A DNA stretch of 64,000 nucleotides from Parvibaculum lavamentivorans DS-1 (lineage in GTDB: Bacteria > Pseudomonadota > Alphaproteobacteria > Parvibaculales > Parvibaculaceae), in assembly GCF_000017565.1 (NCBI RefSeq), contig NC_009719.1:1736001-1800000 (forward strand), written 5' to 3'. Both the position numbers and the translations under genes were made by a program. Positions 1 to 64,000 of the stretch are shown one piece after another. Positions within the stretch are counted from its first letter, which is position 1. Every line of letters begins with the position of its first letter. The notes below the pieces were generated by a model. The model was not told the origin of the DNA. It searched no databases and worked only from the letters and a program-made list of their open reading frames with translations.

Positions 1-1540
1 CGCCTTCCGCCAGCGCATCGGCAAGCGCCTTGCGGGCATCGCGCAGGTCGCGCTCGGCAAGGGAGAGGTCGCCATCCTCGATCCTCAGCGCAATCGACCA
101 TAGAAGGTCGTAGATGCCGGTCAGGTCGGTGTCGCGCCGCGCTTCGGTCAGCCGCCAATAGGCCGCGCGTAGCGAGAGAAAAACGGATTTGTCTTCGATA
201 TAGCGGTCGGCATCCTGCGTGAAATTGTCGATGAAGCGCGCCACGCTGGCGCCCGAGCGCGGATCGAGGGCGAGGCGGCGGCGCTGCTCGATAATGGCGC
301 GCGCGAGCGGGTCGGTGAACTGGCGTGCGGGCAGCACGATATGCAGCGGTTCGGAAAGCCCGGTCTGCTCCTTGTCGTCCGTCGCGGCGAGGGTGATGGT
401 GACGGGGAGCCCCGCCCAGGGATGCGCCGTCAATTCCGCATAGGTCGCGCCCTCGGCCTCGCGCGGCCGCGCCGAGGGTAGCGTCAGCTTTACATCCGGT
501 GCCGTCACGCGCGGTTGCGGCACATCCATTTTAGGTGCGTCCGGCTTTTCCTTCCGGGTGAGCGCGATGCGCGCTTCGGCGGAGACGACGCCGTAATCAT
601 CCGTCACCTTGTAGACAAGGCGCAGCGCATTCGAGGCCGATTGTTCGAGGGGGCCGGCAAAGGCGATCTGTGGCGCCTTGTCCGGCGTCACCTCGATGTG
701 CCAGGCGCGGATCATGCGTCCGCCTTCCGTCAGCGCGACATCGGCACTCTCCGTCAAGGGTGCGTCTATCGCGTAATTGCCGTCGCTCACCGTGTTCAGC
801 GGCTGCGGCTTGGCGCGCTCGTCGCCATGGCTTTCGAGCAGCGGCGCGTTTTTCAACCCGTGGACGCGCAGAGACAATGTCGCGCCTTCCGGCACCGTCA
901 GCGATGCCATGGCTTCGGTGTCGGCGCGGCGCTCAAGATAGACAGGCGGTTTGCCGGTATAGCCCGGCGGCGTCACCCAGGCTTCGATGCTTGCCGCCCG
1001 TGCGCCGCTCGCGCCGGGCACAAGCGCATCGGCGATGCGGTCGAGATGGCCGGGGCCCGTTCCCGCCACGCCCACCACGAGCAGCAGCAGCACGATGGCG
1101 CGCAGCGCGAAGGGATCGCGCGCCGCAAGCAGCGATGCGGGTAGCCCGAGGCGAAGCCGTTTCAGCCGGTCGGCGATCCAGCGGCGATGCGCGGCCCAGA
1201 GCGCCGGGTCGCCGGTATTCTCCGCCGCCACATCTTCATAGGCCGAGAGCGGCGCATGCGGTAGGCCGGATGATTTTTCGAGATGGCGCAGCGCCTCGTC
1301 GCGGCTCGGCCAATGGAAGTCGCGAAAGCCGCGCCACAGGAGCCAGACGATGGCTGCGCCGAAGACTGCCAGCAAAAGCCAGTGCGGCAGCGGCGACAAG
1401 CCGGAGAAGAGGCCGAACAAGGCGAGCGCAATGAAAAATCCGGCCACGCCCGTTGCCGGCCACAGGGCGGGCAGCAGGGCTTCGAGAACCAGCAATGCGC
1501 GGGAAACGCGCACGCGCCGCTCCACGCGGGCAGGCAGCAT
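1..1540 (-). CDS. DUF4175 / TIGR02302 family membrane protein (3' part outside window)
   Basis: Large envelope protein of unknown function, cut by the window start; about 513 codons are visible. The N-terminus reads MLPARVERRV, followed by two hydrophobic segments (about residues 25-45 and 55-70) and a third near residue 160. A soluble part follows, and the visible end carries the LAERDLRDARKAL stretch that I recognise from TIGR02302 proteins. An in-frame TTG at 1597 could extend the start by 19 residues, and members of the family often have such a leader. It lies just downstream of lysA on the same strand, the usual alphaproteobacterial order argH-lipoprotein-lysA-DUF4175. Identification rests on recalled family sequence and gene order; the function is unknown. 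Confidence 0.8.
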   Translation of the reverse strand, partial: MLPARVERRVRVSRALLVLEALLPALWPATGVAGFFIALALFGLFSGLSPLPHWLLLAVFGAAIVWLLWRGFRDFHWPSRDEALRHLEKSSGLPHAPLSAYEDVAAENTGDPALWAAHRRWIADRLKRLRLGLPASLLAARDPFALRAIVLLLLVVGVAGTGPGHLDRIADALVPGASGARAASIEAWVTPPGYTGKPPVYLERRADTEAMASLTVPEGATLSLRVHGLKNAPLLESHGDERAKPQPLNTVSDGNYAIDAPLTESADVALTEGGRMIRAWHIEVTPDKAPQIAFAGPLEQSASNALRLVYKVTDDYGVVSAEARIALTRKEKPDAPKMDVPQPRVTAPDVKLTLPSARPREAEGATYAELTAHPWAGLPVTITLAATDDKEQTGLSEPLHIVLPARQFTDPLARAIIEQRRRLALDPRSGASVARFIDNFTQDADRYIEDKSVFLSLRAAYWRLTEARRDTDLTGIYDLLWSIALRIEDGDLSLAERDLRDARKALADALAEG

Positions 1541-1647
1541 CGTGCCGCGCGCCGCTTTCTCTTTCCGTTCCGGATTATCGTTTCTGCGGCCGAACAATGC
1601 CTGAAGCCCTCAACCTGTCCGTTGCGGCTCCGGGCGCTTGCTGCGAC

Positions 1648-2916
1648 CTATTCGAGCCAGGAGGGAATAATATCCTGTTTCAGCATTGCGTCATAACTGG
1701 GGCGCGCACGCACTTCCTGGAAGGTTGCGCCCTTCACCATCACTTCGGGCACCAGCGGCCTTGTATTGTAGGTCGAGGCCTGCACCGCGCTATAAGCGCC
1801 CGCCGACATGATGGCGACGAGATCACCGCTCTTCAGGCGCGGCAATTCGCGTGCCTTGGCGAAAAAATCACCCGTTTCGCAGACGGGGCCGACAACGTCA
1901 TAGCTCACGCGCGCCGCGCCTTCCGCCGGTTCCGTCACCGGGCGGATGTCGTGGAAGGCGTCATAAAGCGTCGGCCGGATCAGGTCGTTCATCGCGGCAT
2001 CGACGATCAGGAAGGCGCGGTCGTCGCCCTGCTTTTCATAAATCACGCGGCTGACGAGAATGCCTGCATTGCCCGCGATCAGACGGCCCGGCTCGAAGGT
2101 CAGTTCGCAGCCGAGATGTCCGATGGTGCGCTTCACCATCGCCGCATATTCGTCCGGGTGCGGCGGCACATCATTGTCGCCGCGATAGGGAATGCCGAGC
2201 CCGCCGCCAAGGTCGATATGGGTGATCTCGTGGCCTTCCGCCCGCAGCGCCTCCACCATGCCGGCGACGCGCTCGAAGGCGGCGGCAAAAGGCTCGAGCG
2301 CCGTCAGTTGGCTGCCGATATGGACATCGATGCCGCAGGCCTTCACGCCCTTCAATTCGCGCGCGCGCGCATAAACGGCGGGCGCCCGCTTCCAGGAGAT
2401 GCCGAACTTGTTCTCCGCCTTGCCGGTCGCGATCTTCTCATGCGTCTTCGCGTCGACATCGGGGTTCACGCGAATGGCGACTTGCGCCGTCAGTCCGCGT
2501 GCGGCGGCAAGTTCCGCCAGCAGTTCAAGCTCCGGCTCGGATTCGACGTTGAACTGGTCGATGCCGGTTTCGAGCGCGAAAGCCATTTCGGCTTCCGTCT
2601 TGCCGACGCCGGAGAAGACGATCTTCTCCGCCGGAATACCCGCCGCGAGCGCACGGCGGAGTTCGCCTTCCGACACCACATCCGCGCCCGCGCCGAGCCG
2701 GGCCAGCGTCGCGATGACTGCGAGGTTTGAATTCGCCTTCACCGAGTAGCAAACGCGCGCGGGCTGGCCCTTGAAGGCGCCCGCGAAAACCTCGTAATGC
2801 CGTTCGAGCGTCGCGCTCGAATAGCAGTAAAAGGGCGTGCCGATGGCGGCCGCTATGTCGGAAATGGCGACATCCTCGGCATGGAGAACGCCGTCGCGGT
2901 ACTCGAAGTGGTGCAT
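1648..2916 (-). CDS. lysA: Diaminopimelate decarboxylase
   Basis: PLP-dependent decarboxylase converting meso-diaminopimelate to L-lysine, the last step of lysine synthesis, in the cytoplasm. The 422-residue length is normal. The PLP lysine is K60 in YSVKAN. HIGSQL, the glycine-rich GGGLGIPY phosphate-binding loop, EPGR and the late CETGD motif (active-site Cys of the partner subunit) are all present in order. It starts ATG, 51 nt after the upstream lipoprotein gene, and probably shares a transcript with argH. There is no sign of decay. Confidence 0.97.
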   Translation of the reverse strand: MHHFEYRDGVLHAEDVAISDIAAAIGTPFYCYSSATLERHYEVFAGAFKGQPARVCYSVKANSNLAVIATLARLGAGADVVSEGELRRALAAGIPAEKIVFSGVGKTEAEMAFALETGIDQFNVESEPELELLAELAAARGLTAQVAIRVNPDVDAKTHEKIATGKAENKFGISWKRAPAVYARARELKGVKACGIDVHIGSQLTALEPFAAAFERVAGMVEALRAEGHEITHIDLGGGLGIPYRGDNDVPPHPDEYAAMVKRTIGHLGCELTFEPGRLIAGNAGILVSRVIYEKQGDDRAFLIVDAAMNDLIRPTLYDAFHDIRPVTEPAEGAARVSYDVVGPVCETGDFFAKARELPRLKSGDLVAIMSAGAYSAVQASTYNTRPLVPEVMVKGATFQEVRARPSYDAMLKQDIIPSWLE

Positions 2917-2967
2917 CGGTTGTCGGCTTCCGGCTGGCTGCGGCCCGTTGCCGGGCCGGCGGAGCGG

Positions 2968-3201
2968 TCAGTAGTTTCGCAGACCGCGCGGCGAGAGATC
3001 GTTCATGCTCCGGTCGATCGGCTGCGCGTCGACGGGGCCTTCCTCGCCGGGCAGGCTGGTGACGGGCTCGGCCTGAACAGGCTCCGCTTCCGCCCGGTTC
3101 GCATCCGGCGGCAGTTCCAGCGGGCCCTTGCGGCCGCAGGCTGAAAGAGCCGTCAGGAGAACGAGGCCAAGCACGGCCGCTGTCAGATGTCGCGTCGTCA
3201 T
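2968..3201 (-). CDS. Small LptM/YifL-like lipoprotein
   Basis: A 77-residue lipoprotein. The start MTTRHL gives a short hydrophobic signal ending in the lipobox-like LSAC, followed by GRKGPLELPP. That CGxKGPL context is typical of the small LptM (YifL) family found between argH and lysA in many proteobacteria, where it assists LptD maturation. A longer reading frame upstream would overlap the end of argH and destroy the signal peptide, so I chose the ATG at 3201, 13 nt past the argH stop. Function is inferred from family and position only. Confidence 0.85.
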   Translation of the reverse strand: MTTRHLTAAVLGLVLLTALSACGRKGPLELPPDANRAEAEPVQAEPVTSLPGEEGPVDAQPIDRSMNDLSPRGLRNY

Positions 3202-3214
3202 CCTCAAATCCCCC

Positions 3215-4597
3215 TTATGAGCCAAGCTCGTCCCGCCAGCGGCGCACCGCGGCGCGTATGTTGTCGGGCGCCGTGCCGCCAAAGCTCGTGCGGCTCGCCA
3301 CCGAATTGTCGACGCCGAGTACCGAGTATACCTCATCCGTGATGCCGGGCTCCACTTCCTGCATTTCGGCGAGCGTCAGGCCGTCGAGGTCCGTGCCCTT
3401 CTTTTCCGCCTTCGCCACCAGCGCGCCGGTCGCGTGATGCGCCTGGCGGAAGGGCAGGCCGAGCGCCCGCACCAGCCAGTCGGCAAGGTCGGTCGCGGTC
3501 GAAAAGCCGCGCGAAGCCGCATTCCGCATCGCCGTCTCGTTCACGGTCAGCGTCCGCACCATGCCGGTCATCGCGGCAAGCGACAGCGACAGCGCGTCGA
3601 GCGCGTCGAAGGCCGCTTCCTTGTCTTCCTGCATGTCCTTGGAATAAGCGAGCGGCAGGCCCTTCATGACGATCAGGAGCGAGGTCAGGTCGCCGATCAC
3701 GCGGCCGGATTTCGCGCGCACCAGTTCCGCCGCATCGGGATTTCTCTTCTGCGGCATAATCGAGGAGCCGGTGGTGAAGCCGTCGGTCAGCCGCACGAAA
3801 TCGAAGCCCGGCGTCGACCAGATCACGATCTCTTCCGCGAGCCGCGAAAGATGCGTCGCGGCAATCGCCGCCGCCGACAGCGTTTCCAGCACGAAGTCGC
3901 GGTCGGAGACGCTGTCGAGCGAATTTCGCGTCGGCCCGTCGAAGCCGAGTTCCGCCGCCGTCATGTGGCGGTCGATGGGAAAGGATGTGCCGGCCAGCGC
4001 CGCCGCGCCGAGCGGGCTTTCGTTGAGCCGCCGCCTTGCATCGGCCAGCCGTCCCCGGTCGCGCCCGGCCATTTCGGCATAGGCGAGGCAGTGATGGCCG
4101 AAGGTCACGGGCTGCGCGGTCTGCAGATGCGTGAAGCCCGGCATGATCGTGGCCGCGTGTTCTTCGGCGCGGTCGACAAGCGCGCGCTGGAAATCGGCAA
4201 GCTGCTCGTCCAAATGGTCGATCGTGTCGCGGATATAGAGTTTGAAATCCGTCGCCACCTGGTCGTTGCGCGAGCGGGCGGTGTGAAGCCTGCCCGCCGC
4301 CGCGCCGATCAGGTCGGCAAGCCGCGATTCCACGTTCATGTGGATGTCTTCAAGCTCGCGCTTGAAATGGAACGTGCCGTTCTCGATCTCGGCCAGCACC
4401 ACGTCGAGCCCCGCGACGATTTGTGCGGCATCTTCGCTTGAGATAATTCCCTTTTCCGCCAACATGCGGCAATGCGCCTTCGAGCCCCTGATGTCCTGGG
4501 CGAAGAAGCGCTGGTCGAAGCCGATGGAGGCATTGATTTCCTCCATGATCCGGTCGGGGCCCTCGCCGAAGCGGCCGCCCCACATCTTGTTGCTCAT
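3215..4597 (-). CDS. argH: Argininosuccinate lyase
   Basis: Splits argininosuccinate into arginine and fumarate, the final step of arginine synthesis. The 460 residues start [10 protein letters not shown], the conserved N-terminus of the family. Other conserved blocks are [10 protein letters not shown], the TxxQxAQP region (HLQTAQPVT) and the signature loop [11 protein letters not shown] with its catalytic serine. The frame stays open to 5209, but that extension covers the tlpA-like gene on the other strand and has no homology, so the start is 4597. A lipoprotein gene and lysA follow on the same strand. Confidence 0.97.
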
Positions 4598-4651
4598 GTC
4601 GTTCTCCGGGCGGCGGTGCGACCTCAAACCCGAGGCGTTGAAGGCTAGCGG

Positions 4652-5263
4652 ATGGTTCAGATGAAGCCGAAACTTATTGCCATGCTGGCCGGCGCGGCCC
4701 TTCTGGCCGCTGGGGCGGTATACTTGATAGGCCGGGGGGGCGGCAACCCGGACGATGAGGCGGCCCTTTCCGGCTCTGCCGCGGCCCTCGATGCAGCCGC
4801 CACCGGCGAAGTGGCCAATTTCCGCGCTGGCGCGCCCCTGGCCCTGCCGGAGGTCCGGTTTGTGGATGGCGAGGGCCGGGACCGGACATTGGCCGATTTC
4901 CGGGGAAAACTCGTCCTGCTCAATCTCTGGGCCACCTGGTGTGCGCCCTGCCGCGAGGAAATGCCGGCGCTTGATGCGCTCCAGGCCGAAATGGGCAGCG
5001 AGCGCTTCGAGGTGGTCGCGCTCAGCGTCGAGCGGAACGGGCTCGAGCTTGCCCGCGCCTTCCTGAAAGAGGTCGGGGCGGCGCATCTCGGCCTCTATAC
5101 CGATACCAGCGGCAAGGCGAATTTCACCCTCAAGGCTTTCGGCCTGCCCACCACGCTGCTCCTCTCGCCGGAGGGTGAGGAGATCGGCCGCATGGTCGGG
5201 CCCGCCCATTGGGACAGCGAAGACGCAAAGGCGCTGATCGAAGCGGCTCTGGCGGCTTACTGA
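4652..5263 (+). CDS. TlpA-family thiol:disulfide oxidoreductase
   Basis: Membrane-anchored periplasmic thioredoxin of 203 residues. An uncleaved N-terminal helix (about residues 5-26) is followed by a thioredoxin fold with the active site WCAPC (C97, C100) and a cis-proline loop GLPTT. TlpA-type proteins reduce periplasmic thiols, for example during cytochrome c or copper-site assembly. It is divergent from argH with a 54-nt gap, an arrangement common in alphaproteobacteria. A second ATG at 4661 is an alternative start. Its last 7 nt overlap the convergent methyltransferase gene. Confidence 0.9.
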
Positions 5264-6087
5264 ACCTTCCTCGCCTTTACTGAATAGCTGAGCGGCAGGC
5301 GCGCCGCGCCGTCCGGGGCCTTGAAGTAAAAGCGGTCCACCCGCTCCATGCTCGGCACGCCTGGCCAGGGCAGCACGTCATGCTCGTGCAGAAACTCGAT
5401 ATGAAGGTCCGCCGCCGCCAGCACGGAAATCACCTCGCCCAGCGTGTGCTGCCATTCGCTGCTGCGGAAATGCGCGAGCGTGACGCCGGGCTCGGCATAA
5501 TCATGGGCGTTCTCCCATTGCTGCGGACCTTCGAGAAAATAGGAACGCACGATGCGGAGGTTTTCCTCGACCGAGTTGCCTTCGTCGTCCAGCGCCCAGA
5601 GAAGCGGATGGCCCTCGGCGAGATAGAAAAAGCCGCCGGGCTTGAGGCATGAAGCGATGTTCCTTGCCCACACCTCAAGGTCCGGCAGCCACATCAGCAC
5701 GCCCCAGCTTGAAAAGACGATGTCGTAGCCGGTGCCCGCCGCCTCGGCCGCCTCGTCCACGCGGGCGTTGATGAAACGGGCGTCGAGCCCCGCATCCGCC
5801 GCGAGCTTCCTCGCCGCCACTATCGCTTTCGGTGAGAAGTCGAGCCCTGTCGCAATTGCACCCATCCGCGCGAGCGACAGCGTGTCGAGGCCGAAATGAC
5901 ATTGCAGGTGAAGGAGCTTCTTTCCCGTGACGTCGCCAAGTTCGCCTGCGACCAGCGGATCAAGGCTCGTTTCGCCGGCGAGAAATTCCTTCACCCGGTA
6001 GAAGTCGGAACCGACATGGATGTCGACTTGCTCTTCCCAGCGAGCGAGGTTCAGGGCAAGGGGGTCGTCTGGATGGTCGGCGGACAT
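5257..6087 (-). CDS. SAM-dependent methyltransferase (class I)
   Basis: A 276-residue class I methyltransferase. The SAM-binding loop appears as [12 protein letters not shown] (in place of ExGxGxG), followed by GLDFSPKAI with the acidic residue at the end of strand 2, and by the [13 protein letters not shown] segment. The substrate is not evident. The start MSADHPDD at 6087 is preferred; a GTG at 6108 would add seven residues. It is convergent with, and slightly overlaps, the tlpA-like gene. Confidence 0.85.
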
Positions 6088-6156
6088 GGCGGCGTTCCTT
6101 GCGGTCACGCTTCGCCTGTCGCGAAGCCGGCCAGAATACGCTTCGTCCGGCGAGCG

Positions 6157-6681
6157 TCAATCCGCGCGGGTGACGAACATCGCGCCGATGGTCTGCGCCG
6201 GTTCGGTGCCGCCGGCGGTGAGTGGTGCCGAGATCGCATGTCCGACAAGGTAGAGCCGGTTCGAGGCGGCGAAAGGTACTTTCAGGAAAACGGGCTTGCG
6301 GCCGAAAAAGGCTTTCCGCGTGATGTAGAGCCAGCGGGTCTGGACGGCGGCGGGGTCGGTGTCGAGGCTGCTTTCCTCGGCGAATTCGGAGAGCAGCTTG
6401 CCCGTCCGCTCCTCGCCCAGCAGTTCGACGAGCGCCGTGCCGAAGAGACGTGTACGGAAGTCTTCGCCGCCGTCCACCGCTTCGGCGATGATCATGTTGG
6501 GCAGGAAGCGGACAATCTCGGACGGCTTTATGTCGGCGCGATCCGCCATTTCGCGCGAGCCGCGCTTCGCCTCCAGATAGGCGTGAAATTCCGCCACGGC
6601 GGAATGCTCCGGCGTGTCGATGAATTGCGGTTCGTGCGTGATCTTGCGGGCTCTCTCGCCCTGCGCGAAACTGTCGTCCAA
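6157..6681 (-). CDS. PAS-domain protein (PAS_5 type)
   Basis: A 174-residue single-domain protein of the alphaproteobacterial PAS_5 type. The DIKPSEIVRFLPNMIIAEAVDG stretch (broken here for identification: DIKPSEI, then FLPNMIIAE) and the following RLFGTALVELLG are characteristic. No output domain is attached, so it is probably a stand-alone sensor or signalling partner. The start appears to be TTG at 6681, because no ATG or GTG lies in frame nearby; the start is therefore uncertain. It is flanked by same-strand genes without obvious functional linkage. Confidence 0.75.
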   Translation of the reverse strand: MDDSFAQGERARKITHEPQFIDTPEHSAVAEFHAYLEAKRGSREMADRADIKPSEIVRFLPNMIIAEAVDGGEDFRTRLFGTALVELLGEERTGKLLSEFAEESSLDTDPAAVQTRWLYITRKAFFGRKPVFLKVPFAASNRLYLVGHAISAPLTAGGTEPAQTIGAMFVTRAD

Positions 6682-6746
6682 TTTTCCGCCCGTTCCTGCG
6701 CTCTGTGACGCACGGAGCAGTTTCGCATGGCCGTGGTTAAAAATTC

Positions 6747-7622
6747 CTAGCGCGTCGGCACCGGCTTTTCGCCCCGATAATCGTAGAAACCGCGCTGCGT
6801 TTTGCGGCCGAGCCAGCCGGCCTCGACATATTTTACCAGAAGCGGACAGGGCCGGTATTTGGAATCCGACAATCCGTCATGCAGCACCTGCATGATCGAA
6901 AGGCAGGTATCAAGGCCGATAAAGTCCGCAAGCTGCAGCGGTCCCATCGGGTGGTTTGCGCCGAGCTTCATCGCCTTGTCGATGCTCTCGACCGAGCCCA
7001 CGCCCTCATAAAGAGTGTAGACCGCCTCGTTGATCATCGGCAGCAGGATGCGGTTGACGATAAAGGCCGGAAAATCTTCGGCATTGGCGATCTTCTTGCC
7101 AAGCGTCTCGGCGAAATGCCGGATCTTGTCGAATGTGTCATCGTCGGTGGCGATGCCGCGCACCAGTTCGACGAGCTCCATCACCGGCACCGGGTTCATG
7201 AAATGCATGCCCATGAAGCGTTCGGGGCGGTCGGTCGAGGCGGCGAGGCGTGTGATCGAGATTGAAGACGTATTGGTCGCAAGCAGCGCGTCCTCGCGCA
7301 GATGCGGACAGAGTTCGGCGAAAATTTTGCGTTTGATCTCTTCATTCTCGACGGCCGACTCGATCACGATGTCGGCGTCCTCGAAGCTCTCCATCGTCTC
7401 GGCGGCGGTCAGGCGCTCCAGCGCCGCGTCGCGCTCGGCGGTGGTGATGCGCTCGCTCGATACCTGCCGCGACAGGTTGCCGTCGATCGTGGCGAGCCCC
7501 GCCTGGATGCGGTCGCCCGAGATGTCGTAGAGCCCGACATGATAGCCGGCAAGGGCGCAGACATGCGCGATACCGTTGCCCATTTGCCCCGCGCCGATCA
7601 CGCCAACCTTGCGAAATGTCAT
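6747..7622 (-). CDS. 3-hydroxybutyryl-CoA dehydrogenase
   Basis: NAD-dependent oxidation of 3-hydroxybutyryl-CoA to acetoacetyl-CoA, or the reverse reduction, in the cytoplasm. The 291 residues begin MTFRKVGVIGAGQMG, a Rossmann GxGxxG. They continue with ATNTSSISIT, the catalytic HFMNPVPVMELVE block and FIVNRIL, followed by the C-terminal domain GANHPMGPLQLADFIGLD. A GTG/ATG further upstream at 7652 would add a non-conserved tail. It sits downstream of etfBA on the same strand, as in many short-chain acyl-CoA operons, and could supply the C4 branch of the ethylmalonyl-CoA pathway. Confidence 0.93.
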   Translation of the reverse strand: MTFRKVGVIGAGQMGNGIAHVCALAGYHVGLYDISGDRIQAGLATIDGNLSRQVSSERITTAERDAALERLTAAETMESFEDADIVIESAVENEEIKRKIFAELCPHLREDALLATNTSSISITRLAASTDRPERFMGMHFMNPVPVMELVELVRGIATDDDTFDKIRHFAETLGKKIANAEDFPAFIVNRILLPMINEAVYTLYEGVGSVESIDKAMKLGANHPMGPLQLADFIGLDTCLSIMQVLHDGLSDSKYRPCPLLVKYVEAGWLGRKTQRGFYDYRGEKPVPTR

Positions 7623-7753
7623 TACCCGTCTTTCGTAACTGCTGCTGGTCATTCACTACCCGTGCCGCCTGCGGGCCGGTCCGGCGAATAAGGTAGCAAA
7701 GAATGAGGCCGGGGACACACCATAACGCTTCAATTCCGGCCAACCGGACAGAG

Positions 7754-7787
7754 AAACGGCGCCGCCGGTTTCCCGGATGCGCCGTTT
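7754..7787 (-). terminator. Hairpin between etfA and the hydroxybutyryl-CoA dehydrogenase gene
   Basis: Perfect 9-bp arms AAACGGCGC / GCGCCGTTT enclose an inner CCGG-TTTC-CCGG hairpin. On the minus strand it follows the etfA stop and could end or attenuate the etfBA transcript. The T-tract after it is short, so termination would be partial. Confidence 0.5.
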
Positions 7788-7820
7788 TGTCATTACAGGC
7801 CGCCCGCGAGGGCGCCGGTC

Positions 7821-8762
7821 TCAGAGGCCGATCTTGGTCAGCTCCGCCTCGAGCTCGGGGATCGCCTTGAAGAGGTCGGCGACGACGCCGTAATCGGCGA
7901 CCTGGAAGATCGGCGCCTCTTCATCCTTGTTGATGGCGACGATGACCTTGCTGTCCTTCATGCCCGCGAGATGCTGGATCGCGCCGGAAATGCCGACGGC
8001 GATGTAAAGCTCGGGCGCGACGACCTTGCCGGTCTGGCCGACCTGGTAGTCGTTCGGCACGAAGCCCGCATCGACCGCGGCGCGCGAGGCGCCGACGGCG
8101 GCGCCCAGCTTGTCGGCGATCTTTTCCAGCATGGCGAAGTTCTCGCCATTCTGCATGCCGCGTCCGCCGGAAATGATGACCTTGGCGGAGGTGAGTTCCG
8201 GGCGGTCGGATTTCGTGAGCTTCTCGTCCACGAATTCCGCAAGGCCGGGGTTCTCGCCCGCGCCGATCTTCTCGACGGAGGCCGAGCCGCCCTGACCGGC
8301 CGCCGGGAAGGCGGTGGTGCGGACGGTGATGACCTTCTTCGCTTCCGACGACTTCACGGTCTGGATGGCGTTGCCGGCATAGATCGGACGCTCGAATGTG
8401 TCGGCGCCCTGAACGGCGGTGATTTCCGAGATCTGCGCCACGTCGAGAAGGGCGGCCACGCGCGGCATGAAGTTCTTGCCGATGGTGGTGGCGGCCGTGA
8501 CGATCGCGTCGTAGTTGCCCGCAAGGCTCACCACGAGAGCGGAAATCGGCTCGGCAACCGGATGCGCGTAGAGCGCGTCGTCGGCAACCAGCACCTTCTT
8601 CACGCCGTCGAGCTTGGCGGCGGCTTCGGCGGCGGCGCCGCAATCCTGGCCGATCACGAGCACGTGGATGTCGCCGCCGATTTTCGACGCGGCGGTCACG
8701 GTCTTCGCGGTGGCGTCGTTCAGCGCCTTGTTGTTGTGGTCTGCAATAACAAGCGTGGTCAT
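7821..8762 (-). CDS. etfA: Electron transfer flavoprotein alpha subunit
   Basis: The FAD-binding subunit of the heterodimeric flavoprotein that takes electrons from acyl-CoA dehydrogenases and passes them to ETF:ubiquinone oxidoreductase. Its 313 residues show the family C-terminal FAD site: [32 protein letters not shown] (in two blocks) and [13 protein letters not shown]. The start ATG overlaps the etfB stop (ATGA), so translation is probably coupled. The several acyl-CoA dehydrogenases in this window, including Mcd, are its expected donors. Confidence 0.97.
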
Positions 8763-9508
8763 CCGATCACTCCCGCTTCCTTCAGCTTCGATACGAGCTG
8801 CTCAATCGTTTCGACCTTGATACCGGCCGAACGCTGCGGCGGCTCGCTTACTTTCAGCACTTCGAGGCGCGGCTTCACGTCGACGCCGTAGTCGCCCGGT
8901 GCCTTCTCGTCGATCGGCTTCTTCTTCGCCTTCATGATGTTCGGCAGCGATGCATAGCGCGGCTCGTTGAGGCGCAGGTCCGTCGTGATGACGGCCGGCA
9001 TCTTGAGCTTCAGCACCTGCAATCCGCCGTCGATTTCGCGGGTCAGGTTCAGCGTCTCGCCGTCGATCTCGACCTTGGAGGCGAAGGTGCCCTGTGCCCA
9101 GCCGAGAAGGGCGGCGAGCATCTGGCCTGTCTGGTTGCAATCGTCGTCGATCGCCTGCTTGCCCAGAATGATGAGGCCGGGCTGTTCCTGCTCGGCCACG
9201 GCCTTCAGGATCTTGGCGACGTTGATCGGTTCGACGGTTTCGTCCGTCTTCACCAGGATGCCGCGGTCGGCGCCCATGGCGAGCGCGGTGCGGATGGTTT
9301 CGGTGGTCTGCTGGACGCCGATTGAAACGGCGACGACTTCCGTCGCCTTGCCCGCTTCCTTGAGGCGCACCGCTTCTTCAACGGCGATCTCGTCGAACGG
9401 GTTCATCGACATTTTGACATTGGCGAGATCGACGCCGCTGCCGTCCGATTTCACTCGGACTTTCACGTTGTAATCGACCACTCGCTTGATCGGGACGAGG
9501 ACTTTCAT
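8759..9508 (-). CDS. etfB: Electron transfer flavoprotein beta subunit
   Basis: AMP-binding beta subunit of ETF, 249 residues, starting [16 protein letters not shown]. Family features are [14 protein letters not shown], the ADRGILV region, [16 protein letters not shown] and the recognition-loop-like stretch near [17 protein letters not shown]-type start seven codons upstream is possible, but the methionine at 9508 begins the conserved sequence. It is the first gene of etfBA. Confidence 0.96.
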
Positions 9509-9622
9509 CGAGGCGGACTCCCTGCGCATTGCCTTGGCGGCGCGGACCCGGGGAATGGATGCCCCCGGCTCGCGGAACCTCGGCGCCGGTTTTGGTGTAG
9601 TCTGGGGGCGGCTGGCTGCCTT

Positions 9623-9638
9623 GAAAACGGCTGTTTTC
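9623..9638. repeat. Inverted repeat upstream of etfB
   Basis: GAAAAC-GGCT-GTTTTC, perfect 6-bp arms with a 4-nt loop, about 115 nt before the etfB start in a 236-nt intergenic stretch that otherwise shows no gene. It may be a regulatory site, but it is short enough to be chance. Confidence 0.3.
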
Positions 9639-9744
9639 CGGGAAAAACCAGGCCAAACGCGCCCGCTGCCACATAGCTGCTGTTGCGGTGCGGGAACCTA
9701 GTGGGCTGGCCCTCCCCTGTCAACGAATAGGGAATCCCGGTTGT

Positions 9745-10335
9745 TCAGCGGCTGCCGCCCGGCACCCAGAGCACGTCGCCGGGGCCGTTCCCATCCTCGC
9801 CATGATTGACATAGCGGGCGGCGACGAAGAGGAAGTCCGAGAGCCGGTTCAGGTAGCGGAGCGCCGCCTCGCTCACCTTCTCGTCCGGCTCCTCCATCAG
9901 CGCCGTCACCAGCCGCTCGGCGCGGCGGCAGACGGTGCGGGCGAGGTGGAGATGGGCGGCCGCCGCCGTCCCCCCCGGCAGCACGAAGGAACGCAGCGGC
10001 TCCAGCGCGCCGTTCAACTCGTCGATTTCCTTTTCCAGCCGTTCGACCTGCGCATCCACGATCCGCAGCGGCTCATAGCCGAGAGGCTCGCCCCGGTCGG
10101 GCGTCGCGAGGTCGGCGCCGAGATCGAAGAGGTCGTTCTGGATGCGCATCAGCATGGTATCGAGCCGCGCCATGCCGCCCGTATGGAGCCGCGCAATACC
10201 GAGAACGGAATTCGTCTCGTCCACCGTGCCATAGCTCTCGATGCGGAGCGCGTGTTTCGGCACGCGCTCGCCGCTTGCCAGCGCCGTCGTGCCCTTGTCG
10301 CCGGTCCGCGTGTATATCCGGTTGAGCGTAACCAT
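9745..10335 (-). CDS. Cob(I)yrinic acid a,c-diamide adenosyltransferase (PduO type)
   Basis: Transfers adenosyl from ATP to cob(I)alamin to make adenosylcobalamin. The 196 residues carry the N-terminal ATP-binding motif TRTGDKGTT, the SYGTVDETNS helix start and the C-terminal active-site helix RTVCRRAERL followed by YLNRLSDFLFVAARY, all typical of PduO/MMAB enzymes. The product is the cofactor of the ethylmalonyl-CoA mutase encoded at 24695-26698, which gives a direct functional link within this window. I see no cobalamin riboswitch upstream. Confidence 0.95.
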   Translation of the reverse strand: MVTLNRIYTRTGDKGTTALASGERVPKHALRIESYGTVDETNSVLGIARLHTGGMARLDTMLMRIQNDLFDLGADLATPDRGEPLGYEPLRIVDAQVERLEKEIDELNGALEPLRSFVLPGGTAAAAHLHLARTVCRRAERLVTALMEEPDEKVSEAALRYLNRLSDFLFVAARYVNHGEDGNGPGDVLWVPGGSR

Positions 10336-10343
10336 TCGCGCCG

Positions 10344-10874
10344 TCAGGCCTTTCCGAAAGGCAGCATCCGCCTCAGCACATTGTCGCGGCGGATGAAGTG
10401 ATGTTCCAGCGCGCCCGCGATATGGAGCAGCACCAGTGCCGTCAGCAGGTAGGCATTTATCATGTGGCCGACATGTCCGATCTCGTTGATGACGCCGTTC
10501 TCCGCGATCTTCAGCGGAATGAAGCCGAAGGCCACCGGCTCGCGATCGGATGTCGTCACCATCATCAGCCCGAATATCGGCTGCAGCGTCACCAGAAGAT
10601 AAAGGCTGTGATGCGTCGCCCTGGCGGTGATTGTCTGCCAGCGCGGCATGTCGGCGGGCAGGGGCGGGCGCGATTGGCGGCCGCGAATGGCGAGCCAGCC
10701 CACCATCAGCACCAGCACCACGATGCCGGTGCCGAAATGCCAGGTCGCGGTCTCGCGGCTCAGCGTGAAGCCGCTATAGAGCATCAGCAGCACAAGCACG
10801 CCGGCCGCCCAATGAAAGCTTTTGAAGCCGGTGCTGAAATTGCCGTTTGCGTCTTTCGTCTCCGCCGTTGTCAT
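10344..10874 (-). CDS. Cytochrome b561-family protein
   Basis: A 176-residue integral membrane protein with four predicted helices. Histidines that would ligate two b-type haems lie in FHWAAGVLV, ATHHSLYLL and VGHMINAYLL/LLHIAGALEHH. Bacterial relatives move electrons across the inner membrane, often from quinol. It ends 8 nt from the adenosyltransferase start on the same strand. The physiological partner cannot be read from the sequence. Confidence 0.88.
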   Translation of the reverse strand: MTTAETKDANGNFSTGFKSFHWAAGVLVLLMLYSGFTLSRETATWHFGTGIVVLVLMVGWLAIRGRQSRPPLPADMPRWQTITARATHHSLYLLVTLQPIFGLMMVTTSDREPVAFGFIPLKIAENGVINEIGHVGHMINAYLLTALVLLHIAGALEHHFIRRDNVLRRMLPFGKA

Positions 10875-10928
10875 GGCTTCATCCTCCCTCGCATCAAGGC
10901 CAAAGCCTCGCCTTTTCGGCGCGCGCGA

Positions 10929-11834
10929 TCAAGCCTTCGGCGCGGCGCGCCAGCTTCTGCGCCATTTGGCGATTGCCTCGCCGATCTCGTGCGGGCTGTC
11001 TTCCTGGATGAAATGGCTGCCTTTCACGGTCACTTCCGTCTGGTTCTTCCAGCTCCGGCAGAATTCGCGCTGCGCGCCGGTCAGGATGGCGCCCGGATCG
11101 GCATTGACGAAAAGTTTCGGCAGGTCGTTCTCCGACATCCAGTGCGCATAATCGGCGACGCTTTCCACCACATTTTCCGGCTCGCCGCCAAGCGGTATCT
11201 GGCGCGGCCAGGAGAGTGTCGGCCGCCGGTCCTCGCCCTCGTTGGCGAAGGGGCGGCGATAGACCGCCATTTCCTCGTCCGTCAGCTTGCGGAGGATCGA
11301 GCCCGGCAGCACCGCCTCGATGAAGAGATTCTTCTTCAGGATCATTTCTTCGCCGGCATCGGAGCGGAAGCCCTCGAAGATGCGGCGTGCATCCTCGTTC
11401 CATTCGTCCCATTCGAGCGGCCGGACAATGCCTTCCATATAGGCGATGCCTTCGGCGGCGCCCCGGTTGCGGTTCGCCCAATCGAAGCCGAGCGCCGAGC
11501 CCCAGTCATGGATCACCAGCGTCACGTTCTTGTGGATGCCCAGCGCTTCCAGAAAGCTTTCGAGAAAACGGCGGTGCTCGCGGAAGGTGTAGCGTTCAGG
11601 GCCTGAGGGTTCGAGCTTGTCGCTGTCGCCCATGCCGATCAGGTCGGGCGCGATGCAGCGGCCCTGGTCGGCCAGATGCGGCATGACGTTCCGCCACAGA
11701 TAGGAGGATGTCGGATTGCCATGCAGGAAAACAATCGGGTCGCCTTCGCCCATCTCGCTATAGGCCATGGAACGGCCGGCAATCGTTACGGTTTTTTTCG
11801 GCGGTTCGGCGGCGGAAATCGTCCTGGTGGTCAT
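10929..11834 (-). CDS. Haloalkane dehalogenase
   Basis: An alpha/beta hydrolase of 301 residues with the full haloalkane dehalogenase catalytic set in LinB/DhaA-like order: N40 in HGNPTSS and W111 (halide binding), nucleophile D110 in HDWGSALGF, acid E134 and H274 in GSHFIQED. The numbering runs two residues ahead of LinB throughout, a good sign of the family. The reaction would be hydrolysis of a haloalkane to alcohol and halide. It precedes the cytochrome b561 gene on the same strand. A related epoxide hydrolase is unlikely, since those have two active-site tyrosines and no halide Asn/Trp pair. Confidence 0.92.
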
Positions 11835-11938
11835 GGGGGGCCTCCTCTCATCGAGATCTCCTTGAAGGAGATAGGGCGGACCGCATCATAAGGCTCGTCC
11901 CGCAACGGCCAAGCGAAAAGGCAGAGGCAGTTCCGCCG

Positions 11939-12130
11939 TCACCGGCTCGTCAGGTAGAGCCCCGTCATGATGACGATGATGGCGAGGAACTGCAGCCCCA
12001 CCCGCCAGCGCATCAGCGTCTGCGAGCGGTTCGCGGAGCCGCCGCGCATCATGTTCAGCAATCCGAGCAGCAGCACCACGAGAACGGCGCCGAGCGCGAC
12101 GGGCCCAAGCCAGACAACATAATCGGCCAT
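11939..12130 (-). CDS. HIG1-domain twin-transmembrane protein
   Basis: A 63-residue protein with two membrane helices flanking a polar loop with the HIG1 signature SQTLMRWRVGLQ. Mitochondrial HIG1 proteins associate with respiratory supercomplexes, and alphaproteobacterial ones are thought to contact cytochrome oxidase. Its ATG overlaps the stop of the preceding mcd gene by one base (TGATG), so it is probably translationally coupled to it. No link between HIG1 and Mcd is known to me. Confidence 0.85.
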   Translation of the reverse strand: MADYVVWLGPVALGAVLVVLLLGLLNMMRGGSANRSQTLMRWRVGLQFLAIIVIMTGLYLTSR

Positions 12131-13836
12131 CAGTTTCCGCCTTCCAGCAGGCGGCGGGCGATTACCTGTGCCTGGATTTCGGCCGCGCCTTCAAAGATGT
12201 TGAGGATGCGCGCGTCGCACAGCACGCGGCTTACCGGATATTCAAGTGCGAAGCCGTTGCCGCCATGGATCTGCAGCGCATTGTCCGCCGCCGCCCAGGC
12301 GATGCGCGCGGCGAGAAGCTTTGCCATTCCCGCCTCAAGGTCGCAGCGCCTGCCGCCGTCCTTTTCGCGCGCGGCAAAATAAGTAAGCTGGCGCGCCACC
12401 ATGATCTCGACCGCCATCATGACGAGCTTGCCGTTCACGCGGGGGAAGTCGTAGATCGGCTTGCCGAACTGGATGCGGTCCTGCGCGTAGCGAAGTCCGA
12501 GTTCGAGCGCAGATTGTGCAACGCCGACAGCGCGCGCCGCCGTCTGGATGCGGGCGCTCTCAAAGGTCTGCATGAGCTGCTTGAAGCCCTGGCCTTCCTC
12601 GCCGCCCAGAAGGTTCTCCGCCTTCACCTCGAAATCGTCGAAACCGATTTCGAATTCCTTCATGCCGCGATAGCCGAGTACCTCGATTTCGCCGCCGGAC
12701 ATGCCCTTCGCCGGGAAGGGCTCTTCGTCGCCACCGCGCGGCTTTTCGGCCAGCAGCATGGACAGTCCCTTGTAGCCCGGCTCGTCATTGGTGCGGCAGA
12801 GCAGCGTCATCACATCGGCGCGCGCCGCATGCGTGATCCATGTCTTGTTGCCGTTCACCTTGTAGACGTCGCCGTCGCGCTTGCCGCGCGTCTTCAGGCT
12901 GGCAAGATCGGAGCCCGTGTTCGGCTCGGTGAAGACCGCCGTCGGCAGCACTTCGCCGCTCGCGATCTTCGGCAGCCACTTGTCCTTCTGTTCCTTCGTG
13001 CCGCCGCCAAGGATCAGCTCGGCCGCGATTTCGGAGCGCGTGCCGAGCGAGCCGACGCCGATATAGCCCCGGCTCAATTCCTCGGAGACGACGCACATGG
13101 ATTCCTTGCCGAGGCCGAGCCCGCCGAATTCTTCCGGGATCGTCAGGCCGAAGACGCCAAGCTCCGCCATCTGTTTGACCACGGGCATCGGAATGTAGTC
13201 GTCCTTCAGATGCCACTCATGCGCATGGGGCATGACTTCGGCATCGGCGAAGCGGCGCATCTGGTCGCGGATTGCGTCGTAGGTTTCCTCAAGCCCCGTG
13301 TCGCCGAAGGTCGCCGCGCCCGCATTCGCCGCGATGAGTTCGGCGAGCCGCGCGCGCGTTCCGCGCGTGTTGCCTGCCGCGCAAAGCGTACGCACGGCTT
13401 CGGTGTGGAAGCCTGCATGGTCGCCATCTGAAATGCCGAGATCGAGCGGCCGGACCGTCTCCACCTGGCTCATCGGAATGCCGCCGGAAATCTGGTTCAG
13501 ATATTCGCCGAAGGCGAATTGCACGATCAGCGCCTCGAACTCGCCGAAGCGTCCCTCTTCGGTCATCCGCGCGGCATAGGCGGCAAGCTGGCGCAGCGCC
13601 TCCACATAGGTTGCCAGCCAGGCAAAGCCATGCACCGCAAATTGTTCGCGCTCGATTGCCGCCGCCGAAACCTTGCCGTCCTTCGCCACCTTGGCGAACA
13701 CGGCTGTTTTCGCCTGGGCGAGCAGCTTGTTCGCCGCCTCCACCGCCTGCCCCGTCAGCAGCAGCAGATCGGCAAGCAGAAGGTCGGCATTGGCGCCCGT
13801 GCGGGATGCGGAGGCGGCGCTCTGGGTCTGGCTCAT
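12130..13836 (-). CDS. mcd: (2S)-methylsuccinyl-CoA dehydrogenase
   Basis: FAD enzyme of the ethylmalonyl-CoA pathway oxidising methylsuccinyl-CoA to mesaconyl-CoA. At 568 residues it is far longer than a usual acyl-CoA dehydrogenase. The extra N-terminal domain of about 150 residues contains HGFAWLATYVEALRQL and FGEYLNQISGGIPMSQ, which match Mcd as I recall it from Rhodobacter. The catalytic domain shows AVFTEPNTGSD, NGNKTWITHA, AQDRIQFGKPI and IHGGNGF. Electrons would go to EtfAB. ccr and ecm lie in the same window. The specificity call rests on the N-terminal domain and context. Confidence 0.9.
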   Translation of the reverse strand: MSQTQSAASASRTGANADLLLADLLLLTGQAVEAANKLLAQAKTAVFAKVAKDGKVSAAAIEREQFAVHGFAWLATYVEALRQLAAYAARMTEEGRFGEFEALIVQFAFGEYLNQISGGIPMSQVETVRPLDLGISDGDHAGFHTEAVRTLCAAGNTRGTRARLAELIAANAGAATFGDTGLEETYDAIRDQMRRFADAEVMPHAHEWHLKDDYIPMPVVKQMAELGVFGLTIPEEFGGLGLGKESMCVVSEELSRGYIGVGSLGTRSEIAAELILGGGTKEQKDKWLPKIASGEVLPTAVFTEPNTGSDLASLKTRGKRDGDVYKVNGNKTWITHAARADVMTLLCRTNDEPGYKGLSMLLAEKPRGGDEEPFPAKGMSGGEIEVLGYRGMKEFEIGFDDFEVKAENLLGGEEGQGFKQLMQTFESARIQTAARAVGVAQSALELGLRYAQDRIQFGKPIYDFPRVNGKLVMMAVEIMVARQLTYFAAREKDGGRRCDLEAGMAKLLAARIAWAAADNALQIHGGNGFALEYPVSRVLCDARILNIFEGAAEIQAQVIARRLLEGGN

Positions 13837-14042
13837 GGAGGAACTCGCTCGTGTGACGGCTTCTGATACGGACGGCGCGGGAGGGCGGATCTCACGCTAA
13901 GTGAAACCGGAATTGCGGGAATAGGCCCACGGGTCATGGCATGGGCCGTTCAATATCTATATATCTCGAACCCTCCGCTCCGGCCAGCCGGACGGACGAT
14001 TCGGTTAATCGCCTTCTCCGGGCGGGCCTGACGGGGGTTTTC

Positions 14043-15515
14043 ATGGACGGCGCCAGAGTCTCCTTCGCCGACAGCACCAAGGTCGTCGGCCTCGTGATCG
14101 GCGCGCTCCTCATCGCGCTCTCCGTCGTGATGCTGGTCCCGGTTCTGGCTGAGATTGTCGCCGAGAGCGGCGACTGGGAAGCCTTCCTGTCGAGCGCCGT
14201 CGTCACCGGCTTTGTCGGCGGCGCGCTGATGCTTTCCAACCAGACGGAGGACCGCGATCTCGGCCACCGTGCCACTTTCCTCGTCACCACGCTTGGCTGG
14301 CTGTCGCTCAGCGCCTTCTCGGCGCTGCCCTTTGCCTTCTCCAAGGTCGATATGAGCTATACGGACGCCTTCTTCGAGGCCATGTCCGGTTTCACCACCA
14401 CGGGCTCCACGGTGATGGTCGGCCTCGATGCAACGCCGCCCGGCCTTCTTCTCTGGCGCTCGCTCCTGCAATGGATGGGCGGCATCGGCATCATCGTCAC
14501 GGCGGTCGCCATTCTGCCGTTCCTGCGTGTCGGCGGAATGCAGCTCTTTCGTACCGAAAGTTCCGACCGCACGGAAAAAGTGTTGCCGCGCCCGGGTCAG
14601 ATCGCGGTCGCCATCGGCGAGGTCTATCTGCTGCTCACCCTGCTTTGCGCGCTGGCCTATATCATCGGCGGCATGAGCGCGTTCGATGCGCTCAACCATG
14701 CGATGACGACCATCTCGACCGGCGGTTATTCGACCCATGATGCGTCGTTCGGCTATTTCGACAGCAGCTTCATTCACTGGGCCGCCATCATATTCATGGT
14801 CTCGGGTGCCTTGCCGCTCATCCTTTATGTGCAGACGCTGCGCGGCACCGGCGAAACATTGTGGGGCGATCCGCAGGTGCGCGCCTTCATCACCATGCTC
14901 GCCGTCACCTCCGTCCTCATGGCACTCTGGCTCGCCGCCCGGGGCGACTATCATTTTTTTGAGGCGTTGCAGCTCACCGCCTTCAACGTGGTTTCCGTCG
15001 TCACCACAACGGGTTTCGCCAGCACCGACTACACGCTTTGGGGGCCGTTCGCGATCATGGCCTTTTTCATCCTGATGTTCATCGGCGGCTGCACGGGATC
15101 GACGTCCGGTGGCCTCAAGATGTTCCGTCTGCAGATTCTCGCGCTCCTTTTCAAGAGCCAGGTCCGCCAGACGCTCTATCCCCATGTCGCGCAGACATTG
15201 CGCTATGCCGACCGCACGGTGAGCCGGGAGATCGTTTTCTCCGTCGCGCTCTTCGTCTTCGTCTATATGGGGTCGATCCTTGCCGTCTCGCTGGCGCTCG
15301 CCGCTTTCGGCCTCGACCTCGTGACGGCGCTTTCCTCCGCCGTCACCGCCATCGCCAATGTCGGCCCCGGCCTCGGCCCCGTCGTCGGCCCCGCCGGTAA
15401 TTTCTCCTCCCTGCCGGACGGCCCCAAAATCATCCTCGCCTTCGCCATGCTCCTCGGCCGCCTCGAACTGCTGACGGTGCTAGTGATGTTCTCGAAGGAT
15501 TACTGGGAGCGGTAA
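14043..15515 (+). CDS. TrkH-family potassium uptake protein
   Basis: Polytopic channel-like subunit for K+ uptake, 490 residues. The four pore-loop filters are visible: TTTGST (loop 1), TISTGG (2), TTTGFAS (3) and ANVGPGLG (4), each between paired helices. The gate-region motif GGCTGSTSGGLKMFR is also present. The start at 14043 (MDGARVSF) follows a plausible leader; an upstream GTG/ATG adds a non-conserved stretch. No trkA partner lies nearby. Confidence 0.92.
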   Translation: MDGARVSFADSTKVVGLVIGALLIALSVVMLVPVLAEIVAESGDWEAFLSSAVVTGFVGGALMLSNQTEDRDLGHRATFLVTTLGWLSLSAFSALPFAFSKVDMSYTDAFFEAMSGFTTTGSTVMVGLDATPPGLLLWRSLLQWMGGIGIIVTAVAILPFLRVGGMQLFRTESSDRTEKVLPRPGQIAVAIGEVYLLLTLLCALAYIIGGMSAFDALNHAMTTISTGGYSTHDASFGYFDSSFIHWAAIIFMVSGALPLILYVQTLRGTGETLWGDPQVRAFITMLAVTSVLMALWLAARGDYHFFEALQLTAFNVVSVVTTTGFASTDYTLWGPFAIMAFFILMFIGGCTGSTSGGLKMFRLQILALLFKSQVRQTLYPHVAQTLRYADRTVSREIVFSVALFVFVYMGSILAVSLALAAFGLDLVTALSSAVTAIANVGPGLGPVVGPAGNFSSLPDGPKIILAFAMLLGRLELLTVLVMFSKDYWER

Positions 15516-15521
15516 GGGGAG

Positions 15522-16094
15522 TTAGAGAGTCTGCGAGCCAGTAAGTTTGATCAGGCCGCGTTCGCCGGGATACAGCGCATCCATTTTGGGGCGCCAAATG
15601 AAGCTGATCTCGAGGGCAATGCCGAGGCGCTCTGCGAGGGTGACAATCGTTCGACACGCAGCGTTCGAATCCTGTCTTTGTACGGACAAGTCGATCTTTT
15701 GCAGGTAGGCAAAGCCGTCTGTTTCCTTTTTGCCTTGCACGAGATTTGCCGGGCAATGACTACGAAGTTCATCGAAACTCCTGAATCGTTTTGCTGCAAT
15801 CAGCAAGATTTCGTCGAGCAGATGATTCCAGTTCGGCCTTTCGATGAACTTTCCATCGATTTCAGCGCTTAGCACCTTTGTGTGAGTTAGCCGGGGCAAT
15901 GCCCGGGGGTCGATACGTCTTTCCATTGTCGGTGCTGGCGCGCTAGTGCGCGAAGCCACACTCGGTCTCGTTCCTTCTAGCGCATCCAGGGCCCTGTTGA
16001 TGACGGCTTCTGGAGTGGTGTCGACAAACGGCACGGCGTGCTGTTGAAGCCGCTGAAAGGTCGCTGCGCTGATTCTAATCTCGTGCTCTATCAT
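15522..16094 (-). CDS. Orphan protein with N-terminal ribbon-helix-helix-like segment
   Basis: 190 residues, not recognised with certainty. The first 45 residues (MIEHEIRISAATFQRLQQHA, then TPEAVINRAL) look like a short DNA-binding or oligomerisation module as found in antitoxins or SeqA-like N-termini. After a proline-rich linker, residues 70-190 form a compact domain with NWNHLLDEIL and ISFIWRPKMDALY. Base use is visibly less GC-rich than the surrounding genes, and the promoter region is AT-rich with inverted ATACGA boxes, signs of recent acquisition. It is divergent from a toxin-antitoxin pair. Possibly defence-associated, but that is inference only. Confidence 0.6.
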   Translation of the reverse strand: MIEHEIRISAATFQRLQQHAVPFVDTTPEAVINRALDALEGTRPSVASRTSAPAPTMERRIDPRALPRLTHTKVLSAEIDGKFIERPNWNHLLDEILLIAAKRFRSFDELRSHCPANLVQGKKETDGFAYLQKIDLSVQRQDSNAACRTIVTLAERLGIALEISFIWRPKMDALYPGERGLIKLTGSQTL

Positions 16095-16106
16095 TTTTCA
16101 TTTCGC

Positions 16107-16150
16107 TATACGAGGAATACGGCGTATTTTCGTATAACAGGAGAATACGA
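16107..16150. promoter_or_regulatory. Cluster of ATACGA boxes upstream of the orphan gene
   Basis: An imperfect inverted repeat, TATACGA at 16107-16113 and TCGTATA at 16130-16136, has inner arms AATAC and GTATT. A third ATACGA lies at 16145-16150. The array sits just upstream of the orphan start at 16094 and looks like a multi-site operator. Confidence 0.5.
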
Positions 16151-16200
16151 ATCATGCAAGATAGTACGAGATTGCATCAAGGAACTAAGCTACCTACTTT

Positions 16201-16223
16201 GAATACATATATTTCCTGTATTC
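16201..16223. promoter_or_regulatory. Palindrome upstream of the antitoxin gene (candidate operator)
   Basis: GAATACA-N9-TGTATTC, perfect 7-bp arms, ending 13 nt before the antitoxin ATG. Type II antitoxins of the ribbon-helix-helix class usually repress their own promoters at such sites. Confidence 0.55.
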
Positions 16224-16236
16224 ACAGCAGGTACTC

Positions 16237-16464
16237 ATGCCCACCTCTGTCCGCCTCGATGCAGAACTGGAAGCGCGTCTCGATCTTCTCGCGAAGAAGA
16301 CGGGGCGCACCCGCGCCTATTATCTGCGCGAGATCATCGAGCGGGGGCTCGACGAGATGGAAGACTATTATCTCGCCGCCGACGTGCTGGAGCGTGTCCG
16401 CAAGGGCGAGGAAAAAACGCATTCCGCGGCCAAGGTGAGAAAAGACCTTGGCCTGGACGATTGA
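16237..16464 (+). CDS. Type II antitoxin, ribbon-helix-helix (RelB/CopG-like)
   Basis: A 75-residue protein. The N-terminus PTSVRLDAELEARLDLLAKK followed by TGRTRAYYLREII is the classic ribbon-helix-helix pattern. The acidic C-terminus (VRKDLGLDD) would bind and block the toxin. It overlaps the toxin gene by 17 nt. It should repress its own promoter through the palindrome at 16201-16223. Antitoxin identity rests on fold pattern and pairing. Confidence 0.88.
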   Translation: MPTSVRLDAELEARLDLLAKKTGRTRAYYLREIIERGLDEMEDYYLAADVLERVRKGEEKTHSAAKVRKDLGLDD

Positions 16465-16726
16465 TTATACCGACGACGCCATAAACCAGCTTCGCAAGCT
16501 CGACAAGCAATCGGCGCGGCGCATCGTCGAGTATATGGACGAACGCATTGCCGGCGCAGCCAACCCGCGCAGCTTCGGCAAGCCGCTCTCGGGTCCGCTC
16601 GGCCAGTTCTGGCGCTACCGCGTCGGCGACTTCCGGATCATCTGCGACATCGAAGATGAAGTGCTGCGCGTGTTGGTCGTCCGCATCGGCGACAGGAAAG
16701 ACGTCTACCGCAAGGCAAAGCGGTAG
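16448..16726 (+). CDS. RelE/ParE-family toxin
   Basis: A 92-residue toxin beginning at TTG within the antitoxin gene. MAWTIDYTDDAINQLRKLDK, FGKPLSGPLGQFWRYRVGDFRI (blocks) and VLVVRIGDRKDVYR are the RelE-superfamily hallmarks, including the C-terminal R..DVY segment. RelE toxins cleave mRNA on the ribosome, whereas ParE toxins poison gyrase; the conserved Arg/Tyr pattern favours RelE, but I cannot exclude ParE. AAGGTGAG upstream inside the antitoxin gene serves as ribosome binding site. Confidence 0.88.
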   Translation: MAWTIDYTDDAINQLRKLDKQSARRIVEYMDERIAGAANPRSFGKPLSGPLGQFWRYRVGDFRIICDIEDEVLRVLVVRIGDRKDVYRKAKR

Positions 16727-16732
16727 GAGAAC

Positions 16733-17623
16733 CTAGAGGCTCTCCTCCACCTCCGCCGGCACATTCAGCGGTATCTTGAGGTACCGCTTGCCGTTGTCCT
16801 CCGCGGGCGGCACGTGGCCGGCGCGGATGTTGACCTGGATCGAGGGCAAGAGCAGCACGGGCGCCGCCAGCGTCGAGTCGCGCTTTTCGCGCATGGCGAC
16901 GAAGCTGTCCTCGTCCACGCCGTCATGGACATGGATATTGCGGGCGCGTTCGTCCGCTACCGTCGTTTCCCACACATAATGGTCGCGGCCTTCCGGCTTG
17001 TAGTCGTGGCACATGAAGAGCCGCGTTTCGGGCGGCAGGGCCAGCAGTTTCCGGATCGAGCGGTAGAGCGTGCGCGCGTCGCCGCCGGGGAAGTCGGCCC
17101 GCGCCGTGCCGTAATCCGGCATGAAGAGCGTGTCGCCGACAAACACCGCATCGCCGATCCTGTAGCTCACACAGGCCGGCGTGTGGCCCGGCGTCCCGAT
17201 CATCTCAACCGTCAGCCCGCCGATCGCGAGGCTTTCGCCTTCCTTGAACAGATGGTCGAATTCGCGGCCGTCGGTCGGGCCCTTCTGGTTGAAGACGGGC
17301 GTGAAGATTTTCTGCACATCGTTGATATGCGCGCCGATGCCGATTTTCGCGCCCGTCTTTGCCTTCAGATATTGCGCGGCGGACAAGTGGTCGGCATGGG
17401 CATGGGTTTCGAGGATCCATTCGATCCGCGCCTTCGCCTTTTCGGCGGCGTCGAGCAGCCTGTCGGCGCTTGCCGTCGAGAGTTTGCCCGACTTCGGATC
17501 GTAGTCGAGCACGGGGTCGACGAAGGCGGCGGCGCGGCTGTCGGGATCGACCACCAGATAGCTCACCGTATTGCTTGCCTCGTCGAAAAAGCCCTGTATT
17601 TCCGGCCTTTTGTCGTTGCTCAT
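16733..17623 (-). CDS. blh: MBL-fold persulfide dioxygenase-like protein (Blh type)
   Basis: A metallo-beta-lactamase-fold enzyme of 296 residues. The metal motif THAHADH (H74, H76, D78, H79) is followed by GTPGHTPAC, GDTLFMPDYGTARADFPGG (blocks) and FMCHDY, the pattern of glutathione persulfide dioxygenases (ETHE1/Blh). It would oxidise persulfide sulfur to sulfite. The start MSNDKRPEI at 17623 has a GGAG upstream; the longer frame is antisense-like sequence. It is divergent from the bigR-like regulator with a shared operator, as in the known BigR detoxification locus. Confidence 0.9.
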   Translation of the reverse strand: MSNDKRPEIQGFFDEASNTVSYLVVDPDSRAAAFVDPVLDYDPKSGKLSTASADRLLDAAEKAKARIEWILETHAHADHLSAAQYLKAKTGAKIGIGAHINDVQKIFTPVFNQKGPTDGREFDHLFKEGESLAIGGLTVEMIGTPGHTPACVSYRIGDAVFVGDTLFMPDYGTARADFPGGDARTLYRSIRKLLALPPETRLFMCHDYKPEGRDHYVWETTVADERARNIHVHDGVDEDSFVAMREKRDSTLAAPVLLLPSIQVNIRAGHVPPAEDNGKRYLKIPLNVPAEVEESL

Positions 17624-17678
17624 GAGGTTCTCCTTCTTCGTTTCCGGCCGGTTTTCAACATCCCGTCCGGTCTGTCTC

Positions 17679-17707
17679 TTGACACATATATTAGCATTCA
17701 CTAATTT
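17679..17707 (+). promoter_or_regulatory. Sigma70-type promoter for the bigR-rhodanese operon
   Basis: TTGACA at 17679-17684, 17-nt spacer, TAATTT at 17702-17707, 39 nt before the bigR-like ATG. The opposite strand offers TTGCTA with a TATATG-like -10, so two back-to-back promoters overlap here. Confidence 0.65.
17690..17705. promoter_or_regulatory. Candidate BigR-type operator
   Basis: ATTAG-CATTCA-CTAAT, perfect 5-bp arms inside the spacer and -10 of the promoter. AT-rich palindromes of this kind, over divergent promoters, are where BigR/SqrR regulators bind. Binding is inferred. Confidence 0.6.
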
Positions 17708-17745
17708 AGCAATACGTGAAATAAAGATCGGCCGGAGGCCGGACG

Positions 17746-18057
17746 ATGCGGATGATGAAAAGCGATATCTCGAAACTCGCCGAAAGCGCGGGCGAGGCGG
17801 CGCGGATGCTCCGCCTGCTTGCCAACGAAAAGCGCCTGCTGGTGCTGTGCGCACTGGCGGTGAAAGGCGAGGCGAGTGTCGGCGAGCTCGCGGCCGAAGC
17901 CGATCTCGGCATGTCGGCGCTGTCGCAGCATCTGGCGAAGCTCCGCGCCGACGGCCTCGTCGCGACGCGGAGGGAGGCGCAGACGGTCTATTACCGGATC
18001 GACGATCCCGATGCCGCGAAGATCATGAAGACGCTGAAAGACATTTATTGCGCGTGA
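17746..18057 (+). CDS. ArsR-family persulfide-sensing repressor (BigR/SqrR-like)
   Basis: A 103-residue winged-helix regulator. The recognition helix lies in MSALSQHLAKLRADGLV. Two cysteines, C35 in LLVLCALA and C102 in DIYCA, sit where BigR and SqrR carry the pair that forms a tetrasulfide bridge on persulfide exposure and releases DNA. No metal-binding CxC of the arsenic sensors is present. A GGAGG precedes the ATG. Divergent blh and the downstream rhodanese gene complete a sulfide-response locus. Confidence 0.88.
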   Translation: MRMMKSDISKLAESAGEAARMLRLLANEKRLLVLCALAVKGEASVGELAAEADLGMSALSQHLAKLRADGLVATRREAQTVYYRIDDPDAAKIMKTLKDIYCA

Positions 18058-18091
18058 GCGTCGTGTGCCCGCGCCCCAAGGAGAACGGAAA

Positions 18092-18613
18092 ATGAGCCTC
18101 AGGACCCTCACCCCCGAAGAAGCGAAGGCGATGGCCGCGCGCGGCGCCGTCATCGTCGACATACGCGAGCCGGACGAGTTCGCCCGCGAGCATATTCCGG
18201 GCGCAGTCAATGAGCCGCTCTCGAAGCTTGGCGGCCATCCGGCCGCCGCGGGCGCGGGCATCGTCGTCTATCACTGCAAATCCGGCATGCGCACCAAAGC
18301 CAATGCCGCGAAGCTCGCCGCCCCGGAAAGCTGCGAAGCCTATATACTCGAAGGCGGGATCGATGCCTGGAAGGCGGCGAAGCTGCCCGTCGCGGCCGAT
18401 GCCGCGCAGCCCCTCGAGCTGATGCGCCAGGTGCAGATCGCGGCGGGCTCGCTCGTCTTGCTCGGTGTGGCGCTCGGCGCGGGCGTGCATCCGGGCTTCT
18501 ACGCGCTTTCGGCTTTCGTCGGCGCGGGCCTCGTCTTTGCCGGCGTCTCCGGCTTTTGCGGCATGGCGCGCTTCCTCACGGCTATGCCGTGGAACCGGGC
18601 GCTGCGCGCCTGA
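18092..18613 (+). CDS. Rhodanese-DUF2892 fusion protein
   Basis: A 173-residue sulfurtransferase. Residues 1-100 form a rhodanese domain with active-site C62 in HCKSGMRT and the entry motif VDIREPDEF. Residues 110-165 form two membrane helices ending FCGMARFLTAMPWN, the DUF2892 pattern. The domain is thus tethered to the inner membrane. It lies 34 nt after the bigR-like gene and is probably co-transcribed, handling persulfide sulfur together with the divergent dioxygenase. Confidence 0.88.
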   Translation: MSLRTLTPEEAKAMAARGAVIVDIREPDEFAREHIPGAVNEPLSKLGGHPAAAGAGIVVYHCKSGMRTKANAAKLAAPESCEAYILEGGIDAWKAAKLPVAADAAQPLELMRQVQIAAGSLVLLGVALGAGVHPGFYALSAFVGAGLVFAGVSGFCGMARFLTAMPWNRALRA

Positions 18614-18623
18614 GGGCGGCTCT

Positions 18624-19889
18624 TCAGGCCGCCCTTATCCCCGCTTCAATCGTATCCTCGACCGTTCTGAGGCCCGGCCGCGCGGCGGAAACCAGCACTG
18701 CCATGTTGCCCGGCAGATGTTCGTTCTTCCACATCTTGGTATGCGCCAGCGGAATATCCGCCCACGGAAGCACCTCCGACATGCAGGGGTCGATGCGCCG
18801 TTCGATAACGAGCTGGTTCGCCGCGCTCGCCTGTTTCAGATGCGCGAAATGCGAACCTTGAATGCGCTTCTGGCGCATCCAGACGAAGCGTGCGTCGAAG
18901 GTGAGGTTGAAGCCCGTCGTACCGGCGCAGAAGACGACCATGCCGCCGCGCTTCGCCACCATGCAGGAAACCGGAAAGGTCGACTCGCCGGGGTGTTCGA
19001 ACACGATATCGGGGTCGACACCCTTGCCGGTGATGTCCCAGATTGCCTTGCCGAACTTGCGCGCCTCTTTCATGAAGTCGTTGAACTCCTCGGAGTTCAC
19101 TTTCGGCAACTGGCCCCAGCAATTGAAATTCTTTCTGTTGATGACGCCCTTCGCGCCCATCGACATCACGAAATCATGCTTGCTGTCGTCGGAAATAACG
19201 CCGATGGCATGGGCGCCGGCCGTCGCGCAGAGCTGCACCGCGAAGGAGCCGAGACCTCCGCTCGCGCCCCACACCAGAACGTTCTGTCCGGGCGAAAGGA
19301 TGTGCGGGCGGTGGCCGAAGAGCATGCGGTAGGCCGTCGCTAATGTCAGTGTGTAGCAGGCACTCTCTTCCCAGGTGAGGTGCTTCGGGCGCGGCATCAG
19401 CTGCTGCGATTGCACGCGGCAGAACTGCGCGAAAGAGCCGTCCGGCGTCTCGTAGCCCCAGATGCGCTGCGTCGGCGAGAACATCGGGTCGCCGCCATTG
19501 CATTCCTCGTCGTCGCCATCGTCCTGGTTGCAATGGATGACGACTTCGTCGCCGACCTTCCACCGCTTCACCTTGGCGCCAACCGCGTAGACGATGCCGG
19601 AAGCGTCCGAGCCTGCGATGTGATAGGGCAGCTTGTGAACGTCGAAGACGGAGATCGGCGTGCCAAGGCCCGCCCATACGCCATTGTAGTTGACGCCCGC
19701 CGCCATCACGAGAACGAGCACCTCGTTGCTGTCGATCTCCCATGTCGGCACGACCTCGACCTGCATCGCCTGCTGCGGCGGTCCCTGCCGGTCCCTGCGG
19801 ATCGTCCATGCATACATGTTTTTCGGCACATGACCGATGGGCGGTATCTCACCGACCTCGTAGAGATCTTTTTTCTCCGTATACGTCAT
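18624..19889 (-). CDS. ccr: Crotonyl-CoA carboxylase/reductase
   Basis: NADPH-dependent reductive carboxylation of crotonyl-CoA to (2S)-ethylmalonyl-CoA, the key step of the ethylmalonyl-CoA pathway. This medium-chain reductase of 421 residues has the N-terminus typical of Ccr (YEVGEIPPIGHVP, MYAWTIRRDRQGPP), the CoA/CO2 pocket segments GVNYNGVW and QGSHFAHL, and the NADPH loop WGASGGLGSFA. The insert HCNQDDGDDEECNGGDPMF (in two parts) separates Ccr from ordinary quinone reductases. The start is ATG at 19889. mcd and ecm lie elsewhere in the window. Confidence 0.96.
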   Translation of the reverse strand: MTYTEKKDLYEVGEIPPIGHVPKNMYAWTIRRDRQGPPQQAMQVEVVPTWEIDSNEVLVLVMAAGVNYNGVWAGLGTPISVFDVHKLPYHIAGSDASGIVYAVGAKVKRWKVGDEVVIHCNQDDGDDEECNGGDPMFSPTQRIWGYETPDGSFAQFCRVQSQQLMPRPKHLTWEESACYTLTLATAYRMLFGHRPHILSPGQNVLVWGASGGLGSFAVQLCATAGAHAIGVISDDSKHDFVMSMGAKGVINRKNFNCWGQLPKVNSEEFNDFMKEARKFGKAIWDITGKGVDPDIVFEHPGESTFPVSCMVAKRGGMVVFCAGTTGFNLTFDARFVWMRQKRIQGSHFAHLKQASAANQLVIERRIDPCMSEVLPWADIPLAHTKMWKNEHLPGNMAVLVSAARPGLRTVEDTIEAGIRAA

Positions 19890-19960
19890 ATTTGCCTCGC
19901 TCGCTCAGGTGCCGCTTTGGCGCGGATCATTGGCATTTGACGCTGCGGATGCAAGGGTAT

Positions 19961-20023
19961 TTTGCGGTGCAATATCAAAAGGCCGGGGCCGGAAGGCCGG
20001 AATTCCGCCAGTTATTTGCGGTG
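19961..20023. promoter_or_regulatory. Repeated TTTGCGGTG boxes between ccr and the diiron gene
   Basis: TTTGCGGTG occurs at 19961-19969 and again at 20015-20023. The first copy forms the small palindrome TTGC-GGT-GCAA (19962-19972). Both lie in the 190-nt divergent intergenic region and could bind a regulator of ccr. No named regulator can be assigned. Confidence 0.4.
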
Positions 20024-20079
20024 GCGGGAAGGCAATTGCGGAGTTATACTACGCACATTGCACGGAGGAGGAGAGACCG

Positions 20080-21180
20080 ATGCAGAAAATCAAGGACACC
20101 TATGCATTAGCGCTGGAAGACAGCCACTGGTCCGTACCGCAGAATTTCGATGCGATGTTCAACTGGAACTACGACCCCGAACGCAACGCGATGATGGGCC
20201 TCTATCGCAAGGGCGTCGAGATGCAGTGGGACGCGAACGAGCGTCTCGACTGGTCCCAGGAACTCGACGAAGACAATCCCGAACAATTGCCCGACGAGAT
20301 GCTGCCGATCAACGGCATGGCGCAGTTCGAGAAGATGTCGCGCAAGGAGAAGGCCAATGTGCGCAAGCATTTTCAGGCCTGGCAGCTTTCGCAATTCATG
20401 CAGGGCGAACAGGGTGCGCTGATCTGCACGGCGAAGATCGTCACGCAGGTGCCGGACATGGACTCGAAGTTCTATGCCTCGACGCAGGTGATCGACGAGG
20501 CGCGCCATGTCGAGAGCTACAAGCGGTTGCTCGAAAAATTCCAGCTTGCCTATCCGATGACAAAGCCGCTGCAGGACCTGATCGAGCAGACGCTGCTCGA
20601 TAGCCGCTGGGACATGACCTATCTCGGCATGCAGGTCGTGATCGAGGGGCTGGCGCTCGCGTCCTTCGCGCAGATACGCGACAATGCGCAGAACCCGCTT
20701 GCCGCGGCGGTGAATGCGTATGTGATGCAGGATGAAAGCCGCCATGTCGCTTTCGGGCGCTTGGCGCTGCGCGACTATTATCCGCAGCTCACCGAAAAGG
20801 AACGCGACGAGCGCGAGGAGTTCCTGCTCGAAGCGAGTTACCTCATGCGCGACCGTTTCGACGCGGTCGAGGTTTGGAAAAATCTCGGCCTCGATCCCGT
20901 CGCCTGCGGCGAGCATATGTATAATTCGGGCTTCATGACGAAGTTCCGTTCGTCGCTCTTCCAGCGCATCGTGCCCATCGTCAAGGATGTCGGCCTCTGG
21001 GGCCCGCGCATCCGCAAGGGCTATGAGGAGATGGGCGTCATGGACTACGCCAATCAGGATGTCGATCAGATGCAGTCCGACGACGAAAGCATCGCGCTCG
21101 AGTTCGATGCCCGCCGCCGCCACATCGAGAGCATGGCGGCGCGCGCAAATGGCATGACGGCGACGGCCGCCGCCGACTGA
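20080..21180 (+). CDS. Ferritin-like diiron protein, function unknown
   Basis: A 366-residue helical protein with complete diiron ligands: E110, E140 and H143 in DEARHVESY, E189, and E219 and H222 in DESRHVAFG. This two-ExxH arrangement is that of ribonucleotide reductase R2, AurF-type N-oxygenases and related oxidases. I cannot name the substrate. The start MQKIKDTYA at 20080 has GGAGGAG upstream; the frame is open further upstream, but that stretch lacks coding character. It is divergent from ccr, and a strong terminator follows. Confidence 0.8.
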   Translation: MQKIKDTYALALEDSHWSVPQNFDAMFNWNYDPERNAMMGLYRKGVEMQWDANERLDWSQELDEDNPEQLPDEMLPINGMAQFEKMSRKEKANVRKHFQAWQLSQFMQGEQGALICTAKIVTQVPDMDSKFYASTQVIDEARHVESYKRLLEKFQLAYPMTKPLQDLIEQTLLDSRWDMTYLGMQVVIEGLALASFAQIRDNAQNPLAAAVNAYVMQDESRHVAFGRLALRDYYPQLTEKERDEREEFLLEASYLMRDRFDAVEVWKNLGLDPVACGEHMYNSGFMTKFRSSLFQRIVPIVKDVGLWGPRIRKGYEEMGVMDYANQDVDQMQSDDESIALEFDARRRHIESMAARANGMTATAAAD

Positions 21181-21215
21181 GCGTTAAATTCAGTTGCCGG
21201 CTACCATGTTGCGTG

Positions 21216-21255
21216 AGCGCCGGAACCATCGGGTTGGTTCCGGCGCTTTCGTTTC
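21216..21255 (+). terminator. Rho-independent terminator after the diiron gene
   Basis: Perfect 13-bp arms AGCGCCGGAACCA (21216-21228) and TGGTTCCGGCGCT (21235-21247) with a 6-nt loop, followed by TTCGTTTC. It is placed 35 nt after the diiron gene stop and could also serve the convergent BVMO transcript. Confidence 0.75.
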
Positions 21256-21263
21256 ATGCCGTC

Positions 21264-23084
21264 TCAGCGAAAGGCGAGACCGTCAAACTCTCCCGAGTTT
21301 CGCCAGCCTTCCAGATATTTGAAATAGGCCGTCGCGCCTGCCGGGTAGCCGACATTGTATTTGGCGGCGGGCCCTGCGGCCTTGCCTTCATTGTTGTAGT
21401 AGCCCGGCGTGCAGTCGGGGGAGCCGATCATCCGGCCCATGCCGGTTAGCAGCAGCGCCACCCATTCATCCTGCGCTTCCTTCGTCACTTCGATTTCCTT
21501 CGCGCCCTTCTTCTGTGCGTGGGAAATGATCGCGGCGATGGTCGCGCCCGCTTCGGTGAGATTGTGCGGCACGTTGGAAATGAGGTTCGCGCCTTGCGTC
21601 GGCTGCACGAAGAAGGCATTCGGAAAACCATGAACGTGGATGCCGTGCTTGGTGCGCATGCCCTCCGCCCAGGCTTCCGAGAGTTTCAACCCGTCGCGGC
21701 CCGTCAGGTCGAAGCCCGCGCGGCGCGTCCATTCGGTGCCGACTTCAAAGCCTGACGCATAGATGATGCAATCGACCTCATACTCGACGCCGGCGACGAC
21801 GAAGCCCTTCTCCGTGATCTTCTCGACGCCCTTGCCGTCCGTGTCGATGAGATGCGTGCCGGGCGTGTTGAACGACTGAAGATAAGCGTCGTGGAAGCAG
21901 GGGCGCTTGCAGAGCTGGCGATACCAGGCTTTCAGCTTCTGCGCCGTCTCCTTGTCGGCAACGATCTGATCCACGCGGGAACGGATTTCTTCCATCTTCT
22001 CGAAATCGGAATCCTCGAATGCCGCCATCATGTTTTCGGGCGTCATCTTGTCGCGCGGCAGTTCCATGATCCTGGCGCGGATGCGGCGCGAGAGGTCCGT
22101 CCAGCCGTCCTGCACCAGGTCTTCCTCGACGATGTCGCCGCCCTGGTTGGCGGTGAAATTTTCAAGCCAGCGTTTCTGCCAGCCCGGCGTGGCGATGGAG
22201 GCAAACCATTCGGGATCGAGCGGCTTGTTGGCGCGCACATCGACGGATGAGGGCGTGCGCTGGACGACATAGAGCGTCTTGCATGCCTTGGCGAGGTGCG
22301 GCACGGCCTGAACCGAGGTTGCGCCTGTGCCGATGATGGCGACGCGCTTGTCCGCGAGCTTTTCCATCAGCGCGCCCTTGGGGTCGCCGCCCGTGTAGTT
22401 GTAGTCCCAGCGGCTCGTATGAAACGAGTGGCCCTTGAAGCTCTCGATACCCGGAATGCCCGGCAGTTTCGGTACATGCAGGGGCCCGGTACCCATGCCG
22501 ACATAGTCTGCGGTGAAACGGTCGCCGCGATTTGTTTCGATCACCCAGCGCGATTGGTCCGCATCCCACGTCATGTTCTCGACTTCGGTGTGGAACAGCG
22601 CGTTCTCATAAAGCCCGTATTGTTTTCCGATGCGCTGGCACTGGGCGAGAATTTCCGGCGCGTGGGCGTATTTCTCGCTCGGCATATGGCCGGTTTCTTC
22701 GAGCAGCGGCATGTAGATCAGGGATGCCGTGTCGCATTGCGCGCCGGGATAGCGGTTCCAGTACCAGGTGCCGCCGAAGTCGCCGCCTTTCTCGATGATG
22801 CGCACATCGGTGATGCCCGCTTCATTGAGGCGTGCGCCCGTGACAAGACCGGCAAAGCCGCCGCCCACAAAAGCGAAAGTCACATGATCCGTTTTCGGCT
22901 CGCGTTCGGCGCGCGGCGTGTAGGGATCGTCGAGGTAATGCGCGAGCTGGTCCTTGATCTGGAGATATTGCTCGTTGCCATCGTCCCGCAGGCGCTTGTC
23001 GCGTTCCGCGCGGTAGCGTGCAAGCAGGGCTTCCTTGTCGATGGGCGTGCGGGCGGGCGCGGTGCTCTCGGTCGTCGTGGTCAT
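21264..23084 (-). CDS. Baeyer-Villiger-type flavin monooxygenase
   Basis: FAD/NADPH monooxygenase of 606 residues. The FAD site is GGGFAGL (residues 74-80), the BVMO fingerprint FKGHSFHTSRWDY spans 216-228, and the NADPH site is GTGATS at 252-257. The N-terminal extension RYRAERDKRLRDDGNEQY is seen in the long BVMOs, such as the steroid and cyclopentadecanone monooxygenase group, suggesting a bulky or long-chain ketone substrate. It would convert a ketone to an ester or lactone. It is convergent with the diiron gene. Confidence 0.92.
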   Translation of the reverse strand: MTTTTESTAPARTPIDKEALLARYRAERDKRLRDDGNEQYLQIKDQLAHYLDDPYTPRAEREPKTDHVTFAFVGGGFAGLVTGARLNEAGITDVRIIEKGGDFGGTWYWNRYPGAQCDTASLIYMPLLEETGHMPSEKYAHAPEILAQCQRIGKQYGLYENALFHTEVENMTWDADQSRWVIETNRGDRFTADYVGMGTGPLHVPKLPGIPGIESFKGHSFHTSRWDYNYTGGDPKGALMEKLADKRVAIIGTGATSVQAVPHLAKACKTLYVVQRTPSSVDVRANKPLDPEWFASIATPGWQKRWLENFTANQGGDIVEEDLVQDGWTDLSRRIRARIMELPRDKMTPENMMAAFEDSDFEKMEEIRSRVDQIVADKETAQKLKAWYRQLCKRPCFHDAYLQSFNTPGTHLIDTDGKGVEKITEKGFVVAGVEYEVDCIIYASGFEVGTEWTRRAGFDLTGRDGLKLSEAWAEGMRTKHGIHVHGFPNAFFVQPTQGANLISNVPHNLTEAGATIAAIISHAQKKGAKEIEVTKEAQDEWVALLLTGMGRMIGSPDCTPGYYNNEGKAAGPAAKYNVGYPAGATAYFKYLEGWRNSGEFDGLAFR

Positions 23085-23197
23085 CAGGCGTTTCCAATAT
23101 GATAATTTGTCAGTTTGTTTTTTCCTATTCTTCCGATCTTGCGGCGCGATGCAACGGAAACTGTGCGCGGCGGTGAAATTTGGCGGAAACCTACGAA

Positions 23198-23231
23198 AAA
23201 GCCGCTATGTGGCGTTCCACATAGCGGCTTT
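23198..23231 (-). terminator. Rho-independent terminator after the acyl-CoA dehydrogenase gene
   Basis: Perfect 15-bp arms AAAGCCGCTATGTGG and CCACATAGCGGCTTT around a 4-nt loop. On the minus strand it is followed by a run of five T, 30 nt after the acyl-CoA dehydrogenase stop. Confidence 0.88.
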
Positions 23232-23260
23232 CCTGTACGTGCCGGCTTGCCGGGCTGGGC

Positions 23261-24508
23261 TTACCAGAGGCCGTGTTTCTGCACCTCGGCGCGGCCCACC
23301 ACCATGTGATGGACTTCATCCGGACCATCGGCAAAACGCAGGTGGCGCATGTCGGTATACATGTCGGCCAGCGGCGTCCATTGCGAGATGCCGGCGGCGC
23401 CGTGCATCTGGATGGCCTGATCGATGATGAGGCAGACCTTCTCCGGCACCATCGCCTTCACGGCGCTCACATAGACGCGGGCTTCCTTGTTGCCCAGAAC
23501 GTCCATCGCCCTCGCGGCCTGAAGCACGGCGAGACGCATCGCATTGATTTCGATGCGGGCGCGCGAAATGATCTCGAGGTTTCCGCCGAGTTTCGCAATC
23601 GGCTTGCCGAAGGCTTCGCGCGTCGCGGCGCGCTTCACCATCAGTTCCAGCGCCTTCTCCGCCTTGCCGATCGAGCGCATGCAATGATGGATGCGGCCGG
23701 GGCCAAGGCGGACCTGGCTGATCTCGAAGCCGCGGCCCTCGCCGAGCAGGATGTTTTCCTTGGGCACGCGCACATTGTTGAAGCGGATATGCATGTGGCC
23801 GTGGGGCGCGTGGTCCTTGCCGAAGACTTTCATCGGCCCGAGAATTTCGACGCCGGGCGTGTCGATCGGTACGAGGATTTGCGACTGTTGCTTGCTGGGC
23901 GGTGCGTCCGGGCTCGTGCGCACCATTACGATCATGATCTTGCAGCGCGGGTCGCCGGCACCGGAAATATAGAACTTCTCGCCATTGATGACCCAGTCAT
24001 CGCCGTCAAGCACGGCGCTGGTGCGCACGTTCTTGGCGTCGGAGCTCGGCACATCGGGTTCGGTCATCGCATAGGCGGAACGGATTTCGCCGTTGAGGAG
24101 CGGCTCCAGCCACTTCTTCTTCTGCTCCGGCGTGCCGACGCGCTCCAGCACTTCCATGTTGCCCGTGTCGGGCGCGCTGCAATTGAGCGATTCCGATGCG
24201 AGCGGCGATTTGCCGAGTTCGACGGCGATATAGGCGTAGTCGAGATTGGTGAGGCCGGAACCGATTTCGGACTCAGGCAGGAAGAAGTTCCACAAGCCCG
24301 ATTCCTTCGCCTTGTTCTTTGCGCCTTCCAGCAGCTCAAGCTGGCGCGGATGCCAGCTCCAGCGATCGGTCTTTTCGTCCTGGAGGCGGAAGAACTCCTC
24401 CGTGATGGGATCGACGTTTTCGGCGATGTGTTTTTTCACAGCCGCCATCAGAGGCCGCGCCTCTTCCGACATGGCAAGCTGAAACAGGTCTTGATCTAGG
24501 TCTGACAT
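23261..24508 (-). CDS. Acyl-CoA dehydrogenase
   Basis: A 415-residue FAD enzyme introducing the alpha-beta double bond in an acyl-CoA. Visible are AYAMTEPDVPSSDA, NGEKFYISGAGD, FGKDHAPHGHMHI, AFGKPIAKLGG and MHGAAGISQWTPLA. The length and the HHCMRSIGKAEKAL segment recall the ACAD10/11-like group, which acts on long or branched (including 4-hydroxy) acyl chains. The start MSDLDQDLFQ at 24508 is conserved in style; the open frame extending to 25978 lies antisense to ecm and is spurious. It is divergent from ecm. Confidence 0.9.
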   Translation of the reverse strand: MSDLDQDLFQLAMSEEARPLMAAVKKHIAENVDPITEEFFRLQDEKTDRWSWHPRQLELLEGAKNKAKESGLWNFFLPESEIGSGLTNLDYAYIAVELGKSPLASESLNCSAPDTGNMEVLERVGTPEQKKKWLEPLLNGEIRSAYAMTEPDVPSSDAKNVRTSAVLDGDDWVINGEKFYISGAGDPRCKIMIVMVRTSPDAPPSKQQSQILVPIDTPGVEILGPMKVFGKDHAPHGHMHIRFNNVRVPKENILLGEGRGFEISQVRLGPGRIHHCMRSIGKAEKALELMVKRAATREAFGKPIAKLGGNLEIISRARIEINAMRLAVLQAARAMDVLGNKEARVYVSAVKAMVPEKVCLIIDQAIQMHGAAGISQWTPLADMYTDMRHLRFADGPDEVHHMVVGRAEVQKHGLW

Positions 24509-24632
24509 AAATTCTGTCCATTCATGGTGATTCAGTTCTGATCCGCGCAGGGTAGCGCGTTGCGGCGCCCGGCGAAATCTATTGCGGTGTCCGTCATGCC
24601 GTTTGCGGGCCTGCGGCCGCTGCTTGGCTCTT

Positions 24633-24659
24633 TTGCAGCGCAGCAAAGCCTGTGATAAT
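24633..24659 (+). promoter_or_regulatory. Possible promoter for ecm
   Basis: TTTGCA (24632-24637) and GATAAT (24654-24659) with a 16-nt spacer, 35 nt before the ecm start, in the 186-nt divergent region shared with the acyl-CoA dehydrogenase gene. The match is moderate only. Confidence 0.4.
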
Positions 24660-24694
24660 GGCATGACAAAGGTTTGTGGACGCGAGGTAAGGCG

Positions 24695-26698
24695 ATGAGC
24701 GGGAACGGTGGAAACGGCGCGGGCGGTCCGAAAAAGGACCAGCCCTGGATTTTCCGCACCTATGCCGGTCATTCGACGGCCAAGGCCTCGAACGAGCTTT
24801 ACCGGACGAACCTGTCGCGCGGCCAGACGGGCCTCTCGGTCGCCTTCGATCTGCCGACGCAGACGGGCTATGACAGCGATCATGTTCTGGCAAAAGGCGA
24901 GGTCGGCAAGGTCGGTGTGCCGGTCTCCCATATCGGCGACATGCGGGCGCTGTTCGACGGCATTCCCATGGAGCAGATGAACACCTCCATGACGATCAAC
25001 GCGACGGCGGCCTGGCTGCTGGCGCTCTATATCGCCGTCGCCGACGAGCATGGCGCGGACCGCGCGAAGCTTCAGGGCACGGTCCAGAACGATATCATCA
25101 AGGAATATCTCTCGCGCGGCACTTATGTGTTTCCGCCCGCGCCGTCGATGCGGCTGCTGACCGACGTCGTTTCCTACACCTACACGCAGGTGCCGAAGTG
25201 GAACCCCACCAATGTCTGCTCCTACCATCTGCAGGAAGCGGGCGCGACGCCGGTGCAGGAACTTGCCTTTGCGCTGGCGACCGCGCAGGCCGTGCTCGAC
25301 CGGGTGAAGGAAGGCGGGCAGGTGCCGGAAAAGGATTTTCCGCAGGTCGTCGGCCGCATCAGTTTCTTCGTCAATGCGGGCGTGCGCTTCATCACCGAGA
25401 TCGCGAAGATGCGCGCCTTTGTCGATCTCTGGGACGAGATTTGCCGCGACCGCTACGGCGTCGAGGATGCGAAGCTCCGCCGCTTCCGCTATGGCGTGCA
25501 GGTGAATTCGCTCGGCCTCACCGAGCAGCAGCCGGAAAACAACGTCTATCGCATACTGCTCGAAATGCTGGCCGTCACGCTGTCGAAGAATGCGCGTGCC
25601 CGTGCCGTGCAGCTTCCGGCATGGAACGAGGCGCTCGGCCTGCCGCGCCCGTGGGACCAGCAATGGTCGCTCCGCGCACAGCAGATCCTCGCCTATGAAA
25701 GTGACCTTCTCGAATATGGCGACATCTTCGACGGGTCGAAGGTGATGGATGCGAAGGTCGAGGCGCTGAAGGCGGAAGCGCGCGAGGAGCTTGCGCGCAT
25801 CGAGGAGATGGGCGGCGCGGTTGCCGCCGTCGAGAGCGCCTACATGAAAGAGCGCCTCGTCGAATCCAATTCCGCGCGGCTCGAAGAGATCGAAGCCGGG
25901 CGGCAGGTCGTGGTCGGCGTCAACAGATACGAGGAATCGGCGCCGTCGCCGCTCTCCACGGGTGCTGGCTCGATCCATGTGGTCGATGCGGGCGTCGAGG
26001 CGGAGCAGGTCGCGGCGCTGAAGAAGTGGCGCGAAACGCGCGACGCCGCCGCCGTCGAAGCCGCTCTTGCCGATCTTCGGCGCGCGGCGAAGGACGGGCG
26101 CAATATCATGGAGCCTTCGATCGTCTGCGCGAAGGCGGGCGTCACGACCGGCGAGTGGGGCGCGGCGCTGCGCGAGACCTTCGGCGAGTATCGCGCGCCG
26201 ACGGGTGTTTCACGCGCGGCGCGCAATGCACCCGGCGATCTCGATCCCGTGCGGGAGATGGTCAATGCCGTTTCGGCGAAGCTTGGGCGCCGTCTCAAAT
26301 TCCTTGTCGGCAAGCCCGGCCTCGACGGTCATTCCAATGGTGCCGAGCAGATTGCGGTTCGCGCCCGCGACAGCGGCATGGATGTCGTCTATGAGGGCAT
26401 TCGCCTGACGCCGGAACAGATCGTCCAGGCGGCGCTCGATGGCGAGGTCCATGTGGTCGGGCTCTCCATCCTGTCGGGCAGTCACGTGTCGCTGGTGGCG
26501 GATCTGATGGACCGCATGCGCGATGCCGGGCTCGCCAACATACCGGTGATCGTCGGCGGCATCATCCCGCCGGAGGATGAGGAGACGCTCCGCGCCGCCG
26601 GCGTCGCCGCGATCTACACGCCCAAGGATTTCCAGATCAACGACATCATGGCCGATGTGGTCCGCCTCGTGGACTACACCACCGAAGAGGCGGCGTGA
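24695..26698 (+). CDS. ecm: Ethylmalonyl-CoA mutase
   Basis: Adenosylcobalamin enzyme interconverting ethylmalonyl-CoA and methylsuccinyl-CoA. The 667 residues form a single chain. The N-terminal substrate barrel has RTYAGHSTAKASNELYR, GQTGLSVAFDLPTQTGYDSD (blocks), MNTSMTINATA and VQVNSLGLTEQQPENNVYR. The C-terminal cobalamin domain has DGHSNG near residue 543, the DxHxxG lower-ligand motif. Length and several of these blocks match Ecm better than the longer methylmalonyl-CoA mutase. ATG 24695 has GAGGTAAGG upstream. Its cofactor can come from the adenosyltransferase at 9745-10335. Confidence 0.94.
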   Translation: MSGNGGNGAGGPKKDQPWIFRTYAGHSTAKASNELYRTNLSRGQTGLSVAFDLPTQTGYDSDHVLAKGEVGKVGVPVSHIGDMRALFDGIPMEQMNTSMTINATAAWLLALYIAVADEHGADRAKLQGTVQNDIIKEYLSRGTYVFPPAPSMRLLTDVVSYTYTQVPKWNPTNVCSYHLQEAGATPVQELAFALATAQAVLDRVKEGGQVPEKDFPQVVGRISFFVNAGVRFITEIAKMRAFVDLWDEICRDRYGVEDAKLRRFRYGVQVNSLGLTEQQPENNVYRILLEMLAVTLSKNARARAVQLPAWNEALGLPRPWDQQWSLRAQQILAYESDLLEYGDIFDGSKVMDAKVEALKAEAREELARIEEMGGAVAAVESAYMKERLVESNSARLEEIEAGRQVVVGVNRYEESAPSPLSTGAGSIHVVDAGVEAEQVAALKKWRETRDAAAVEAALADLRRAAKDGRNIMEPSIVCAKAGVTTGEWGAALRETFGEYRAPTGVSRAARNAPGDLDPVREMVNAVSAKLGRRLKFLVGKPGLDGHSNGAEQIAVRARDSGMDVVYEGIRLTPEQIVQAALDGEVHVVGLSILSGSHVSLVADLMDRMRDAGLANIPVIVGGIIPPEDEETLRAAGVAAIYTPKDFQINDIMADVVRLVDYTTEEAA

Positions 26699-26758
26699 GC
26701 CTGAGACACACGGATCACATTCTCGCCATATTCCCATAATGTTTCCGCCGCATTGGAG

Positions 26759-26782
26759 TCCTTGAATGAGACAGTTCAAGGA
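26759..26782. repeat. Inverted repeat downstream of ecm
   Basis: TCCTTGAA-N8-TTCAAGGA, perfect 8-bp arms, 60 nt after the ecm stop and 119 nt before the next gene. It could be a weak terminator (TTTGG follows) or an operator for the downstream three-gene operon. Confidence 0.5.
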
Positions 26783-26854
26783 TTTGGCTGGCGGTGTTTC
26801 GATCGGACGTATTGATTTTCTGCGGACTCCGTTCCCGCCGTCACCGATGTTATA

Positions 26855-26871
26855 GTTAACAAGTTGTTAAC
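26855..26871. promoter_or_regulatory. 17-bp palindrome before the three-gene operon
   Basis: GTTAACAA-G-TTGTTAAC, perfect 8-bp arms around a single base, 29 nt upstream of the first ATG of the unknown operon, in an AT-rich patch of GC-rich DNA. It is a good candidate operator. Confidence 0.6.
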
Positions 26872-26900
26872 GCAGGGGTGCGTGGAGAAAGGACCGGCTG

Positions 26901-27194
26901 ATGGGCGACGGTTTCGATACAACGGGGCAGAACGGCAAGGCCGGTCAGGGGCAGGCCCAGACGGCCTGGCATTATGGGCGGAACGGCGAACCTTTGCCGG
27001 AACTCCACATCTTCTCACGGCTCTCCGAGCTCGACGCGGCCTATGCCTCCGAGCTTGCGCGGCGGCGGGCGCGGCAGGAGACGCTCGAACGCGAAATTCT
27101 CGAGCTCGCGAAACGGCTCGCCGCGCCGCTCGAAGGAGCGGCCACGGAAGCGCCGAAGCGCAAGGGCTTCTTCAGCCGGAGGGTGAAGGCATGA
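26901..27194 (+). CDS. Small coiled-coil protein, first gene of an unknown operon
   Basis: A 97-residue hydrophilic protein I do not recognise. The first 35 residues are Gly/Gln-rich and likely disordered. Residues 38-80 (SRLSELDAAYASELARRRAR, then RQETLEREILELAKRL) predict a long coiled coil, followed by a basic C-terminus KRKGFFSRR. Only a short spacer separates it from the upstream palindrome. Its TGA overlaps the ATG of the next gene (ATGA), so the three genes form one translational unit. Confidence 0.75.
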   Translation: MGDGFDTTGQNGKAGQGQAQTAWHYGRNGEPLPELHIFSRLSELDAAYASELARRRARQETLEREILELAKRLAAPLEGAATEAPKRKGFFSRRVKA

Positions 27195-28318
27195 ACGGCC
27201 GGGTCTCTCTCATCTCCGAAGACATGCGGGAGCAGATGACCCGCAATTACGTCGCGAGCGAGCGCGAAGCGCGGTTCGCAAGTTTCCATTTTCTGGCCTT
27301 CCTGATCGTCGGTCTCATCGCGCTCGGCGCGCTGATCGTCGATTACATGATCGTCAGCGAATTCTGGACGCGGGCCCTCGCGAATGAATTCCTGGAATTG
27401 CCGGGCGCGCTCGGCTCCTCCGTTGCCTTCAAGTCGATGCAGGTTCTTTTCGCCACCGTCGCGGCGCATATCCTCTATGAGCAGCTCGGTGCGTTCGGCA
27501 AGGCGGTCTTCGTGCGCATCGTCTTCGTGCTCGCGCTCGCCATGCTGCTCGGCGTCGGCCTTCTGCTGGCGCTGATGTCGCTGCCGAACGGTGTCGCCGC
27601 GACAAGCGACGGCAGCGTCGGCTCGTCGCTCGGCAATGCGCTGGCGGGCCTCGGCATTGCGACCGAGGCGACGCAGGAAACGGCGCGCACCGCCAGCGAG
27701 GTCGACCAGATGCGCGGCTGGCAACCCATGGCCTGGATGGCATCTCTCGGCATCGTCTTCCTCGTCGTCACGGGCGTTGCCGCCCTCTGCATTCATTACG
27801 CCGTGCAGTCGCTTCGCCGCGTCTTCCACGCGCGCGATTTCCGGCACCGCCGCGCGGATATGGAGAAGCTCGCCTCGCTCGAAGCGGAATATGACGGCAA
27901 TCGCCATTCGCTCTCCGAAATGGAAGGCCCCGAGAACCGGCGGCATTTGTTGTGGACCGGGCTCATGCGCGAATGCCGTGGCTATGAGCAGGGGCTCGAT
28001 GAAGCGCGGCGTCAGGGCAACGCGGCTCTCTCGGCACCCTCAGGCGGACGCGGCTTCCTTGGACGCCGCAAGGAGCCCGCACTCGTCAATGGCGCGGCGA
28101 CGCCCTTTTCGGAGCGGATGAAGGCGTGCGAGGAATCGCGGCATCTCGCCCGCTATGAAAAACTGTTCGACGATTGGTGGGAGCGGCGTTCGCGCAACGC
28201 CATGAAGGCAGGCCCCGCGCGCCTCGAAGCGATCCGGGAGCCGGTCGGCGAGTTGTTGCCGCCGCGCGGCTCGCGCCGTATTGCCGGCCAGAACACAAGC
28301 TTTACGGCCGGCGAATGA
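27191..28318 (+). CDS. Multi-pass membrane protein of unknown function
   Basis: 375 residues. Helices are predicted at about 31-55, 82-98 (weaker), 106-132 and 181-208. They are followed by a charged cytoplasmic tail of about 165 residues with a second basic GFLGRRKEP element that echoes the end of the upstream protein (GFFSRR). The segment 134-170 is Ser/Thr/Gly-rich and probably periplasmic. It is coupled by ATGA overlaps to both neighbours. I recognise no family. The layout suggests a membrane scaffold bridging a cytoplasmic coiled coil and an exported VWA-like protein. Confidence 0.78.
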   Translation: MNGRVSLISEDMREQMTRNYVASEREARFASFHFLAFLIVGLIALGALIVDYMIVSEFWTRALANEFLELPGALGSSVAFKSMQVLFATVAAHILYEQLGAFGKAVFVRIVFVLALAMLLGVGLLLALMSLPNGVAATSDGSVGSSLGNALAGLGIATEATQETARTASEVDQMRGWQPMAWMASLGIVFLVVTGVAALCIHYAVQSLRRVFHARDFRHRRADMEKLASLEAEYDGNRHSLSEMEGPENRRHLLWTGLMRECRGYEQGLDEARRQGNAALSAPSGGRGFLGRRKEPALVNGAATPFSERMKACEESRHLARYEKLFDDWWERRSRNAMKAGPARLEAIREPVGELLPPRGSRRIAGQNTSFTAGE

Positions 28319-28998
28319 GGGCGCGTTTGTTTCGGCTTGCCGCGCTCGCCCTGTTCGCATTGGTGCCGATCGTTGCGGGCCCCGCCGCGGCCGTCGATGC
28401 GCCTGCGCGGCCGCAAACCGTGATCGTGGGGCTCGATCTCTCGAAGAGCAATCCGCTCGTCATGGACGCCGCCTATGCCGCGCGTGTCGGCCAGCGCACA
28501 GCCGATGAACTCGATACATTGCCGGTCAGGTCGCGCATCATGCTGCGGACGTTCGGCTCCTACGATTCAAGCGCCAATGCGCTCAAGATCGACGAAGTGA
28601 TCTCGTCCCGCGCCAAGCCGGAGACAGTGGCGGAAGGGATCGGCGCGCTCATCTCGGCGATGCCGAAGCTGGTGGGCGAAGGCAAGCTCAAGGCTCAAGG
28701 CTATACGAATATCGTCTCCTTCCTCGAAACGACCTCGCAGCTTGTCGATTGCGAGGCATCGGATGTGCGGATCATCCTGCTCACCGACGGTTTCGAGGAT
28801 TCCGAATATGCGAAGCTCGCGGGCGGCGGTTCGCTGCCGCGTCCGCAGGCGCTTTATCCGGGCTGCGCCGAGCTGATGATGCTGGGTGTCGGGCAGGGCG
28901 GCGGCAGCCCCACGGTAACGAAGCGTGTGAGCGCGCAGTGGCAAGGCTGGGCGGAGGCCGCGGGCTTCCGGAAATTCACCGGCCTCTATGACTGGTAG
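28315..28998 (+). CDS. Exported VWA-like protein
   Basis: 227 residues with a signal peptide (basic start MRARLFRLAAL, hydrophobic core, cleavage near AAAVDA). The mature part starts with VIVGLDLSKSNPL, a MIDAS-like DxSxS, and later has IILLTDGFEDSEY, which would supply the distal metal-site aspartate. This is the layout of a von Willebrand A domain binding a divalent metal and a partner protein. The tail GWAEAAGFRKFTGLYDW is aromatic. The ATG overlaps the previous stop. Location is expected to be periplasmic; function unknown. Confidence 0.78.
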   Translation: MRARLFRLAALALFALVPIVAGPAAAVDAPARPQTVIVGLDLSKSNPLVMDAAYAARVGQRTADELDTLPVRSRIMLRTFGSYDSSANALKIDEVISSRAKPETVAEGIGALISAMPKLVGEGKLKAQGYTNIVSFLETTSQLVDCEASDVRIILLTDGFEDSEYAKLAGGGSLPRPQALYPGCAELMMLGVGQGGGSPTVTKRVSAQWQGWAEAAGFRKFTGLYDW

Positions 28999-29066
28999 TG
29001 TTTTGACGGCATGAATGGCGGTCTGTAAGGTCCGCCCGCCTTTCACCTGCCTCCCCGGAACACCCG

Positions 29067-30014
29067 ATGAATGTAGCTCTCAGCCTCGTGCTGCCGATCT
29101 TCGGCGTCATCGCCTTCGGCTATTTCGGCGCGCGGACCAGGCTCATCAGTCATGCAGGTGTCGATGGGCTCGACACCTATGTCTTCACCTTCGCCATGCC
29201 GGTGCTGCTGTTCCGCAATCTCGCGGGCACGGAGTTTCCGTCCTCGCTTCCCTGGGGTCTCTGGATTTCCTATTACGGCGCGATGCTCGCCGTCTGGGCG
29301 GCTGGATCGCTGATCGCGCTTTTCATTCTTCGCCGTCCGGCCCCCGATGCGGTGATGCTCGGTTTCGGCTGCGGTCAGGGCAATACGATCATGCTCGGCC
29401 TGCCGATCATTCTCACCGGCTTCGGGCCGGAAGCAGGCACGCCCGTCTTCCTCATTCTCGCTTTCCACGGGATCATTCTCTTCACCATCGCGACCTTTCT
29501 TCTGGAACTGACGCGCACGCGCGAAGGCGAGGAGCGGCCGCGTTTCGGTGCAATCCTGAAAGAAGGCCTGCTGAACACATTGCGCAATCCCGTCATCATC
29601 GGCATTGCCTGCGGTGGTGTTTACGGCCAGCTCGGCGTGCCGCTTCCGGGCATCGTCGACACGACGCTTGAGATGATCGCGCGGTCCGCCATTCCCTGCG
29701 CGCTATTCGTGCTCGGCGCCATGCTCACGCGCTACAGCATCCGCCGTTCGGTCGGCGCCGCCTCCATCACGACCTTCTTCAAGCTCATGGTTCACCCGGC
29801 GCTTGTTTTCGTGATGACGCAATATGTTTTCGAGCTGGAGCCGCTCTGGGTCACGGCGGCGACGCTGCTTGCCGCCACGCCGACCGGGGTCTATTCCTCG
29901 ATCCTCGCCAATCGCTACCGTGCCGCGCCGGGCGCGGCCTCGAGCACGGTTGTGCTTTCGACCGGGCTCAGCCTCGTCACGCTGACATTCCTGCTCGGAT
30001 ATTTCCTCGGCTGA
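29067..30014 (+). CDS. AEC (auxin efflux carrier) family transporter
   Basis: A 315-residue membrane protein with about ten helices in two halves. GFGCGQGNTIMLGLP and the C-terminal ATPTGVYSSILANRYRA match the AEC family, whose bacterial members export organic anions such as malate or malonate. The substrate is not readable. It follows the unknown three-gene operon by 68 nt, so read-through is possible, but I see no functional link. Confidence 0.88.
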   Translation: MNVALSLVLPIFGVIAFGYFGARTRLISHAGVDGLDTYVFTFAMPVLLFRNLAGTEFPSSLPWGLWISYYGAMLAVWAAGSLIALFILRRPAPDAVMLGFGCGQGNTIMLGLPIILTGFGPEAGTPVFLILAFHGIILFTIATFLLELTRTREGEERPRFGAILKEGLLNTLRNPVIIGIACGGVYGQLGVPLPGIVDTTLEMIARSAIPCALFVLGAMLTRYSIRRSVGAASITTFFKLMVHPALVFVMTQYVFELEPLWVTAATLLAATPTGVYSSILANRYRAAPGAASSTVVLSTGLSLVTLTFLLGYFLG

Positions 30015-30016
30015 TC

Positions 30017-31069
30017 TCAGTCGCCGCCCGCTGCCATCACGATGTTCGGCCTGTGCGCGCGGGGTGCGATCAGCCGGAACATGTCCGGGCGGTTGTAGAG
30101 AAAGTCGAAGGGCGTTTTTTCGATCAGTCTGAAGGCAAGGATCGGCGTGGCAACGGCCACGATGACCGAAATCAATGTGATGAGATCGCCATTCTCGAGG
30201 CCGAGCCGGGTCAGCCCGATCCGCATGACCGCCATGGGCAGGAAGAAGGAAAGGAAGATCTGCAGCGAGTGCTGCCCGACATAGGCAAGCGGGCCGGCGA
30301 GGCCGCGATTGGCCAGGAGGCTTACCAGCACGATCGCGCTGCCGGCGCCCGCAAATCCCATCAGCAGCTCGACGGCACGTATATCGACCAGATGCGAGAA
30401 GACGACGGTCGAGACGCAAACGAGCATGAGCATCGCCAGCCCCGCGGCTTTTGCGGGATAGACACGCGCCCAGTCGGCGAGCTGGAAGATCTGCTTCGCC
30501 CCATAGACACCCGTCACGAACCAGATGAAACGCCAGGCAAATTCGTCGAGCAGCATCCAGCCGGTGTCGAGCCGCGTGAAATACAAAGCCAGCGCGAAGA
30601 AGAAAACGAATGCCGGCCGCGCGTCACGCAGAAGCCGCATCGCAACGAAGAACATCGCAAGCGAATAGATGAACCAGAGCACGGCAAAAGGCTGGATCGG
30701 GATCATCAGCAGGTCGACATAGGTGACGTTCCAGGCGCCGCTGTGGGGGATCATCTTGATACCGATCTGGATGACCGACCAGAGAACGTAGAAATAGGCA
30801 AAGTGAACGACTTTTCCGTCGATGAATTTCCGCAGGTCGCCATAAAGCGCCTTGTAGGCGAAGAGGCCGGCGACGAGAAAGAAAAGCGGCATACGGAAGG
30901 GTTTGGCGAATTCCGCGATGGCGCCGAAAATGGCGGGCATTTGGCCAATGGCGTTCGAAACACCGAAGGTCGTGTGTTCCATCACCACCAGAATGATCGT
31001 CAGGCCTTTTACGGCGTCGATCCAGTCGATGCGCTGTTTCGATACAACCGATGTGCTCGCGCCGGTCAT
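30017..31069 (-). CDS. Membrane acyltransferase (acyltransferase-3 / OpgC-like)
   Basis: A 350-residue protein with about ten helices. The opening RIDWIDAVKGLTIILVVMEH, with its active-site histidine, and FRMPLFFLVAGLFA mark the acyltransferase-3 superfamily, which O-acetylates or succinylates envelope glycans. The start at 31069 (MTGASTS) has GGAG at good distance; an ATG seven codons upstream lacks one. It is convergent with the AEC gene with only a 2-nt gap. Confidence 0.87.
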   Translation of the reverse strand: MTGASTSVVSKQRIDWIDAVKGLTIILVVMEHTTFGVSNAIGQMPAIFGAIAEFAKPFRMPLFFLVAGLFAYKALYGDLRKFIDGKVVHFAYFYVLWSVIQIGIKMIPHSGAWNVTYVDLLMIPIQPFAVLWFIYSLAMFFVAMRLLRDARPAFVFFFALALYFTRLDTGWMLLDEFAWRFIWFVTGVYGAKQIFQLADWARVYPAKAAGLAMLMLVCVSTVVFSHLVDIRAVELLMGFAGAGSAIVLVSLLANRGLAGPLAYVGQHSLQIFLSFFLPMAVMRIGLTRLGLENGDLITLISVIVAVATPILAFRLIEKTPFDFLYNRPDMFRLIAPRAHRPNIVMAAGGD

Positions 31070-31180
31070 TTTGGGGCTCCCGAGGCTCAAAAATGCGCGG
31101 TTTCGTTCTCTTCCGAGACGTAACCGCCCTGTCTTGATCTTCAGAAGCAGCTTTTGCGCCAGTTCTCGCAGCCGAAAAGG

Positions 31181-32083
31181 TTAAAGCCCGACCATGCGTC
31201 TTATGTCGGCGGGGCTGTGGCCGGCGGCGCGCAGTTCCCGCAAGCCCATATCTTTGGCGCTTTTTGAAAGACGCCGGCCTTCCTCGTCGCGGATGAGACC
31301 GTGATGGTGATAGCGCGGTTCAGGCAGGTCCAGCAGCACCTGCAGGATGCGGTGGATATAGGTCGCCGGAAAAAGGTCCTGCCCGCGCGTGACCAGCGTG
31401 ACGCCCTGCAGCGCGTCGTCCACCGTCACCGCCAGATGATAGCTGGTGGGTACGTCCTTTCGGGCGATGACCACATCGCCGAAGAGTTCCGGCTTCACCG
31501 GCAGTCTCTTCGGTTCACCCCCGGCACTTTCTCCTTCTTCACGAAAGGTTATGAGTGCTCCCGTCCGCGCCTCGGCAAGCTGCAATGCCTTCGCGATGTC
31601 GAGCCGCCAGGCATAGGTGCGGCCTTCCCACATCAGCTTGTTGAGCTTCGCGCGCGGTATGTCCTTGTAGATACCGGGATAGAGGAGCGCGCCGTCGGGG
31701 TCTCGCGGCCAGTTCTGAAGGGGAACGCCGGAGGCAATGATGGCGTCCTGGATTTCCTTGCGTGTCGCAAAGCAGGGATAGACGACTTCCATATCGCGGA
31801 GGTTTTTCAGCGCCTGCTCATAATCGGCAAAATGCTCGGATTGGCGGCGGACCGGCTGTTCCCAATCGATGCCCAGCCATGCGAGGTCTTCATAGATAGC
31901 GGCTTCGAATTCCGGCCGGCAGCGGCCGGTATCGATATCCTCGATACGGAGCAGGAAGCGGCCGTGCAATGCCGCCGCCATCTCCCACGCAAACAGTGCG
32001 GAATAGGCATGGCCGAGATGCAGCCAGCCATTGGGGCTCGGGGCGAACCGCAATGTCTCCTGCCCGCTTGTCTTCTCCTGCAT
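31181..32083 (-). CDS. gluQ: Glutamyl-Q tRNA(Asp) synthetase
   Basis: Truncated glutamyl-tRNA synthetase paralogue that attaches glutamate to queuosine-34 of tRNA-Asp. The 300 residues have RFAPSPNGWLHLGHAY (HIGH motif), RIEDIDTGRCRPE and the second signature RRLSKS, with no anticodon-binding domain. The zinc site of the E. coli enzyme is eroded: only the first cysteine of the CxC is kept (YPCFATRKE), and YPGIYKD lacks the later one. Loss of this site is seen in other members. Confidence 0.93.
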   Translation of the reverse strand: MQEKTSGQETLRFAPSPNGWLHLGHAYSALFAWEMAAALHGRFLLRIEDIDTGRCRPEFEAAIYEDLAWLGIDWEQPVRRQSEHFADYEQALKNLRDMEVVYPCFATRKEIQDAIIASGVPLQNWPRDPDGALLYPGIYKDIPRAKLNKLMWEGRTYAWRLDIAKALQLAEARTGALITFREEGESAGGEPKRLPVKPELFGDVVIARKDVPTSYHLAVTVDDALQGVTLVTRGQDLFPATYIHRILQVLLDLPEPRYHHHGLIRDEEGRRLSKSAKDMGLRELRAAGHSPADIRRMVGL

Positions 32084-32155
32084 CGAAACCCCGACTAGTG
32101 TGTGGGCGCATTGTTATCCGGCATAGCGCCGTGGCGAAAGAGGAGGCTTCAGACC

Positions 32156-32830
32156 ATGCTTTTGACGGGACCGAGCGTAGCGGCGGCAAGCGGCAAGGCG
32201 AGACAGCTCGTGGTTCTCTGTCACGGCTATGGCTCGGACGGCAATGATCTGATTTCGCTCGCTCCCTATTGGCAGCGTTTGCTGCCCGACGCGGCCTTCA
32301 TAGCGCCCAACGCGCCTGCGCCCTGCGACGGCAATCCGATGGGCTATCAATGGTTTCCGATCTCACGGCTCGATCCTTTGGAAATCGAGCGCGGTGTCGC
32401 CGCCGCCGCGCCGCTTCTCGGCCGCTTCATTGACGAGCAACTGGCGTTGCGCGGACTTGATGGCCGCCACCTTGCTCTGGTGGGCTTCAGCCAAGGCACG
32501 ATGATGGCGCTTCACGTCGGCCTTCGCCGAAGGGTGGCACCCGCCTGCATCGTCGGCTATTCCGGCGCATTGGCCGCCCCTGAACGGCTGGCCGGGGAAG
32601 TCACCTGCCGGCCGCCGGTTCTCATGGTGCATGGCGATCTGGACGATATGCTGCCGGTTTCGCGCATGCATCAGGCGGTTCAGGCGTTGGGGGAAGCGGG
32701 GCTGGCGGTCCAGTGGCATGTTTCGCCGGGCCTCGGCCACAGCATCGACCAGACGGGCCTCGATCTCGGCGGGCGCTTCATTGCGGACGCTTTTGCGGGC
32801 CGGCTTGAGGGTTCGGCCGGGGCAGCATGA
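32156..32830 (+). CDS. Phospholipase/carboxylesterase-family hydrolase
   Basis: An alpha/beta hydrolase of 224 residues. The oxyanion region is LCHGYGSDGND, the nucleophile S112 lies in GFSQGTMMA, the acid near D164 in HGDLDDMLP and the base H195 in GLGHSID. This is the compact PF02230 type, which cleaves short or medium carboxyl esters. The frame opens earlier at 32102, but ATG 32156 starts the fold. Its catalytic serine spacing is normal. It is divergent from gluQ. Confidence 0.9.
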   Translation: MLLTGPSVAAASGKARQLVVLCHGYGSDGNDLISLAPYWQRLLPDAAFIAPNAPAPCDGNPMGYQWFPISRLDPLEIERGVAAAAPLLGRFIDEQLALRGLDGRHLALVGFSQGTMMALHVGLRRRVAPACIVGYSGALAAPERLAGEVTCRPPVLMVHGDLDDMLPVSRMHQAVQALGEAGLAVQWHVSPGLGHSIDQTGLDLGGRFIADAFAGRLEGSAGAA

Positions 32831-32938
32831 GCGCACAACCAGAAGTTGGCAGCTTCACAAACCCGTCGCACCAGATATAGTAAGATCAGGCGTTGTAGAG
32901 GCCTATCGTTTTGAAGCCAATGGCCTCAGGAGGGTGGC

Positions 32939-33499
32939 GTGCACGGAACGTTTGCGGCACCGGATGCTTGTCCGGCTCTTGTGTTGAATGCGGATTACAG
33001 ACCGCTCAGCTATTACCCCTTGTCGCTCTGGTCATGGCAGGACGCGATCAAGGCCGTGTTCCTGGACCGCGTCAACATCGTCTCCTCCTACGAAACGCTC
33101 GTGCGCTCGCCGACTTTCGAGATGCAGTTGCCGAGCGTCGTCTCTCTGAAATCCTATGTGAAGCCGACACGCTTTCCCGCCTTCACCCGCTTCAATCTTT
33201 TCCTGCGCGACCGGTTCACCTGCCAATATTGCAGTGCCCGGCTCGAGCTTACTTTCGATCACGTAATTCCGCGTTCGCGGGGCGGGCAGACAACCTGGGA
33301 AAATGTCGTCACGGCCTGTGCGCCCTGCAATCTGAAAAAAGGCGGCAAGATGCCCGAGCACGCCGCAATGTTTCCGATGCAGGCGCCGTTCCGGCCGACA
33401 GTGGGTGATCTGCACAAGAACGGGCGTGCCTTTCCGCCCAACTATCTGCATGAGAGCTGGCAGGATTATCTCTACTGGGACAGCGAGCTGGAGCCGTAA
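32939..33499 (+). CDS. HNH endonuclease family protein
   Basis: 186 residues starting at GTG after an AGGAGGG-type ribosome binding site. The core FTCQYC ... FDHVIPRSRGG ... NVVTACAPCNLKKGG has two zinc-knuckle CxxC pairs and the HNH histidines. The N-terminal LVLNADYRPLSYYPLSLWSW is shared by a widespread chromosomal family of stand-alone HNH proteins. These are not homing nucleases, and their role, probably in DNA metabolism, is unsettled. Confidence 0.9.
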   Translation: MHGTFAAPDACPALVLNADYRPLSYYPLSLWSWQDAIKAVFLDRVNIVSSYETLVRSPTFEMQLPSVVSLKSYVKPTRFPAFTRFNLFLRDRFTCQYCSARLELTFDHVIPRSRGGQTTWENVVTACAPCNLKKGGKMPEHAAMFPMQAPFRPTVGDLHKNGRAFPPNYLHESWQDYLYWDSELEP

Positions 33500-33505
33500 G
33501 GTCCG

Positions 33506-34087
33506 TCAGACCTTTTCGGAGACCTTGATTGCCAACCGGCAGGCGGCCTTGATCGCGCCGGAGAGAAGCGGATAGGCGGGCGCTTCCTTCGCCCCGGCCT
33601 CGATCGCTTCATCGCGATGCTGCACTTCTTCCAGGCGGAATTTTTCAATCGTGTCGCGAAGCGGCTTTTCTTCCTCGCCCATCTGGTCGAGCCGGTTCAC
33701 CTGAGCCTTGTAGTGTTCGTCGATCACTTCCTCGACCGCGGCCGTGCAGGCATGTGCCGCTTTCTCGCCCAGCAACGCGGTGGCCGCGCCGAGCGCGAAG
33801 CCGGCGACATGCCAGACCGGCGCGAAGGCCGTCGGCCTGACGCCACGCTCATTCACGATCTCGTTGAAGCGCGCGAGGTGAACTTCCTCGTCCTTCGCCA
33901 TCCGGTCGAGCGCGGTGGCGATCTCCTGCTTGTGCGGCAGGTAGCGGAAGACCGCGCGCTGGCCTTCATAGATGCGCACGGCGCCATATTCACCGGCATG
34001 GTCGACGCGGATCATTTCCTCGATGGCGGCGTCACGCGCCCGGCCGGGCTGTGCGGAGACGCGGGGTGCTTTCGGCGTGGCAGACAT
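33506..34087 (-). CDS. coq7: Demethoxyubiquinone hydroxylase (COQ7 family)
   Basis: Diiron hydroxylase of ubiquinone synthesis, 193 residues. Iron ligands are visible in two repeats: HAGEYGAVRIYEGQ with KDEEVHLARF, and EVIDEHYKAQ with EEVQHRDEA. The start codon shares one base with the dsbB-like stop (TGATG). Its presence with the COQ4-like gene at 39508 supports a ubiquinone-based alphaproteobacterium. Confidence 0.95.
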   Translation of the reverse strand: MSATPKAPRVSAQPGRARDAAIEEMIRVDHAGEYGAVRIYEGQRAVFRYLPHKQEIATALDRMAKDEEVHLARFNEIVNERGVRPTAFAPVWHVAGFALGAATALLGEKAAHACTAAVEEVIDEHYKAQVNRLDQMGEEEKPLRDTIEKFRLEEVQHRDEAIEAGAKEAPAYPLLSGAIKAACRLAIKVSEKV

Positions 34088-34617
34088 CAGGCTTCTCCTC
34101 TGCTCTCACGGAGATAGCGCAGCAGGGGCAGCGCGGAAAGGGCGGCGAGTGCCAGAGTGATCAGCATGTTGAAGCCCGCGAGGGAGATGCCAAATACCGA
34201 CCAGGCGGCATCGTCGCAGCGTGGCGGCTTCGCGCCGCCGTTGAGGGCCGATTGCAGGTCTTCGAGCGAGTTCGAAACAAGTCCTCCGGCGCCGCAGGTA
34301 TCGGGCCCCGGCCACCATTTGTATTCGACGCCCACGTGATAGAAGGAGAGGCCCGCTCCCGCCAGATAGGCCAATAGACAAAGGCCGAGAAAGACGAGAA
34401 CGCCGATCCCTATATTGGCCTCCCGCGAGAGGATGCCCGCGATCAGCGCCGCGCCTATCGCGAAATAGTGTGGCAGACGGCCCTGAAGGCAGAGCGAGCA
34501 GGGCACGTAGCCAAGGACATGCTCGAAGAAAAGCGCGCCAGCGAGGGTGGCGACACTTACGGCAATCAGGATCCAGGGAATGGCGTTGGAGGGGATGCGT
34601 TCCGTCATGACCGGCAT
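34087..34617 (-). CDS. Disulfide bond formation protein B
   Basis: Four-helix inner-membrane quinone reductase that reoxidises periplasmic DsbA, 176 residues. The first periplasmic pair is CSLC (followed by LQGRLPHY), and the second pair falls in DTCGAGG and RCDDAAW. There are two in-frame ATGs, 34617 and 34608, and neither has a clear ribosome binding site. It overlaps coq7 by one base, and both use ubiquinone chemistry. Confidence 0.9.
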   Translation of the reverse strand: MPVMTERIPSNAIPWILIAVSVATLAGALFFEHVLGYVPCSLCLQGRLPHYFAIGAALIAGILSREANIGIGVLVFLGLCLLAYLAGAGLSFYHVGVEYKWWPGPDTCGAGGLVSNSLEDLQSALNGGAKPPRCDDAAWSVFGISLAGFNMLITLALAALSALPLLRYLRESRGEA

Positions 34618-34726
34618 TCAAGCACGGGTCCCGGCCCTTGTCCCGTGCCTTGTCGCCGCATATCGGGTCCGCCTTCTTTTCGATTGAAGGTGCGGGCCAG
34701 CCCATTATGATGCGCCCGCGCTCAGG

Positions 34727-34812
34727 GCCCCTGTGGCGGAATGGTAGACGCGGCAGACTCAAAATCTGTTGTTGGCAACAACGTGCTGGTTCGAGTCCGG
34801 CCAGGGGCACCA
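34727..34812 (+). tRNA. tRNA-Leu (anticodon CAA)
   Basis: An 86-nt class II tRNA. Acceptor arms GCCCCTG / CAGGGGC pair perfectly, the discriminator is A and CCA is encoded. The anticodon loop CTCAAAA gives CAA, reading UUG. A variable-arm hairpin TTGTTGGCAACAA and the T loop GGTTCGAGTCC are present. Confidence 0.97.
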
Positions 34813-34875
34813 AATCCTTTCGAATGGCTCGAGCCTGGGCTCGCCACTCTTCCGCCCCCTCCGGATTTATCCCCG

Positions 34876-34922
34876 CCCCCTCCTGCCGCATTCCACCCGG
34901 TTTGGCAGGAGAGGGTCTTTTT
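34876..34922 (+). terminator. Terminator after tRNA-Leu
   Basis: CTCCTGCC (34880-34887) pairs with GGCAGGAG (34904-34911), extendable by CCC/GGG, and TTTTT follows at 34918-34922. It is placed 64 nt after the tRNA end. Confidence 0.65.
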
Positions 34923-35049
34923 GCTGGATAAGTTTCCGTGAAAGAAACTTGTCCCCGGTTTTCGCCGCAGGGCGGGGCGGTCCGGCGGGCCGGCTTCGGG
35001 CGGGGCCTATCCCCGAAATATCATCTGTACACGGATGGAAGCGTGTTTG

Positions 35050-35078
35050 TGACAGTTCAATGACAGTTTGATGACAGT
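35050..35078. repeat. Three TGACAGT direct repeats at 11-nt period
   Basis: TGACAGT at 35050-35056, 35061-35067 and 35072-35078, with an exact 11-nt repeat length, about one helical turn. Such phased arrays usually bind a regulator cooperatively on one face of DNA. Confidence 0.65.
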
Positions 35079-35136
35079 CGCGGGATAACCCGGCCAAAAA
35101 ACCCCCTGAATCACCCCGCAGAAGCCCGGCTATATA

Positions 35137-35158
35137 TTTAATTGACCGATCAATTAAA
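35137..35158. promoter_or_regulatory. Palindrome upstream of the FMN reductase gene (candidate TetR operator)
   Basis: TTTAATTGA-CCGA-TCAATTAAA, perfect 9-bp arms, 45 nt before the first gene of the operon. The GACCGATC centre is common in TetR-family operators, and the operon ends with its own TetR gene. Confidence 0.65.
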
Positions 35159-35203
35159 TTAGAATACGACTCCAAAACCGGCGACGGAATTCGGAGAAAA
35201 ACG

Positions 35204-35848
35204 ATGAAAGCCCTCATCCTCATTGGCAGCCCAAGGCGAGACGGCAATTCGGCCGCGCTGGCGCAGGCCGTCAAAAAGGGACTGATCGAAGCCGGCCACG
35301 AGACGAGGTTCATTTTCGCGGACGATGCCGTCGCGGGTTTCCTGAGGGACTGCCGTCAGTGCCGGAGAGCGGACGGGGAATGCGGTATCGAGGATGGTTT
35401 CCGCGCGACCTTCCTCGAAGATTTTCTGCCTGCTGACGGTTTTATCGTCGCGACGCCTGTCTATTGGTACGGCATGTCCGCACAACTCAAGGCTTTCTTC
35501 GATCGCATGTTCTGCTACGTCGCGGCGTCCCATCCGCAATCTTCCCTGGTTGTCGAGCAGATGACGGGAAAGCGGATCGGGCTTTTGCTGAGCTCCGAGG
35601 AAACATTCCCGACGGTTGCGGCAGGCATCGTTCATCAGCTCCAGGAATACAGCCGCTACACGAGGTCGACCTTCGCCGGAACCGTTCACGGCTACGGCAA
35701 TGCGCGCGGCGACCTCGGGCGGGATCCGCATCGGCCGCTGGCAAGCGCCGAACAATTCGGACGGGATTTTTTCACACGACACGCCACCGACTACCAGATC
35801 GATACGCCTCGGCCCGGGCGTGTCTGGGGTGAGTGCACAACAGCGTAA
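35204..35848 (+). CDS. NAD(P)H-dependent FMN reductase / flavodoxin-like protein
   Basis: A 214-residue flavodoxin-fold oxidoreductase. The phosphate loop is GSPRRDGNSAA and the flavin-ring region is TPVYWYGMSAQLKAFFDR, both as in the iron-sulfur flavoprotein/WrbA-like group. A CRQC pair (residues 48-51) and a further Cys (C57) may form a redox or metal site. It is the first gene of a four-gene operon with a ligase, an amidohydrolase and a TetR regulator, so it may reduce a substrate or supply reduced flavin. Confidence 0.85.
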   Translation: MKALILIGSPRRDGNSAALAQAVKKGLIEAGHETRFIFADDAVAGFLRDCRQCRRADGECGIEDGFRATFLEDFLPADGFIVATPVYWYGMSAQLKAFFDRMFCYVAASHPQSSLVVEQMTGKRIGLLLSSEETFPTVAAGIVHQLQEYSRYTRSTFAGTVHGYGNARGDLGRDPHRPLASAEQFGRDFFTRHATDYQIDTPRPGRVWGECTTA

Positions 35849-35870
35849 GCGGCCGATAAAGGGATTGACG

Positions 35871-37247
35871 ATGACCGACCAGCAACAAGCGACGGACCTG
35901 CAAGAGCGTCTCGCCCGTGAGGGCGTCGAGTACTGCTTTGCCACCTATGTCGACGTTCACGGCATTTCGAAAACGAAATGCGTTCCCATCAGCCACTTGG
36001 CCGACATGGTGCGTGGGTCGGAGCTTTTTACCGTTGGCGCGCTTGAAGGCATGGGACTTGTCGGGCCGCATTTCGATGAATGCGCTGCCGTTCCGGATCT
36101 TGCGACGGCAACGATCCTGCCATGGGACAAAAAGTATTGCTGGTTTGCGTCCGACCTCTACTTCCACGGCGAGCCCTATGAGAATTGCAGCCGCATCATT
36201 CTCAAGAAGGCCCTCGCCAAAGCGGCGACGAGGAACCTGAAGTTCAATCTCGGCATCGAGCCTGAATTCTATGTCTACCGGCGAACGGCCGAGGGCCTCG
36301 CGCCCCTTCAGCACGAGGCTTTTCACGGGCCCACGCCTGCCTACGATCTCCACCAGATATCTCTCGCGGGACCGTTTCTCGAACAGTTGACGCGCTATGT
36401 CGAAGATTTGGGTTGGGGCCTCTATTCCTTCGATCAGGAAGGCGGACACGGCCAGTTCGAAATCGATTTCGGCTATGCCGACGCGCTGACAACGGCCGAT
36501 CGGCTTACCTTCTTCCGCTTCATGGTGAAGAGCCTCGCCCGCGCGCACGGCGCCGTCGCGAGTTTCATGCCGAAGCCTTTCAGCAACGATTTCAGGTCCG
36601 GCGCGCATCACAACATATCGCTGATGGATACGCAGACGGGCGAGCATCTGTTCGATGCCAAAGCACGCCAGGCCGGTGAGATCGCACGCGGCTACGGGCT
36701 CGACGCGACGGATGAAGCGCTTCATTTCGCCGGCGGACTGCTCGAACACGCCGAGGCGCTGTGCGCGATAACGTGCCCGACGCACAATTCCTACAAGGGC
36801 CTGATCGCGCGCGGCGACATGCCGGATATGTCATGGGCACCGGTGCTCCAGGCATATGGCAGAAACAACCGCTCGGCGATGCTGCGGCTGCCGATGAACC
36901 GGCCCTGCATCGAAAACCGTGCCCCGGACATGAGCGCCAATTTCTATCTTTCTTCCGCCTTCAGCCTTCACGCAGGGCTTGATGGCTTCGACAGGAAGAT
37001 CGATCCCGGCCAACCGCTTAACGACAATCTCTATCTGGAAACATCGCTCAGGGCCGGCCGCAATGTCCGTCGGTTGCCCCGTACTTTGCTGGAAGCAACG
37101 GAAGCGCTGGAGGCGAGTGCCTTTGCGCGGGAAGTGCTCGGCGACGCCTTCGTCGAGATATTCGCCGCGCAGAAGAAGAAGGAATGGGAGGCACAGTTCT
37201 ATGCGGTCTCGCCTGCCGAACGGGATCAATACCTGACTTTTGTTTGA
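35871..37247 (+). CDS. Type III glutamate-ammonia ligase-like enzyme (GlnT family)
   Basis: Glutamine-synthetase-fold ATP-dependent ligase of 458 residues. The metal and ATP sites show in IEPEFYVYR, GGHGQFEIDFGYADAL, SFMPKPFSND and SGAHHNISLMD. It belongs to the TIGR03105-like GlnT class, whose members include gamma-glutamylmethylamide synthetases, rather than classical GlnA. It would join an amine to glutamate or another acid. The start ATG 35871 is 22 nt after the reductase stop. Pairing with a creatininase-family hydrolase suggests amine or amide metabolism, not general nitrogen assimilation. Confidence 0.88.
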   Translation: MTDQQQATDLQERLAREGVEYCFATYVDVHGISKTKCVPISHLADMVRGSELFTVGALEGMGLVGPHFDECAAVPDLATATILPWDKKYCWFASDLYFHGEPYENCSRIILKKALAKAATRNLKFNLGIEPEFYVYRRTAEGLAPLQHEAFHGPTPAYDLHQISLAGPFLEQLTRYVEDLGWGLYSFDQEGGHGQFEIDFGYADALTTADRLTFFRFMVKSLARAHGAVASFMPKPFSNDFRSGAHHNISLMDTQTGEHLFDAKARQAGEIARGYGLDATDEALHFAGGLLEHAEALCAITCPTHNSYKGLIARGDMPDMSWAPVLQAYGRNNRSAMLRLPMNRPCIENRAPDMSANFYLSSAFSLHAGLDGFDRKIDPGQPLNDNLYLETSLRAGRNVRRLPRTLLEATEALEASAFAREVLGDAFVEIFAAQKKKEWEAQFYAVSPAERDQYLTFV

Positions 37248-37272
37248 AAGATTGAAAGAGGAGGCACGACGA

Positions 37273-38031
37273 ATGACTTCCTGGGCTCAACTGACCGGTC
37301 CCCAACTCGGCGATCTGGTCAAAACCAAAGGACGTTCGCTGGCGGTCCTGCCGATCGGCGCTACCGAACAGCACGGGCCTCATCTTGCAACCGGCACCGA
37401 CACGCTTCTCGCAGACACAATCTGCCGCGAAGCGTGCCGGCGGCGCGGCCTGCCGATGTTGCCGGCGCTTCCCTATGGTTGTTCCTATGGCCACACGAAT
37501 GCATGGCCGGGCACACTGTCCCTCTCGCCGGAGACACTGACGCGGGTGATTTGTGAGCTTGCGCGCTGGGCCATCGACAATTCCGGCATCGACCGGCTTC
37601 TTTTCATCTCGGGCCATGCGACCAACGGGCCTTCCATCGAGAGCGCCATTCTGCAGCTTCGCTATGAATACCCTCATGCGCGGTTTGCTGCGCGGGGGCT
37701 TTGGGAGATTTCCGATGAAGCTCTCAGGCTCTACACCTCCGACGCCGCCGACATTCACGCCAATGTGGCGGAGACCTCGATGGTGATGGCTATCGATCCG
37801 CAGAGCGTCCAAATGGAGAGGGCGGAGGATGTCGAAGATGTCACGGCGGGATTGATATGGCGCTATGCCATGCCGGCGGTGACGCCGAACGGAGTCGTTG
37901 GCCGGCCATCGGGCTCGTCCGCTGCGGCAGGGCGGGAAATGCTGGACCGACTCATCCAGGACCTCGAAACTATGCTGAAGCAAGCCGAGGAGGAGGCGTG
38001 GCCGGCCATTCCCCGTCCTGCGAGAGGATGA
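37273..38031 (+). CDS. Creatininase-family amidohydrolase
   Basis: A 252-residue metal-dependent hydrolase. Ligands fall at E32 and H34 in ATEQHGPHL, D43 in TGTDT, H115 in SGHATNGPS and E167 in DIHANVAETS. Creatininase-family enzymes open or cleave amide bonds (creatinine, FAPy intermediates, mycofactocin peptide). The usual NGHGGN loop reads SGHATNG, which may alter specificity. AAAGAGGAGG precedes the ATG. It lies third in the operon after the GlnT-like ligase. Confidence 0.87.
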   Translation: MTSWAQLTGPQLGDLVKTKGRSLAVLPIGATEQHGPHLATGTDTLLADTICREACRRRGLPMLPALPYGCSYGHTNAWPGTLSLSPETLTRVICELARWAIDNSGIDRLLFISGHATNGPSIESAILQLRYEYPHARFAARGLWEISDEALRLYTSDAADIHANVAETSMVMAIDPQSVQMERAEDVEDVTAGLIWRYAMPAVTPNGVVGRPSGSSAAAGREMLDRLIQDLETMLKQAEEEAWPAIPRPARG

Positions 38032-38064
38032 CACGCCGCGCCGTCCAACGAAAAGAAACGGTTC

Positions 38065-38712
38065 ATGAAGAAGACTGGTCGGAAATCAGAGACCGCGACA
38101 GGAGCCCCGAGCGGAAAAGCCCGTAAGGTCGGCCGGCCGCCTGTGGAAAGCCCGAACGAAGAACGCCGCGATTCGATTGCGGCGGCCGCGCTCAAACTAT
38201 TCTCGGAGTCGGGGTTCGCCGCTGTGTCGAACAAGGAACTCGGCGAAGCGGCGGGCATCAATCCGGCGCTGATTTATTATTATTTCGAGGACAAGGAGGA
38301 TCTCTTTCAATTTGTTGTGCGCAAGGCTCTGGCGGATGCTCTGTCCGCCTATGAAGAGATAAGACGCGATCGCGGCGGCATCGACAGTCTGGATGCATGG
38401 CTTTCGAGCAATCTCCTGCTGTTCGGCGAGATCACGCGCTTTCTGAAGGTGATATTGGACTATGCGCATTCAGGCCGCCGTTCGCCGAAAACGGATGAAG
38501 CGATCGCCCGCTTCTACGACACGGAAGTCCAGTTGCTTGCAAATGCACTTCGCCAGGAGGGCAATGTCGCAGTACCCGAAGCTGACGAACTCGCAAGTCT
38601 GGTGTCGGTTTTTCTCGACGGCCTGATGGTCGCCCGCGTGGTCAGGCCGGAACTCGATTCCGAGCGGCTTGTGGCGGTGATGCGCAATCTGCTTGGGCGG
38701 AAAGAAAAATAG
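38065..38712 (+). CDS. TetR-family transcriptional regulator (operon-encoded)
   Basis: 215 residues. A basic, Gly/Pro-rich leader (about 35 residues) precedes a standard TetR helix-turn-helix, with SNKELGEAAGINPALIYYYFEDKEDL as core (blocks ELGEAAGI and LIYYYF). The ligand domain is not diagnostic. It follows the creatininase gene by 33 nt on the same strand, so it probably represses its own operon at the 35137-35158 palindrome. Confidence 0.88.
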   Translation: MKKTGRKSETATGAPSGKARKVGRPPVESPNEERRDSIAAAALKLFSESGFAAVSNKELGEAAGINPALIYYYFEDKEDLFQFVVRKALADALSAYEEIRRDRGGIDSLDAWLSSNLLLFGEITRFLKVILDYAHSGRRSPKTDEAIARFYDTEVQLLANALRQEGNVAVPEADELASLVSVFLDGLMVARVVRPELDSERLVAVMRNLLGRKEK

Positions 38713-38719
38713 GCCGGCC

Positions 38720-39400
38720 TTACCTGTCGCCATCCCAGTGATCGTTCAGCAGCTTCGCGAACCATGCGCGAAAGCGTTTTATGCCGTCCTGATCGAGGCC
38801 CGCGCCTTCCGCAAGCTGCCGGCCCACAATTGCTTCCCCGAAAGCGGCGTTCGCCGTCAGCATCGCCATGAACAACGTATCTTCCTTGTCGGGCGCCGGC
38901 TTGCCTTTGCTTGCCGCATATTCCTCCCGCCGCGTCTGAAGTGCCGCGACAATCTCGCCCATGATGTTGTGAGCGTCCGAGCTTTCAGAGGCGCGGCCTG
39001 TCAGGAGCAGCCAGGAAAGAAGCCGCGCCGTACCGCGGTCGCTCAGAGCCTCGAAAACATGGCCGATGTGATCGGCGGCATCCGTGCTGACATGTCCACC
39101 TCCGAGGGCGGTGAGCATGGTGTCTTTCAACTGCGCATTGGCGCGCGCAATCAGCGCACGCACGAGGCCTTCCCGGCTTTCGAAGTGATGAAGGATCGCC
39201 GGGTGCGAAATGCCGACGTCACGAGCGATATCCTGCAGCCGCAGCCCTTCGGGACCTTGCTTGGCCAGGCGTTCTTCCGCCGCGTCGAGAATCAACCGCC
39301 GCGCCTCTTCTGCTGTCCGGCGGACCCGCTTGGGCGCTTTTTCGGCTGTTTTCCCGGACAAGGCGACTTTTGCGGCGGAATTCTTAGCAACGCTGGACAC
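38720..39400 (-). CDS. TetR-family transcriptional regulator
   Basis: 226 residues from GTG 39400, which has AGGAG six bases upstream; the frame is open to 39520, but that part overlaps the promoter and the divergent gene. The HTH core is LQDIARDVGISHPAILHHFESREGL. The lysine-rich leader (SSVAKNSAAKVALSGK) is typical of alphaproteobacterial TetR proteins. It is divergent from the COQ4-like gene, whose promoter contains a TGACA/TGTCA palindrome, the likely target. Confidence 0.86.
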   Translation of the reverse strand: MSSVAKNSAAKVALSGKTAEKAPKRVRRTAEEARRLILDAAEERLAKQGPEGLRLQDIARDVGISHPAILHHFESREGLVRALIARANAQLKDTMLTALGGGHVSTDAADHIGHVFEALSDRGTARLLSWLLLTGRASESSDAHNIMGEIVAALQTRREEYAASKGKPAPDKEDTLFMAMLTANAAFGEAIVGRQLAEGAGLDQDGIKRFRAWFAKLLNDHWDGDR

Positions 39401-39428
39401 ACATAGCTCCTTTTGAGCGACATTTATA

Positions 39429-39457
39429 TTGACAACAATGTCAGTAATGGCTATATA
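39429..39457 (+). promoter_or_regulatory. Consensus promoter with embedded operator for the COQ4-like gene
   Basis: TTGACA at 39429-39434, 17-nt spacer, TATATA at 39452-39457, 51 nt before the ATG. TGACA-ACAA-TGTCA (39430-39443) overlaps the -35, so a bound TetR would block it. Confidence 0.7.
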
Positions 39458-39507
39458 TCTCACCAAGGCTGATGGCACTAAACCATTATAGCAGCGGGAC
39501 GTGACCA

Positions 39508-40302
39508 ATGACGATTGCAAGCCCAGCAGAGTTTCAAGGCAAGCCTGCGGCGAAGCCGCGCCGGAAGCGCATCGAGCCTCTCAAGGCGCTGCGCGCTATT
39601 CGTGCTCTCATTGCGGACAAGGAAGACACTTCGCAAGTCTTCAAGATTATCGACGCACTTTCCGGCAATTCCACGGACAGGCAGTTCATTCGCTTCATGA
39701 AGACGGAAAGCGGCAAGCGCATTGTCGCCGACAAGCGGGACCTGATCGCCGCCCTCAATGATCGCGCTTATCTGTCGAGTCTCCCGGAAGGGACGCTCGG
39801 CCGCACCTATTATGCGTTCATGGCCGAAGAGAACCTGACGGCCGATGGTCTCGTTGCCGCCAGCGAGGAAGTGCGGGTGCGCGAAGAGCGTTCGGAAGCG
39901 CAACGCATTTTCGGCGAGCGGCTTCGCGACCAGCACGATCTGTGGCACGTCACCACCGGCTATGGGCGAGATGGGCTCGGCGAACTGGCGCTGCTTGCTT
40001 TCACCTATGCGCAGACACGCAATCGTGGCATCGGCTTCATCGTCCTCGTCGGTGCGCGCGTGACGGCCAAGCATGTGCCGAATGCGGGCATCTGGCGCGT
40101 GGTGCGCGAAGGATACCGGCATGGCAAACAGGCTGCATGGCTGCCGCAGACCGATTGGGAAGCGATGCTCGCGAAGCCGCTGACGGAAGTCCGTGCCCTT
40201 CTGAAAATTGAAGAACCGGCCGTCTACCGGGCGGTTGAGCCGATTACATCAGCCGCCGAACAGGTTTACCGCGAGAACGGCAAGCTCAAGAAAGCCGCCT
40301 GA
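39508..40302 (+). CDS. COQ4-family protein
   Basis: 264 residues. The family metal motif HDxxH(x11)E is intact: H143, D144, H147 and E159 in QHDLWHVTTGYGRDGLGEL. Conserved GRTYYAFM and GARVTAKH flank it. COQ4 removes C1 from the ubiquinone ring intermediate and organises the synthesis complex, whereas several bacterial paralogues have unknown roles. Control by a divergent TetR is unusual for a housekeeping ubiquinone gene and favours a specialised paralogue. Confidence 0.88.
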   Translation: MTIASPAEFQGKPAAKPRRKRIEPLKALRAIRALIADKEDTSQVFKIIDALSGNSTDRQFIRFMKTESGKRIVADKRDLIAALNDRAYLSSLPEGTLGRTYYAFMAEENLTADGLVAASEEVRVREERSEAQRIFGERLRDQHDLWHVTTGYGRDGLGELALLAFTYAQTRNRGIGFIVLVGARVTAKHVPNAGIWRVVREGYRHGKQAAWLPQTDWEAMLAKPLTEVRALLKIEEPAVYRAVEPITSAAEQVYRENGKLKKAA

Positions 40303-40395
40303 GGCTTTCCAGTCATCATCATTCCCCGGGGCTTTGGCACCGGCCGCATCCCCCGCTATGCTAAGCGCCAAGCTTGCAGGCGGGGGATTGGGCCG

Positions 40396-40755
40396 GTGCT
40401 GACTGTTTACGGATTGAAGAATTGCGATACCTGCCGCAAGGCCCTCAAATGGCTCGACGCGGAGGGGGTGCCGCATCGTTTCCATGACCTGCGCGCGGAC
40501 GGCATAAAAGCCTCGGACATCAAGCGATTTGCTGCCGCCGCCGGATGGGACGTGCTTCTCAACAAGTCGAGCACCACATGGCGCAGCTTGCCGAAGAGCG
40601 AGAGCGAAAATGTCGGCGAAGCGAAAGCCCTGGCGCTCATGGCCGCGCATCCGGCGCTCATCAAGCGGCCGGTATTCGAATTGGAGAATGGTGCCGTGGT
40701 CGTCGGCTTTCGCGAGGAGCAAAAGACGGCACTCAAGGCGGCAGGTCGCAAATGA
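40396..40755 (+). CDS. ArsC/Spx-family protein (YffB-like)
   Basis: 119 residues from a GTG start. The thioredoxin-like N-terminus VYGLKNCDTCRKALKWL has a CxxC, and KSSTTWRSLP and LIKRPVFELENG match the YffB branch of the arsenate reductase family. These proteins probably reduce glutathione-linked substrates and are not proven arsenate reductases. Its stop overlaps the next ATG (ATGA). Confidence 0.88.
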   Translation: MLTVYGLKNCDTCRKALKWLDAEGVPHRFHDLRADGIKASDIKRFAAAAGWDVLLNKSSTTWRSLPKSESENVGEAKALALMAAHPALIKRPVFELENGAVVVGFREEQKTALKAAGRK

Positions 40756-41348
40756 GACTGCGGCGGCGGCTGTCGGCCGACCCCTCTCTTGCACTGCCGA
40801 TAGAGACATCGCGGCTGCTGCTGAGGGACTTTGTTTCGCGCGACCTTGAAGCGGTCCACGCCTATTCCTCCGCAAAGGAGGTAACGCGCTACCTGATCTG
40901 GGGACCGAATACGCTTCTCCAAAGCAAGCAGACAATCCGCGCCTTTCTGGACGATCAGAAGGAACGGCCTCGGATCAACTTCGATCTGGCGATTGTCCGG
41001 AAGGGCACCACGCGGCGGGGCGATGAACCGAAGCTCATCGGTGGCGTCGGCCTGAAGCTTGTCGACTGGGATAATCGTACGGCCGATATCGGCTATGTTC
41101 TTCATCCGGATTACTGGGGGCAGGGCTATGCGCTGGAGGCGGCACAGGGGTTGGCTGCGGCGGGCTTCAGGGATCTTGGCCTGCAGCGGATTGTCGCCAC
41201 GTGCGATCAGCGCAACAAGGCATCTGCTCGGGTAATGGAAAGGCTCGGCATGCGCCGTGAAGGGTCATTTCGCCGGAGCAAATATATTCAAGGCGGCTGG
41301 CGGGATGAATTTCTCTACGCCCTTCTTGCCGAGGAGTTTTACGTCTGA
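40752..41348 (+). CDS. GNAT-family N-acetyltransferase (RimJ/RimL-like)
   Basis: 198 residues. ETSRLLLRDF, LHPDYWGQGYALEA (acetyl-CoA pyrophosphate loop, in place of RxxGxG/A), ATCDQRNKASARVMERLGMRREG and YALLAEEF are the RimJ/RimL pattern. It could acetylate a protein N-terminus, an aminoglycoside or a small amine. It is translationally coupled to the ArsC-like gene. The last 10 nt overlap the convergent tusA-like gene. Confidence 0.88.
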   Translation: MRLRRRLSADPSLALPIETSRLLLRDFVSRDLEAVHAYSSAKEVTRYLIWGPNTLLQSKQTIRAFLDDQKERPRINFDLAIVRKGTTRRGDEPKLIGGVGLKLVDWDNRTADIGYVLHPDYWGQGYALEAAQGLAAAGFRDLGLQRIVATCDQRNKASARVMERLGMRREGSFRRSKYIQGGWRDEFLYALLAEEFYV

Positions 41349-41641
41349 AGGTTGCGGACCGGCTTTGCTGTGAGGTCATCCTCGGACGTATCGGGCCGGT
41401 CACCGCGCCGGATCAGGAACTCTACCCAGGTTCCGCGATCGCGCGTTTCGAGGAGTTCATGCCCCGCTTCCGCACAAAAATGCGGCATGTCGATCCGCGC
41501 CACCGGGTCGCTGGTGAATACGCGGAGGAGGGCGCCCGGATCGAGGCGAAGCAGGCGCTTGCGGGCCCGCAGCACCGGAAGCGGGCACCGCTGTCCGATT
41601 ACGTCGAGAATGATTTCGGTTCCTTCGTTCGCGTCGTTCAT
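41339..41641 (-). CDS. TusA-family sulfurtransferase
   Basis: A 100-residue protein with the TusA core LDVIGQRCPLPVLRARKRL, in which the cysteine of CPxP carries persulfide sulfur, and a second conserved block VFTSDPVARIDMPHFCAEAGHEL. TusA proteins relay sulfur for tRNA thiolation, molybdenum cofactor or sulfur oxidation. It is a monocistronic unit facing the GNAT gene. Confidence 0.9.
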   Translation of the reverse strand: MNDANEGTEIILDVIGQRCPLPVLRARKRLLRLDPGALLRVFTSDPVARIDMPHFCAEAGHELLETRDRGTWVEFLIRRGDRPDTSEDDLTAKPVRNLQT

Positions 41642-41847
41642 CGCTGCAGATCAGTTCGATTGCGGGCTTTCAGCCGATTGATGCGGTGCGGGATAATGGC
41701 GTGGTCGTGCCCCCCTGTCACCCGTGGAGGCTGGTAACGTCGATTTTACACTGAAAAATCCGGCTTTTCTTGACGGTCTCGCCGCGTCAAAGCATAAAAG
41801 GCGAAAGCGCTCGGAGCGTTCATTGAAACTCGGGAGGCACGGCGAAG

Positions 41848-43650
41848 ATGGGCTTGGTCAAGCGGATCGGCAACGAAATCACGTTCGCAAAAGCGGCTAT
41901 CCGCACTCTGAAAAAGCTGACGGCGATCAAGGAGAACCCGGAGGCGACGTTCTCCGACAAGATCGAAGAATTGGCGCGCTCGAAGCCAAATAACATCGCG
42001 ATCTACTTCGAAGACCGGAAGATCACTTATCGAGACCTCAACGCGCAGGCAAATCGCTATGCGCGCTGGGCGATATCGCAGGGAATTGGTCGCGGCAATG
42101 TCATCGCGTTGATGATGGAAAACCGCCCCGAGTATCTCGTGGCCTGGCTCGGCATCATCAAGGCAGGCGCAACGGCGGCCCTCATCAACACCAATCTCAC
42201 CAAGGGTCCGCTCGCCCACTGCCTGAACATTTCCAATGCCAATCACCTCATTCTCGGGGCCGAACTCGCGGAGAATTATTCCACGGCCGCAGACCAGCTT
42301 GACCGGCCGATGACAGTCTGGTCCGAAGGCGGCATGGTGCAAGGCGCGAACGACCTCAATGCGGCGCTCACCCAGCACTCGGATGACGCGCTGCCTGCCG
42401 ATACGCGCAAGAACGTTACGCTCGATGATGACGCCCTTTTTATCTACACCAGCGGCACGACAGGAAACCCGAAAGCGGCGCGTATCCCGCATATCCGTCT
42501 TCTGTCGATGATGGGCGCTTTCGCCGCCGGCACGAATGCGACCGAAAAAGACCGCATGTATGTCGTCTTGCCGCTCTATCACTCGGCCGGTGGCGTTTGT
42601 GCGGTCGGGACGACATTGACGGTGGGTGGATCGGTCATCATCCGGCAGAAGTTTTCGGCCACGAATTTCTGGGACGACGCCGTGAAGTACAAGGCGACGC
42701 TGTTTCAGTATATCGGTGAGTTGTGCCGCTATCTGCTCAATACGCCGCCGCACCCGAAAGAGCGCAAGCACAAACTGCGCATGGTGGTTGGCAATGGCCT
42801 GCGTCCGGAAATCTGGCCGGCCTTCCAGAAGCGTTTCAAGATTCCGCACATATTGGAATTTTATGGCGCGACTGAAGGCAATGTTGCCTTGATGAATTTC
42901 GATGGCACACCGGGCGCGATCGGGCGCATTCCGGGTTGGGCGAAGAAGAAATTCAATGTCGAGATCGTGAAATTCGATATCGAGAACGAAAAGCCCGTGC
43001 GCGGGCCCGATGGTTTCTGCATACGTGCGGAAGCCGGGGAAGCGGGCGAAGCATTGGGTCGCATTTCAGATGACCCAGATCAGCCGACCGGCCGCTTCGA
43101 CGGTTACGCAAAAAAAGAAGAGACGGAGAAGAAAATCCTTCGCGATGTCTTCGAGAAGGGCGATGCTTGGTTCCGTTCCGGCGATCTTCTGCGTCAGGAC
43201 AAGCGAGGCTATTTCTACTTTGTCGACCGTATTGGCGACACCTTCCGCTGGAAGGGTGAGAATGTCGCTACATCCGAAGTGGCCGAGGCGATTTCCGTTT
43301 TTCCAGGCGTCAAAGAGGCGAACGTCTACGGCGTTCATGTGCCGGGAGCGGATGGCAGGGCCGGCATGGCTTCCATCGTCGCGGAGAACGGCTCTCTCGA
43401 TCTGCACCGGTTCCGCGAGCAAATGCTGAAGGAGCTTCCCGACTATGCCGTACCGGTCTTCCTGCGGCTGCAGCCGGAAATGGAAGTTACAGGGACGTTC
43501 AAGCACCGCAAGGTTGAGCTGGTAAAGGAGGGATTTGATCCCTCCGTGATCAACGAACCGATCTATTTCAATTGCCCGGCGCAAAAGAAGTACGTGCTGG
43601 TCGATCAGCATCTATACGGCGAAATCTGTGCGGGCAATTTCAGGCTTTAG
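41848..43650 (+). CDS. Very-long-chain acyl-CoA synthetase (FATP-type)
   Basis: 600-residue AMP-forming ligase. The ATP loop is FIYTSGTTGNPKAARIPH, with FYGATEGNV, the acyl-adenylate motif GDAWFRSGDLLRQD, and DRIGDTFRWKGENVAT. The wording of these motifs (GNPKAA, FRWKGENVAT) is that of FATP/very-long-chain synthetases rather than FadD. The N-terminal 45 residues may associate with the membrane. A bidirectional terminator follows. Role: activation of long or unusual fatty acids. Confidence 0.92.
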   Translation: MGLVKRIGNEITFAKAAIRTLKKLTAIKENPEATFSDKIEELARSKPNNIAIYFEDRKITYRDLNAQANRYARWAISQGIGRGNVIALMMENRPEYLVAWLGIIKAGATAALINTNLTKGPLAHCLNISNANHLILGAELAENYSTAADQLDRPMTVWSEGGMVQGANDLNAALTQHSDDALPADTRKNVTLDDDALFIYTSGTTGNPKAARIPHIRLLSMMGAFAAGTNATEKDRMYVVLPLYHSAGGVCAVGTTLTVGGSVIIRQKFSATNFWDDAVKYKATLFQYIGELCRYLLNTPPHPKERKHKLRMVVGNGLRPEIWPAFQKRFKIPHILEFYGATEGNVALMNFDGTPGAIGRIPGWAKKKFNVEIVKFDIENEKPVRGPDGFCIRAEAGEAGEALGRISDDPDQPTGRFDGYAKKEETEKKILRDVFEKGDAWFRSGDLLRQDKRGYFYFVDRIGDTFRWKGENVATSEVAEAISVFPGVKEANVYGVHVPGADGRAGMASIVAENGSLDLHRFREQMLKELPDYAVPVFLRLQPEMEVTGTFKHRKVELVKEGFDPSVINEPIYFNCPAQKKYVLVDQHLYGEICAGNFRL

Positions 43651-43667
43651 AGGAAGGGCCTGTCAAA

Positions 43668-43697
43668 AAAAGGGCGGCTCGCGGGAGCCGCCCTTTT
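43668..43697. terminator. Bidirectional rho-independent terminator
   Basis: AAAAGGGCGGCTC-GCGG-GAGCCGCCCTTTT, perfect 13-bp arms with a 4-nt loop, between the convergent acyl-CoA ligase and LLM oxidoreductase genes, with A and T tracts on both sides. Confidence 0.9.
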
Positions 43698-43716
43698 CGT
43701 TTCGATCATCGCGCTT

Positions 43717-44934
43717 TTACTGAGCGGCGTCCGGCTTCTTGCCCAAGCCCATGGCTTCGAGAATTTCCGGGCGGATATTCTCTGTCCCCTTCTTCTCGAT
43801 GTGCTGAGCGACGCGTGTGCCGACCGCCATCATGGCTTGTCCCATAAAGGTCGGCCGGTTGGTGCTTGCCCATTCGAGCGACGCTTCGCGGTTGACGTTC
43901 AATTCCTGGAATTTCGGGAAGACATAGCGTGCCATCAGCTCGTATGAACGCTTTGTCTGCTCGAAGTCGGCCCAGTTGTGCGCCATCTGAAGGAAGGCTC
44001 CGAAGCCGCCCGACTGGCTCTGCAGCCGTTCGATCTGCGCAATCGCGTCTTCAGGCGTGCCGATCACGGCCATACCCGAGGCAATCAGTGCGTCCACAGG
44101 GTCGCTGCCGTCGGAGGGCGCGAGCGGCAGCGCAGCGACTTCACGGAAGTAGTAGAGCCACTTTTCGAGGCCGAAGCGTACATTCTCGCGCGCCTTCTCG
44201 CGGGTTTCGGCAATATGTACCGGACCTACAAGCCGCCACTGGTCGCGTTCTACAGTCTGGCCGCAATCCTTGGCGTTGTCCTGCGCGATAGCCCAATTGG
44301 TGGCAAGCGCGTTGAAGCCGCCCGCTGATGTGGCACCGATAGAGAGGAGGCCAAGTCCATGCTTGCCTGCCGCCGTCGCTCCTGTCGGCGAAACCTGGCT
44401 TGCGACCGAGATTTCCACACTGGGACGCGAGTAAGGCGTCATCTGCAGGCGCGCTTCGTTCAGCTCGAACCAGCTCGTTTTCGCGGTGACGGTTTCGCCG
44501 CGCAGCAGCGGTACGAGCACGTCGAGGGCTTCGTCCATCATGTCGCGCTGCTTGGCAACTTCAATCCCCATCATGAAGGCATCGGAGGGAAGCGCGCCGG
44601 GGCCAACGCCGAACATCACGCGGCCACGCGTAATGTGATCCAGCTGGTTGATGCGGTCGGCCAGCATGAGCGGGTGGTGATAGGGAAGCGAGGAAACACC
44701 CGTGCCGAGACGGATGTGCTTGGTGCGCTCGGCCGCGGTCGCGATGAAGATTTCCGGGCTTGCGATCAGCTCATAGCCGGCAGAATGATGTTCGCCGATC
44801 CAGGCTTCGTCGTAACCGAGCTTGTCCATCCATTGGACCAGTTCCATGTCTCGCTCGATGGCAAGTGTCGGGTTCTCGTTCAGCGGGTGGAACGGGGCGA
44901 TGAAGGCGCCGAAGCGCATCTTTTTGCCGGCCAT
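43717..44934 (-). CDS. LLM-class flavin-dependent monooxygenase
   Basis: Luciferase-like protein of 405 residues. RFGAFIAPFHP, DEAWIGEHHSAGYE, TGVSSLPYHHPLMLADRI and FGVGPGALPSDA are the limonene-monooxygenase-like subgroup pattern of FMNH2-dependent oxygenases. Reduced flavin must come from a separate reductase, and none is adjacent. A TetR gene lies 63 nt upstream on the same strand. The substrate is unknown, possibly a terpenoid or alkane derivative. Confidence 0.88.
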   Translation of the reverse strand: MAGKKMRFGAFIAPFHPLNENPTLAIERDMELVQWMDKLGYDEAWIGEHHSAGYELIASPEIFIATAAERTKHIRLGTGVSSLPYHHPLMLADRINQLDHITRGRVMFGVGPGALPSDAFMMGIEVAKQRDMMDEALDVLVPLLRGETVTAKTSWFELNEARLQMTPYSRPSVEISVASQVSPTGATAAGKHGLGLLSIGATSAGGFNALATNWAIAQDNAKDCGQTVERDQWRLVGPVHIAETREKARENVRFGLEKWLYYFREVAALPLAPSDGSDPVDALIASGMAVIGTPEDAIAQIERLQSQSGGFGAFLQMAHNWADFEQTKRSYELMARYVFPKFQELNVNREASLEWASTNRPTFMGQAMMAVGTRVAQHIEKKGTENIRPEILEAMGLGKKPDAAQ

Positions 44935-44997
44935 GTCGAATAATCCTTTCCTGAGTTTTCCGTTTGGCGATTTTGTTGCCCGGTTTCCGGCGCGGTT

Positions 44998-45645
44998 CTA
45001 CTTTCGGCCTTCCGGCTTTGCTTTCAGCCCGTTGAGGGCAATGTCGAGAAATTCGCGGTTGAAAGTGGAGGTGTCGGTTTCCGGATGCTCCTGCCACCAT
45101 GCTGTGATCGCGCTCCATGTTGCGACGATGGCGGCAGCGCCGACTTCCGGTGTGAAGCCTGGCCGAAATTCACCGCGCTCCTGACCGCGCCGGAGGATCG
45201 ACGACACGAGGTCGATGACACTCTTGTTGAGGTCTGTCGCCACGAGGTGCTTCGCAGGCTGGTCCATGTACTCGCTCAGCATCTTGCGCATTACCGTCGC
45301 ATTGTCGCGCCAGGCTTCCTCGAAAACCGAAGCGATGAAGAACAATTGCTCCTCCGCCGTACCCTTATGTTCGGCAAGGCGTTCAGACATCGCCTGCGTG
45401 ATTTCTTCGTTGAAGGCGGTAATGAGCGCAGCCTTGCCGGCGAAGTGCAGAAAGAATGTCGCCTTCGCCACTCCGGCTCCGGCGCAAATGTCCTCGATCG
45501 TCACCTTGTCGTAATCGTCCTCGGCAAACAATCGCATCGCCGTCCGGTAGATTTCCTGCCGGGTGCGTTCCTTCTTGCCTGCGCGGCGCGGCGGTGCGTC
45601 GGCAGCGTCGGCCTTCCGTGCAGCGGCTTTCAACAGCTTGGTCAT
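44998..45645 (-). CDS. TetR-family transcriptional regulator
   Basis: 215 residues. A basic leader (AARKADAADAPPRRAGKKERTR) precedes the HTH, with core TIEDICAGAGVAKATFFLHFAGKAAL. The ligand domain contains FEEAWRDNATVMRKMLSEY. It is divergent from an SDR gene and upstream of the LLM oxidoreductase on the same strand, so it may control either. A palindrome at 45667-45690 sits at its promoter. Confidence 0.86.
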   Translation of the reverse strand: MTKLLKAAARKADAADAPPRRAGKKERTRQEIYRTAMRLFAEDDYDKVTIEDICAGAGVAKATFFLHFAGKAALITAFNEEITQAMSERLAEHKGTAEEQLFFIASVFEEAWRDNATVMRKMLSEYMDQPAKHLVATDLNKSVIDLVSSILRRGQERGEFRPGFTPEVGAAAIVATWSAITAWWQEHPETDTSTFNREFLDIALNGLKAKPEGRK

Positions 45646-45666
45646 CCACCCTTCCTTTATTTCGAC

Positions 45667-45690
45667 AAAAATAGACCGAGGTACATTTTT
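45667..45690. promoter_or_regulatory. Imperfect palindrome at the TetR/SDR divergent promoter
   Basis: AAAAATAGACC-GA-GGTACATTTTT, 9 of 11 arm positions symmetrical, 22 nt before the TetR start. The GACCGAGGT core resembles TetR operators. Confidence 0.5.
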
Positions 45691-45713
45691 TCACAAGTGC
45701 GCTTTTGCGCCCA

Positions 45714-45735
45714 GCCCCCGCTCTTGAGTGGGGGC
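45714..45735. repeat. GC-rich hairpin in the TetR/SDR intergenic region
   Basis: GCCCCCGCTC-TT-GAGTGGGGGC forms a near-perfect 10-bp stem (one G-T). No T-tract follows, so it is not an obvious terminator; an RNA leader structure or chance are both possible. Confidence 0.35.
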
Positions 45736-45811
45736 GTTGCGGCCCTAGGGCCAATACCCTAAGACTTGAGCCAATAATCACCAAAATAATCGAACTTCAC
45801 GGGAGAGAAAC

Positions 45812-46621
45812 ATGGGTCGGGTAAGTGGCAAGGTGGCGCTGATAACAGGTGCCGCGAGCGGTATCGGGCGCGGGGCGGCTCTGGCTCTCGCGGCGGAAGG
45901 CGCCAAGGTCGTCGTGACGGATGTGGACGAGGCGGGCGCGAAGGAAACGGCCGCGCTTGTGGTCAAGGCGGGAGGTGCTGCTTCGGCCCACAAGCAGGAT
46001 GTGACGGATGAGGGGCGCTGGCAGGAGGTCGTGGCAGCGGCGAAGTCGGAGTTCGGCGGACTTCATATTCTGGTCAACAATGCAGGCATTGCGGTTGGCG
46101 CCTCGATTTTCGAGATGACTCATGCCGAGTGGTCGCGCCAGCAGGCGATCAACGTGGATGGCGTCTTCTTCGGCGTAAAGCACGCTATCCCGCTTATTGC
46201 GGCTTCGGGCGGTGGCTCCGTCATAAACATTTCTTCGGTCGCCGGCCTTCAGGGCGCACCCGGTCTTGCAGGTTATTGCGCGACAAAGGGGGCCGTCCGT
46301 CTTTTCACCAAGGCGGTGGCGCTTGAATGCGCGCAGGCGCAGATGAATGTGCGGGTGAACTCGGTCCATCCCGGCATCATCGACACAGCGATCTGGCAGA
46401 AGATGACGCCGGGCGGAACATCATCCGTCTCCTCCAGCGTTCTGCCGATTGCCGAAGGCGCCAATTCCATTGATCCGAACGCCATCGCCGTGGCGACGCC
46501 GCTCGGCTATGCGGGTCTGCCGGCGGATATTGCGGCGGGTATCGTTTTCCTTGCTTCGGACGAATCGCGTTACATGACCGGCACCGAACTCGTCATCGAT
46601 GGCGGCATGACGGCGCGTTGA
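45812..46621 (+). CDS. Short-chain dehydrogenase/reductase
   Basis: 269-residue classical SDR. The cofactor loop TGAASGIGRG, NNAG at the strand 4 end, catalytic serine in ISSVAG and YCATKGAV with Tyr and Lys are all present; D at the strand 2 end (TDVDEAG) favours NAD. The sequence style (ETAALVVKAGG, GGTSSVSSSVLP insert) resembles cyclohexanol/alcohol dehydrogenases. It has a GGGAGAG ribosome site and is divergent from a TetR regulator. Confidence 0.9.
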   Translation: MGRVSGKVALITGAASGIGRGAALALAAEGAKVVVTDVDEAGAKETAALVVKAGGAASAHKQDVTDEGRWQEVVAAAKSEFGGLHILVNNAGIAVGASIFEMTHAEWSRQQAINVDGVFFGVKHAIPLIAASGGGSVINISSVAGLQGAPGLAGYCATKGAVRLFTKAVALECAQAQMNVRVNSVHPGIIDTAIWQKMTPGGTSSVSSSVLPIAEGANSIDPNAIAVATPLGYAGLPADIAAGIVFLASDESRYMTGTELVIDGGMTAR

Positions 46622-46625
46622 CGCC

Positions 46626-47693
46626 TTATTGCGTCTCGACGATCTCGTTGGTGATACGCCAATGGCCGTCCAGCCATAGAACGATTTCACGGGCGCAAGG
46701 ATGGTCGACGGCGGCGTAGCGGTTTCGCAGCGCCGCCGTTTCCGTTTCCGTGAGGGCGTCGATCCCCTTGTCCTGGAAGAGAGTGAGGTCATCCCCGATC
46801 ATGCGGGCGAGCGGGGCGCCTGCAACTTCGTTTGCGGCCGCATCGAATGCCGTCTCCGCATCGTAAGATGCACCATCGCGATAAAGCGCGGTGAGGGTCA
46901 GCATCGGAATGCGGCTCAGCATGGGTTGTGAGGCTGGGTTCACGCCATGCGCCGCCACATGTGCGCCCGTGGCGGCGGCTCGTCCGGTAAATCCGCGCAA
47001 GTGCAGGAAGGGGGACATGCGCTGGCCGTCATTGACTGGATAATTGTCCCAGATGAACGGCTTCCGCCGCAGCGTCTCCGTCACGCGCTCCAGATGCTCC
47101 ACGCTCATTTCCTTCGAGCAGACGCGGGGCCCGGTCCAGAAAATATCGATAGCAGGATCAAGCGTTGTGCCCAGCTCCTCAAGATAGCCGGCCGGCCGTT
47201 CGCCGAACACACGGTCGAGAACAGGGTCGTCCGAATAATAGCTCGGACAGACGATGAGCCGGTCTGCTTTCGTGTGTGCAGCCACGCAGTCCACGATCTC
47301 GATCTGCTTTTCGGCAAGCTGAGGCAAGTCTCCCCGCATGTCGTCGAAAAGGATGGCGAGATCGTTGATGCCAATGGCATCCAGGTTTTCGAGCTTGCGT
47401 ATGAGCGTCTCGCGCGCAGCTGTGTCGAAGTTCAGATAGAGCTCATAAGGGCTGAGACCGATGCCGAAGCGCACGCCATGAGCCCGGCAATGTCCGGCAA
47501 GCGCAGCAAGACGCTCCGCTTCATCCATAGGGTGAAGCTCGGTCCAACGGCGGCGCAGGAAGGCATCGGCTTTCGGCGCATAGAGATAAAAGCTATAGCC
47601 CTGCGGCGCGAGCGCGGCGACGTGTGCGGCTTTCGCGTCCCAGTCCCAGGGCAGGCCGTAAAAGCCCTCTATGGTGCCAAGTTCGGGAGTCAT
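46626..47693 (-). CDS. GH84-like beta-N-acetylglucosaminidase (O-GlcNAcase catalytic domain)
   Basis: 355 residues resembling the catalytic TIM barrel of GH84 enzymes. The opening GTIEGFYGLPW, the paired catalytic aspartates D117/D118 in AILFDDMRGD, FWTGPRVCSKEMS, FIWDNYPVNDG and LRGFTGR are all family blocks. It would remove beta-linked GlcNAc by the substrate-assisted mechanism. There is no signal peptide, so it is probably cytoplasmic, unlike secreted clostridial members. It follows two GST genes with a 1-nt gap. The biological substrate is unknown. Confidence 0.88.
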   Translation of the reverse strand: MTPELGTIEGFYGLPWDWDAKAAHVAALAPQGYSFYLYAPKADAFLRRRWTELHPMDEAERLAALAGHCRAHGVRFGIGLSPYELYLNFDTAARETLIRKLENLDAIGINDLAILFDDMRGDLPQLAEKQIEIVDCVAAHTKADRLIVCPSYYSDDPVLDRVFGERPAGYLEELGTTLDPAIDIFWTGPRVCSKEMSVEHLERVTETLRRKPFIWDNYPVNDGQRMSPFLHLRGFTGRAAATGAHVAAHGVNPASQPMLSRIPMLTLTALYRDGASYDAETAFDAAANEVAGAPLARMIGDDLTLFQDKGIDALTETETAALRNRYAAVDHPCAREIVLWLDGHWRITNEIVETQ

Positions 47694-47694
47694 G

Positions 47695-48627
47695 TCAGGC
47701 CCGCATCACAAGAAAGCCCGCACGCGGAAAATGCACGACGACATCGCCGATACGCTGGTCGTTCCGTTTCAGGGCAATGTGCTGCGCCGAGGATGAAACA
47801 AGCTCGCCGGCAATCGGATCGCGGCCATAGTCATCCGCCATCACCATGATACGTTCACCCGGCTTCAGGCCGTTCGGTTCGCCGGCATCCGCCTTCGTCT
47901 GTTCCTGAGAGGTTGCAGCTTTCGCGATGTCGAGCGCCTCGTCCCGCGAAATTTCCTGCCTGTTGCCGTGGCCGATTTCCCGCACGCGCTTTTCCCATGC
48001 GGCGAGCTTTGGCATTTCGTCGGCGCTCTTCGCGGCGGCAGGAACGATCCACCGGATGAAGGCAAGGTTGTAATAGGCATTGGCGTCGGCGATGCCGGGC
48101 GAATCGCCCATAAGGAAGCTGCGTCCGTCACCGAGCTGCTCTTCCAGCCAACCGAGATTGGCGCGGAGCTGCTCGGCCATCATCGGCGCGGCCGCCTTCA
48201 TACCTTCGGTGTCGAAGGGCCGGCCCATCAGCTTGGTGCGATCCGCCTTGAAATCCTCGCCCATTGCATCCGGTGCATTGCCGAAAATCACCGCAACGGC
48301 CGCCATGAAGAAGCTGCGGTCGGTCCACAGCCCCATGCCCCAGCCGAGCCCCCGGTCGCCACCGACGAATATCGAAGGCTTCGGAAAGCGCCTCTCCAGC
48401 TCACGAATGATGATCTGCGTGTCGCAATAGACATCGGCGCCAATCTGCATCACCGGGATCTTCCGATACCCGCCGGTGAGAGCCACCAGCTCCGGCTTCG
48501 GCATGATGACCGGTTCCTCGCAGGCGAACCAGTCGAGCCCCTTTATCCCCAGCACCACACGCACTTTTTCCGAAAACGGCGAGATATCGTATTGATGCAG
48601 GATGATCGATTGCGCGTTGGCGGACAT
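47695..48627 (-). CDS. Glutathione S-transferase family protein with C-terminal extension
   Basis: 310 residues. The thioredoxin-like domain starts YDISPFSEKVRVVLGIKG with a serine in the active loop, and RKIPVMQIG and DTQIIIRELERRF bind glutathione. The helical domain has FLMGDSPGIADANAY. An extra C-terminal domain of about 80 residues (GERIMVMADDYGRDP, then FPRAGFLVMRA) is not part of ordinary GSTs. It lies between a second GST and the GH84 gene, 1-8 nt from each. Confidence 0.86.
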   Translation of the reverse strand: MSANAQSIILHQYDISPFSEKVRVVLGIKGLDWFACEEPVIMPKPELVALTGGYRKIPVMQIGADVYCDTQIIIRELERRFPKPSIFVGGDRGLGWGMGLWTDRSFFMAAVAVIFGNAPDAMGEDFKADRTKLMGRPFDTEGMKAAAPMMAEQLRANLGWLEEQLGDGRSFLMGDSPGIADANAYYNLAFIRWIVPAAAKSADEMPKLAAWEKRVREIGHGNRQEISRDEALDIAKAATSQEQTKADAGEPNGLKPGERIMVMADDYGRDPIAGELVSSSAQHIALKRNDQRIGDVVVHFPRAGFLVMRA

Positions 48628-48635
48628 GCGTTCCC

Positions 48636-49421
48636 CTATTCGAAGTCGTAGCTGAAGCGGATGTTATTCTTCTTCAGGCCTTCGAGGACGATCTCGGCGC
48701 CGCCTGTCTTCATCATCCATTCAAGCCGGTGGTCGCGATACTCGCGCTTGAAGAGCCCCTGTTCCAGCACATTCGCCACCGCCGTCATGCCGGCTATGCT
48801 GTCGCGTGCTTCCTTCGCCGTTTGTGCGACGCTTGGACGCGCGTTTGTGCGGGCGAGCCAGCGGCCGAGAGCCGAGCCTTCATCAGGTGCGTTTCCGAAA
48901 CCGGCCGAGCCGTTGATATAGGGCACAAGGGAAAGATCGCCCCAGCCGAAGCTCTCGCCATTGAACCAATCGGCTGTGCCGAGTTTTCTTGTCAGCCATG
49001 TGTGGATTTTTGAAGTCTGTTCCGCGGCGAGGCGCCTTATCTCGTCCGCTTTCGCGCCAGTGGCGCGGCCAAACCAGCCGATCTCGCCGAGACCCCAATT
49101 GATCGCTTCATAATGCGTGTCGCACACTTCCTCGATCATGCGGACGCGCGCCCGGTCCGCGGGCGCGGCGGGCAGCATGGCGGGCGAAGGAAACTTGTCC
49201 TCCAGATATTCGAGAATGATGGTCGAATCGAATATCTGAACCGAGCCGTCGATCAGGGCGGGCACTTCCGCGCGTGGATTGGCACCGATGAATTCGCCCC
49301 TGCTTGTGCCGGCACCGATACCATCAGGTGTCTTGAGGTTGAGATCCAGCCCCTTTTCCCGGGCGGAAATCTTCACTTTCTGCGCGTAGGGCGACAAGGG
49401 ATGTTCGTAGAGCGTCAGCAT
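48636..49421 (-). CDS. Glutathione S-transferase family protein
   Basis: 261 residues. LYEHPLSPYAQKVKISAREKG, RAEVPALIDG and DSTIILEYLEDKFPSPAM form the glutathione-binding domain, and FNGESFGWGDLSLVPY starts the helical domain. Substrate unknown; detoxification or a specific ring-opening role are both possible. It is the first gene of the GST-GST-GH84 unit. Confidence 0.86.
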   Translation of the reverse strand: MLTLYEHPLSPYAQKVKISAREKGLDLNLKTPDGIGAGTSRGEFIGANPRAEVPALIDGSVQIFDSTIILEYLEDKFPSPAMLPAAPADRARVRMIEEVCDTHYEAINWGLGEIGWFGRATGAKADEIRRLAAEQTSKIHTWLTRKLGTADWFNGESFGWGDLSLVPYINGSAGFGNAPDEGSALGRWLARTNARPSVAQTAKEARDSIAGMTAVANVLEQGLFKREYRDHRLEWMMKTGGAEIVLEGLKKNNIRFSYDFE

Positions 49422-49526
49422 GGGTTTGGCTTTCCCGGTTTTTGTTCGGGCGGATCATCCGCGCGGTGCGTTGCGCTGTCCAGCCGCGCTACCATCACGC
49501 CTGCGTGAGGAAAGCTTGCCCCTGCG

Positions 49527-50507
49527 TCAGCCTTTCAGACGGCCTTGTCTTTTTGTAATTTCCGCCATCTGGCCAAAGATCGTTGGCACGTCGTTTGGTG
49601 TGTCGTCGCCGGAAAATTCCTTGTAGAGCGTCGTGACGTTGACGACGATCCGTTCTCCGTCGCCCCAGCTATCGTAGTCCGTCATGTCGATATCGAGCGC
49701 GGCGTCAAACGCAGACAGGCCGGCGTCGTAGCGTTTACGCGCTTCGTCGCGGACATAGACCAGATAATCCCGTACCGCCTTCACACCGTTCTTGCCAGTG
49801 ATGGGTCCATGGCCCGGCACGACGGTTTCAACGTCCATCGCCATGATCCTGTCGCAGGCGTCGATCCAGTTCGAGACGGGTCCTTCCCACATGATCGGAT
49901 GCCCCTCGATGAACAGAATGTCGCCCGTGAAAACCGTCTTGTCGGCCGGAACGTAAACAAGCGCATCGCCCGGCGTGTGAGCAGGGCCTACATGCATGAT
50001 GCGAATTTCCTTCGATCCGACATGGCGCGTGAGTTCCGTCTCGAAAGTCACTTCCGGCAGGGTTTGCGTAACGCCCTTGAAATCGAAGGGACCGAAGCAC
50101 TGCTTCACATATTTGCCGAGGTCGCCGAGACCTGGTGCCATGTCCAGAAAGCCCGCGAGCAGGGCGGGCGGTTCGTGCCGCATGCCTTCAACCGCGAGCT
50201 TGTGTGCAATAATTTCAGCACCCTGGCAGCATTCGTTACCGTTGCAGTGGTCGCCATTGTGATGCGTGTTGACGAGTGTGTTTATCTTTGCGGCGGCCTT
50301 CGGTTCCGCCTTCCGCATGGCATCGAGCATGTCGCGGGTGAGCGGTACGTCGAACAATGTATCGATGAGAAACGATTCACCCCCATCGACGATGAGGCCG
50401 GCATTCGACCAGCCCCATCCGCCGTCCGGCTGCAGCCAGGCATAGCCGCCATTGCCGAGATCGTGCAGGCCCTTCGTATATTGAAACCGGCTGAGACCCA
50501 AACCCAT
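49527..50507 (-). CDS. MBL-fold metallo-hydrolase
   Basis: 326 residues starting at ATG 50507 after a GGGGGAAG ribosome site. The zinc motif is THHNGDHCNGN, with GPAHTPGDA and VFTGDILFIEGHPIMW downstream and VPGHGP near the C-terminus, the order of the glyoxalase-II-like MBL fold. Substrate unknown; alkylsulfatase-type and quorum-lactonase relatives share the motif. It is divergent from the arylsulfotransferase-like operon, with a 194-nt spacer in which I see no strong promoter. Confidence 0.87.
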   Translation of the reverse strand: MGLGLSRFQYTKGLHDLGNGGYAWLQPDGGWGWSNAGLIVDGGESFLIDTLFDVPLTRDMLDAMRKAEPKAAAKINTLVNTHHNGDHCNGNECCQGAEIIAHKLAVEGMRHEPPALLAGFLDMAPGLGDLGKYVKQCFGPFDFKGVTQTLPEVTFETELTRHVGSKEIRIMHVGPAHTPGDALVYVPADKTVFTGDILFIEGHPIMWEGPVSNWIDACDRIMAMDVETVVPGHGPITGKNGVKAVRDYLVYVRDEARKRYDAGLSAFDAALDIDMTDYDSWGDGERIVVNVTTLYKEFSGDDTPNDVPTIFGQMAEITKRQGRLKG

Positions 50508-50701
50508 GGTACTTCCCCCTGATTTTTGTTCAGGGAGTGTCAGGCGAAGCTGTCCGTTATTCAAGATGCCGTTTCAATCCGTTGACCGAAAGAGCATCGC
50601 GGCAATTGCCTCTCTCTCGCCCCTCTTCTGTCTTTTTATCGCCATAGCTCCGGGCTCCGATCCAGGTGGGCGGATTTACGAGCGAAGATAAGGCAGGAGC
50701 A

Positions 50702-52078
50702 ATGACCTATCAGCCCGCAGATTCCCCTTCCCGCCGTGACGCTTCAGAGAATGAAGCGATGTCTGACGGCGGAGGATGGATCGGCACTTCTCTCTTCGTT
50801 CTGTCGATAGCCCTCATTGCCTTTCTTGTCGGGGCTTACGTCATAATCGCAAAAGTCCCGCCTTACCGGCTGCTGACAAATGCACATGAAGCGGCTGTGG
50901 CGCTTTACGCTAAATCGACGCAGTACAGCGATCCATACAAGACGGACCTCTGGTACGAAGCGAGAAACGACAACAGGGGTGTCGTCACATATCTCGCCGA
51001 CCGGGCACACAACGGCTACACGCTCTACACATCGTCCCATGAAGCCAGCGCATTCCTGGTCGATATGTCCGGTAAAGAGGTGCACCGCTGGCATGTGCCC
51101 CCCGAGGAAATATGGGACGGGAAACGAGAAGCAGCCGGAGCCATCGGTCCGTTCGTTTACATACGCAAGTCCTACATGTTTCCGAATGGCGATCTGCTGG
51201 CTCTCTATGAAGGGTCTGGCGACACGCCTTGGGGCCTTGGCCTCGTGAAACTCGACAAGGAATCGAATGTTCTCTGGACTTATCTGGACGAGCGCGCGCA
51301 TCACGATCTCGATGTCGGCCCCGACGGAAAAATCTATCTCCTGACGCATGAAATGCGGCATGAGCCCGTGCCGGAACAGGGAAATCTCGAAACTCCGCTT
51401 ATCGAGGATTTTCTGACAATTCTTTCGCCCGATGGAGATGTGCAGAAACGGTTTTCGTTACTCGATGTAATCGCCGAGTCGCGCTTCAAATGGCTCTATG
51501 GCGGCCTTACGCGCCGCGCCGCGCAAGATCCCCTTCATAGCAATTCGGTGAAGTATGTGGGCGCAGAAGCGGGCGATGCCATGAACATCGCGCGGGAAGG
51601 CGATTTGATGATCTCTTTCCGCAACATCAAGCTTGTCGGCGTTCTCGATCCCGAGAAAGAGGAAATTGTCTGGGGCACGACTGGTCCGTGGATCGGCCAG
51701 CACGATGCCGAGCCGCTCGCGAACGGCAACATTCTCCTCTTCGACAATGGCGGAAACTTCAACGGCCCCGCTGGCTCTCGCGTCATCGAGTTCAAGCCCG
51801 AAACAATGGAGATCGTCTGGCAATATGAGGGGTCGGAACAGGACCCCCTCAAAAGCGTTCTTCGTTCTGAAGCTGCGCGGCTGGAGAACGGCAATACGCT
51901 CATTACCGAGTCTGAAGCGGGCCGCTTTCTGGAAGTGACGCCCGAAGGAGAAATTGTCTGGGAATACGTCAATCCTGTGCGCGGCGGCGACGGCGACAAG
52001 CAGATACCGATTGTCGCCTGGGCCAAGCGCTACACGCCGGAGGAGATCGATGCTTCTTTCAGGCCGGTGTCGAATTGA
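50702..52078 (+). CDS. Membrane-anchored arylsulfotransferase-like protein (ASST superfamily)
   Basis: 458 residues. A membrane helix at about 27-50 anchors a periplasmic beta-propeller built from repeated blades. The family motifs HHDLDVGPDGKIY and, near the C-terminal half, IGQHDAEPLANGNILLFDNGG (blocks) carry the histidines of the arylsulfotransferase superfamily. True ASSTs move sulfate between phenols without PAPS, but many PF14269-like members are uncharacterised. AGGAG precedes the ATG. It is the first of four same-strand genes ending with a PAPS-type sulfotransferase. Confidence 0.84.
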   Translation: MTYQPADSPSRRDASENEAMSDGGGWIGTSLFVLSIALIAFLVGAYVIIAKVPPYRLLTNAHEAAVALYAKSTQYSDPYKTDLWYEARNDNRGVVTYLADRAHNGYTLYTSSHEASAFLVDMSGKEVHRWHVPPEEIWDGKREAAGAIGPFVYIRKSYMFPNGDLLALYEGSGDTPWGLGLVKLDKESNVLWTYLDERAHHDLDVGPDGKIYLLTHEMRHEPVPEQGNLETPLIEDFLTILSPDGDVQKRFSLLDVIAESRFKWLYGGLTRRAAQDPLHSNSVKYVGAEAGDAMNIAREGDLMISFRNIKLVGVLDPEKEEIVWGTTGPWIGQHDAEPLANGNILLFDNGGNFNGPAGSRVIEFKPETMEIVWQYEGSEQDPLKSVLRSEAARLENGNTLITESEAGRFLEVTPEGEIVWEYVNPVRGGDGDKQIPIVAWAKRYTPEEIDASFRPVSN

Positions 52079-52107
52079 TCGGTAGCCCTAACCGAAAGGA
52101 ACGAGTG

Positions 52108-52383
52108 ATGGGCAGTAAAACGACTTTTGCTTTCGTTGCGATTTTCACCATGAGTGTCGCCAGCCCGGCTCTTGCCTATGTCGGACCTGGCGCCGGTCTC
52201 AGCGTCATCGGTGCGTTGATTGGTGTCTTGCTGGCAGTGGGTGCCGCGGCCGCTTTCGTCATAGGCTGGCCAATACGCCGCATGATGCGCCGCCGCCAGC
52301 AGCTGGCGCAGACGTCTGGTCGCGCACCTGTCGAGGACCGCGTTCACCCGCGCGACACGGCAGGGTCGTCGCGGGCCCGTTAG
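52108..52383 (+). CDS. Small exported membrane protein
   Basis: 91 residues. A signal-like helix ends ASPALA, then YVGPGAGLS leads into one strong membrane helix and a basic tail WPIRRMMRRRQQ that would face the cytoplasm. The YVGPGxG start after a signal peptide occurs in a group of small bacterial membrane proteins without known function. It follows the ASST-like gene by 29 nt with AAAGGA upstream and is part of the same operon. Confidence 0.75.
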   Translation: MGSKTTFAFVAIFTMSVASPALAYVGPGAGLSVIGALIGVLLAVGAAAAFVIGWPIRRMMRRRQQLAQTSGRAPVEDRVHPRDTAGSSRAR

Positions 52384-52398
52384 GGCCGGTCTAGGGCC

Positions 52399-53103
52399 AT
52401 GGGCTTCTTCGATCTGCCTACGCCGCTGTTTCGATTGCTGGACATGCCGCTCGCGCCGCTGCCGGTGGCAATTCGCCTTGTTCTTTGGGCGCTCGTCGCT
52501 TCGGCTTTGTCCATGTGGCTCTACAAGATCTTGTCGCCGCAAAAAAAGCTCGTCGCTACGGAAGCTGAAGCGCTTGCCGCCCGGCAGGAGCTCAATGCCT
52601 ATGATGGAGAGTTCGACGGGGCCTCGCCCCTCATCTCGCGCGTCTTTCGCACCGCCGGCAAGAGGCTATGGCTTGCCTTGCCCCCGGCGCTGGCGGCTTC
52701 GCTTCCTGTCCTCGCCCTTATCGTCTGGATTTCCAACGACTACGGATATCGCTTTCCGGCCGAAGGCGAAGATGTTTCGGCAGAAGCGCGGCCAAACGGC
52801 TTCGAAGCTGCGATGGTTGAACGGCGCGTCATTGTTCGCTCCTCGGAAGGCGACATCGTCTCGGATTTAGCGCTGCCGCGCCCAACGCCCGTTGTCGAGA
52901 AATATCGATGGTGGAACGTGCTGATCGGCAACCCCTCCGGCTATCTGCCGGATGACGGCCCTGTCGAGAGCGTCGAGCTTTCCATGCCGAAGGTAGAGGT
53001 CTTCTCCTTCGGTCCTTCATGGTTCCGGGGATGGGAGGTTCTCTTCTTCACCTTCGTTATCGCCTTCTCGCTCATCATCAAGAAAGTGGGGAAAATAGCA
53101 TGA
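52399..53103 (+). CDS. Three-helix membrane protein with insertase-like layout
   Basis: 234 residues. A helix at about 22-46 is followed by a charged helical stretch (SPQKKLVATEAEALAARQEL and FRTAGKRLW), a second helix at 90-111 and a long polar region, and a final helix at about 213-229 ends in a basic tail. One helix, a cytoplasmic helical hairpin, then two helices is the layout of EMC3/TMCO1 (DUF106) members of the Oxa1 superfamily. This is a topology argument only. Its stop overlaps the sulfotransferase ATG. Confidence 0.7.
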   Translation: MGFFDLPTPLFRLLDMPLAPLPVAIRLVLWALVASALSMWLYKILSPQKKLVATEAEALAARQELNAYDGEFDGASPLISRVFRTAGKRLWLALPPALAASLPVLALIVWISNDYGYRFPAEGEDVSAEARPNGFEAAMVERRVIVRSSEGDIVSDLALPRPTPVVEKYRWWNVLIGNPSGYLPDDGPVESVELSMPKVEVFSFGPSWFRGWEVLFFTFVIAFSLIIKKVGKIA

Positions 53104-54236
53104 CCATGGAATTCTCTTCCGCTCCGTCGCCGACCGACAAATTCATGGTCAGCCCGTGGATGGATGTAGTGGGCCGGCTTCTTTTCGAGCGGCCAAAGCT
53201 GATGCAGTCGCTTGCGAAATTCGAGACGAAACTGTTCGAGGACCGGTTCGACGATATTCCGGTCACGTCGCCGGTCTGGGTCAGCGGTCTCGCGCGGAGC
53301 GGCAGCACCGTGTTGCTGGAGCTGCTTGCGGAACACCCGCAGGTGGCGACGCAGCGTTACCGCGATTTCCCGCCGCTCTTCACGCCGATCCTCTGGAACA
53401 AGCTGGTCGACTATATGCCCTTCAAGGACGACAAGCCGGCGGAGCGAGCCCACAAGGACGGCATCTATGTCACCTCGGAAAGTCCCGAGGCATTCGAAGA
53501 GCCGATCTGGATGAATTTCTTTCCGCATCTGCACAAGCGCGTCTGGGACGAGACTTTTTCAGGTGATGACGGACATCCGGAATTTGAAGAGTTTCTTCGT
53601 GCTCATATTCGGAAGCTGCTCTTCGTGCGCGACGGTCAGCGCTATCTCGCCAAGGCAAATTACAATACGACGCGGCTCGAATACCTGCTGAAGATGTTTC
53701 CGGATGCGCGCTTCGTCGTTCCGGTGCGCGGACCGATCTGGCATATCGCGTCCTTGATGAAGCAGCACAAGCTGTTCGTTCAGGGAGAGGTCAATCATCC
53801 GGAAGCGCGTGCGCACCTGGCGCGGGCGGGGCACTTCGAGTTCGGTCTGGACCGGATGCCGATCAATTGCGGTAATGAAAGCGCCGCGGCGGAAATTGCC
53901 GGCCTTTGGGCTGAAGGCAAGGAGGCCGAAGGCTGGGCGCTGCAATGGGCGGAAGTTTACGGCTATCTCGCGGAGCGTTTCGAGGCCAATCCGGCGCTTG
54001 CCGAGGCGGCACTTGTCGTTCGCTACGAAGATCTTTGCGAAAAGCCGGACCTCGTCATGCAGCAGATCATCGAGCACTGCAGGCTCGACGCCTCACCGGA
54101 CATTGTCGAACGGGCCCGGTTGCGGCTCCATCCGCCGGAATATTACCGGCCCGAGTTCAGCCCGGAAGAACTCCATGCGATTCGAGGTCGCACGGCGAAT
54201 GTCGCGCACTATTTCGGCTACAAGGCCGCATCCTGA
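53100..54236 (+). CDS. PAPS-dependent sulfotransferase family protein
   Basis: 378 residues. The 5'-phosphosulfate loop is SGLARSGST (about 62-70) and the 3'-phosphate region is RFVVPVRGPIWHIASL. Helix LRAHIRKLLF and VRYEDLCEKPDLVMQQI complete the sulfotransferase fold. It would use PAPS to sulfate a lipid, sugar or small alcohol in the cytoplasm. ATGA overlap with the upstream membrane protein implies coupling, and the ASST-like gene lies in the same operon. Confidence 0.9.
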   Translation: MTMEFSSAPSPTDKFMVSPWMDVVGRLLFERPKLMQSLAKFETKLFEDRFDDIPVTSPVWVSGLARSGSTVLLELLAEHPQVATQRYRDFPPLFTPILWNKLVDYMPFKDDKPAERAHKDGIYVTSESPEAFEEPIWMNFFPHLHKRVWDETFSGDDGHPEFEEFLRAHIRKLLFVRDGQRYLAKANYNTTRLEYLLKMFPDARFVVPVRGPIWHIASLMKQHKLFVQGEVNHPEARAHLARAGHFEFGLDRMPINCGNESAAAEIAGLWAEGKEAEGWALQWAEVYGYLAERFEANPALAEAALVVRYEDLCEKPDLVMQQIIEHCRLDASPDIVERARLRLHPPEYYRPEFSPEELHAIRGRTANVAHYFGYKAAS

Positions 54237-54239
54237 CGA

Positions 54240-55079
54240 TCAGGAAATGCCGGTAAGCCCGCTATCGACCGCGAGCGTCTGGGCCGTCACATAGACACTT
54301 TCGTCCGAGACAAGGAAAAGCGCCGCATAGGCTATCTCCCAGCCGGTAGCCTGCCGGCCGAAAGGCACAGGCGTGCGCCCGCGCGAGGGGCGGCCCTGCG
54401 TCGCGACGCGCCCGAGCGGCGTGTCCACGAGGCCGGGCGCGACGATGTTGGCGCGAATGCCGCGCTTTGAGCCTTCAAGCGCCACATGGCGCATCAGGCC
54501 GCCAAGGGCTGCCTTGGATGCGTCATAGGCAGGCAGGCGCGAACCGGCGATCAGCCCGGCGATCGATGAAATGAAAACCACGGGCGAGCCGTCCGCAAGC
54601 TTCGGCAGCGCCGCCTTGCAGCAGAGCATCGGACCACGCAGATTGATGGCGAGAACCTTGTCCCAATCTTCGGGCGTCGCGCCTTCAAGGCCGAGCCCGC
54701 CGGCGCCGATGCCAACATTCAGCACCAGCCCGTCGATCTTGCCGAGCACCTTTTCGGCTTCCTGAAGCATCGCGGTGATGTCGTCAGGCTTCGATATGTC
54801 GGCCTTTATCGCGTGGCCCTTGCCGCCTTCCCCCACGATCTGTGCAACGGTTTCTTCGGCCGAGGGAAGGTTTATGTCGGCCACGGCGACTTCCGCGCCT
54901 TCGCGCGCGAAGAGAAGCGACATGGCGCGGCCATTGCCCACGGGGTCGGTCGCGGCATCGAGGACGCGCTGTCCGCCGCCTACCACGAGAATACTGCGGC
55001 CCTGAAGCCGTCCCCGGCCCGGCGCCCGGCCTTCCGATTCAGCTGGAAGGGGCCTGACATAGCCCTCTTTCGCGGTCAT
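54240..55079 (-). CDS. Short-chain dehydrogenase/reductase
   Basis: 279-residue SDR. The cofactor loop is atypical, VVGGGQRVLDAATDPVGNGRA, with an insertion before the usual GxG. NVGIGAGG replaces NNAG, the catalytic serine lies in ISSIAG and YDASKAAL has Tyr and Lys. D in VADINLP favours NAD. The start overlaps the stop of the carboxymuconolactone-decarboxylase-family gene. Likely oxidises an alcohol in the same pathway as its neighbours; substrate unknown. Confidence 0.88.
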   Translation of the reverse strand: MTAKEGYVRPLPAESEGRAPGRGRLQGRSILVVGGGQRVLDAATDPVGNGRAMSLLFAREGAEVAVADINLPSAEETVAQIVGEGGKGHAIKADISKPDDITAMLQEAEKVLGKIDGLVLNVGIGAGGLGLEGATPEDWDKVLAINLRGPMLCCKAALPKLADGSPVVFISSIAGLIAGSRLPAYDASKAALGGLMRHVALEGSKRGIRANIVAPGLVDTPLGRVATQGRPSRGRTPVPFGRQATGWEIAYAALFLVSDESVYVTAQTLAVDSGLTGIS

Positions 55080-55639
55080 GGCTTTTCCATGCTCCTTCTT
55101 ATTTCATCGAGCCCGCTGGTCGGAATGTCCTCGTCCTCGATTTCGATCTCGAAAGTTTCGAGGTAGCGGCAGACGAGAAGATAGATGCCGATCACGATAA
55201 CGAGTTCCTGCATGCCGGCATCGCCGAGATGTTCATGCGCGGTGACAAAAAGAGCGTCATCGGCCTTTACCTGCGCCACCTGGTTATCGGTGAAGGCAAG
55301 AACGGCGTTTTCGCTGCCGCTCAGGTAAGGCGAGGGCAGGCTGCCTGCCGCCGCCTCGATCCGCTCTGCGCTCATACCCAGCATGCGCGACACACGCTTG
55401 TGCTGGTGCACCTCGTAGCGAGAGCCGCAGAGGTGGCCGACGCGCAGGATCACCAGCTCGCGCAATTCCGGATCGAGTACGCCATCGTTCAGATAAGCGT
55501 TGATGAGCCGCATGAAGGCCGGAAAGGATGTGCCCGCGCCGGAGAGCATCCTGAAGATATTCAGCGGCGGCAGCGTTTCGCGCAGCGCCCGGTTCTCCGG
55601 CGGCAGGCCGGCCGGATCGGGATAGGGAATCCGCGCCAT
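55076..55639 (-). CDS. Carboxymuconolactone decarboxylase/AhpD-family protein
   Basis: 187-residue helical protein. ELVILRVGHLCGSRYEVHQHKRVSRMLG is the family core (blocks ELVILRVGHLC and YEVHQH). The second cysteine of the AhpD CxxC is replaced by tyrosine, so peroxidase-linked redox activity is unlikely. It is coupled to the SDR gene by ATGA, and a paralogue lies 3 nt upstream. A role in decarboxylation or isomerisation of a ring-cleavage product is possible. Confidence 0.87.
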   Translation of the reverse strand: MARIPYPDPAGLPPENRALRETLPPLNIFRMLSGAGTSFPAFMRLINAYLNDGVLDPELRELVILRVGHLCGSRYEVHQHKRVSRMLGMSAERIEAAAGSLPSPYLSGSENAVLAFTDNQVAQVKADDALFVTAHEHLGDAGMQELVIVIGIYLLVCRYLETFEIEIEDEDIPTSGLDEIRRSMEKP

Positions 55640-55642
55640 CGC

Positions 55643-56194
55643 TCAGTCCTGCATGCCGGGCAGTTTCACACCCGACTTATGTCCCGCCTCCTCGATATCG
55701 ACGTCGAAGGTTTCGAGGAAATAGCAGGCGGTCGTGTAAAAACCGATGGTGATGACGAGTTCCTGAAGCTGCTTGTAGCCGAGCTTTTCCGCGAGCGGGT
55801 TGAAGGTCGCATCGGAGGCGCGGGTGTTTTTCACCACGTCATCGGTGAAGCGCATCACCTCCCGTTGCGTCTCATCGAAAATCTTCGCGTCCGGGCCCTC
55901 ATGGATCGCCTTGATGAGCTCCTCGGACATGCCGAGCTTCCGCGAGATCGCCTCATGTTGGTAGACCTCGTAAGAGGCACCCTTCAGCACCCCTACGCGC
56001 ACGATGGCGATTTCCCGGAGAACGGGATCGAGTTCGCTGTGAATCAGGATCGCGTTTCCGAGTTTGATGAAGCCGTCGATCATGTCGCCCGAATGACCGA
56101 GCATCCGGAAGATGTTGAGGTTCGGCAGCTTTTCATAGACGTCCTTGGCGCGGCCTGTTGCCTTGGCGGTATCGAAATAGGGGATGCGGGCCAT
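55643..56194 (-). CDS. Carboxymuconolactone decarboxylase/AhpD-family protein, paralogue
   Basis: 183 residues, similar in plan to the next gene (ARIPYFDTAKA against ARIPYPDPAGL; LNIFRMLGHSG against LNIFRMLSGAG). The core reads REIAIVRVGVLKGASYEVYQHEAI, with no cysteine at all at the AhpD positions. The pair probably arose by tandem duplication and may form a hetero-oligomer. It starts the CMD-CMD-SDR unit. Confidence 0.86.
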   Translation of the reverse strand: MARIPYFDTAKATGRAKDVYEKLPNLNIFRMLGHSGDMIDGFIKLGNAILIHSELDPVLREIAIVRVGVLKGASYEVYQHEAISRKLGMSEELIKAIHEGPDAKIFDETQREVMRFTDDVVKNTRASDATFNPLAEKLGYKQLQELVITIGFYTTACYFLETFDVDIEEAGHKSGVKLPGMQD

Positions 56195-56415
56195 CTCTGT
56201 CGGTTCCTTCGCTGGCTGGCGTTTCTGGTTGCAGGCAGTCTAACCGGCGCGGACGCTGCGTCCAGCGCAAGGAAGCGGTCGCGGGATAATCGGGCCGGCG
56301 ATCAACAAAGCGTGGGCGCGCCCGGCTTTGCTTGCCCCGCCCGCAGGGCTGGCTAAACTCGGCCCCAATGAGAGCCGGCGCGGGGACAGCCGGGCGCAAC
56401 GGGAGGAAACGGAAA

Positions 56416-57987
56416 ATGGTGGATATCGCACAGGTTCGCTCGGTAGCCGACATCACGCGGGTATGGGGCTCGGGCGCGCCGGATGCCATCGCGCAGGTCT
56501 TCGAGGGGCGGGAAACGAGCTATGGCGAGCTGGACCGCCGCGCCAGCCAGGTCGCGCAGGCGCTGATCGCGGATGGCTGCAAGCCCGATGCCCGCATCGG
56601 TTTCATGGGCAAGGGGTCCGACCGCTATTTCGAAATGCTCTATGGCGCCTTCAAGGCGAAGGCCGTCGTCGTGGGCGTCAACTGGCGTCTCGCGCCGCCG
56701 GAGGTTGCCTATGTGCTGAATGACAGCCGTACCGAAATCCTGTTCGTCGGCGCTGAATTCTACGACATCGTGGAAAAGGTGCTGCCGGAGTGTCCGACGG
56801 TGCGCAAGGTGATCGCGCTTGATGGCGGCCGCAACGACTGGACCTCCTTCGACGATTGGCGCGATGCCGCGAAATCCGAAGATCCGATGCTGCCCGCCGA
56901 TCCCGACGATGACGTGATCCAGCTCTATACGAGCGGTACCACCGGCCATCCGAAAGGCGTGCAGCTTACAAATGCCAATTACATGTCGATCTTCGCCCAG
57001 GGCGGCGAGGCCGGCTGGGCAAATTGGGGCGAGGGCGAAGTTGCGCTGGTCTGCATGCCGCTGTTCCATGTCGCGGGCGTCAATATCGGCCTCATCGGCA
57101 ATATCCACGGCTGCAAGAACATCATTTTGAAGGATGTCGATCCGCAGGCGATCCTGAAGCTCATCGAGAGCGAGAAGATCAACATCGCCTTCATGGTGCC
57201 TGCCGTCATTCTCTTCCTCCTGCAGCAGCCCAACATGGCGACGACGGACGTTTCGTCGATCCGCCAGATCCTCTACGGCGCTTCGCCGATTGCCGAAGAC
57301 GTGCTGCGCCGGGCGCAGGATACGTTCAAGGGCGCCGACTTCGTGCAAGTCTACGGCCTCACCGAAACGGCGGGCGGCGCGACCAACCTGCCGCCGGAGG
57401 CGCATGATCCCGCCAAGGGCAAGCTCCGCTCCTGCGGCATCCCCAATCCCGGCATGGAAGTGCGCGTGGTGGACGACAAGGGCGCCGATGTGCCGACCGG
57501 CGAGGTCGGCGAAATCGTCATTCGCGGTGCTTCGATCATGAAGGGCTACTGGAACCGCGCCGACGCAACGAAGGATGCGATCCGCGACGGCTGGTTCTAT
57601 ACGGGCGACGCCGGCTTCTTCGACAATGACGGCTATCTCTTCATCCATGACCGGGTGAAGGACATGATCGTGTCGGGCGGTGAAAACATCTATCCCGCCG
57701 AAGTCGAGAATGCGCTTTTCGGCCATGCCGCCATTGCCGATGCCGCCGTCATCGGCGTGCCGGACGAGAAGTGGGGCGAAGCGGTAAAGGCCATCGTCGT
57801 TCTGAAGCCTGGCGAGCAAGCCACACCGGAAGAGATCATCGCCTTCGCGAAGACGCGTATCGCCAGCTACAAGGTGCCGAAATCGGTCGATTTCATCCAG
57901 GCGCTGCCGCGCAATCCGTCGGGAAAGATTCTCCGGCGCGAGCTGCGCGCACCGTTCTGGGAAGGCCGCGCGCGCATGGTCAACTGA
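56416..57987 (+). CDS. AMP-dependent acyl-CoA ligase (medium/long-chain)
   Basis: 523 residues. IQLYTSGTTGHPKGVQL is the ATP loop, followed by VYGLTETAGG, GWFYTGDAGFFDNDGYLFIHDRVKDMIVSGGENIYPAEVE (blocks) and the catalytic lysine in PRNPSGKILRREL. All motifs are intact. The class is that of fatty-acyl-CoA ligases of medium to long chain. The start ATG 56416 follows GGGAGGAAAC; a longer frame from 56332 is non-conserved. A strong hairpin separates it from the next ligase. Confidence 0.92.
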   Translation: MVDIAQVRSVADITRVWGSGAPDAIAQVFEGRETSYGELDRRASQVAQALIADGCKPDARIGFMGKGSDRYFEMLYGAFKAKAVVVGVNWRLAPPEVAYVLNDSRTEILFVGAEFYDIVEKVLPECPTVRKVIALDGGRNDWTSFDDWRDAAKSEDPMLPADPDDDVIQLYTSGTTGHPKGVQLTNANYMSIFAQGGEAGWANWGEGEVALVCMPLFHVAGVNIGLIGNIHGCKNIILKDVDPQAILKLIESEKINIAFMVPAVILFLLQQPNMATTDVSSIRQILYGASPIAEDVLRRAQDTFKGADFVQVYGLTETAGGATNLPPEAHDPAKGKLRSCGIPNPGMEVRVVDDKGADVPTGEVGEIVIRGASIMKGYWNRADATKDAIRDGWFYTGDAGFFDNDGYLFIHDRVKDMIVSGGENIYPAEVENALFGHAAIADAAVIGVPDEKWGEAVKAIVVLKPGEQATPEEIIAFAKTRIASYKVPKSVDFIQALPRNPSGKILRRELRAPFWEGRARMVN

Positions 57988-58020
57988 CCTGCGCCACTGG
58001 CCGGCAAAATTGAAAAACAA

Positions 58021-58047
58021 GGGCCGCGCGCCATGAACGCGCGGCCC
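58021..58047 (-). terminator. Strong hairpin between two ligase genes
   Basis: GGGCCGCGCG-CCATGAA-CGCGCGGCCC, perfect 10-bp GC-only stem. T-rich sequence (TTGTTTTTC) follows it on the minus strand only, so as an intrinsic terminator it would stop antisense transcription. Confidence 0.5.
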
Positions 58048-58076
58048 GCCGCCATATCGCAACCGGAGGACGTCCC

Positions 58077-59933
58077 ATGAGCCTTGCAGAAGACACGCGC
58101 GCGCCCGCGCCTTTCAAGCCGCTGAAACAGAAGCCGCCGAAAATAACCGTGCGGCGCGAGACGGACGGTACGGTTTATATCTCCTCGGATCATCCGCTGC
58201 CCGAGATGAAGCGCAGCGTCGTGCATATTCTGGAAGAGCGCGCGGGCATGCATCCCGAGCGTAAATTCATCGGTGAGCGCGGCGCGGATGGTGCGTGGGG
58301 CTTCATCACTTACGGCGAAGCGAATGCGAAAGCAGATGCCGTTGCGACCGGGCTGCTGGCGCGCGGGCTCGATGCCGATACGCCGCTGATGATCCTGTCG
58401 GGCAATTCGCTCGCTCATGCCGTCATGGCACTCGGCGCGATGAAGGCGGGCGTGCCCGTTGCGCCCATCAGTGTTCCCTATTCGCTGATGAGCTCGGATT
58501 TTTCCAAGCTCCGTCATGTCGTGTCGCTCGCGCGCCCGCGGATGATCTTTGCCGATCATGGCGATCTCTTTGCCCGTGCGCTCGCCGCCGTCGGCGAAGG
58601 TGCCGAAATCGTCACCTGCACCGGCAGCATCGAAGGCGCGACCTCCTATGCCGATCTCGTTGCCACGCCCGTCAGTGCCGATGTTCGCGCCTCGATGGAC
58701 CGCATCGGCCATGACACGGTGGCGAAATATCTTTTCACCTCCGGTTCCACCGGCATGCCGAAAGGCGTCCTCCAGACGCATCGCATGATGATGACGCAGC
58801 TTGCCGCCGCCGAGGCGCTCCGGAGCGAAGAGCCCGATCCGGACGAGATCCCGCAAAGCCTCGAATGGATGCCGTGGAACCACATCTCCGCCGGCAATAT
58901 CGGCTTCAACGGCAATATGAACGCCGGGGGCACGGTCTATCTCGATGCGGGTAAGCCCGTCCCCGGCATGTTCGAGCAGACGATCAAGAACCTGCGCGAC
59001 GTTTCTCCTCGCGTCTTCGGCTCCGCGCCCATTGCTTTCGCGATGCTCGCCGATGCGATGGAGCGTGACCCGGAACTCCGCGCCAACTTCTTTCGCAATC
59101 TCGAATATATGGGCTATGGCGGCGCAACGCTGTCGAGCGACATCTATGACCGGATGCAGGCGCTTGCCGTCGCAGAGACCGGCCATCGCATTCCACTCAC
59201 CACCATGTATGGCGCGACGGAGACGCAGGGCATCACCGTTGTCCATTGGGTGACGGAGCGCGTCGGTCTTGTCGGCCTTCCCGTCCCCGGCATCACGCTG
59301 AAGCTCGTGCCGAACGGCGCGAAGATGGAAGTGCGCGTCAAGGGTGGCACCGTAACGCCCGGCTATCTCAACGATCCGAAAAAGACGGCGGAAGTTTTCG
59401 ATGAGGAAGGGTTCTACAGTCTCGGCGATGCCGCGAAATTCCTCGACGAACAGAAGCCAGAACTCGGCCTCGTTTTCGACGGGCGCGTGACGGAAGACTT
59501 CAAGCTCTCGTCGGGCACCTGGGTGTCGACTGGTACGCTGCGGGCCGACGTCGTCGCCGCCTGCTCGCCGCTCGTCCAGGACGCCGTCGTCTGCGGTCTG
59601 GACCGGGCCTATATCGCGCTTCTCGCCTGGCCGAATATCGCCGCCGCCCGCAAGATAGCGGGGTTCGCCGATGATGCGGCACCGGAAGAAGTCGTCACGC
59701 ATCCCAAGGTCGCCACTTATCTCCGCGAGGCGCTTTCCCGTCACAACAAGGCTGGCGGCGGCTCTTCGACCCGCATTGCGCGCATTCATCTCATGCTGGA
59801 ACCGCCTTCCATCGACGGTCATGAAATCACCGACAAGGGCTATGTGAACCAGGCGGCAACAGCGTCGCGCCGCGCGCATCTGGTCGAGCGGCTTTATGAA
59901 GAGCCTGCCGCCGCCGATGTGATCGTGGTGTGA
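58077..59933 (+). CDS. Feruloyl-CoA synthase-like AMP-dependent ligase
   Basis: 618 residues. The N-terminal DGTVYISSDHPLPEMKRSVVH is the pattern of feruloyl-CoA synthase (Fcs) type enzymes, with YLFTSGSTGMPKGVLQTH as ATP loop, MYGATETQGI, SLGDAAKFLD and GLVFDGRVTEDFKLSSGTWV (blocks). The C-terminal catalytic lysine falls in EITDKGYVNQ. It activates an aromatic or bulky acid to its CoA ester. It ends next to a DUF924 gene. Confidence 0.88.
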   Translation: MSLAEDTRAPAPFKPLKQKPPKITVRRETDGTVYISSDHPLPEMKRSVVHILEERAGMHPERKFIGERGADGAWGFITYGEANAKADAVATGLLARGLDADTPLMILSGNSLAHAVMALGAMKAGVPVAPISVPYSLMSSDFSKLRHVVSLARPRMIFADHGDLFARALAAVGEGAEIVTCTGSIEGATSYADLVATPVSADVRASMDRIGHDTVAKYLFTSGSTGMPKGVLQTHRMMMTQLAAAEALRSEEPDPDEIPQSLEWMPWNHISAGNIGFNGNMNAGGTVYLDAGKPVPGMFEQTIKNLRDVSPRVFGSAPIAFAMLADAMERDPELRANFFRNLEYMGYGGATLSSDIYDRMQALAVAETGHRIPLTTMYGATETQGITVVHWVTERVGLVGLPVPGITLKLVPNGAKMEVRVKGGTVTPGYLNDPKKTAEVFDEEGFYSLGDAAKFLDEQKPELGLVFDGRVTEDFKLSSGTWVSTGTLRADVVAACSPLVQDAVVCGLDRAYIALLAWPNIAAARKIAGFADDAAPEEVVTHPKVATYLREALSRHNKAGGGSSTRIARIHLMLEPPSIDGHEITDKGYVNQAATASRRAHLVERLYEEPAAADVIVV

Positions 59934-59935
59934 CG

Positions 59936-60484
59936 ATGGAGAGCGTTCGGCCTCGCGATGTTCTCGATTTCTGGTTCGGCGCGGGGCCGGAAAAGTGGTT
60001 CAAGAAGAGCGATGCCTTCGATGCCGATATCAAGCGCCGCTTCGGCGAGGCGCATCGCGCCGCCGCCGAAGGGCGTTTCGATGACTGGATGGGCAATGCG
60101 CAAGGGGCGCTTGCGCTCATCATTCTGCTCGACCAGTTCTCCCGCAATCTCTACCGCGGGGATCACCGCGCCTTCCTGCAGGACCCGAAGGCGCTTTCGC
60201 TCGCCGATGAAGCGGTACGCCGCCGTTTCGATGTCGAAACGCCGGTCACCGTGCGCAAATGGTTCTACATGCCCTACATGCATGCCGAAGATCTCGCGGC
60301 GCAGGAGCGCGGCCTCGTCTATTTCGCCGAACGTCTCGACGATCCCGAGACGATGAAGTTTGCCGTCGAGCATCGCGACATCATCCATCGCTTCGGCCGC
60401 TTCCCCCACCGCAACGCCGTGCTCGGCCGGGTCACGACGCCTGAGGAGCAATCCTTCCTCGATGAAGGCGGCTTCGCCGGCTGA
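59936..60484 (+). CDS. DUF924 family protein
   Basis: 182 residues. RDVLDFWFGAGPEKWFKKS, GALALIILLDQFSRNLYRG, RKWFYMPYMHAED and HRDIIHRFGRFPHRNAVLGR are the complete DUF924 signature. The family is all-helical and TPR-like with unknown function. A GTG at 59930 overlapping the ligase stop is an alternative start. Likely co-transcribed with the ligase. Confidence 0.9.
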   Translation: MESVRPRDVLDFWFGAGPEKWFKKSDAFDADIKRRFGEAHRAAAEGRFDDWMGNAQGALALIILLDQFSRNLYRGDHRAFLQDPKALSLADEAVRRRFDVETPVTVRKWFYMPYMHAEDLAAQERGLVYFAERLDDPETMKFAVEHRDIIHRFGRFPHRNAVLGRVTTPEEQSFLDEGGFAG

Positions 60485-60555
60485 TGTTTTTGCCCTTGGT
60501 TCTCTTTCTGAACTGACCATATATCTTCCAGCTCAACCAGCGGAAGGCTTTCACT

Positions 60556-61284
60556 ATGGCGGCAACGGCAATCGTGGCGGGGGTTGGCCCGCACAAGGGG
60601 CTTGGCGCGGTGCTCTCTCACAGGGCGGCGGGCGAGGGGCTTCACGTTTTTGTGGCGGGCCGCACGCTTGAAAAGCTGGAAGCGGTCGCCGAGGCGATAC
60701 GGGCGGAAGGCGGCGCGGCCACTGCCATCATCTGCGACGTCACGGACGAAGCGCAGGTGATCGACCTCTGGAACTGCGCGGAGGAGACGGGCCCCGTCGC
60801 GCTGGCCATCTACAATGCGGGCAACAACACCCCCGGCAAGATTTCCGGCATGACGGCCGAGTATTTCGAACGCAGCTGGCGCGTCTGCACCTATGGCGCC
60901 TTCCTCTTCGCGCGTGAGGCGTCGGACCACATGGCGCCGCGCGGCGAGGGTACGCTCCTCTTCACGGGCGCTTCCTCCAGCATGCGGGGCAAGGAAGGCT
61001 TTGCCGCCTTCTCCGCCGCCAAGGGCGGGCTTCGCACCTTCGCCCAGAGTGCTGCCAAGGAATTCGGCCCCCTCGGCCTCCATGTCGGCCATGTCGTCAT
61101 AGATGGCGGCATCTCGGGCGAGAAGCTTCATACGATGGTGCCGCAATATGCCGCCCAGCGGGAACAGGAGGGCCGGCTCATCGATCTCGACGGCATCGCC
61201 GATGTCTATATCCAGCTCCACCGCCAGAAGCGCTCGGCCTGGAGCTTCGAGGTCGATATCCGCACCCATGCCGAGCCCTGGTAG
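60556..61284 (+). CDS. SDR-family protein with Tyr-to-Phe active-site change
   Basis: 242 residues. The cofactor loop is GVGPHKGLGA, with NAGNN, serine 140 in TGASSS, and VVIDGGI near the end. The catalytic YxxxK reads FSAAK (F152, K156), so the usual proton donor is missing. A subgroup of SDRs with the VxHVVIDG ending shares this Phe, so this is probably an inherited trait rather than decay. The activity may differ from standard reduction. Confidence 0.84.
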   Translation: MAATAIVAGVGPHKGLGAVLSHRAAGEGLHVFVAGRTLEKLEAVAEAIRAEGGAATAIICDVTDEAQVIDLWNCAEETGPVALAIYNAGNNTPGKISGMTAEYFERSWRVCTYGAFLFAREASDHMAPRGEGTLLFTGASSSMRGKEGFAAFSAAKGGLRTFAQSAAKEFGPLGLHVGHVVIDGGISGEKLHTMVPQYAAQREQEGRLIDLDGIADVYIQLHRQKRSAWSFEVDIRTHAEPW

Positions 61285-61461
61285 GGAAGGGCGGCAAATT
61301 TCGCCGCCGGTGCGTTTCCGGTCCGGTAAACCTTGCCGCCAGTGCTGCGGGCCGGAACTGGAGGCCTTCATTAAACTGTTGATTTGAAAGAGCAATATCC
61401 GGCTGGCCTTTGTGGTCCGGCGGTTGCAACCGGTTGTGCGGACATAAAAGCTCACCCGGAG

Positions 61462-61674
61462 ATGCCGATGATTACCGACCACGAAATCAACCTGCTTGCC
61501 GCCTATATGGTCGATACGCATGGGCGCAAGGCGCTCTATTACGCCGATACCGCCGTCACCGAGCTTGAGCAGATCGGCGAGAACATGCGCGCCGACGCGT
61601 GGCGGACGCTGCGTTGTGTCGTTCTGGACATGGTGGAAGGGCGCCGCAGCCGCGAAGGCGAGGTTCTCCACTAG
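61462..61674 (+). CDS. Small conserved-looking hypothetical protein
   Basis: 70 residues with a CCGGAG ribosome site before ATG 61462 (a second ATG lies at 61468). The sequence ITDHEINLLAAYMVDTHG and KALYYADTAVTELEQIG predicts three amphipathic helices, ending RRSREGEVLH. I do not know a family. It is a monocistron-like unit between the SDR and the esterase. Confidence 0.65.
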   Translation: MPMITDHEINLLAAYMVDTHGRKALYYADTAVTELEQIGENMRADAWRTLRCVVLDMVEGRRSREGEVLH

Positions 61675-61759
61675 CCGAACTTGCCGCTTGGCGCGGATAG
61701 CGCCCGGCGGCTAAAAGGGTCCTCCAGGAAATAAAAGAGCCGGGGAGGGCCTTTCCGAC

Positions 61760-62701
61760 ATGTCACTCGATCCACAAGCGAAAGCGCTGCTCGACCAGCT
61801 TTCCGCCGATCCGGACGCGCCGCGCCTGATCGATCTGCCGCCGGCCGCGGGGCGCGAGATGTACCGCGCCATGGCCGGCATGCTCGACCTTCAGGGCGTC
61901 GCCATCGGCAAGACCGAGGACCGCACGATCCCGGGCCCGGCGGGCGACATTCCCGTTCGCATCTATACGCCCGTCGCCGCAGGCGGCACCGGCCCGGCGC
62001 TCGTCTATTATCATGGCGGCGGCTGGGTCATCGGCGATCTCGATACGCATGACGCGCTCTGCCGCACGCTGGCCAACGAAGCCGGCTGCAAGGTCATTGC
62101 GGTTCACTACAGGCTTGCGCCCGAAGCGCCGTTTCCGGCCGCCTTCGATGATGCGTTCGCCGCCGTCAAATGGGTCGAGAGCAACTCATCCGAAATCGGC
62201 ATCGACCCGAACCGCATCGCGGTCGCGGGCGACAGCGCGGGTGGCAATCTCGCGGCCGCCGTCTGCCTCCGCGCCAAGGCGGAGAAGAGCCCGGAGATCG
62301 CCTTCCAGCTTCTCATCTATCCGGTCACGGATGCGCCGCGCGGCACACAGTCCTACAAGGATTTCGCCGAAGGCTATTTTCTTGAAGCCGAAGGCATGGA
62401 CTGGTTCTGGAACCACTATGTCGTCAACGCCGGCGAGGACCCCGCCAATCCCTTCGCCGCGCCGCTTCGCGCGCCGACGCTTACCGGTCTGCCGCCGGCC
62501 TATGTCGTCACTGCCGGTTTCGATGTGCTCCGCGATGAGGGCAAGGCCTATGCCGAGGCGCTCAAGAAAGCCGGTGTCGAGGTCGAGTATGTCAATTACG
62601 AAGGCATGATTCACGGCTTCTTCAACCTGCAGGGCGCGCTCGATGTATCGCGCGACGCGGTAAAGGCAGCAGCCAAGGCGCTGAAGGAAGCACTGGCCTA
62701 G
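61760..62701 (+). CDS. Alpha/beta hydrolase, hormone-sensitive-lipase family esterase
   Basis: 313 residues. The oxyanion motif YYHGGGW (HGGG at 85-88), nucleophile S159 in GDSAGGNLA, acid in GFDVLRDEG and histidine in GMIHGFFNL make a complete HSL-type esterase. It is probably cytoplasmic, acting on short or medium acyl esters, for instance products of the BVMO. Its stop overlaps the convergent HAD gene by 4 nt. Confidence 0.93.
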   Translation: MSLDPQAKALLDQLSADPDAPRLIDLPPAAGREMYRAMAGMLDLQGVAIGKTEDRTIPGPAGDIPVRIYTPVAAGGTGPALVYYHGGGWVIGDLDTHDALCRTLANEAGCKVIAVHYRLAPEAPFPAAFDDAFAAVKWVESNSSEIGIDPNRIAVAGDSAGGNLAAAVCLRAKAEKSPEIAFQLLIYPVTDAPRGTQSYKDFAEGYFLEAEGMDWFWNHYVVNAGEDPANPFAAPLRAPTLTGLPPAYVVTAGFDVLRDEGKAYAEALKKAGVEVEYVNYEGMIHGFFNLQGALDVSRDAVKAAAKALKEALA

Positions 62702-63477
62702 GCCAACAATTCATCCACGAATTCGGCCAGGGAGGCGGCGACATGTGCGCCGCCTCTCTTTGCTTTTGAACCGTCTCCGTCGCGATATTTGCCGGTCCTG
62801 ACCAGCACCGCCTGCAACCCGGCGGCGAGTGCGCCCTCAATGTCGCTTTCGAGATCGTCTCCCACCATTGCCACCTCTTCCGGCGCCAGGTCCAATTCCG
62901 CTGCCGCCGTCGTGAAAAAATCGCGGGCGGGTTTGCCGATCAGCTCTGCTTCCACCTCCGCTGCATATTCGAGCGCGGCAACGAAAGGCCCGGCATCCAG
63001 TTCGAAACCGTCTTCGCCGCGAAAGAAACGGTTCTTGCCGAGCGCATAAAGCCGGCCGCCATCCACCAATATGCGGAAAGCGCGGTTCAGCCGCTCGAAG
63101 GTGAAATACTCGCCCGCATCGCCCATCAGCACGGCGTTCGGCGCTGTTGCTTCCGGCGGACAGTCGGGCAGAAGGTCTGGATGAACGAGGAGATGTGCGC
63201 TTGCGCCGTCCCGCTCAAGCACGGAGGCTGCAATGCTCGCCGGCGTCACGATGTCGTTTTCGCCGACATCGAAACCCATCTCCGCCAGCCGTTTCGTCAG
63301 TCCGGCCCTTGTCGTCCGCGTCGTGTTGGTCAGCAGCCGGAACGGCATCTGCCGCTCGCGCAGGTGGCGAACGGCTTCGACGGCGCCGGGCAGCGCCTCG
63401 CTGCCTTGATAGAGAACGCCGCCCACATCGAGCAGCAATCCCCGGATTTCCTCAAGCGGCCTTGTTTTCGGCGTCAT
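62698..63477 (-). CDS. HAD-IIA family hydrolase (LHPP/HDHD2-like)
   Basis: 259 residues. Motif I is LLLDVGGVLY: nucleophile D17 is kept, but the second Asp (residue 19) is Gly, as in the LHPP/HDHD2 branch, which carries a small residue there. Motif II LLTNTT, the cap domain, the motif III lysine in IGKPARDFF and motif IV MVGDDLESDI are normal. It probably dephosphorylates a small phosphoester or phospho-amino acid; reduced activity is possible. Confidence 0.88.
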   Translation of the reverse strand: MTPKTRPLEEIRGLLLDVGGVLYQGSEALPGAVEAVRHLRERQMPFRLLTNTTRTTRAGLTKRLAEMGFDVGENDIVTPASIAASVLERDGASAHLLVHPDLLPDCPPEATAPNAVLMGDAGEYFTFERLNRAFRILVDGGRLYALGKNRFFRGEDGFELDAGPFVAALEYAAEVEAELIGKPARDFFTTAAAELDLAPEEVAMVGDDLESDIEGALAAGLQAVLVRTGKYRDGDGSKAKRGGAHVAASLAEFVDELLA

Positions 63478-63600
63478 GTGGGACCTCGCTTTTGCTCGCG
63501 TCCCCTCCCGGATTTATACGCCCGGTCAAAACTCTAGAGCGGGAATGGAACCGCGCACAAGCATGCGCTATAGGACTTGGAACAACATGGGGAGAGAAAC

Positions 63601-64000
63601 ATGCCTGCGCTCCGCTCGCCGCTCGTTCATCCATTCTCGAATTTCGATGTGCCGCATTTGCTGGCCGTCCATGTCGCGGCGCGGCCAGAGCATCCGTTCC
63701 TGATCTGGGAGCCGTTCGAGGGTGCCGCGAAGACGTGGAGCTACCGTGCCTTCGCGCATGAGGTGGCCCAAGTTGCGGCGGGGCTGAAGAAGCGCGGCGT
63801 GAAGACGGGCGAGCGTGTTCTCATCCATCTCGACAATTGCCCCGAAAGCCTCATCGCCTGGTATGCCTGCGCCCATCTCGGTGCCGTCGCCGTCACCACC
63901 AATGCACGCTCCGTCGAGGATGACCTGATCTACTTCAGCGACCATGCCGAAGTCGTGGGCGCGATCACGCAGCCGGCTTTCGCCTCGCTCGTCGCCGCCT
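63601..64000 (+). CDS. AMP-dependent ligase, N-terminal part (cut by window end)
   Basis: 133 codons are visible. The start MPALRSPLVHPFSNFDVPHLL is followed by FLIWEPFEGAAKTWSYRAF, LKKRGVKTGERVLIHLDNCPE and WYACAHLGAVAVTTNARS, the typical N-terminal subdomain of AMP-forming acyl-CoA ligases (crotonobetaine/carnitine-CoA-ligase-like wording). ATP and catalytic motifs lie beyond the window. GGGAGAG precedes the ATG. Confidence 0.88.
   Translation, partial: MPALRSPLVHPFSNFDVPHLLAVHVAARPEHPFLIWEPFEGAAKTWSYRAFAHEVAQVAAGLKKRGVKTGERVLIHLDNCPESLIAWYACAHLGAVAVTTNARSVEDDLIYFSDHAEVVGAITQPAFASLVAA

Follow-up and report, generated by a model that had tools for sequence, protein, structure and literature searches.

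A two-protein module of a multi-pass membrane protein and an apparently exported, MIDAS-bearing VWA protein in Parvibaculum lavamentivorans DS-1 and other Alphaproteobacteria, with a membrane-protein arm probably split off as a separate gene

Parvibaculum lavamentivorans is a bacterium of soil and water. The window, by which we mean the whole 64,000-nucleotide stretch of DNA analyzed (positions 1,736,001 to 1,800,000 of contig NC_009719.1), belongs to a genome assembled as a single contig of 3,914,745 bp. Within it, three genes on the forward strand follow a methylmalonyl-CoA-mutase-type gene (24674-26698) and precede an AEC-type transporter gene (29067-30014), both flanks being named by Pfam scan. 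A DsbB gene also lies in the neighborhood of the trio. The features of the locus are as follows.

26759-26782, no strand: inverted repeat with perfect 8-bp arms and an 8-bp loop, probably incidental
26856-26870, forward strand: CtrA-like box TTAACAAGTTGTTAA (TTAA-N7-TTAA), 31 to 45 bp before the start of gene 1
26901-27194, forward strand: gene 1, 97 amino acids; in the simplest reading, the detached cytoplasmic N-terminal domain of the gene 2 protein
27165-27182, forward strand: GFFSRR basic-aromatic motif near the C terminus of the gene 1 product
27191-28318, forward strand: gene 2, 375 amino acids; inner-membrane protein, probably with four helices and with a cytoplasmic C-terminal tail
27341-27421, forward strand: hairpin of the gene 2 protein, predicted to be periplasmic and to lie between helices 1 and 2 (residues 51 to 77, with D51, E57, W59 and E66), the proposed docking site for the VWA metal
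28052-28069, forward strand: GFLGRR motif in the predicted cytoplasmic tail of the gene 2 protein
28315-28998, forward strand: gene 3, 227 amino acids; VWA protein, apparently exported
28435-28449, forward strand: MIDAS motif 1 of gene 3, D41-x-S43-x-S45 (35 of 35 aligned sequences)
28705-28707, forward strand: MIDAS residue T131 (35 of 35)
28786-28788, forward strand: MIDAS residue D158 (35 of 35)

When the sequence was read directly, an ATGA overlap was present at both junctions, between genes 1 and 2 and between genes 2 and 3, as the original prediction had it. Within the window's own family, 46 loci with 33 distinct upstream regions were read, all picked for presence of the VWA gene; all 46 carried the three genes, and the frames are therefore real genes. 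A promoter scan found no promoter, a terminator scan yielded one terminator, on the opposite strand, and Rfam returned only the tRNA over positions 24000 to 35000.

The trio had been taken to represent no known system, and library searches agreed with this, since none of its members reached a cutoff in Pfam, NCBIfam, PHROGs or PADLOC. The matches that did appear were too weak to convince; gene 1, for example, hit an Rz-like spanin model at E = 0.013, and gene 2 hit a PHROG without a name at E = 0.011. Pfam gave no convincing match in 28 VWA sequences or 20 gene 2 sequences, the window's included. No description of this gene set was found in the open-licence literature, and no phenotype data were found for the trio.

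Two perfect palindromes had been noted upstream of gene 1. Both are present as inverted repeats, but neither stands out much from chance as a palindrome, because 30 clusters of inverted repeats with 8-bp arms and loops of up to 10 nucleotides were counted in the 64 kb (approximately one per 2.1 kb). The first (26759-26782) was not kept in the aligned relatives, and is thus best taken as a chance repeat. The second (26855-26871) is better read as a CtrA-type box, TTAA-N7-TTAA being the consensus given for CtrA in a published study (PMC9437464). This pattern occurred once in the 64 kb, against 0.08 occurrences expected, and 8 of 100 shuffled sequences had one. Of the window's own family, 33 distinct upstream regions were compared: 11 (the window's among them) carried the box, 3 more carried a form with an N6 spacer, and 19 had neither. 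When TTAA pairs with every spacing from 0 to 19 were counted in these regions, N7 was found 11 times, N6 3 times and N3 once, and an AATT control occurred in 4 regions. In other families, 17 upstream stretches from 15 loci, whose true starts are uncertain, contained no exact box; one box with a single mismatch was present (locus L061, family f5). The box thus belongs to part of the genus Parvibaculum and not to the module, and its lack in 19 of the 33 family upstream regions and in the other families means that CtrA control cannot lie at the core of the function. At 31 to 45 bp before the start codon, its position is unusual for an activator site, and so close to the start CtrA would be as likely to repress as to activate.

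The CtrA circuit controls pili, flagella and the cell cycle. Genome-wide, TTAAN7TTAAC gave 17 hits at 13 distinct places, and the reversed pattern gave 5. The other 12 places were examined in 11 stretches, in which ten nearby proteins were scanned. Some lay in a Flp pilus cluster (CpaB) or ahead of the genes for FlgI, a PAS histidine kinase and an SPOR-domain protein, all of which fit the expectation for CtrA targets. Further places were at genes for DUF2336, YebC, an ammonium transporter and triosephosphate isomerase, for which we know of no CtrA link; one was at a distance of 1.6 kb from a response regulator, and a further two gave no identified gene. The genome also encodes a DUF1153 protein (144 bits), presumably SciP, which among 14 control genomes was found only in Caulobacter. 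In part of Parvibaculum, expression of the trio seems to be tied to the CtrA circuit.

Gene 3 is, judging from its predicted structure, a true VWA protein. The model (pLDDT 80) showed the Rossmann-like VWA fold. In Foldseek, the best-scoring structure was one chain from a capsid entry of parvovirus B19 (E = 3e-6); CLCA1 (E = 8e-6) and Cav1.1 alpha2delta (E = 2e-5) came next, both through their VWA domains, and the TM-scores were near 0.4 to 0.5. A second aligner (VIA) placed INTS14, Ku80, Rpn10, ArnB, alpha2delta and others at Z values of 11 to 12, with a maximum of 12.3, and Foldseek against viral models returned mostly ordinary VWA proteins. A profile search of solved structures gave only weak matches, to TRAP (E = 0.011) and, over the whole domain, to the VWA of RGLG1 (E = 0.2). 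Ribosomal protein S12e and glucansucrases were mixed into these structure-profile matches and were taken as chance. Curated VWA models gave no match at an E value of 0.5 in 28 members (Pfam), and NCBIfam gave none for the window's gene 3 up to an E value of 1; the sequence family stands outside the curated VWA models of both libraries.

The DxSxS and TDGFED elements for which gene 3 was first singled out are both present, and both fall within a complete MIDAS. D41, S43, S45, T131 and D158 were identical in 35 of 35 aligned sequences, the window's included, and in 28 of 28 sequences of a separate alignment; a divalent metal is very likely held there. Two cysteines (C146 and C184) and the C-terminal Asp-Trp, the last two residues of the protein, were likewise identical in 35 of 35, the window's included; one cysteine is off by a column in 2 of the 28 sequences of one alignment, and the profile alignment of 35 sequences unites them. 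A C146-C184 disulfide is plausible, since the two cysteines precede strands that are neighbors in VWA sheets. The N terminus, read by eye, resembles a signal peptide, and the protein is apparently exported.

The trio is not confined to this strain, whose possible singularity had been a concern of the original prediction. By alignment search, 21 of the 385 class genomes, among them that of the window, carried the VWA gene; they fall into eight families. Within the window's order the gene was present in 33 of 40 genomes (24 of 27 among good assemblies). A search of 398 genomes of the phylum matched only the window's own VWA gene. The gene 2 search matched 18 of 289 class genomes, one of them weakly; locus L019 (genome G060, E = 3e-4) has no VWA neighbor and was left out of the count.

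Of the 20 carriers other than the window's, 19 had a gene 2 homologue directly before a VWA gene, a count that rests on an HMM search, and in the remaining one (L074) the contig ends there; that search recovered a gene 2 in L061 and a VWA gene in L033, both absent from gene picking. Family f91 offered duplications: one genome (G202) contains two tandem pairs, and another (G294) contains one pair and, behind it, a second gene 2 that is cut off. A second VWA fragment lies on contig C329 of G294.

Loss was also seen. A complete genome of the same genus (G753, 100% complete) had no VWA gene; its mutase (C8:41836-43806) and transporter (C8:43847-44782) genes are separated by 31 bp from stop to start, and the 6-kb stretch at that site contained no trace of gene 1, 2 or 3. 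At this site the trio is cleanly missing, as a unit, from between intact neighbors. Two other genomes without the VWA gene offer no readable empty site: in G745 the mutase sits in a rearranged region, and in G755 only a 39% mutase relative is present.

The inclusion of gene 1 as a partner in its own right is where the original prediction has to be modified. In family f121, the gene 1 domain is fused in frame to the N terminus of the gene 2 homologue in three of three genomes. With a profile built from 33 separate gene 1 proteins, the fused ones being left out, the fusions scored 54, 39 and 38 bits, and with the window's gene 1 as a single query they scored 40, 34 and 33 bits, whereas the controls for the profile reached 9.1 bits at best in 50 shuffled sets and 2.3 bits at best in reversed sequences. 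Profiles that already contained the fused proteins gave 97 to 104 bits at the f121 fusion. Outside f121 the gene 1 profile was weak: 8.3 and 6.3 bits in f123 and 12.2 bits for one f91 fragment, compared to 9.1 bits for the best shuffle. An earlier gene 1 profile had given 10.3 and 8.6 bits in f123 (best shuffle, 6.1; best reversed, 7.2), which is not decisive.

The lengths of the N-terminal regions point in the same direction as the fusion. In all the other families read, 87 to 223 residues precede the first membrane helix, counted from longest-frame starts; in the window's family there are 30 to 44 in those cases where the gene 2 frame opens at the end of gene 1. The simplest reading of these sequences is that the gene 1 domain has become detached in the window's family. 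Since the same domain is fused to the cytoplasmic N terminus of the gene 2 protein in f121, gene 1 does not appear to encode an independent partner. The three genes are indeed inherited together, but since gene 1 amounts to the N-terminal cytoplasmic domain of the gene 2 protein in detached form, the locus is a two-protein module. In the window's family the gene 1 chain probably rejoins the gene 2 protein, to judge from the fusion.

The basic-aromatic element that gene 1 and gene 2 had been said to have in common is real. It was searched for with the pattern G[FLW][FLW][GSA][RKM][RKG], which was defined after the sequences had been inspected. Of 33 distinct gene 1 ends, 15 contained the pattern; of 33 gene 2 tails, 17 did, and in 12 cases both had it. 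The corresponding rates in shuffled sequences were 0.05% and 0.26%, respectively.

For its part, gene 2 was described from the start as encoding a multi-pass membrane protein with a cytoplasmic tail, and a hydropathy scan of its relatives supports this. Four hydrophobic helices were detected in 17 of 36 gene 2 sequences, three in 18, and two in one cut fragment; outside the window's family, four passed in 13 of 17. The window's own protein has three over the hydropathy cutoff, and the fourth, second in order, passes only in relatives. This second helix is weakly hydrophobic (1.5 to 1.9 in 16 of the 17 sequences where four pass), and we read the three-helix sequences as having it just below the cutoff. 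The protein thus probably has four membrane helices, and the distribution of positive charges would fit both ends being cytoplasmic. D51, W59, K81, Q84 and H93 were invariant in 20 of 20 gene 2 sequences, and E57 and E66 were kept in at least 90% of the 20. The AlphaFold model was poor (pLDDT 58); Foldseek of this model against the PDB gave no match at an E value of 0.001 or better, the E values being near 1, and a profile search against solved structures returned nothing.

The reading that we favor, with moderate confidence, is that the locus encodes one complex of the inner membrane and periplasm. It would serve as a scaffold or landmark across the envelope, with the VWA metal docked on the gene 2 hairpin. 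The gene 2 protein would be the anchor, probably with four helices, both ends in the cytoplasm and two periplasmic loops. The gene 1 product would supply its N-terminal cytoplasmic domain, here as a separate chain that probably rejoins it. Gene 3 would be exported, fold as a VWA domain and very likely hold a divalent metal in its MIDAS. In other VWA-ligand pairs, the coordination of the metal is completed by an acidic residue of the ligand; here, that residue could be one of those in the hairpin (D51, E57 or E66), or the ligand could come from the envelope. That these three residues are conserved does not by itself show that they bind the VWA metal. The periplasmic VWA would sense or grip a component of the envelope, and the helical parts in the cytoplasm, which carry the basic-aromatic motifs, would hold a cytoplasmic client, with expression perhaps linked to the CtrA circuit in part of Parvibaculum.

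Gene 2 could instead encode a channel, a transporter or an ion-coupled core, of which the VWA protein would be a periplasmic regulatory subunit. VWA domains of alpha2delta and CLCA1 act on ion channels, and both are among the best Foldseek matches of gene 3. D51, K81, Q84 and H93, within or edging predicted helices, are invariant in the 20 sequences, and the weak hydrophobicity of the second helix would also suit such a core. However, the VWA matches reflect a common fold, the 20 gene 2 members have no convincing match to a transporter or channel family, and no pore can be read from the gene 2 model, given its low quality; we consider a channel or transporter unlikely. Somewhat less likely again is a novel envelope machine of Alphaproteobacteria, in which a periplasmic VWA switch with its metal site would open, close or position a four-helix membrane core that has charged residues in its helices, the cytoplasmic arm having become a separate gene, and its synthesis subject to the CtrA cell-cycle circuit, in one lineage.

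A role in the maturation of a metalloenzyme, exported or in the membrane, like that of the VWA proteins found beside MoxR ATPases (NorD, MxaC/MxaL and BatA), appears improbable. A MIDAS-bearing VWA adjoins a membrane protein here as well, and the nearby DsbB gene and the invariant cysteine pair would suit such a role, but no MoxR ATPase was found among the identified neighbors in the window (genes scanned from 18.6 to 34.6 kb), and no enzyme gene adjoins the pair across all families.

The surroundings of the pair also bear on a link with the ethylmalonyl-CoA pathway, genes of which lie upstream. In 34 neighborhoods, some of them short or cut by contig ends, single-linkage clustering gave a GluQRS cluster in 31; mutase, Coq7 and HNH clusters in 24 each; acyl-CoA dehydrogenase (named by likeness to the window's gene) and DsbB clusters in 18 each; and crotonyl-CoA reductase in 14. 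This is old chromosomal synteny, and no neighbor indicates a client of the complex. An accessory of the pathway would account for the mutase and the reductase near the pair, and for a reductase over the cutoff in 15 of 21 carriers compared to 120 of 385 class genomes. Nevertheless, six of the 21 carriers keep the pair without the reductase (all the carriers of f121, f123 and f137; one of these genomes is just 83% complete), and on this ground the link was set aside; moreover, the pathway is cytoplasmic and gene 3 apparently exported, and G753 retains the mutase without the trio. We regard such an accessory role as very improbable. Cargo of a mobile element, or a conjugation or defense function, for which the patchiness (21 of 385) alone would speak, has next to no chance of being correct, given that genes 2 and 3 had no relatives in plasmid and phage records and gene 3 none among viral contigs, that no convincing PADLOC or PHROGs family was found, and that the chromosomal neighbors are conserved across families.

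The favored scaffold or landmark would be of interest for several reasons. Little is understood of bacterial proteins that are exported, bear a MIDAS and have dedicated membrane partners. Here, a compact module that matched nothing in four libraries of protein families is almost always kept in one family (33 of the 40 genomes in the order) and also occurs in seven other families of the class. Its natural fusion, clean deletion and tandem duplication can each be used directly to learn which part binds which. Should the metal site dock on the hairpin, the module would offer a minimal model of integrin-like metal docking across the bacterial envelope.

Among known systems, NorQ/NorD, RavA/ViaA, MxaC/MxaL and BatA include bacterial VWA proteins with a MIDAS, belonging to the MoxR/VWA chaperones. 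These have a MoxR ATPase, whereas none was identified among the window's neighbors, those in other families having been clustered and not all identified. Cav alpha2delta and CLCA1 pair an extracellular MIDAS VWA with a multi-pass membrane protein, and their VWA domains match gene 3 structurally, but they are eukaryotic, large and multidomain, and only the VWA fold is held in common. The closest working parallel appears to be McaA of Magnetospirillum magneticum AMB-1, also alphaproteobacterial, which is described as having a signal peptide, a periplasmic VWA with an intact MIDAS, a membrane anchor and a cytoplasmic part that positions a client (PMC9512821). McaA is one chain with a single transmembrane segment and a tail (PMC9512821), whereas in the loci read here the VWA and the multi-helix anchor were encoded in separate frames. 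Because the chain architecture differs and the likeness is one of description, not of sequence, we do not claim membership of the McaA family. The parallel would extend to the metal site, since both the localization and the function of McaA are described as requiring its MIDAS (PMC9512821).

Asp-Trp formed the very last residues of gene 3, the VWA protein gene (28990-28995 in the window), in all 35 aligned rows, the window included, which suggests that the C-terminal end of this protein is itself recognised.

In another genome of the window's genus, which is complete, all three genes of the trio were cleanly missing from the site between the intact methylmalonyl-CoA-mutase-type and AEC-type transporter genes (locus L116, G753:C8:41500-47500). 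Around the trio, the window contains the following other genes:

19909-23084, AurF-like oxygenase gene and flavin-dependent monooxygenase-like gene, flanked by crotonyl-CoA reductase and acyl-CoA dehydrogenase
32939-33499, small HNH endonuclease gene, flanked by GluQRS and Coq7

The sequence cluster to which the HNH endonuclease gene belongs was represented in 24 of the 34 neighbourhoods. The CtrA-like box (TTAA-N7-TTAA), present once before gene 1, occurs twice elsewhere in the window's genome (locus L080), at G000:C1:1032223 and 1032280, with a spacing of approximately 57 bp; a PAS histidine kinase gene begins shortly downstream of the two boxes.

In family f91, the unit comprising the membrane and VWA protein genes is duplicated. 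G202 carries two such pairs in tandem (L068, 902-4667), and G294 carries one pair followed by a second membrane gene, which is cut (L073, 1-2738). The family f4 loci (L060, L067, and L072) contain one to three copies of a gene of approximately 620 aa between the mutase and membrane genes; in one fragment read, its product looks TPR-repeat-like.
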